From positions 1 to 24,126 of the IMG/VR virus record IMGVR_UViG_3300049826_000122: 24,126 nt of DNA. One strand, 5' to 3'. The notes beneath the pieces were generated by a model, which worked only from the letters and a program-made list of their open reading frames with translations, did no database searches and was not told the DNA's origin. A program made the translations under genes and the position numbers. The stretch's first letter is position 1. Each line of letters opens with the position of its first letter. Positions 1-24,126 of the stretch are shown here, one piece after another. Source of the stretch: a virus.

Positions 1-442
1 TCTCGAGTGAGAACGTGATGCCGCATTTCGGCTCAGTATAGGCGTAGGCTCGCAGGGCGCCGCGCACGTAGTGTCCGGCCTCAAGATCGCCTGACTCCTC
101 GGAGATGGCCTCCATTTGCCTGGTGACGACCTCCGGGCGGTGCTTATTGCTTGCCGTAATATAGACGGAGTCCTGATACCCGTCGACGTCCGGCTTGTCC
201 TCGTTGCCGTCGTGGAGGGGGGACACGATTTTTTTGGGCCACTTCGTCTTATCGGTGCCCCACTCCTTCATCGTTGCCGCCTTGACGGCCTCATGAACGA
301 TGGCGAGATCCGTTTTATTCGAGAAGATGAACGTCGCCGAAAACTTCGGCGCTTGATCTTTAAATCCTCGAGCCTGAAAAATCGCGGGGAAGCTTAGGCG
401 CGCTACGGGGGTTACGAATCGACAAGGATCTTTCTTTGACAT
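1..442 (-). CDS. DUF2815 single-strand DNA-binding protein (C-terminus cut off by window edge)
   Basis: An open minus-strand frame begins with ATG (complement of 440-442) and stays open to position 1, giving 147 residues that begin MSKKDPCRFVTPVARLSF. The stretches RLSFPAIFQARGF, KFSATFIFSNKTDL and GHYVRGALRAYAY match the DUF2815 layout, a phage OB-fold ssDNA-binding family comparable in role to T7 gp2.5. A purine-rich stretch (AAGAAGAGA) lies upstream of the ATG. It follows the DUF2800 nuclease gene by 33 bp on the same strand; DUF2800-DUF2815 is a recurring pair in phage replication modules, usually followed by a DNA polymerase, which would lie left of this window. It likely coats ssDNA during replication or recombination. 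The family call is from sequence pattern; the role is from family knowledge. Confidence 0.82.
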   Translation of the reverse strand, partial: MSKKDPCRFVTPVARLSFPAIFQARGFKDQAPKFSATFIFSNKTDLAIVHEAVKAATMKEWGTDKTKWPKKIVSPLHDGNEDKPDVDGYQDSVYITASNKHRPEVVTRQMEAISEESGDLEAGHYVRGALRAYAYTEPKCGITFSLE

Positions 443-475
443 CTGGGTGCATCTCTTCTTTCAGTTGGTTGCAGT

Positions 476-1348
476 TTAGAACCCCGCCGCCGCGCACTGG
501 GCACAATCGCCGCAGTCGAAGCAATCAGTCGGGGTGTTTTCTGGAACGTTCATAAACGCCCCAAAATCGGATAGAAGTTGTGCCCGAGCCTGCTCGGGCG
601 TTTTAGGTTTAATGAAGCGCGCGCGCATCGAACTCGCCACGCTTGGCGTATAGGCGCTGCAGATGGACTTTGCGGGACAGAAAAAACAATGCTCGCCCGG
701 CACGAGCGGCGCGTTCTTTCTCTCTGCCTCTTGAACGCCGACCTTGAATCGAATCGACCAGTCGGTTAGCTCCTCAATGGTGAGTAATGCCTGGCGTACG
801 GGTCCTTCGGCGTGCGGAGCGTTGGGCTGAATGACCACCAAGGTGACGCGCTCGAAGTTATAGTCGTACGCGTGCGCGATGCCGAGAGCGTAGAAAATGA
901 GCTGGGGGTTATTCTTGACCTCAACGGGCATTCTACCGTTCTTATAGTCTATAACTTGCAGTTGACCGAAGTGCTCGACGATCACGGCGTCGGCCGTGCC
1001 CCACATATCAGGGTGAATGTGGGCAAGACTACTTTTCGTCTCGGCAAGCAGCTCGTGTTTGGATTTGGGGCGAAGCTTCCAGATGACCAGAGCGGCATTT
1101 TCCGCCCGCATCACGCGCTCCTCTGGATGTTTAGCACGCAAGAACCGGGAGGTTGAGAGTTGCTTATGCACACCGTTCTTGAGAAATGATTCGAGGCACT
1201 CGTGCGTCAGGGTCCCCTCTAAGGCCGCAGGCGACTCTTTGTCGGGGGGCGCTTTCGCGCACAGAGCTATGCTGCCGGCGCAAGTGAGCCAGCGATGCGT
1301 ACTCGAGGCCGAAAACTTTGCGTGCACCTTGGTGGGCATGAGCGTCAT
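476..1348 (-). CDS. DUF2800 family Cas4/RecB-like PD-(D/E)XK nuclease
   Basis: 290 residues from ATG at 1348. The frame stays open upstream to 1420, but ATG 1348 follows GGGGAA and precedes the conserved N-terminus; ATG 1339 is an alternative. Motifs: HRWLTCAGS (residues 18-26), EGTLTHE (44-50), WGTADA with Asp120, VIDYKNG with Asp134 and Lys136, and a C-terminal HCFFCPAKSIC with Cys221, 224 and 230. Together with Cys23 these match the four-cysteine iron-sulphur arrangement of Cas4/AdnAB-type nucleases. Expected activity is exonuclease processing of DNA ends in phage recombination or replication, alongside DUF2815 and the SNF2 helicase. Odd feature: the last 15 residues carry CFDCGDCAQC (Cys276, 279, 282, 285), a CxxCxxCxxC series beyond the usual cluster. 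Confidence 0.85.
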   Translation of the reverse strand: MTLMPTKVHAKFSASSTHRWLTCAGSIALCAKAPPDKESPAALEGTLTHECLESFLKNGVHKQLSTSRFLRAKHPEERVMRAENAALVIWKLRPKSKHELLAETKSSLAHIHPDMWGTADAVIVEHFGQLQVIDYKNGRMPVEVKNNPQLIFYALGIAHAYDYNFERVTLVVIQPNAPHAEGPVRQALLTIEELTDWSIRFKVGVQEAERKNAPLVPGEHCFFCPAKSICSAYTPSVASSMRARFIKPKTPEQARAQLLSDFGAFMNVPENTPTDCFDCGDCAQCAAAGF

Positions 1349-1370
1349 AGGGTTCCCCGTAAACGGAGAG

Positions 1371-1401
1371 GGCTCAACCGCTGTTGTGTGACGGTTGAGC
1401 C
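1371..1401 (-). other. Intergenic 10-bp hairpin before the DUF2800 gene
   Basis: GGCTCAACCG (1371-1380) pairs perfectly with CGGTTGAGCC (1392-1401) around an 11-nt loop. It lies in the 92-bp gap between the end of the acidic protein gene (1441) and the nuclease start (1348). On the transcribed minus strand the stem is followed by CTCTCCGTTT, not a proper U run, so it is more likely an attenuator, processing site or mRNA-stability hairpin than a strong terminator. Confidence 0.6.
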
Positions 1402-1440
1402 CCCGCCCCGAGGTATCCACGACCCCAGAGCAATTTGTTT

Positions 1441-1845
1441 TTAGATTTCGAGCGCCGCAATGATCTTGCCGTACTTCGAGACGTCGAGATCGTGCACCGA
1501 CTTCACGCCGAATTTCTTGAGTACCTTCATGGCGGCCGGGCGGTCGTTCTCGGCCGCGTAGTCTTGCAGCGCCTTGATGACGTCCTTCTTTGTGTGCTCT
1601 GGCTCGGCGTCCGCGCCGTCGTCGCTGATCTCGTCGTCACCGAGGTCGGTATCTTCAACTTCGTCGGCGGCGGCGGCCTTAGCTTTCTTGCTTGCCTTTG
1701 CGGTGGGTGCAACGTCATCGGTGGGGGTGGATTTCAACCCAGCGATTACGGTTTTAAGGGCCGCGAGCTGAGTCTCGACAGACCCCATCGTTGAGTTAAG
1801 TGCATTGAGATGCGCGGCGGTGAGTTCGCTTAAGAGTTTTTGCAT
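1441..1845 (-). CDS. Small acidic phage protein with conserved C-terminal helical domain
   Basis: 134 residues from ATG at 1845, preceded by AAGGA about 10 nt upstream. Three parts are visible: an N-terminal helix rich in Leu/Ala/Thr (1-40), a low-complexity linker rich in Lys, Ala and Asp/Glu (about 41-82), and a C-terminal domain reading KKDVIKALQDYAAENDR then AAMKVLKKFGVKSVHDL. The last part resembles a short helical domain seen at the C-terminus of several phage replication-module proteins (a loop of x-G-R/D-x-A-A, then LLxxFG, then V-x-x-L). Function is unknown. It sits between the SNF2 helicase (15 bp upstream) and the nuclease on the same transcript, so an accessory replication or recombination role is plausible but only inferred. 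Confidence 0.7.
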   Translation of the reverse strand: MQKLLSELTAAHLNALNSTMGSVETQLAALKTVIAGLKSTPTDDVAPTAKASKKAKAAAADEVEDTDLGDDEISDDGADAEPEHTKKDVIKALQDYAAENDRPAAMKVLKKFGVKSVHDLDVSKYGKIIAALEI

Positions 1846-1860
1846 AGAGGGATTTTCCTT

Positions 1861-3231
1861 TTAGAGTTGGTCGGACGTTGCGCTTTTTCGCAGATTGCTC
1901 TCCAGGATTGCGCGGTCTCTGGAATTCTTAAAAACTAAAAACTGCTCGTGCACGGCGAACTCCTGACCGATGCGATCGGCGCGATCGGCGGCTTGAGAGT
2001 TTACGCCCGGTACCCACGACGGCTCGACGTGAAAGACGCGCGTCGCCTTGGTGAGCGTAAATCCGACTCCACACGCATCGACGTTGCCGATAAAAACTCG
2101 GTGCTCGCGCTTGGATTGAAACGCGTCGACCAGTTTCTGGCGCACGGCCTTCGGCGTCTGCCCGGTGATCACCAAGGGTTTGTACTTTGCAAGCCCCTTT
2201 GCGAGTAGCGCAACGACGTCGATGTGCCGGGCGAAGACGAGCGCGCTCTCGTCCGTCTCGGCCAGCTCACCTTTAATAAAGGCGACGGCTAAGGGCGCCT
2301 TCGCGTGCCCGAGTAATCTAAGGTAGGTGGCTTCGGGCGAGTCGGGCGCGATGGTCCTCTTAGCTAAATCCTCATGCGAGGAATACTTACTTAACATCTG
2401 CCGGTCGAGCTTTGCGGCCTGTGCAGGAAGGTCGTCGGCGAGGATAACGAGCTCTGACGTGCGGGGCGTGAGCTCTTTGAGAACGTCTGCCTTCTTGATC
2501 CGCAGCATGAACGTGCGCCGCAGGTTACCGAACAGCTCGGGGACGTTCGAGCGGCCTTCAAAGTCATACCCCCAACCGTCGTAAAAACCAGCGCAGTAGT
2601 GCATGCCGAAAGAATTGTACGACCTATAATTGATCGTCTCAGGCGCGAAGCGCGAGATGATCGGGTAAAGTTCTTTTGGTTTGCCGTTCGGGATGGGGGT
2701 GCCCGACATAAACGCAATGCGTTCGAAGCCGCGCAGTAACCCCCACTCGCCGGTTAGGCTCTCGGTGCGCTGAGAGTCGATCGTCTTATATCTATGCGCC
2801 TCGTCGACGAAGGCCATGGCGCCGGATCGAGCCATCTCGCCCGCGCGGTCCCATAGATCGAGGCGCGCGCCGAGCGGGTCGGCGATCAGGGAATCGGGCA
2901 CGATCAGGATATCGGCCTCTTTAACGTGGTGGTCGATGCGGTCGTCTCCGCCATAGATTGCAACTCGCGCGTCGTGCGTGTTCCAGGCGCTGAGCATGAT
3001 GCGCGTGTTGACGGCCAGGAAAGGAGGGCAGAAATAGACGGCGCGGCGACCACTAGCGTTAATAGCCAGAGCGGCCATGATTGTTTTGCCCGTGCCGGCG
3101 TCGGCTGCGAGATACGAACGATTGCGCTCGAGCATGAAGCGTGCGCCGTCGGGCTGAAAATGTTTAGGCGTCAAGTGTGCCGGATGCGGAATTGCGCCCG
3201 CATACGGCGTGACTCTTATGGATTGTGGCAA
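1861..3231 (-). CDS. SNF2-family DNA helicase/ATPase
   Basis: 456 residues starting at TTG (complement of 3229-3231). The start is supported by TAAGGA 8-9 nt upstream and by the lack of any in-frame ATG in the stretch before it. Superfamily 2 motifs are in order: Walker A ADAGTGKT (43-50), DEAH (143-146) within FVDEAHRYK, motif III MSGTP (175-179), and motif VI QAADRADRIGQ (413-423), the QxxxRxxRxGQ signature of SNF2 proteins. It resembles the SMARCAL1-like helicases of phage replication modules but has only the two RecA-like lobes and no HARP repeats. Likely role: ATP-driven remodelling or annealing of branched DNA during phage replication. It is the first gene of the leftward block. Confidence 0.9.
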   Translation of the reverse strand: MPQSIRVTPYAGAIPHPAHLTPKHFQPDGARFMLERNRSYLAADAGTGKTIMAALAINASGRRAVYFCPPFLAVNTRIMLSAWNTHDARVAIYGGDDRIDHHVKEADILIVPDSLIADPLGARLDLWDRAGEMARSGAMAFVDEAHRYKTIDSQRTESLTGEWGLLRGFERIAFMSGTPIPNGKPKELYPIISRFAPETINYRSYNSFGMHYCAGFYDGWGYDFEGRSNVPELFGNLRRTFMLRIKKADVLKELTPRTSELVILADDLPAQAAKLDRQMLSKYSSHEDLAKRTIAPDSPEATYLRLLGHAKAPLAVAFIKGELAETDESALVFARHIDVVALLAKGLAKYKPLVITGQTPKAVRQKLVDAFQSKREHRVFIGNVDACGVGFTLTKATRVFHVEPSWVPGVNSQAADRADRIGQEFAVHEQFLVFKNSRDRAILESNLRKSATSDQL

Positions 3232-3323
3232 CGGCTGATTCCTTAGGTGGAAAATGAAGCTAAATTGAAATTGTCCTTTTGTAAACTTTTATATTAAGAT
3301 TTTTTAAAGGACGTAAAAACTAG
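3232..3323. promoter_or_regulatory. Divergent early control region
   Basis: The 92-bp AT-rich gap lies between the leftward helicase gene and the rightward regulator gene. For the rightward side, TTGAAA (3265-3270) with TTTATA (3288-3293, 17-bp spacing) or TATATT (3290-3295, 19 bp) is a plausible sigma70-type promoter, followed by AAAGGA about 12 nt before the ATG. For the leftward side a TTTACA element on the minus strand is visible, but its -10 is weak. This is the usual position for a phage genetic switch; the operator itself cannot be resolved by eye. Confidence 0.5.
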
Positions 3324-3680
3324 ATGAATTTATCGAAATGGATCGAAAAGAACGGCGGCATTAATAGGGCCGCCAAGCAGCTCGGGGTTAGTATCCATAG
3401 AGTCTATGCCTGGCAGGCGTACGCCTGCCTGCCGAAGGCTGCCATGATGAGACAGATTTTCGAGAAGACGCGCGGCGCGGTCTCTTACAAGGAGCTGGTG
3501 GACGAGTACCTGGATCACACGATGGCTAAAAAAGGGGCGTCAAAACGGCCGAGGCGCGTCCCTAAAAAGAAGCGTAAACCCCTGCTGAACGCAATCGGCA
3601 CGCGGACGGGGATGCACCATAGTGCGGCGGCGCTCGCGAAGCTGGTCCGTAAGAGGCCCAAGCAAGATCCCGGCTTTTAG
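3324..3680 (+). CDS. Cro/YdaS-like helix-turn-helix regulator
   Basis: 118 residues. Residues 11-31 (GGINRAAKQLGVSIHRVYAW) form a clear helix-turn-helix, followed by a segment ending LPKAAMMRQIFEKTRG, typical of Cro/YdaS-type phage regulators where the HTH precedes a short P-x-x-x-x-x-I helix. The C-terminal half (from about residue 66) is very basic, with KRPRRVPKKKRK and a second basic tail, which is longer than usual and may add nonspecific DNA binding. It is divergent from the replication block and 46 bp upstream of the primase gene, so it probably controls the early promoters. Family assignment is by pattern; targets are inferred. Confidence 0.75.
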   Translation: MNLSKWIEKNGGINRAAKQLGVSIHRVYAWQAYACLPKAAMMRQIFEKTRGAVSYKELVDEYLDHTMAKKGASKRPRRVPKKKRKPLLNAIGTRTGMHHSAAALAKLVRKRPKQDPGF

Positions 3681-3726
3681 TTCTCTCCTTTTTAAACCCA
3701 CCAACCCGAAAGAAAACACATAACTC

Positions 3727-5956
3727 ATGACTGGTGAGGCGAAACGCTTACACGATTTAGGATTTGCTGTTCATTGGCTACGGTCGAAATCAAAGATCCC
3801 GGTCGAGTCCGGGTGGACGACGGGGGCGAGGGCTCCCTGGGCCGAATTAAAAAAGAAGTACCGCCCCGGCATGAATCTCGGCGTCCGCTTAGGTGAGGCA
3901 TCGCGGCGGGTACTTGGCAGGCGTGGACGTGGACGTGAAAGACCCGACGAAGCTCGCCGAGGCCGAGGCGAAGCTGGCAGAGATTACGCGTGGGCAGTTG
4001 TTTCCGGAAGTGCGATCGGGCGGCGGAAAGGGGTCGAGGCATCTCTATTGCATTACACCTGAGCCGTTTAAGATGGTCACGGTCGCACGGCAACCCGGCT
4101 GGGAAATTTGTATCTACTCGGAGGGCAGGCAGATGGTGCTGCCGCCGTCGATTCACCCGGTGACCGGTAAGGCATACGCGTGGACGGTGGGCGTGGACGG
4201 GGCCGTGCCGACGCTTGATGTGGAGCCGTGGCGAGCGTCGTCTGGGGGTGACGCGAAGGCGGCGATATCCGTAGACGACGGGTTTGAGCCCGTCGATGTC
4301 GACGTCGTCACCTCTGAGCTACCTGACGCAACGGTGGAGCTGATCTTATCGGGCGGCGGATGTGTTGACCGCTCGGCGGCGCTGTACGGCGTGGCGACGG
4401 CCATGGTGAAGGCCCGCTTCACGGATGCGGAGATATTATCAGTGCTCACGGACCGCAGTACGTTCTTAGGGAAGTGCGCCTACGATCATGCGCAGACGAC
4501 GTCGAGGGCGCGGGCGGCGGCCTGGGTGCTGCGCTATACGCTCACCAATGCGCGAGCCGATGTCTCGGCCGCGACGCTATTCGAGAGCGTGGTGGACGTA
4601 TCGGATGACGCGGACCTAGAGGCCTTAGGCAGCTTAACGGTGCCGCGGCGGGAGGACGGCTATTATACGCGCGGCGAGAAGGGGAAGCTGACTCCTAACT
4701 TTGATGCGCTCCTGGCCGCCTATGCGGCCGAGCACCCGTTTAGGACGATCGCGGACATGAAGGAGGTCTTTACTTTTAATGGGACGCACTACGTGGGCGT
4801 GACGCCGATCGAGCTAAAGTCCTTCGCCGAGGACTCGTTTCGGCCGAAGCCGACGGACTCGATCCGCACCGAATTCCTGAGCAAGGTCTTTGCAAACTGC
4901 GTAACGCGCAGGGAGTTTTTTACGCGCACGACAGAGGGGAAGGTCAACTTCCGCAACGGCGTGCTGGATGTCAGCAGCGGAGCGGAGAGGCTAGTCTCCC
5001 ACTCGCCGGAGTTTGGGTTTAGGGGCGTGCTGCCGTACGACTACGATGCGAAAGCCGAGTGCCCGGTGTTCGCCGAGTGGCTCAACGGGGTGATGCGCGG
5101 GGATGCGGATCTCGTAGCAATCCTGCAGGAGTATATGGGCTACGTCGTGCGTGGTGGGGACTATAAGTATCACAAGGCGCTCTGGCTCGGCGGCGTAGGG
5201 CGAAACGGTAAGAGTACTTTCGTCGACGTGCTAAAGGCCCTGATCGGCGTCGGCAACTTCGCGTGTATCTCGATTAAGGCACTCGTGAATGATCGCTTCG
5301 CTAGTGCGATGCTGGACGGCATGGTGGCGAATTTCTCTGAGGAGACGAGCCCGCAGGAGCTGGCCGACTCCGGGCCGTTTAAGAACCTAACGGGCGACGG
5401 GGAACTGCAGGCGCAAAAGAAGTACGGCGACCCGTACTTCTTTCGCAACCGCGCGAAGCTGATCATGACTTATAACCGCATCCCCGACTTGGCCGACTTA
5501 TCGCGCGGGATGCTCTCGAGACCGTTGATCGTGCCGTTCGAGAAAATCATTGCCGAGAAGGCGCAGGATCAAGGCATTAAGAGGAAGCTGTTTCGGGAGC
5601 TGCCGGGCATCTTTAACTTCGCGCTGCGTGGCTGGCATCGCTTAGAAGATCAGGGGCAGTTTACAGAGAGCTCAAGATCGGCGCTTGCCCTGAAGCGCGT
5701 CGAGCAGGAGTCGTGCAACGTCTATCAATGGGTTGAGCAGTACGTCGGCGGCGTCGAGGGTTGGCACGAGGGGGTCGCCGAAGAGGTCGGTAACTTCACT
5801 CCGGGTGAGCTCTATACGCGGTACTGTAAAAGGGAGCGAAGGGCGTATAGAGCGCCTGAGTTTTTCCGCCGATTAAATAAACACCCGCTGATTGAGAGCA
5901 GACGAAAAAAGGTAAATGGGACTCGAATTTATCGGGGCTTGGTTTTGGAATTTTGA
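3727..5956 (+). CDS. Primase-polymerase / D5-like SF3 helicase, interrupted by a frameshift near residue 56-61
   Basis: Two overlapping frames make one gene. Frame A starts at ATG 3727 and carries the prim-pol N-terminus (GFAVHWLRSKSKIPVESGW and NLGVRLG) but closes at 4060-4062. Frame B opens after a TAG at 3890-3892 and runs to 5956 with 687 codons. Frame B holds the catalytic GVDVDVKD (Asp12, Asp14 of that frame) and SGGGKGSRHLY (His50) of the prim-pol domain. It then holds a D5-type helicase: Walker A GVGRNGKST (434-442), Walker B MVANFSEE (477-484), motif C KLIMTYNRIP (522-531) and the arginine-finger region SRGMLSRPL. Joining the frames needs one skipped base between 3893 and about 3911. 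This could be a sequencing error, a real mutation or recoding. If translated only from GTG 3893 the helicase stays intact. Predicted role: priming and unwinding at the phage origin just downstream. Confidence 0.85.
3893..3911 (+). other. Frameshift zone in the primase gene
   Basis: The 5' frame is conserved up to LGEAS and the downstream frame is conserved from GGYLAGVDVD, so the change must fall in this GC-rich stretch (GCATCGCGGCGGG). Moving from the first frame to the second requires skipping one base, equal to one extra base in the DNA. No recognised +1 recoding motif is in frame here. Confidence 0.75.
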
Positions 5957-5957
5957 T

Positions 5958-5975
5958 GGACAGATCGATCTGTCC
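5958..5975. repeat. 18-bp perfect palindrome
   Basis: GGACAGATCGATCTGTCC is self-complementary over all 18 bp and joins one forward and one reverse repeat unit head to head. It begins 1 bp after the primase-helicase stop codon. Such a symmetric site would suit a dimeric binding protein. Confidence 0.95.
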
Positions 5976-6071
5976 TTGATCTGTCTTGATCTGTCCACAG
6001 AACGGGGGTGCGTTATAAAATAGAGGCTGAGTGGGGATTGTGGACAGATCAAGGACAGATCAAGGACAGAT
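5968..6071. repeat. Inverted repeat 1 (31/32-nt arms)
   Basis: The left arm 5968-5998 carries three reverse units and the right arm 6040-6071 carries three forward units with 11-bp periodicity. The arms are exact complements except for one base missing in the left arm at the middle unit (TGTCTTG against TGTCCTTG). The 41-bp spacer 5999-6039 includes TTATAAAATAG. Confidence 0.92.
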
Positions 6072-6139
6072 GTTTTTCACCACCATCTGTCCAGCGCGAA
6101 AGCGAGAATTTGCCTCGGAAAGTGAATGGGAAATATACT

Positions 6140-6275
6140 CTGTGGACAGATTGGACAGATCTTTCCTCTAAAAGTTTATAGTAAGAGATAGAAAGGGGGA
6201 AATAGAGAGAAATAAGGGGGTATATAGCGTATAGAGAGAGAGTAGGAGCAAAAGATCTGTCCAATCTGTCCACAG
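6140..6275. repeat. Inverted repeat 2 (perfect 25-bp arms)
   Basis: Arm 6140-6164 (starting CTGTGGACAGATTGGACAGA) is the exact reverse complement of 6251-6275. Each arm holds two repeat units 9 bp apart. The 86-bp spacer between them is strongly purine-rich on the plus strand, with runs such as GAAAGGGGGAAATAGAGAGA and almost no C. A cruciform or an unwinding element is conceivable. Confidence 0.95.
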
Positions 6276-6314
6276 CCATTTTCGAGTATGTAAAAACAAA
6301 CGGAAACGCATCGA

Positions 6315-6656
6315 ATGGGAAAACGAAAAAGCCGAATTATTAAACAAGATGGTGGGGTGAATTCAAAGCAGCGACAACAACTCGCGTCCGCCATCCGGCA
6401 GGTGTGGAGTTGGTCGCACGCGAGAAAGATTTGCATAGCGAGGGCAACCGATGACGAGGGTTTTGGGCGTTGTGAGATTTGTAAAAAGAAAGTGCCGAGA
6501 CTGTTCGCGGACCATATTGAGGCATGCGGGGATTTGTTGGAAGAGGGTTATCTGTCCAGAATGTTCCGCCCTTCGACAGCTCTCCAGGCTCTCTGCAAAA
6601 AATGCCACGACGCTAAAACCAGAATGGAACGAAAACGAAATGCTGAAGGATTCTGA
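6315..6656 (+). CDS. HNH endonuclease
   Basis: 113 residues. The motif runs CEIC (53-56), then ADHIEACGD (65-73) giving the first catalytic-type DH pair, then LQALCKKCHDAKT (90-102) with CxxCH. This is the zinc-bound beta-beta-alpha-metal layout of phage HNH nucleases. The central Asn, normally in NLQxLC, appears as Ala here (STALQALC), so activity is uncertain. The N-terminus is basic (GKRKSRIIK). HNH genes near terminase genes often act with the terminase in DNA cutting and packaging, which fits this location at the start of the packaging block and just after the repeat region. Confidence 0.8.
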   Translation: MGKRKSRIIKQDGGVNSKQRQQLASAIRQVWSWSHARKICIARATDDEGFGRCEICKKKVPRLFADHIEACGDLLEEGYLSRMFRPSTALQALCKKCHDAKTRMERKRNAEGF

Positions 6657-6822
6657 AGCGCAGCTTGGGTCGTTCGAGCGCAAAGAGTACGAAAGGCTCC
6701 AGCCGATAAAAGTCGACGATGGGGGCGAGGCGCTGATACATAGGCATTGTTTAAGATGCGAGAAGGCGTTTTGCGCGCAGGGGCCCTACCAGCGGCTTTG
6801 TTATACTTGCCGCAAGGCGTAA
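6640..6822 (+). CDS. Small zinc-ribbon protein
   Basis: 60 residues from ATG 6640, overlapping the end of the HNH gene by 17 bp in another frame. The frame is open further upstream (to 6451), but that part only shadows the HNH gene. The C-terminal half reads HRHCLRCEKAFCAQGPYQRL followed by CYTCRKA, giving CxxC-x13-CxxC (Cys37, 40, 54, 57), a single zinc ribbon common in tiny phage proteins. There is no strong ribosome-binding site, so translational coupling to the HNH gene is likely. Its role is unknown; nucleic-acid binding or an HNH/terminase accessory is an inference. Confidence 0.65.
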   Translation: MLKDSEAQLGSFERKEYERLQPIKVDDGGEALIHRHCLRCEKAFCAQGPYQRLCYTCRKA

Positions 6823-6907
6823 TAAATTTCTACTTGCACGAAAGCGAATTGGATGGTTTGCTTTGAGTCTAGCAACCCCACTTTTCTTGACTGGAGAAAC
6901 TTCTCGC

Positions 6908-7504
6908 ATGGCGAAAGCCCCGGTACCGAAGCCTAAGTTTAATCCCGCTCGTGCGCCAGAGGGCCTGGAGGCCGCAGAGCCGCAAACCGCTGACGAGTCC
7001 AATCCCGCTGCTCAACGCGCAAGATCGTACAAAGGCTCCGAGCAAGTTGACCACGATTTGTTCAAGTTAGAAAACGCGCTGCTCAAGCGCGATTTGTCTT
7101 ACGGCGGCGACGCCCCGCTCATCGACCACATCACGCATTCTCACCACTTCCACACGGTGGACTCAAACGGTCGAAAGCTCGAAACGTCGACGTCCGTCGG
7201 TGGGCATTTCCACCCGGTCACGGTCAAGATGTCTGAGAGCGGCGTACCCGAAATTACGGTCGGCCCGGCCATGAAATGGGTCACCAAGCTTCACGGTAAG
7301 CGTCGGACCAAGGTCATGTTGCCTGTTGCGTTCGACGGCTCGGATGACGACGGAAACCCCATCGTCGACAACCACACGCACAAGGTGAGTTACCTTGGGT
7401 CCGAGAAAGTCACGGTGAGGCAACCTTCGCTTGAAGCGGCTAAGTACACCTCGGCGCTGAGCATGCGGCGTGAAGTGACGGTTGAGGGCGTGCAGGCCAA
7501 ATGA
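6908..7504 (+). CDS. His-rich hypothetical phage protein
   Basis: 198 residues from ATG 6908, chosen because GGAGAA lies 9 nt upstream; the frame is open to 6863. The N-terminal 45 residues are Pro/Ala-rich and probably disordered. The central part carries clustered histidines: DHITHSHHFHTV (73-84), GGHFHPV (98-104) and NHTHKVSYLG (155-164), separated by strands such as ITVGPAMKWV. The repeated H-x-H pattern on beta strands suggests metal binding or a small beta-rich virion-associated protein, but no family is recognised. Its stop overlaps the next start (ATGA), so the two are coupled. The 85-bp gap before it holds no clear promoter. Confidence 0.7.
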   Translation: MAKAPVPKPKFNPARAPEGLEAAEPQTADESNPAAQRARSYKGSEQVDHDLFKLENALLKRDLSYGGDAPLIDHITHSHHFHTVDSNGRKLETSTSVGGHFHPVTVKMSESGVPEITVGPAMKWVTKLHGKRRTKVMLPVAFDGSDDDGNPIVDNHTHKVSYLGSEKVTVRQPSLEAAKYTSALSMRREVTVEGVQAK

Positions 7505-7917
7505 GCGATGACCTCCGCGCGCTCGTTACCGACACGTTTCGGGCCACGATTAAGAACGGCGACTACCCACCCGATCTGAAATCGTTTCTGCTCAAGCACG
7601 AGAGGCGCGCCAAGTTTTTTAACAACTTGGTGACTGAGTTTACAAATCCAAAGCTCAAGAATCTCACACGTGAAAAGATTGAGAGCATGGTGCGGGAGAC
7701 CACTGAGATTTTCGTTCTCGCGGCCAAGCGCAGAGCCGACGAGTTGAATATGAGTAAGATCAAGCAGGGAATGATTAAAGCGGCAGAGAGTAAAAAAGCA
7801 GAGATGCGCAAACTCAGTGAGGTCATGGATGCTCGGGAGAAAGAAAATGTCACCCAAGATAAAGCGGGTAACGAAACGAGCACGAGCACGATCGATTACG
7901 ACCATACGTTCGTCTAG
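7501..7917 (+). CDS. Hypothetical helical protein upstream of small terminase
   Basis: 138 residues, overlapping the previous gene by 4 bp (ATGA). The sequence is charged and probably all helical, with YPPDLKSFLLKHERRAKFFN near the start and long Lys/Glu/Ala-rich helices from about residue 60 to 120 (IKAAESKKAEMRKLSEVMDA). No cysteine, signal or membrane segment is seen and no family is recognised. Its position between the His-rich gene and the small terminase suggests a packaging or head-related accessory, by context only. Confidence 0.65.
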   Translation: MSDDLRALVTDTFRATIKNGDYPPDLKSFLLKHERRAKFFNNLVTEFTNPKLKNLTREKIESMVRETTEIFVLAAKRRADELNMSKIKQGMIKAAESKKAEMRKLSEVMDAREKENVTQDKAGNETSTSTIDYDHTFV

Positions 7918-8347
7918 TGGCGGCAATGATGTGCGCGCAGTCTCGATGAAGCAACCGGATCCGCTCGGCGGTGACTCTTACGAATTCATAGTGGGGCGGC
8001 CGACGAAGTATGATCCAAAGTTTTGCGCGATGATTGTTCAGCACTCGAAAAACCTCGGCGGAACGATCGGATCTTTCGCCGCGATGATCTGCGTCGACCA
8101 TTCTACGATCTTGGAATGGGGTAAAAAACACCCTGATTTTTCCTTAGCTATACGCGTGGCCAAGCAAAAACAACTAGAGGTCATGTCAAAGCTTGGCTTG
8201 TCGGGGATGCTTGGTAAGAATGGCTCAGGCTCCTGGCAGGCGGCGTATATTTTCATGATGAAGGCGCGCTTTGGCTTGCGCGAGGACGGCCCGGTTGACG
8301 TTGAGGACGTCGAGCTTGAGTTTAACTTAGAGGACAAGGAAGAGTGA
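7847..8347 (+). CDS. terS: Terminase small subunit
   Basis: 166 residues if started at ATG 7847, which has GGGAGA 6 nt upstream but overlaps the previous gene by 71 bp. GTG 7931 or ATG 7946 (133 residues) are alternatives with poor ribosome sites. The core starts with GRPTKYDPKFCAMIVQHSKN and continues GTIGSFAAMICVDHSTILEW, a helix-turn-helix typical of phage small terminases that recognise pac or cos DNA, then KKHPDFSLAIRVAKQKQLEV. The tail is acidic (EDVELEFNLEDKEE), a common place for contact with the large subunit. It lies two genes upstream of the large terminase. Its stop overlaps the next GTG start. Confidence 0.78.
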   Translation: MSPKIKRVTKRARARSITTIRSSSGGNDVRAVSMKQPDPLGGDSYEFIVGRPTKYDPKFCAMIVQHSKNLGGTIGSFAAMICVDHSTILEWGKKHPDFSLAIRVAKQKQLEVMSKLGLSGMLGKNGSGSWQAAYIFMMKARFGLREDGPVDVEDVELEFNLEDKEE

Positions 8348-8997
8348 GCACACGTAGCTTAACAGATCTAGCACCGAATCCGAAAAACCCGCGTCTCATC
8401 TCGACCGAGAAGTTAGAGTTGCTAAAGGCCGCTCTTACGGAGTTTGGTGATCTCGGTGGCGTAGTCTACAACCGCACATCGAAGCAATTGGTCGGCGGCC
8501 ATCAACGCATAAAAGTATTCGGCAAGGGCGCGAAGCTCGTCGTCGATAAAGAGCACTCGAAGCCGACGAAGGTCGGCACGGTCGCCGAGGGTTACGTCTT
8601 CGTAAACGGCGAGCGGTTTCGGTATCGCGAAGTCGAGTGGGACGAGATCAAAGAGAAAGCGGCTAACATCGCAGCGAACCGTGGTGCCGGTGAGTGGAAT
8701 CTACCCGAGCTGTCGACCTGGTTGCGCGAGATCGATAGTTTTGGCTACGATTTAAATCTCACCATGTTCGGCGCCGAGGAGCGTGAGCAGTACCTCCGCG
8801 ACGTCGATGCTATTAATAAGGGCGACGAGAATGAGGCGTGGGCCCAGATGGGCGACGAGCATGAGTTTAAGCCTGGCGGTGGTTATACGACGATCATTAT
8901 CCACTTTAAGTCCGAGAAGGACCGCGAAGGCTACGCTGCTAAACATAAGTTGAATATCGAGTCGCGATCGAAGGCCGCGTGGACTGCTCGCGCCTAA
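8344..8997 (+). CDS. ParB-like N-terminal domain protein
   Basis: 217 residues from GTG 8344, overlapping the small terminase stop (GTGA), with AAGGAAGA just upstream. The N-terminal part reads LTDLAPNPKNPRLIS, then GGVVYNRTSKQLVGGHQRIK (GGHQR at 51-55), the box II signature of ParB/Srx-type folds, which in phage forms bind or hydrolyse nucleotides. A middle region contains KEKAANIAANRGAGEWNL, normal for the phage type. The C-terminal part (YTTIIIHFKSEKDREGYAAK) is a small alpha/beta segment seen in phage ParB proteins near terminase or modification genes. No methyltransferase domain is attached. It overlaps the following glycosyltransferase gene by 19 bp. Confidence 0.8.
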   Translation: MSTRSLTDLAPNPKNPRLISTEKLELLKAALTEFGDLGGVVYNRTSKQLVGGHQRIKVFGKGAKLVVDKEHSKPTKVGTVAEGYVFVNGERFRYREVEWDEIKEKAANIAANRGAGEWNLPELSTWLREIDSFGYDLNLTMFGAEEREQYLRDVDAINKGDENEAWAQMGDEHEFKPGGGYTTIIIHFKSEKDREGYAAKHKLNIESRSKAAWTARA

Positions 8998-9770
8998 AGC
9001 ACCCCGTTTATATTATCTCGAAGGGTCGAGCCGAGCGCCCGCTCACGGCTCGCTTTCTACTTAAAGAGAATATCCCGTTTCGCATCGCCGTCGAGCCGCA
9101 AGAGTATAAAGCGTACTGCGAGACGATCCCGCGAGAGTTCGTCGTCAAGCTGCCGTTCTCGAATTTAGGTATGGGCTCGACGCCGGCACGCAACTGGTGT
9201 TGGGAGAATAGTATCGAGCGCGGGGCGAAGTCTCATTTCCTGTTCGACGATAACATCTATGGGTTTTATGCCTACAACGGCGGTGCTCGTAAGAGATGCC
9301 CAGCGCTTCCCGCCCTAATAGCGCTGCAGGATTTTGCGGCTCGATTCGCCAATATAGGGATGTGCGGATATAACTACTCGATGTTTGCGCCGAAGACAGT
9401 AACGCGCGCGTTCTTCTTGAACTGCCACGTCTACTCGGGCCTGCTCATTAATAACCAGATCCCGTTTAAATGGCGGCTGAAGTACAATGAAGATATTGAT
9501 CTAAACCTGCAGTGTCTTCATACAAAAAAATGGTGCACGCTTGCCCTGAACACCTATCTGATTCAGAAAGTATCGACGACGGCCGCGATGGCTGGCGGCA
9601 ATCAGACGGAGCTGTATAAGGGAAACGACCACGCCAAGAAAAAATTAAAGACTAGATCGCTCGAGCAGATCTGGCCCCAGTACGTGAAGTCAACCTGGCG
9701 CTTCGGTCGGCCGCACCATCAGATCGAGTGGTCTAAGCACTTCACGCAACCGCTATTGCGGCTACGGTAG
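8979..9770 (+). CDS. TET-associated-type glycosyltransferase (TAGT-like)
   Basis: 263 residues from GTG 8979, inside the end of the ParB-like gene. The N-terminus reads YIISKGRAER (11-20), then FRIAVEPQEYKAYC (34-47), a conserved ARNW (70-73) and FLFDDNIYGF (88-97), whose DDN carries the metal/nucleotide-sugar aspartates. A later YNEDIDLNLQ supplies another acidic motif. This order matches the phage glycosyltransferases described alongside TET/JBP oxygenases, which add sugars to oxidised bases in phage DNA. Established knowledge links that family to base hypermodification; whether this copy modifies DNA is inferred, as no TET-type gene is in the window. It lies 5 bp before the large terminase. 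Confidence 0.72.
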   Translation: MDCSRLKHPVYIISKGRAERPLTARFLLKENIPFRIAVEPQEYKAYCETIPREFVVKLPFSNLGMGSTPARNWCWENSIERGAKSHFLFDDNIYGFYAYNGGARKRCPALPALIALQDFAARFANIGMCGYNYSMFAPKTVTRAFFLNCHVYSGLLINNQIPFKWRLKYNEDIDLNLQCLHTKKWCTLALNTYLIQKVSTTAAMAGGNQTELYKGNDHAKKKLKTRSLEQIWPQYVKSTWRFGRPHHQIEWSKHFTQPLLRLR

Positions 9771-9775
9771 CCGAG

Positions 9776-11074
9776 ATGAAGGTCACGCTTAACTATCGCC
9801 GCAACGCTCATCAGAGAGAGTTTCATGACGATACGGCTACTAAGTTTCTGCATCTCTCGTCCGGCTTCGGCGGCGGAAAGTCCTTCGCCCTGGTTATGAA
9901 GAACCTTCAGCTCTCGATGCTGAATCCCGGTATCGAGGGTGGCTGTGTAGTGCCCTCTATCCCGGACTACAAAAAGGATTTGCTGCCTCTGTTCGAGGAG
10001 ATCCTCGAGACGAATCGAATTAAGTATCGGTATCACCAGACGGATAAGTGGTTTCGTTTTCCTTGGACGACGGCGAAGCTCACGATCGCAACGGCCGAGA
10101 AAAAGATCCGTGGCCCTAACTGGGGCTGGGCGACGATCAACGAGGCGGGGCTAATATCGCACGAGCGCTTTAAAGAGACGATCGGTCGCGTGCGCTTACG
10201 GGGCGCGAAGTGCCCACAGATCGCATCCTCCGGTACGCCCGAGGGTACGTCGCATTGGTTGCATGAGGTCTTCATCGATCAACCGATGCGAAACTCCCGC
10301 ATCATCTACGGCGATACGCGCAACAATCAAGCCAACTTATCTGACGATTATATAAGCACGATGGAGGATAGCTTCGATAGCATCATGCTTGATGCGTATC
10401 TGCGCGGGCTGTTTGTGAACATGAACGGGTCGCGCTTTTACTACGCCTACGACCCGAAGCGAAACGACAACCTAGAGATCGAGCAAGTCGAAGGCGCCGA
10501 GGTGCACGTCTCGCTCGACTACAACGTGAGCCCGATGATCGCTACACTTTGGAACGTCACCCAGATTACGAACGCCAAGGGCGTGCCTCTCATGAACGCG
10601 CAAGGTTATCCTATTGAGCGCGCAACCGCGTTTGATCAAATCGTGATCGAGGATGGTGCCGACACCGTCAAGATGTCGGCGGCCTTCTACGCACATGGGC
10701 TTGACCCTGAGACCACCACGATCTATCCCGATCCGGCTGGGCGCAACCGCTCCACACAAGGTGCGCCCGACAACGTGCAGTTGAAGAACAAAGGGTGGAA
10801 TAAGATTCGCGTGAAGCTCGCAGCGCCTCAATTCCGTAAGCGCCAAATCGCTGTTTGTAATCTGCTCGCCAAAGGGCTCATCCAGCTGCACCCTCAACGC
10901 TGCAAGGCGCTTAAGAAAGATTTCGAGGCCGTCGAGCAGGACAAGGCCACCTATGAGAAACTCAAAGACAACCCCAAGCTCACCCATGCAAGCGATGGTG
11001 CCGACTACTTTGTCGACCTAAGATTTCCTTTGTCTGGACAAAAACCAGAAACGCGTTCTACTAAATACAGATAA
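9776..11074 (+). CDS. terL: Terminase large subunit
   Basis: 432 residues. ATPase motifs: Walker A-type SSGFGGGKS (28-36), Walker B WATINEA (118-124) with the catalytic Glu, and motif III SSGTPEG (151-157). The C-terminal RNase H-like nuclease has its first aspartate in VSLDYN (Asp248), a second acidic site in YPDPAG (317-322) and the last in HASDGADYF (around 405-412). Length and motif order are normal for a phage large terminase. It powers DNA translocation into the prohead through the portal, encoded 21 bp downstream, and cuts genome units with the small subunit. Confidence 0.95.
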   Translation: MKVTLNYRRNAHQREFHDDTATKFLHLSSGFGGGKSFALVMKNLQLSMLNPGIEGGCVVPSIPDYKKDLLPLFEEILETNRIKYRYHQTDKWFRFPWTTAKLTIATAEKKIRGPNWGWATINEAGLISHERFKETIGRVRLRGAKCPQIASSGTPEGTSHWLHEVFIDQPMRNSRIIYGDTRNNQANLSDDYISTMEDSFDSIMLDAYLRGLFVNMNGSRFYYAYDPKRNDNLEIEQVEGAEVHVSLDYNVSPMIATLWNVTQITNAKGVPLMNAQGYPIERATAFDQIVIEDGADTVKMSAAFYAHGLDPETTTIYPDPAGRNRSTQGAPDNVQLKNKGWNKIRVKLAAPQFRKRQIAVCNLLAKGLIQLHPQRCKALKKDFEAVEQDKATYEKLKDNPKLTHASDGADYFVDLRFPLSGQKPETRSTKYR

Positions 11075-11095
11075 CACTTTCATTGGGGGCTCACC

Positions 11096-12955
11096 ATGGC
11101 TGTCAAAATCAAAAGCGAAACGGACTTGCTCAATATTGAAACGCGCAAGGCGCTCATCGACGAGTTTGCGGGCGCGCCCAACCAACGCCGCAAGGCCGAG
11201 GCCTTCAAGGCGTATGAGTGCTTGAAGGATAAGACGATCAACTACGTGTACGACCTGCTCACCAAGCAGTTCGAGCCCGACACCGTGGCTGAGATGCAGT
11301 ACGCGATGACGAACGTCTCGATCTTACGCAAGGTGATCGACAAGTTGGCCAAGGTGTACGCGAACGGCGTCAAGCGCACGATGCCTGAAAAGGAAAGCGC
11401 CAAGCCTCAGCCGCTCAAGAAAGTCACGCTCCCCGTTGGGGCGCCTTACGAACAGGGGGCTGAGGACCAAGCATCGTTAAACGACAAAGCCTCCACGCCC
11501 CCACAAGACCCAAACGCTGTCGACGATGCACTTGAAACCCCAGCCGAACAAGTGGCTTCGGCCGTTAGTCCCGAGACGCAACAGATCGAGGACGCGGCCA
11601 AGTATCTCGACATGAACAAGCAGATGAAAAAGACGAACCGTTATTTCCGGACGTTTAAGAATTGCTTGGTCTACGTGCGCCCAAAACAGAACGAGGACCA
11701 ATCGTTTGAGATCGGGATCGAGGTCCTGCCACCCCACCACTATGATGTGGTTGAGAGCCCACTGAACGCGCAAGAGGCGCTAGCGGTCATCATTTCCGAT
11801 TACGTGCCCACGCGCAAACCCTTGTACGCCATTGGTGACGCTGCACTCGCGGGTCGTACCGGCTACCGTGAAAGCCACGTGGTGGACGCCCCGATTCAAA
11901 ACACGCCCAACACCGGCATCGTGCAAACGGCGCAATCAGGCGGCTCGGGTGAGGATAAGAAAACCTACATTTGGTGGACTAAGAATTTCCATTTTACCAC
12001 CAACTCGAAAGGCGAAGTGATCTCGGGCCCTGATATCTCTAACCCCGTCGTCAAACTCCCATTCGTCAACTTTGCGGGCGACCAAGACAACTGTTATTGG
12101 GCCGAGGGCGGTAGCGACTTGGTGGACGCAAGCATCAAGATTAACGTCGACATCACCAACACTAAATCAATCGGCGTCTCCCAAGGCTACGGCCAGATGT
12201 ACATGACGGGCAAGAACTTGCCGAAATCGATCAAAGTCGGGCCAACGCACGCCGTGCAAATCGAGTATGATAAGGACACCGACCCGGTGCCTGACATCGG
12301 ATTTCTGTCGAGCAACCCACCCTTGGGTGAGCTGCAAAAGTTGATCGAGATGCAAGTCGCGCTTATGCTCACGACCAACAACCTCTCGACGTCTGGGTTC
12401 TCGCTCTCACTCCAAGGCGGTAAGGACTTCGCCTCGGGCATCGCGCTCATGATTGATAAGTCTGAATCGATTGACGACGTCAACGAGCAAGCCGAAGTGT
12501 TTATCAAGAAAGAGCCCGAGGTGTGGGTCGTCGCACGCGATTGGTTTAAGATCTACTCAGGCAAGGGCTTGCTCTCTGACAAGGCCAAGGTGGTGAAAAT
12601 CCCCGAGGCGGTCGCGGAGCTAAACCTCCAGTTCCCATCACCTAAGCAGGTGGTGAGTGAGAAAGAGCAAATCGAAAACCTCAAGGCGCGTAAAGACCTC
12701 GGCCTCAACACCGAGGTGGAACTCATCATGCGTGATGACCCGTCGCTCACCGAAGAGGAGGCGACTGAAAAGCTCGCCAAGATCAAGGCTGAGAAAATGG
12801 CCAACATGGACAACGCGGTCTCGGCTATGATGGACCAAGGTGGGGGCGACAATGGAGATCAAAGTCAAGAAAGCGGTGGGGTCGGAAAGCAAGACGGCAA
12901 CAACGCTGGACCTGGGTTTGGGAAACCTCCCGGACAAAATCCAGTCGCGGGTTAA
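11096..12955 (+). CDS. Portal protein (SPP1 gp6-like)
   Basis: 619 residues from ATG 11096, with a G-rich ribosome site (TTGGGGGC) upstream. Position directly after the large terminase, length, and the segments AMTNVSILRKVIDKLAKVYA near residue 80 and LGELQKLIEMQVALML followed by STSGFSLSLQGGKDFASGIAL fit SPP1 gp6-type portals, where the latter region forms the long tunnel helix area. A Pro/Ala/Glu-rich insert lies at about 100-165. The C-terminus (DQGGGDNGDQSQESGG and after) is Gly/Asn/Gln-rich and disordered. It is encoded in DNA shared with the next gene for 104 bp. The portal forms the dodecameric DNA gate of the head. Confidence 0.85.
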   Translation: MAVKIKSETDLLNIETRKALIDEFAGAPNQRRKAEAFKAYECLKDKTINYVYDLLTKQFEPDTVAEMQYAMTNVSILRKVIDKLAKVYANGVKRTMPEKESAKPQPLKKVTLPVGAPYEQGAEDQASLNDKASTPPQDPNAVDDALETPAEQVASAVSPETQQIEDAAKYLDMNKQMKKTNRYFRTFKNCLVYVRPKQNEDQSFEIGIEVLPPHHYDVVESPLNAQEALAVIISDYVPTRKPLYAIGDAALAGRTGYRESHVVDAPIQNTPNTGIVQTAQSGGSGEDKKTYIWWTKNFHFTTNSKGEVISGPDISNPVVKLPFVNFAGDQDNCYWAEGGSDLVDASIKINVDITNTKSIGVSQGYGQMYMTGKNLPKSIKVGPTHAVQIEYDKDTDPVPDIGFLSSNPPLGELQKLIEMQVALMLTTNNLSTSGFSLSLQGGKDFASGIALMIDKSESIDDVNEQAEVFIKKEPEVWVVARDWFKIYSGKGLLSDKAKVVKIPEAVAELNLQFPSPKQVVSEKEQIENLKARKDLGLNTEVELIMRDDPSLTEEEATEKLAKIKAEKMANMDNAVSAMMDQGGGDNGDQSQESGGVGKQDGNNAGPGFGKPPGQNPVAG

Positions 12956-13502
12956 GCAGGACGTCGGCGAGTTCTTAGTCGAGTCGCTCCTCTCCTCTGC
13001 GGCCAAGGGGCAAAGCTCCGTCGCCGGTGAGGGGTCGTTCGAGCCGCTCTCGCCCCAGTACAAGAAAAAGAAAGTAGCCGATGGCCACGCGGGCAAAGCG
13101 AATCTTGAGTACAGCGGCGGTCTCCTCGACTCGCTTACGTTTGAGGAGACCGGCAAAGGCATTGAGCTCGGGTGGTTTGGTGATCAAGCAGGGAAAGCAG
13201 ACGGTCACAATAATCTCTCAGGAAAATCCGCACTACCACAACGCCGCCTACTCCCAGACGTCGGACAAACCTTTACAGATTCGGTTCAATCCGGTGCCGA
13301 GAAAATAATCGCGGACGCCATCGCGGACGCGGTTGATTTTGATGCGGCGGATTTCGAGGACGTCGAGACCAAAGCCGATCTCTACACCGTGCTCGATGAC
13401 TACTTCCCTGACATGAGCCGGGCTGAGATTAAAGCGACGATCGCGCGCACGCCTGCGCTCGCAAGCTTGCTCGACGACCAAGACCTGTTTAAACTTCTTT
13501 GA
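12852..13502 (+). CDS. gp10/gpG-like virion morphogenesis protein, paralogue A
   Basis: 216 residues from ATG 12852. GGGGGCGACA precedes this ATG, the same unusual ribosome site as the next gene; GTG 12840 is an alternative. It overlaps the portal C-terminus by 104 bp. Residues about 35-150 read as SVAGEGSFEPLSPQYKKK, LEYSGGLLDSLTFEE, ELGWFGDQAGKADGHN, SALPQRRLLPD, the pattern of HK97 gp10 or gpG-like tail-completion and virion-morphogenesis proteins, with the His-Asn then PQRR near the end. The C-terminal 60 residues (acidic, DFEDVETKADLYTVLDDYFP) are extra. It likely acts at the head-tail interface. The downstream gene is its paralogue. Confidence 0.65.
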   Translation: MEIKVKKAVGSESKTATTLDLGLGNLPDKIQSRVKQDVGEFLVESLLSSAAKGQSSVAGEGSFEPLSPQYKKKKVADGHAGKANLEYSGGLLDSLTFEETGKGIELGWFGDQAGKADGHNNLSGKSALPQRRLLPDVGQTFTDSVQSGAEKIIADAIADAVDFDAADFEDVETKADLYTVLDDYFPDMSRAEIKATIARTPALASLLDDQDLFKLL

Positions 13503-13512
13503 CGGGGGCGAC

Positions 13513-14010
13513 ATGGCAAAGGTGAAGACCACGGTTAGGTTTCAAATCTTAGAGCTGCTCGATTCGTTCGTCGACCAAACGACCGCGAACACGATTGGGC
13601 AAACCGTGGTGGACGAGGCCAAGCGCATGATCTCCGAGGGCCAAAGCCCAGTACGCGGCTACGGTCGATTCGACGGGTACTCGGACACGTACAAGCAGAC
13701 GATCAAGAATAACCCACGCACCGAGTTCAGCGACAAGAACGTTAGGCCGGTGAATCTGTCCCTTACCGGCAAAATGTTGTCGCTGTTTGGTTTCCGCGTG
13801 CGGGGGCAGGCGGTCGAGGTGGGATTCGTGCGGAGTGGCGAACACGCTGAACTTGCCGAAATCCACAACGAGGGTTTGGGTAAAATGCCACAACGGCGCA
13901 TGGTTCCGGGCGATGGTGAGGAGTGGTCGGTCACCATCATGCGGGCGATCCGGGACGTGTACGAGACACGCCTAGAAAAAATCATTCGACAAGCAAATAA
14001 AAGAGAGTAG
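13513..14010 (+). CDS. gp10/gpG-like virion morphogenesis protein, paralogue B
   Basis: 165 residues, 10 bp after paralogue A, with the same GGGGGCGAC ribosome site. The shared pattern is clear: GQSPVRGYGRFDGYSDTYKQ, VNLSLTGKMLSLFGF, VEVGFVRSGEHAELAEIHNE, KMPQRRMVPGDGEEW, then an Arg-rich C-terminal helix. Compared with paralogue A it lacks the acidic C-terminal domain. Such proteins usually help head-to-tail joining; two tandem copies may build adjacent rings or a heteromer. The family call rests on pattern and position, and head-tail completion is inferred. Confidence 0.65.
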   Translation: MAKVKTTVRFQILELLDSFVDQTTANTIGQTVVDEAKRMISEGQSPVRGYGRFDGYSDTYKQTIKNNPRTEFSDKNVRPVNLSLTGKMLSLFGFRVRGQAVEVGFVRSGEHAELAEIHNEGLGKMPQRRMVPGDGEEWSVTIMRAIRDVYETRLEKIIRQANKRE

Positions 14011-14029
14011 CTTTTAATTTCTGTACTCA

Positions 14030-14128
14030 AAGAGCCGTGCTCTTGCCGATGTCGGGCCGTGCCCAATTCGGTGTCTCCAACCCCATCGAAGGGCCGTGCC
14101 CTTCACACTCAAGCGAGGTGTGCCTCGC
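14030..14128 (+). other. Array of small hairpins in the scaffold/capsid leader
   Basis: The 133-bp gap before the scaffold gene contains three hairpins with the same CGT loop: AAGAGC-CGT-GCTCTT (14030-14044), GGGC-CGT-GCCC (14054-14064) and GAAGGGC-CGT-GCCCTTC (14088-14104). A fourth, GCGAGG-TGTG-CCTCGC (14113-14128), ends two bases before TAAGGAG. No U run follows, so these are not terminators. They may control stability, processing or translation of the abundant head-gene mRNA. Confidence 0.7.
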
Positions 14129-14143
14129 CCTAAGGAGTTCTCT

Positions 14144-14800
14144 ATGTGCCCCGACGAAATTGTCACGCCTACTGTTACACCACCCCCAGCTACCGTGACT
14201 GTCACGCCGCCCCCAACGACCACGATCAATCCAGCCGATCACCAACGCGCGATCGACGACATGCTCAAGCACAAGACCCGCGCGGCTGAATTGGAGCAAC
14301 AACTTAAGGCGGCGTCCGATGCAAAGTTGAAAGAGTCGAACGACTACAAGACTCTTTCGGAACAACGCGAGACCGAAGTCGCAACGCTGAAGGCTGAAAA
14401 TAAGCGCATCCAAGATGCGATCGTCGAGGAGAAACGCACGACCGCACTTAAGTCCAAGCTCACCTCGATGGGATTGCAGATCCGCCCTGAGGCGGAGTCG
14501 GATCTTGAGGCACTTGACTTATCTGGACTTCGCATTGAGACTACCAGTACAGGCAAGATCAACGTCCTGGGTGTCGGCGAATTCGCCGAACGTTTGAAAG
14601 CGGCCAAGCCGCATTATTTCGCCGACAAAGTCGCGCCAAACGTCAACACCACTGGAGCACGCGTCCTCGATTCGGGCGGCGTCATTACCCCACAAGATTT
14701 AATTGCGGCAGAACGTGAAGGTCGCAAAACCAAGAACATGGGCCCGTATCAGGAGCTTATGAAGAAGTACCAACAACAGCGAGTCGCAGGTCGCGGCTAG
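14144..14800 (+). CDS. Capsid scaffolding protein (GP20-like)
   Basis: 218 residues from ATG 14144, chosen for TAAGGAG 6 nt upstream; the frame is open to 14096. The first 40 residues are Pro/Thr/Val-rich (TPTVTPPPATVTVTPPPTTT) and probably disordered. Residues about 50-125 form a coiled coil with Lys/Glu/Gln heptads (ELEQQLKAASDAKLKESNDY and following). A short C-terminal region ends YQELMKKYQQQRVAGRG, the basic tail usual in scaffolds that contact the coat. It lies immediately before the major capsid gene. Its start MCPDEI resembles the capsid start MCPGDEI, and the leaders of the two genes are alike. Confidence 0.78.
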   Translation: MCPDEIVTPTVTPPPATVTVTPPPTTTINPADHQRAIDDMLKHKTRAAELEQQLKAASDAKLKESNDYKTLSEQRETEVATLKAENKRIQDAIVEEKRTTALKSKLTSMGLQIRPEAESDLEALDLSGLRIETTSTGKINVLGVGEFAERLKAAKPHYFADKVAPNVNTTGARVLDSGGVITPQDLIAAEREGRKTKNMGPYQELMKKYQQQRVAGRG

Positions 14801-14822
14801 CTTTCACTGAGGAGAGTTCACT

Positions 14823-15671
14823 ATGTGCCCTGGCGACGAAATCATGACAGCTGGTTCAAACCTTTCGGCGATCGTGCCAGAGGTTTGGTCTGCGAATTAC
14901 TACGACGTTCTTTTGGCCGACCTTGCATTCAGCTCGGTGATCTCCACCGACTACCAGGGCGAAATCTCTGACCTGGGCGACCTGGTCAACATCTCCTCCT
15001 TCCCTGAGTTCGACGAAGGTGAAGAGCTTGCCGAAGACGAACGCGCGGACGCCAAGGCACTCACGGTGTCGGGTCAGCAGCTTGTCATCAACAAGCGCGT
15101 CGTGAAGGATTTCATCGTCGCTAAGAAAGCCATCCTCCAGAGCTTGCCCCACATGGATAAGCTCCGCCAGATGGCGATCTACTCGATTCTTAAAAAGATC
15201 GAGCGCACCATCATCGAGACGATCGTCCCGAACGCCGCTACGCCCGATCACTCGATCGCGTACACTTCGGGCACCACGCTCGCTCTGGCCGATCTGCTCG
15301 CGGGTAAGGAACTCCTCGACACGCAGAACGTGCCAGGCGCCGACCGCCACATGGTGTTGGGCTCCGCTCAGCTGAACGATATTTTCAATATCGTCGGCTT
15401 CACGTCGAGCGACTTCCTGCTCGCCGGTGGTCCTCTCCAGAACGGCCAGATCCCTGCTCAGCTGCTCGGGTTCATGCCGCACTTCACGACTCTCGTCGGC
15501 AACGTCACCTATCTGTTCCATCGCTCTTTCATGACCATGGCCTCTCAGCAGGGCATGGACGTGAAGGAATACGACTTGGGTGTTGACGGTAAGCGCGCAA
15601 CTCGCGTGAATCTCGACACGCTGTACGGGCTCAAGCAGCTCGACGGCCTCCGCGTCGTTTCTATCAGCTAA
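14823..15671 (+). CDS. Major capsid protein
   Basis: 282 residues from ATG 14823 with GAGGAGA upstream. Features of HK97-fold coat proteins of the P22/T7-like sequence group: IVPEVWSANYYDVLLADLAF (residues about 17-36), DYQGEISDLGDLVNISSFPE, LVINKRVVKDFIVAKKAILQ as the E-loop/spine-helix region, and IYSILKKIERTIIETIVPNA. The C-terminal part (MASQQGMDVKEYD to LDTLYGLKQLDGLRVVSIS) is the usual P-domain/A-domain end. No protease gene lies upstream, so maturation may need no cleavage, or the protease is elsewhere. It builds the icosahedral head with the preceding scaffold. Confidence 0.87.
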   Translation: MCPGDEIMTAGSNLSAIVPEVWSANYYDVLLADLAFSSVISTDYQGEISDLGDLVNISSFPEFDEGEELAEDERADAKALTVSGQQLVINKRVVKDFIVAKKAILQSLPHMDKLRQMAIYSILKKIERTIIETIVPNAATPDHSIAYTSGTTLALADLLAGKELLDTQNVPGADRHMVLGSAQLNDIFNIVGFTSSDFLLAGGPLQNGQIPAQLLGFMPHFTTLVGNVTYLFHRSFMTMASQQGMDVKEYDLGVDGKRATRVNLDTLYGLKQLDGLRVVSIS

Positions 15672-15682
15672 GCGAAAAGCTT

Positions 15683-15718
15683 CGGGCGAGCACCATTGGG
15701 GTTGGTGGTGCTCGCCCG
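15683..15718 (+). terminator. 13-bp hairpin after the capsid gene (no U run)
   Basis: CGGGCGAGCACCA (15683-15695) pairs perfectly with TGGTGCTCGCCCG (15706-15718) around a 10-nt loop. The sequence after it (GATTCGCTCAGC) lacks a U run, so it is a weak terminator or an mRNA 3'-end stabiliser for the capsid message rather than a full stop. It shares the stem core GGCGAGCA with the terminator at 16313. Confidence 0.65.
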
Positions 15719-15759
15719 GATTCGCTCAGCCCAACAAAAACTTTCCAAGAGGGTTTCAC

Positions 15760-16299
15760 ATGAAATCATTCATTTCCGTACTGGCTCTGTTCGCTATTCT
15801 CGCCTCCGCGCTCAACGCTTTTGCCGCCGGTCCCGGCTTCAAAGGCGAGTGCTGGGAAAAGACGTTCTATCTCTACGGCACCGCCGGTAAGGGTTCGGCT
15901 TCCGGTCTCTCGGCCGGCAACGCTAAGCCTTTTGTCGACGGCGACCTGATGTCGATCGAAGCCGGCACGGTCATCACCAAGGCCTACGCGATTGTTGACG
16001 TTGCCATCACTGGCACGACCAACCTCGACATCGGCGACGATGACGACGCCGACGGCTTTGTCGATAGCTCCCTCTCCGTCACCTTGGGTACCCCCGGCAT
16101 GTACGGTTGGGACGCCAAGCTAGCCGGTGCTTATCTGCGCGTGCAGACCGCTGGTGCTACCGATGCGGCTGATATCTACGTCGTCCCTTCGGCCAAGTAC
16201 TACTCGGCCGCTGGTAAAGAGATCAAGCTCGACGTCACCGGCACCAATACCGCGGGCTCTGCTCGCGTGATCGTGCAGGGTTGCAAGGTCGGCGCGTGA
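15760..16299 (+). CDS. Secreted-looking virion-type protein with Sec signal peptide
   Basis: 179 residues, with AGAGGG 8 nt before the ATG. Residues 1-22 look like a signal peptide: Lys2, hydrophobic core ISVLALFAILASAL, and a likely cut after Ala-Phe-Ala (20-22). The mature part is Ala/Gly/Asp/Thr-rich and beta-like, with LMSIEAGTVITKAYAIVDVA, GDDDDADGF and a C-terminal half SAKYYSAAGKEIKLDVTGTN. That pattern resembles phage head-decoration or fibre-base proteins. The only cysteines are Cys31 and Cys175, one near each end, suiting a disulfide after export. A phage structural-type fold behind an export signal, placed right after the capsid gene, is unusual. It could be exported, membrane-linked, or use the signal for another purpose. 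Confidence 0.75.
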   Translation: MKSFISVLALFAILASALNAFAAGPGFKGECWEKTFYLYGTAGKGSASGLSAGNAKPFVDGDLMSIEAGTVITKAYAIVDVAITGTTNLDIGDDDDADGFVDSSLSVTLGTPGMYGWDAKLAGAYLRVQTAGATDAADIYVVPSAKYYSAAGKEIKLDVTGTNTAGSARVIVQGCKVGA

Positions 16300-16312
16300 G
16301 GTTCTGACTGCG

Positions 16313-16353
16313 AGGCGAGCAAGGGTTGTCACACCACTCTTGCTCGCCTTTTT
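16313..16353 (+). terminator. Rho-independent terminator
   Basis: AGGCGAGCAAG (16313-16323) pairs with CTTGCTCGCCT (16339-16349), an 11-bp stem with a 15-nt loop, followed by a run of five T (16349-16353). It ends the head-gene transcript after the secreted-looking protein. Confidence 0.88.
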
Positions 16354-16385
16354 CAACTCTCGGCATTTAAAAAGGGGTAAGCAAA

Positions 16386-16481
16386 ATGATCTTGAATCCC
16401 GCTCACGCTGTTACGACCGTTAGTTATGCCGATTACCCACCCGCAGCGACGTTGGTTGCGACTCTCTCCAATAACCCATAA
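16386..16481 (+). CDS. Putative 31-residue small protein
   Basis: A short frame ATG 16386 to TAA 16479-16481 encodes 31 residues beginning MILNPAHAVTTVSYADYPPA. AGGGGTAAG lies upstream at suitable spacing, and its TAA is 13 bp before the next start, so it fits the gene spacing of the block. No family is recognised and it may be only a leader for the next gene. Confidence 0.4.
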   Translation: MILNPAHAVTTVSYADYPPAATLVATLSNNP

Positions 16482-16494
16482 GGATACTCAACTA

Positions 16495-16830
16495 ATGTCT
16501 AAACACCCCCACAGCCCAAAAGAGTCAGCTAAGCCACACGCGCCCGCCAAGGCCGTGCCGGCTTCTAAAGCTGCCGACCCCTCACCCGAGGCGCCAAAGT
16601 CTCAGGGTGGAGCGGGAAACCCCGTTTCCGGTGGAGTGCTCGCCGAGGTTGGGTCCGGACCGAACGCCCTCGCCGATCAGGTCGTCAGCCCTGACGCCCC
16701 GCCGCCCGCGCAGGCACCCTTTGCCGAGAACGCGATGCATGGTGGAGAGGTCCGGTCCGCTTCGGCTACCGCGCGTGCGGCAAGCGGATCGAGCCCGAGT
16801 GGGTTTGAGTACCCTAAGGCCAAAGAGTGA
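16495..16830 (+). CDS. Low-complexity Ala/Pro/Ser-rich protein
   Basis: 111 residues from ATG 16495, with AAGGA about 11 nt upstream. The sequence is built mainly of Ala, Pro, Ser, Lys and Gly (HAPAKAVPASKAADPSPEAP), with no predicted folded core, no cysteine and no signal peptide. It may be a disordered linker or virion-associated protein. It is the first well-supported gene after the terminator and 8 bp from the next gene. Function is unknown; the coding call rests on its gene-like spacing, ribosome site and unbroken frame. Confidence 0.55.
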   Translation: MSKHPHSPKESAKPHAPAKAVPASKAADPSPEAPKSQGGAGNPVSGGVLAEVGSGPNALADQVVSPDAPPPAQAPFAENAMHGGEVRSASATARAASGSSPSGFEYPKAKE

Positions 16831-16838
16831 GGAGCTAG

Positions 16839-17033
16839 GTGGCGATACCCCCGACCACACGACTTCGGTTTGTTCAGGCCAAGACGCCCGAGGAGCTGAC
16901 GAAGTTTCTCGGGCGGATTCGCATGCGCGTGCAGATCTACGGCGCGCCTGTTTGGGACGGAGACCGATGGACGCTTTGGTTTGTGCCACCTGACATTGCC
17001 GAAAAAGACGTTAAATCGATGAGGCTTTCCTAA
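16839..17033 (+). CDS. Small hypothetical protein (64 aa)
   Basis: 64 residues from GTG 16839, with AGGAG 4 nt upstream. The sequence TRLRFVQAKTPEELTKFLGR, then MRVQIYGAPVWDGDRWTLWF, has a beta-alpha-beta-beta pattern that could be a small mixed fold. No family is firmly recognised. Its stop overlaps the next gene start (TAATG), so the two are translated together and it may act with the beta-helix protein that follows. Confidence 0.6.
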   Translation: MAIPPTTRLRFVQAKTPEELTKFLGRIRMRVQIYGAPVWDGDRWTLWFVPPDIAEKDVKSMRLS

Positions 17034-18187
17034 TGGGTGTGGACGATAGCGGACTTGAAGTCCTAAGAAAAGCCGCACAAGAAATCACACCTGGCGATCG
17101 AAGCAATTATGTTTTGCAACTCGCGATTTTGAAAGCGGAGGGTAGCGTGCCAGTTGACGATAGCGGCCTAGAAGTGCTCCGCAAAGTCGCCCAAGAGGTC
17201 ACTCCTGGTGACAAGAGTAACTATGTCATGCAGGCAAAAATTCTTTCAGGCATGACAGTGCCTGTTGGCAGAACTGCCTATGTAGATTTAATCAACGGCG
17301 ACGATTCTGCGGGCCAAGTCGGTGTCATCGGCGCTCCATTCTTGACTATCGCTGCGGCAGAGGCGGCGATCACTGACGCGGCTGAGATTAACCAGTACGT
17401 GCTCATGATTGGTCCGGGCGACCACGACGTTACGGGTCTCGTGAAGAAGCCTGATATCAAATGGCAAGGCCAGGGTGCCTTCTTAACGCGCGTCCAGGTG
17501 ACATCCGGTAGCCTTGACCTCGCCCATGCCGACTACGCGCTAGCAGCGCACCGGACGGAGTTTGAAGGCGTCCGATTCAACCCCTGCCCGATTGTTTGTG
17601 ACTTGTTCACGGTCGGGAGCACCTTCAGGGCTCAGTTTCAATTTAAGGATTGTTTCTTTGACAGCCCGTCTACTTTCACGGGCCGATCTGCAGAGGACTC
17701 CATCTTCTACTTTGGTGGGCGGATCGCCTCGACGCCCAATAGCTGGTACTCGATGTCGGTCTACATCTTCGGGATGTTCAATACCGGAGACGGAGGAGAC
17801 GTCTACCGCATCGCTTCAGCTAACGGCAATTTTGCGCAAGCGTTTATCTTCGCATCGCTGTTCGGTGCACCGTTTAAGGTTGAGGGCGTTGACTTTGTCA
17901 TCACCGGGTTCGTTGGGTGTATCGTCAACGAGCTCAGGGTAGACGGAACTGCTGCGGTTATTTACCTTGAGGACAGCACGACGATTGCGGAACCTGTGTT
18001 CAGCGGTGGGGCGACAGCTGCCCAGTTTGTCTATCTGTCGAACTCAAAGCGCACTGGGTACACTCCTGCGGTATCAGGAGACTGGTCTCCGGTTCCGACT
18101 CAGGTTGCAGAGGCGCTCGACCAACTCGCAGCGGCTTCGTTTAGTGATGAAAATGCGCGTCGATATGCGCTTCTAGTGGGGTACTGA
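17033..18187 (+). CDS. Beta-helix-type fibre/adhesion protein with N-terminal tandem repeat
   Basis: 384 residues. Residues 3-40 and 41-75 are two copies of a 38-residue unit (VDDSGLEVLRK, AQE, TPGD, SNYV). From residue 82, AYVDLINGDDSAGQVGVIGA then PFLTIAAAEAAI is the entry strand-helix cap of many right-handed beta-helix phage proteins, followed by PDIKWQGQGAFLTRVQVTSG and repeated short strands (FEGVRFNPCP, FQFKDCFFDS). The C-terminus ends in a helical VAEALDQLAAAS. Such proteins are usually fibres or tailspikes that bind or cleave surface glycans; no catalytic residues can be assigned. It lies between the capsid and connector genes rather than after the tape measure. Confidence 0.65.
   Translation: MGVDDSGLEVLRKAAQEITPGDRSNYVLQLAILKAEGSVPVDDSGLEVLRKVAQEVTPGDKSNYVMQAKILSGMTVPVGRTAYVDLINGDDSAGQVGVIGAPFLTIAAAEAAITDAAEINQYVLMIGPGDHDVTGLVKKPDIKWQGQGAFLTRVQVTSGSLDLAHADYALAAHRTEFEGVRFNPCPIVCDLFTVGSTFRAQFQFKDCFFDSPSTFTGRSAEDSIFYFGGRIASTPNSWYSMSVYIFGMFNTGDGGDVYRIASANGNFAQAFIFASLFGAPFKVEGVDFVITGFVGCIVNELRVDGTAAVIYLEDSTTIAEPVFSGGATAAQFVYLSNSKRTGYTPAVSGDWSPVPTQVAEALDQLAAASFSDENARRYALLVGY
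17039..17260 (+). repeat. 114-bp tandem coding repeat (two copies)
   Basis: The unit at 17039-17152 is repeated from 17153 to about 17260. It encodes two similar 38-residue modules at the start of the beta-helix protein. The protein match is close (for example VDDSGLEVLRK in both), while many third-codon positions differ, so the duplication is not recent and both copies are under selection. Confidence 0.85.
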
Positions 18188-18189
18188 CA

Positions 18190-18519
18190 ATGGCGATTCA
18201 AGAAAAACAGCTGGGCCGAGGTAATCCGGGAGCGGTAGCGACAACGCTCTACACACTCCCAGCCGCTACGACCGCAATCCTAAAGAATGTTGCAGTTTGC
18301 AACACCACGGCGAGCGCCCAGACCTATCGCATCTTTATGGATAACACCGGGGCGACTTATAACGCAGCGTCTGCCCTAGTCTATGACGACACGCTTGCGG
18401 CAAACGAGACCAAGTTCTTGGAACTCTTCGTGGGGATGGCGACCGTGGGCGGGACGCTTGGGGTTTATGCATCTTCCGCTGGAGTTACATTTTCTGCCTA
18501 CGGAGCTGAAATCACATGA
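18190..18519 (+). CDS. Fibre-associated / decoration-type small virion protein
   Basis: 109 residues, 2 bp after the beta-helix gene. The sequence LGRGNPGAVATTLYTLPAAT, then AILKNVAVCNTT, RIFMDNTG and LGVYASSAGVTFSAYGAEI follows a pattern common in small phage beta-sandwich proteins found beside fibre genes (an LYxxPA strand, an xxVCN strand, a terminal GxExx). Likely a fibre base, trimer or decoration subunit. Its stop overlaps the next start (ATGA), indicating coupled production with the fibre-like protein. Confidence 0.65.
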   Translation: MAIQEKQLGRGNPGAVATTLYTLPAATTAILKNVAVCNTTASAQTYRIFMDNTGATYNAASALVYDDTLAANETKFLELFVGMATVGGTLGVYASSAGVTFSAYGAEIT

Positions 18520-19616
18520 TCACTACGTCACGCCTGACAGCAGTTAAGACTACGACTGATCTCCCCGAGGGGACTAACCTCTACTACACCGATGAGAGGG
18601 CGCAGGATGCCGTTGGGACCATACTGACGGACACGGCTTCGGTCGACTTCACGTATAACGACGCGGGCAATACGATCTCCGCTGCAGTACTTCCAGCGGG
18701 CGTGGATCACAACTCACTCTCGAACTACGTAGCTGACCAGCACGTAGCGCACTCCGGTGTGAGTATCGCGACCGCAGCAGGGACTAGCGGGCTATCGGGT
18801 GGCGGTACGATCGCGGCTACTCGCAACCTTGTTGTGGATATCATCGGATTGACAGAGGACACTGATCCAGCTGTGGACGACTCTCTCATGTACTGGGACA
18901 CGTCCGCGTCAGAGAGGAACAGGATCCAGCTTAAGGACCTCATGTGGAATGACCCAAACCGCATCTACAAGATGCATTGGGAGTTCCTTGAGTCGTCTCC
19001 CGCTAACGCTGGGTGGACTGTTACGAGCTCTGGCGCAGGAGCTGCGAGCGCTACGAGCACCACAGGCGTGGATGCCACTGAGAAGTGTATGGGGGTTGTT
19101 CAGAGTTCTTCTGGGACGACTGCAACGGGCAGGTCCTCCGTAATGCTTGATCCAGCGAGCACTCTGTTCGGTAGTGCTGAGCTCCGCCTGATCCATCGCT
19201 TCCAGGTGGACACGCTGTCGACGGTTACTGAAGCGTTTACTGCCTATCATGGGTTCACTGACGTAGCTGCCGCTGGCGATCAGGTCGACGGAGCCTACTT
19301 CCGGTACACAGATGTCGGAGCATCCCCTAATTGGAAGTGCGTCACGAGAAGTAACTCAACTGAGACGGTTACTGACTCTGGGGTCGCCGCAGTTACGACC
19401 TTCGAGAAGTTTGAAATTGTGGTTAATGCCGCAGGCACGAGCGTGGCGTTTAAGATCAACGGGACTACGGTCGCTACCCATACAACAAACATTCCTACGG
19501 CAGCGAATAGGTTCACTGGCGTGGGTTGGAAGATTGAAAAATCAGTAGGTCTGACTAGTCGCATGGTTCGCGCCGATTACGTTGCTCTCATGGCAATCTA
19601 TTCGGGTGGAAGGTAA
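18516..19616 (+). CDS. Fibre-like protein with a C-terminal lectin-type domain
   Basis: 366 residues. The N-terminal third has LPEGTNLYYTDERAQDAVG, a motif (EGxxNLYxTxxRA) widespread in phage fibre shafts, followed by Thr/Ala/Ser-rich segments such as GTSGLSGGGTIAATRNLVVD. From about residue 160 the pattern WEFLESSPANAGWTVTSSGA, then RLIHRFQVDTLSTVTEAFTA and FEIVVNAAGTSVAFKINGTT, looks like a concanavalin-A-type beta jelly roll, a usual carbohydrate-binding end. It likely contributes to adsorption. The call is by motif; the partner structure (head or tail) is not decided. Confidence 0.65.
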   Translation: MITTSRLTAVKTTTDLPEGTNLYYTDERAQDAVGTILTDTASVDFTYNDAGNTISAAVLPAGVDHNSLSNYVADQHVAHSGVSIATAAGTSGLSGGGTIAATRNLVVDIIGLTEDTDPAVDDSLMYWDTSASERNRIQLKDLMWNDPNRIYKMHWEFLESSPANAGWTVTSSGAGAASATSTTGVDATEKCMGVVQSSSGTTATGRSSVMLDPASTLFGSAELRLIHRFQVDTLSTVTEAFTAYHGFTDVAAAGDQVDGAYFRYTDVGASPNWKCVTRSNSTETVTDSGVAAVTTFEKFEIVVNAAGTSVAFKINGTTVATHTTNIPTAANRFTGVGWKIEKSVGLTSRMVRADYVALMAIYSGGR

Positions 19617-19625
19617 GAATAAAAT

Positions 19626-20627
19626 ATGCCCACTTTCCCGGTCCTCGACATTGAAAGTCTCGTGCAGGAAAAAGACAAGACGCGCTTGAGCGGCGCGCAG
19701 TCTTTCGTTTCGGACGCGACCGACATCACAGATCTGTCGATCACACCGGGTGCTCTTGCGACCGAGATTGTATTTGACCTCGTGACCGCCCCAACCCTTC
19801 GCTATCTGGACTGGCAATTCGATTTCACCTTTGACGTGGTGACGGGTGAGAACGACACGCTTGATTTCGACGAGGGTGGTGGGCTCCTAACGGCAACACT
19901 CACCCAAGGCTCTTACACCATGGCGGCTCTTGCGGCCGAGATCCAAACGCAGCTAAATGCGGCAGGCGCGCTCGCATACGCGGTGACGGTTGATGAGAAC
20001 AATGCGTTCACGATTTCCGCATCCGCGCAGTTCGATATCCTAGACAGCGCGGCTCTTTGGGTGCAGATCGGATTCGACGCGGCGGCCGGGAAATCGACGT
20101 ACACGGGCGAGGACGTCGAGCGCGTAAGCAAATTGATCACGCTGAAGGTCTCGGGTGACCAAACGGATGTTGTCACCACCAAGACGGTTGAGGTGGTAAG
20201 TGAGCACGCGGATCGGCTTTTCTCGACCGACGACAAGCTCCGCAAGCACGAGGCTGACATCTTGAAATACCTGCCCGAGGGGCGCGCGACGTTCAAAGAC
20301 GTGCACCGCCGGGCACAAGCCTTGATCTTGGCGTGGCTCGACACCGAGGGGTTCATCGATTACTTTGCAGACAAGATCACCCTCAAGCGCATTGGTGATA
20401 TCTCGGACGTCTCTGAGTGGGCGACCCACATGGCTTTGCGCCTCATTTTTGAGGGCGTACAAAACGCAGTCAAAGACGTGTTTGAGAAAAAGGCTGAGAC
20501 CTACCGCGAGCGCGAGGACTTTTACCGCAAGCGCTCGGTGATCAAGATCGATCTCAACAAAGACGGCGTCGCAGACAAGTACACCGAGCGTGTTGATGTG
20601 CGCTCTTGCCGGGTGATGCGTCGATGA
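19626..20627 (+). CDS. Putative connector/virion structural protein
   Basis: 333 residues. The first part carries a common virion beta module (LTATLTQGSYTMAALAAEIQ then TQLNAAGALAYAVTV, NNAFTISASAQFDIL, residues about 78-140), probably a decoration or assembly domain. The second part from about 180 is helical and acidic/basic: LFSTDDKLRKHEADILKYLP, RAQALILAWLDTEGF and EWATHMALRLIFEGVQNAV, in the style of head-tail connector or adaptor proteins. A C-terminal DLNKDGVADKYTER resembles a calcium-binding loop. It overlaps the tail terminator gene by 4 bp, which supports a place at the neck. Exact family is not recognised. Confidence 0.5.
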   Translation: MPTFPVLDIESLVQEKDKTRLSGAQSFVSDATDITDLSITPGALATEIVFDLVTAPTLRYLDWQFDFTFDVVTGENDTLDFDEGGGLLTATLTQGSYTMAALAAEIQTQLNAAGALAYAVTVDENNAFTISASAQFDILDSAALWVQIGFDAAAGKSTYTGEDVERVSKLITLKVSGDQTDVVTTKTVEVVSEHADRLFSTDDKLRKHEADILKYLPEGRATFKDVHRRAQALILAWLDTEGFIDYFADKITLKRIGDISDVSEWATHMALRLIFEGVQNAVKDVFEKKAETYREREDFYRKRSVIKIDLNKDGVADKYTERVDVRSCRVMRR

Positions 20628-21043
20628 TTTTAGCAGCGTCGACCTACGCACGCACGCGGCTCAAAGCCCTCGGTCGCACCGAGTGGACCGATCCCAGCTT
20701 CGTCAATATCCCTCGTCCTAGGCTCGGAACGTCGTTCCACATCGTGCAAGAGGTGACGACGGGGGTATCTAACAACCAAGATAACCAGATTATGGAAGTG
20801 CCGATTACGGTGCGTTTACCATTCGCCCCAAACCGCAAACCCACCGATCTTGCGGACGCGGCGACGCAGTTTGCGGATGTGGTGATCGCCGATTTCATCA
20901 ACCCAAAAAACCGTTTGACTCAAGCCAACCTCAAGAACGTCGTTTTCAACACGATGGCTCTAGACCCGCTTGACGACTCAAACGACAATGGTGTGATCGT
21001 GCGTCTACTTTTTACCGTGCTTGTAGTTACCTCAACCAGATAA
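20624..21043 (+). CDS. Tail terminator / gpU-like tail completion protein
   Basis: 139 residues from ATG 20624, overlapping the previous stop (ATGA); the frame opens at 20606 but the overlap start is favoured. The fold pattern TSFHIVQEVTTGVSNNQDNQ, then MEVPITVRLPFA, DAATQFADVVIADFINP and DNGVIVRLLFTVLVVTSTR is a strand-rich domain with central helices, normal for small proteins that cap the tail tube. Its place between the connector-like gene and the major tail gene is the classic terminator slot. Call by length, pattern and order. Confidence 0.6.
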   Translation: MILAASTYARTRLKALGRTEWTDPSFVNIPRPRLGTSFHIVQEVTTGVSNNQDNQIMEVPITVRLPFAPNRKPTDLADAATQFADVVIADFINPKNRLTQANLKNVVFNTMALDPLDDSNDNGVIVRLLFTVLVVTSTR

Positions 21044-21061
21044 CCAAAGGAGAGTTTTGAA

Positions 21062-21931
21062 ATGGCAAATTTAGCGAATATCACGGTTGAGCCGTGCCGG
21101 ATTGAGTGGGACGGAACGGACTTCGGCTACACCCAAGGCGATATTGAAATCACCCCCGAGGAGCAAGGTGTTGAAGTCACCGCGCATCAAGAGGGCACCA
21201 ACGTGCTCGACATGATCCGGACCGGCAAGACCCTTGAGCTGACGGTCACCTTGATTGAGACGGCCACCTCGCGCTTGCGCCAGATGCTTGAAGTCGGCGG
21301 GGGCGCAAGCCTCGATGTTGCCGAAGTCGCGACTCTCCTTTGCGTGGCCGACGTGTCGAGTTCGCTGCACGGGACCACTTTCCCGCTGATTGCTAAAGAC
21401 GGGACCAAGTACCTGTTCCAGCTGAAGACGGGTTCTTTGGTTGCTCCGGTCATCCCAGGCTGGACGGTGGTGCAGATCACCATCGCGGCCAACGACTCGG
21501 CCAACACGGTGGCAGACGCGGTTGCCGCGGCGATCGATGCTCTCGCCGCCTTCGTCGCGCCTAACCCAGCCGCTGCTACGATCACCATCACGCAAGCGAG
21601 CGCGGGCGAAGTGCCAAGCGGATCGACCGCCGGCAACTCGGGCTTCACCTACACGGTGACGACCGCGGGTTCGTCGGATCTCTCGGGGTGGGGTGGGTCG
21701 AAAGACTTCACCGGGATGCTTGCCGACTCGGCTAAGCTCGTCCTGCACCCGATCTCGAAAGACGATCTGGACCTGACGTCTGACATCGCATTCTGGAAAG
21801 CCTACCCCATGGTGGGCTCGATCGTGAAATCGGGAGAGGCGCTGCAAACTATCGCCATCACGTTCAAGATCTTCCCAGACCTCACCAAGGCAAAAGCAAT
21901 CCGCCTGTTCACTGTTGGAGACCACTCGTAA
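21062..21931 (+). CDS. Major tail (tube) protein with inserted domain
   Basis: 289 residues with a strong AAAGGAGAG site. The N-terminal part (LANITVEPCRIEWDGTDFGY, then GDIEITPEEQGVEVTAHQEG) and the last part (MLADSAKLVLHPISKDDLDL, then TIAITFKIFPDLTKAKAIRL) match phage tube proteins that polymerise around the tape measure. Between about residues 86 and 208 is an extra module with LIAKDGTKYLFQLKTGSL, VQITIAANDSANTVADAVAA and ATITITQASAGEV, a strand-rich domain not needed by the tube fold and probably exposed on the tail surface. It is followed 3 bp later by the tail chaperone gene. Confidence 0.78.
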   Translation: MANLANITVEPCRIEWDGTDFGYTQGDIEITPEEQGVEVTAHQEGTNVLDMIRTGKTLELTVTLIETATSRLRQMLEVGGGASLDVAEVATLLCVADVSSSLHGTTFPLIAKDGTKYLFQLKTGSLVAPVIPGWTVVQITIAANDSANTVADAVAAAIDALAAFVAPNPAAATITITQASAGEVPSGSTAGNSGFTYTVTTAGSSDLSGWGGSKDFTGMLADSAKLVLHPISKDDLDLTSDIAFWKAYPMVGSIVKSGEALQTIAITFKIFPDLTKAKAIRLFTVGDHS

Positions 21932-21934
21932 GCC

Positions 21935-22195
21935 ATGGCCATCACAATCAACCCCAAGCAGAAAATCGTTATCGTCATCGACTCCAAAGAGTACGCGCTC
22001 ACAAAGCCTACTCTCGGGATGCAGGAGGACTTCGAGGAGCGGCTGCACGAGACCAAAGAAAGCGGCAAGGGTGCTACCAAGCTCCTGATCGGGTTCTTAG
22101 TCGAATGCGGTCTACCCGTCGAGGTGGTCAAAAAGCTCGACGCTGACGAGATGGACGCGGTCATGAAAGCGATTCAGCCTCTAAAAAAAAGCTGA
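21935..22195 (+). CDS. Tail assembly chaperone, short form (gpG-like)
   Basis: 86 residues ending PLKKS. Reading KQKIVIVIDSKEYALTKPTL, then LGMQEDFEERLHE and CGLPVEVVKKLDADEMDAVM, it has the short beta-hairpin plus helices usual for the first tail chaperone. It lies between the major tail gene and the tape measure. A run of eight A precedes the stop, and the longer frameshifted product shares this N-terminus (see the entry for 21935-22488). Confidence 0.8.
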   Translation: MAITINPKQKIVIVIDSKEYALTKPTLGMQEDFEERLHETKESGKGATKLLIGFLVECGLPVEVVKKLDADEMDAVMKAIQPLKKS

Positions 22196-22488
22196 GACCT
22201 CTTGAGTTCCGTCGCGCTAAACTGAAATACACGTACGGTTTTAGCGAGGCGGAACTTAAGCGGCTCACTTGGGACAAGAGCGAGCTTTATTGGCAAGCGA
22301 TCACGGTAATTGAAGCCCAAAAGATGTTGATGGAGTTGGCGGTTGCCGACTATCCCAACATGAAAAAGGCTGATAGAAATAAGTTACATCGCGAGATTCA
22401 TAAAAAGGCGTACCCTAAGACTTACAACCCCACCGAGGTGCTCACCACCGAGGAGTTGGCGAAACGGATAAAGGCGGCCCATGGCTAA
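21935..22488 (+). CDS. Tail assembly chaperone, frameshift-extended form (gpGT-like)
   Basis: A -1 slip at the A8 run (22183-22190) bypasses the TGA at 22193-22195 and joins an open frame reading KLRPLEFRRAKLKYTYGFSE to its TAA at 22486-22488, giving about 184 residues. The added part contains LTWDKSELYWQAITVIEAQK and ends AKRIKAAHG. It has no start codon with a ribosome site of its own and lies exactly where the lambda G-T-type T extension lies. In many phages the two forms are made in a set ratio and bind the tape measure during tail assembly. The TAA overlaps the tape measure ATG by 8 bp. Frameshifting is inferred from sequence. Confidence 0.8.
22183..22190 (+). promoter_or_regulatory. -1 ribosomal frameshift slippery site
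   Basis: CT followed by eight A. In the zero frame it is read CTA AAA AAA AGC TGA, so tandem AAA codons can slip back by one base to AAG CTG and open the T-type extension. The A AAA AAA heptamer is a classic bacterial slippery sequence. No stimulatory structure was confirmed by eye. Confidence 0.8.
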
Positions 22489-24126
22489 CGAGATCGTCAC
22501 AGAAATTCGGCTCGACCTCGATAAGATGCGAGCCGATTTGAAGCAAGCTGTTGACGACGCCAAGGACGCTGGTGAGAAATCCGGTAAGAGTATGGGCAGC
22601 GGCATTGAGGGCGGCATCACCTCTGCCCTGGGTGGTATCAAAGCCGTGTTCGCTGGAGCAGCCGCCGCGATCGGCGCGGCGTTTACACTTAAAGAGTCGA
22701 TCCACGCCGCCATGGAGCAAGAGAGCGCCATCAACGCGCTCAACTCCGCCATGGCTTTGACGGGTACCTACTCGGACGCGGCGGCGGCGCATTTCAATGA
22801 CCTCGCAAGCTCGCTTCAGACCACGACCGTTTACGCTGACGATATGATTCAGAGGGGTGGCGCTTTACTCGTCACGATGGGTAAGCTCTCCGGAGACGGG
22901 CTCGATCGCGCAACCAAAGCATCGCTCGACATGGCGTCAGCCCTCGGCATAGACGCGTCTCAGGCATTCACCTTGGTGGCAAAAGCGGCTACAGGCCACA
23001 CCGAGAGCCTTAAGCGCTACGGCATCCAGGTGTCCAAGACCGGTGACGATACCACCGATTTTAATCGGGCACTCACCGCCCTTGAGAGTAAGTTTAAGGG
23101 CTTTGCGGAGCTGCAGTCGAACACCTTTGCGGGCGCGCTCACTAAAACCAAAAACCAGTTTGGAGAGATCTTAGAGAGTATCGGCAATCTCATTATCAAG
23201 AGTCCGCTGATCATCGTGCTCATGGATCGGCTCGCAAAAGCATTCGCAATAGTCGCAGACTCGATCACCAAATGGGCGGAGGGACGTGATGTCATCTCCG
23301 AGCTTGCCGATGTGCTCATTGAGGTGGGCCACAATCTAGTCACCTACATCGTTGCTCCGCTTGAGCTAGTCTACAATACGGGCGTGCTTGTATTCAACGG
23401 GCTCAAGACCCTGATTCAGGGCTTTATTGTGAGTATCGCCGAGGGCGCGTCGGCCATCACCTCGGTGCTTGCCGCACTCAGCCCCGAGCGCTTTGGTGAG
23501 CTGAACGCATCGGTGCAGGCGTTCGCAGAGTCGTCAGGCGCGGTGCTCAATGATTTCGCCACGCAAACGGGCGAATCGATGGACCAGATATTCAATTTCG
23601 ACGCCGCCGCACAAGCCGAAAAGTATCTTGGACAGGTCCAAGAGTTTGTCGACAACGTGCAAGAGCCCACCAAAGCGAAGCTTGCGGAAATGGGTAAATC
23701 TGTTGCCGAAGTTTCTTGGGCCCAACAGTTTGCAGATAGCTTCATGGGCGCCGCTAAGTCGATCGCAAACTCTACCGAAGCTATGGGCCAGAAATTTGCA
23801 GAACTTGGCACCAAGATTTACGCCACCATCGGGACTGGCGTGACCAATTCTTTCGCCGCTATGGGCGCCGCGATGGCTAAGGGCGAGAACGGGTTTGCAG
23901 CTTTCGGCAAGGCGATGATCGGCGTCTTAGGTGACATAGCGATCCAAGCCGGCTCCACCTTCATAGGCATTGGTGTGGCAAAGGCTATTGCTTCGGTCGG
24001 CTCTGACCCAACAGCCTATGCGCTTATCGCCGCCGGTGGCGCACTCGCGGTCCTGGGCGGTGCTCTTAAAGCCTACGCGGGTGGGGGCGGTGGGGCGTCT
24101 GCCCCGGCCATTAGCGAGAGCGGCGG
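22481..24126 (+). CDS. Tape measure protein (C-terminus beyond the window)
   Basis: 548 complete codons from ATG 22481, open to the right edge, overlapping the chaperone extension by 8 bp. The N-terminus ANEIVTEIRLDLDKMRADLK has the coiled-coil heptads that bind the tail core. The segment TFAGALTKTKNQFGEILESI, then GNLIIKSP, is a standard tape measure motif. Long helical Ala/Ser/Glu-rich stretches follow, and near the edge there is a hydrophobic segment (IAIQAGSTFIGIGVAKAIAS, then YALIAAGGALAVLGGAL), of the membrane-associated type that helps DNA entry. Tape measure length sets tail length; the full length is not visible. Confidence 0.88.
   Translation, partial: MANEIVTEIRLDLDKMRADLKQAVDDAKDAGEKSGKSMGSGIEGGITSALGGIKAVFAGAAAAIGAAFTLKESIHAAMEQESAINALNSAMALTGTYSDAAAAHFNDLASSLQTTTVYADDMIQRGGALLVTMGKLSGDGLDRATKASLDMASALGIDASQAFTLVAKAATGHTESLKRYGIQVSKTGDDTTDFNRALTALESKFKGFAELQSNTFAGALTKTKNQFGEILESIGNLIIKSPLIIVLMDRLAKAFAIVADSITKWAEGRDVISELADVLIEVGHNLVTYIVAPLELVYNTGVLVFNGLKTLIQGFIVSIAEGASAITSVLAALSPERFGELNASVQAFAESSGAVLNDFATQTGESMDQIFNFDAAAQAEKYLGQVQEFVDNVQEPTKAKLAEMGKSVAEVSWAQQFADSFMGAAKSIANSTEAMGQKFAELGTKIYATIGTGVTNSFAAMGAAMAKGENGFAAFGKAMIGVLGDIAIQAGSTFIGIGVAKAIASVGSDPTAYALIAAGGALAVLGGALKAYAGGGGGASAPAISESG

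Follow-up and report, generated by a model that had tools for sequence, protein, structure and literature searches.

The repeat array at positions 5957-6280 of the window (the entire 24,126-bp linear IMG/VR contig that was analyzed, possibly a fragment) very probably serves a tailed phage as its replication origin, or as the initiator-binding part of that origin, with the primase-helicase encoded immediately upstream as the initiator that acts through the mechanism outlined below. The initial annotation had described the array as an iteron-like origin, and this reading is supported by the recurrence of the layout behind related primase-helicases and by the annotations of the Sfi21 and P4 records; together with the fold match to SaPI5 Rep, these observations lead us to regard the array, by analogy, as most likely an iteron origin next to its initiator gene, of the P4/SaPI/PICI kind. 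This origin type itself is already known; what appears to be new, within the literature searched and with precedents in subscription journals possible, is the wide spread of a PICI-like layout among tailed phages and a wing-to-unit code with concerted switching.

The repeat array and the adjacent primase-helicase gene

The 8-bp unit, GGACAGAT/ATCTGTCC, is present in 11 exact copies at 5958-6271 and, with the single variant AGACAGAT at 5979-5986, yields six units per orientation: the unit search placed the starts of the forward units at 5958, 6042, 6053, 6064, 6144 and 6153, and those of the reverse units at 5968, 5979 (the variant), 5989, 6085, 6255 and 6264. The left iteron cluster (5958-6000) consists of one forward and three reverse units, including the variant, and contains the exact 18-bp palindrome GGACAGATCGATCTGTCC (5958-5975). 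The middle cluster (6042-6092) comprises three forward units spaced by 11 bp and one reverse unit, and pairs with part of the left one in a long imperfect inverted repeat, 5968-5999 versus 6039-6071, in which 32 of 33 nt match and one base is missing, as read from the sequence. Downstream of these additional unit sets lies a perfect 25-bp inverted repeat, with two forward units in the left arm (6140-6164, plus strand) and two reverse units in the right arm (6251-6275, minus strand). Between the arms is a tract (6171-6254, plus strand; 81% purine, 63% AT) with the strongest purine bias of any 84 nt in the contig, a proposed DNA-unwinding element. The unit counts, the palindrome, the 25-bp repeat and the eight GATC sites of the initial annotation were all recovered, and its 31/32-nt inverted repeat comes close to the 32/33 measured here; the helical-turn spacing of 9-11 bp that it gave holds inside the clusters, where start-to-start distances of 9, 10 and 11 bp are found, but a distance of 21 bp occurs as well.

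The array far exceeds chance expectation: across 100 dinucleotide-preserving shuffles of the whole contig, the maximum was one copy of GGACAGAT per 320 bp, compared with the 11 real copies, and five copies for any 8-mer. Only two exact copies lie outside the array, at 6550 (inside the HNH gene) and 13754, and the 24-kb contig contains no second cluster. Thus, the unit is not scattered over the genome, a pattern that had been named beforehand as one that would point to an operator or terminator family. GC skew, the other sequence-wide check proposed in advance, shows no inversion at the array and thus does not back the origin reading. As single-stranded DNA, the region has strong predicted folding (z -12.3), which is expected because the units are inverted; this structure may have a functional role like that proposed for pRN1 (PMC4234260). 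A search of Rfam gave no match in the region, and a plain intrinsic terminator was rejected given that the terminator-like sites, at 5841-5936, precede the array.

The first unit starts 2 bp past the end of the primase-helicase open reading frame (3893-5956, plus strand), so that the array follows this gene as directly as originally described. The encoded protein, the proposed initiator, combines Prim-Pol, D5_N and DUF5906/SF3 helicase domains with a C-terminal winged helix, and its PHROG matches are to DNA primase. Near the 5' end, the prim-pol frame is broken: the first ~55 residues (MTGEAKRL...NLGVRLGEAS) are encoded in the frame starting at 3727, followed by the 3893 frame, whereas the prim-pol genes of the relatives are uninterrupted where the window has its break (3727-3900); the break is either a sequencing error or real. 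The model of the helicase part and C-terminus (mean pLDDT 86.7) has the SaPI5 primase-helicase as its best whole-model structural match (VIA Z 30.1, rmsd 4.8, 385 residues). The C-terminal winged-helix domain (residues ~617-687; 5741-5956, plus strand) is predicted to consist of helices and a beta-hairpin wing, with pLDDT mostly in the range of 74 to 92; the wing strands, at 417-420 and 423-426 of the model, contain K673 and R678. Upstream, at 3324-3680 on the plus strand, lies the gene for a YdaS/Cro-like helix-turn-helix (HTH) protein, a probable regulator of the replication operon; the next gene after the array, encoding an HNH endonuclease (6315-6656, plus strand), bounds the non-coding region. 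Other genes near the primase-helicase encode a DUF2800 exonuclease, an SNF2-type helicase, a ParB-like protein, terminase and capsid.

Arrays behind other primase-helicases

Six relatives of the window (L003-L006, L028 and L032) share a helicase part that is 48-61% identical to that of the window; four were found first (49-53% identical over the best segment) and two more through a profile search. In all six, the primase-helicase gene is directly followed by short repeats in both orientations, and in each case the sequence differs from GGACAGAT, so that of the conservation proposed as a check the arrays are retained and the unit sequences are not. The units are GGTGACG/GGTGACAG in L003, GGGACACT in L004, TGTAGGGT in L005, TGACGACC in L006, TGTAGGAT in L028 and AGTGCAGTA in L032; those of L003 and L028 were read by eye because automatic 7-mer counts chose other motifs. 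At each of the seven loci of the family, the strongest purine bias over 60 nt is found no more than 450 bp past the primase stop codon.

The array is kept in L005 and L032, both of which have no HTH gene at the corresponding place. In these two loci, a small CsrA-like open reading frame (LRLKRKLGDKIVIR... and LRLKRRVGEKVFAK..., respectively) takes the place of the HTH gene within ~900 bp upstream of the primase frame, which starts at L005:4089 and L032:2915. In L005 (4089-5000), a different N-terminal part without a Pfam Prim-Pol match is joined to the helicase, yet the locus retains both the helicase and the downstream array; it seems that primase parts are exchanged. Searches of genome collections with the window primase did not find a close relative, and the profile yielded only a prophage-type locus with 23% identity.

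Beyond this family, 11 of the 25 primase-helicase genes sampled are followed by a stretch whose 7-mer count was never matched in 100 shuffles; in control stretches within the same genes, no 7-mer exceeded four copies. Among these 11 are the genes of Marinobacter phage PS6 (GGGACAA), Streptococcus phage Javan633 (GTTACGT), Lacticaseibacillus phage R24.1 (GTGACGG) and a Halorubrum virus (GTAACGG). No significant downstream array was found, within the same sample, for Vibrio 1.046, Vibrio 1.055, Klebsiella phi_270, B8b, PV4-TP1 and L034; thus, the layout is common, not universal. Among closely related streptococcal primases of the Javan633 type (L052-L081), the units GTTACGT, GTAACAA and GGTAACC alternate along with changes of the C-terminus. 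These units have GTnAC in common, which we take to be similar to the RFX half-site.

The unit of the window itself occurs in other settings. A pattern of three GGACAGAT was detected in 21 viral contigs compared with 11 for the reversed-unit control TAGACAGG x3, a count that by itself is weak evidence given the only two-fold difference, and several of the matches resemble coding repeats (L015, L016, L019, L027). In four contigs, rows of GGACAGAT at 11-bp spacing lie inside initiator-like genes (L017, 8270-8400; L021, 783-890; L022, 10394-10524; L013, 5293-5423); those of L017 and L022 match O-like/DnaD-like families, and those of L013, L021 and L022 directly precede dnaB. These rows are possibly lambda-like origins with the same unit, and convergence is conceivable. 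Arrays of GGACAGAT also flank primases of other types (L007, L008, L011/L012, L014, L026 and L036), namely AEP-TOTE+D5, NrS-1 HBD+D5, Toprim+DUF3987 and Prim-Pol+AAA_25, which suggests that this unit has been used repeatedly. In L014 (10870-11134), the array, with A/T- and GA-rich tracts inside, is located upstream of the Toprim/DUF3987 primase gene, not downstream.

Wing residues and unit bases

To identify residues that may read the unit, covariation was analyzed in the R24-type family (77 loci), using a set of 34 non-redundant proteins and 649 alignment columns from which loci where automatic unit finding failed were omitted (among others, L108, L115, L122, L127, L130, L144, L152 and L156). 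The R24-type units vary around TG-x-y-GGGT, with the two central bases being the most variable. The unit register was set by the TGNNGGNT skeleton, a choice that is a possible source of bias, and the most frequent 7-mers found without the skeleton agree with it. For base 3 of the unit, the best predictor among the 649 columns is residue 754 (z 6.1); for base 4, it is residue 759 (z 7.1, the next column scoring 4.6). Both residues are located in the wing (751-763), where they occupy positions 87 and 92 in the domain model, within strands that span 84-88 and 91-99. In the proposed code, histidine at 754 goes with A and arginine with T at base 3, Arg754 accompanying all six TA units; tryptophan at 759 goes with AC and leucine with CA.

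When training was limited to relatives with less than 70% identity, residue 759 ranked first for both bases, with 29 of 34 correct predictions for base 4, and residue 754 ranked second for base 3; under a 55% identity limit, 759 ranked third for base 3 and first for base 4, and 754 sixth for base 3. The predictor trained on the R24-type proteins was then applied to the window family (seven members, ~22% identical), in which K673 and R678 correspond to 754 and 759: the R678 column was the single best of 399, with six of seven correct compared with four of seven for the majority guess, and the K673 column gave five of seven. One family member, L032, breaks the residue-to-base code. Branch-by-branch parsimony and a sister-pair test did not clearly single out 754 and 759; the units change 16-19 times on the tree of 34 taxa and pairs with a common unit are few, which accounts for this lack of clarity.

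Near-identical loci reveal the same association. Among pairs with less than 3% core difference, the wings differ by 10% when the units agree (102 pairs) and by 59% when the units differ (70 pairs), figures that are given as description with no p-value because the pairs are not independent; the recognition helix is unchanged in these pairs, and the unit copies switch in concert. L110 and L126, with units TGAAGGGT and TGTAGGGT, respectively, are separated by three wing substitutions, one of them His754Arg, and the matching unit positions change from GGTGAAGGGT to GGTGTAGGGT. Between L159 and L151, Trp759Leu is found among other differences, and TGACGGGT is replaced by TGCAGGGT within otherwise similar flanks. 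Over residues 1-750, L085 and L091 differ at a single position; they also differ in the last 27 residues, and their units are TGACGGAT and GGGAGGAT. Given that the 3' end of the gene and the array adjoin, recombination alone could move wing and array together; the cross-family result, albeit from seven sequences, argues against recombination as the sole cause and for a functional match of wing and unit.

Taken together, the covariation in the R24-type and window families suggests, at the level of sequence, that the unit is read by the wing and not by the recognition helix. The C-terminal domain of R24 is closest to RFX DNA-binding domains (8zjr, Z 9.5; 1dp7, Z 8.5); its similarity to the P4 origin-binding domain (1ka8, Z 7.3) is within the range of unrelated winged helices, and the Javan633 protein gives a weak Pfam RFX match, below the cut-off. 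In RFX1, the wing strands contact the major groove and helix 3 contributes only one side chain, in the minor groove (PMC8998557; PMC2533330), a mode of contact that fits the covariation map in that the map points to the wing rather than the helix. We consider it moderately probable that an RFX-like wing is what D5/P4-type phage primase-helicases use to read their units, with a simple residue-to-base code that holds across families, and that concerted switching through one to a few wing residues gives rise to rapidly diversifying, private origin specificities.

Proposed mechanism, alternatives and comparison with known systems

Binding, melting, priming and the start of replication at the array, which we infer, would proceed as follows. 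The C-terminal winged helix of the primase-helicase would bind the 8-bp units, mainly via the two wing strands in the major groove, as in RFX; the oppositely oriented units that flank the purine/AT tract would load two helicase rings face to face; the SF3 motors would melt the purine/AT-rich tract; and the fused Prim-Pol domain would prime the exposed strands.

The main rival stems from the organization of P4, where the cluster directly behind the alpha gene is annotated as crr and the annotated ori lies ~4.5 kb away; by analogy, the array in the window might be necessary for replication without being the start point. Such a crr-like or copy-control element would be bound by the primase-helicase and be needed for, or limit, replication, with the strands first opening elsewhere, outside a contig that is linear and may be incomplete. 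The purine-biased, AT-rich tract between inverted arms, which is comparable to that of Sfi21 at its annotated origin, and the lack of a second GGACAGAT cluster in the 24 kb make this reading improbable. A role as an operator or silencer, with the HTH protein, or the primase as its own repressor, controlling transcription from the units, is less probable still: an HTH regulator gene is indeed located upstream and two weak promoter-like matches fall inside the array, but neither the HTH gene nor the primase gene is preceded by an exact GGACAGAT, the arrays of L005 and L032 persist without an HTH gene there, and the unit bases track the primase wing. Of the two candidate initiators named in the initial annotation, the prim-pol/D5 protein is favored over the HTH protein: the unit bases covary with its C-terminal wing, and the L005 and L032 arrays occur without the HTH gene. 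A pac or cos site read by the small terminase, to which the large terminase gene ~3.5 kb downstream of the array and the PS6 array directly before a small gene and the large terminase gene could point, is hardly credible, considering that the arrays follow the primase in families with differing neighbor genes and that in Sfi21, by which we judge that location is not tied to the terminase or the genome end, the annotated origin stays with the primase (34.5 kb), far from the terminase genes (0-2.4 kb) and cos (40.7 kb).

An origin read by the wing of the adjacent primase-helicase would bear on the old question of how self-loading helicases select an origin, and of how that sequence can change without killing the phage, which is now directly testable in natural near-identical pairs whose differences are confined to a small number of wing residues and to one or two bases per unit. 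If the proposed reading is correct, the unit of an uncharacterized phage would be predictable from its protein and vice versa, and many metagenomic phages could have their origins annotated; the reading would also account for the mutual incompatibility of replication modules, with implications for satellites and for origin-based phage resistance (the Sfi21 element).

For comparison with known origins, the anchors in CHARACTERISED systems are the Sfi21 record, the P4 record, the PICI origins (PMC6092414) and the SaPI5 structure match. The NrS-1 polymerase resembles the window protein in the fusion of Prim-Pol to a related helicase-like C-terminal region (Z ~20); it primes at the single-stranded template motifs TTTGGTTA and GTG, with the 8-nt site present only twice in the genome (PMC8718748, PMC7102993). 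GTGG adjoins some GGACAGAT units in the window, such short motifs being common. ORF904 of pRN1 shares with the window the combination of Prim-Pol, SF3 helicase and winged helix, and an essential region directly downstream of the gene (PMC4234260). According to its authors, however, this region is a 100-nt stem-loop with no iteron structure, and specific binding was not seen (PMC4234260); a stem-loop origin of this type (~100 nt, no iterons) was rejected for the window, where pairing comes from the inverted iteron copies.

The Sfi21 record marks the spot behind the primase as 'origin of replication, 302 bp non-coding region, phage inhibitory sequence', and its sequence contains inverted GTTACT units that flank an AT-rich tract. 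As in the window, the array lies directly behind an SF3 primase gene, with inverted GTTACT-type units around the AT-rich tract; the unit, the host and the N-terminal composition differ, and the gene is shorter (382 aa). In the P4 record, 'ori type 1 repeats' (8 bp, both orientations) are annotated in two places: in crr, which directly follows alpha, and in ori. P4 thus resembles the window in the 8-bp units of both orientations directly behind the primase-helicase gene, and is unlike it in the separate second ori cluster and the two 120-bp direct repeats in crr. The P4 primase is of the Toprim type (PMC4234260), and the C-terminal winged helix of alpha binds the units, according to PMC4234260, which cites Ziegelin & Lanka and Yeo. 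In a single case, noticed by eye and after the fact, the P4 wing (EKRHTKQG, unit TGAA) is similar to that of L110 (RKHTKFG, likewise with TGAA).

The SaPI and PICI Rep-ori systems (SaPI5 Rep, 7OLA/7OM0; PMC6092414; SCCmec Cch2, PMC7581432), the SaPI features of which are taken here from descriptions in papers rather than SaPI records, likewise have an initiator helicase, sometimes fused to a primase, with the origin directly 3'. In PICIs, the origin follows the initiator gene immediately on its 3' side, and its AT-rich region is always flanked by two sets of iterons (PMC6092414); the iterons are recognized by the C-terminal domain of the initiator (PMC6092414, PMC7581432). The mixed array was initially described as exceeding a standard iteron row in complexity; this holds against plasmid iterons, but the mixed layout is usual for P4- and PICI-type origins. 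The window differs from SaPI and PICI in being a tailed-phage contig with head and packaging genes and a Prim-Pol primase, and in its markedly polypurine unwinding tract and the three clusters of GGACAGAT units. Its closest fold match is SaPI5 Rep, and it combines the features of the P4/SaPI/PICI kind: an SF3/AAA+ helicase with D5-type composition (D5_N, DUF5906 and primase PHROGs; SaPI5 Rep, Z 30), a predicted C-terminal winged helix on the initiator, and a series of short repeats that directly follow the initiator gene on its 3' side (12 units, the first 2 bp past the stop codon).
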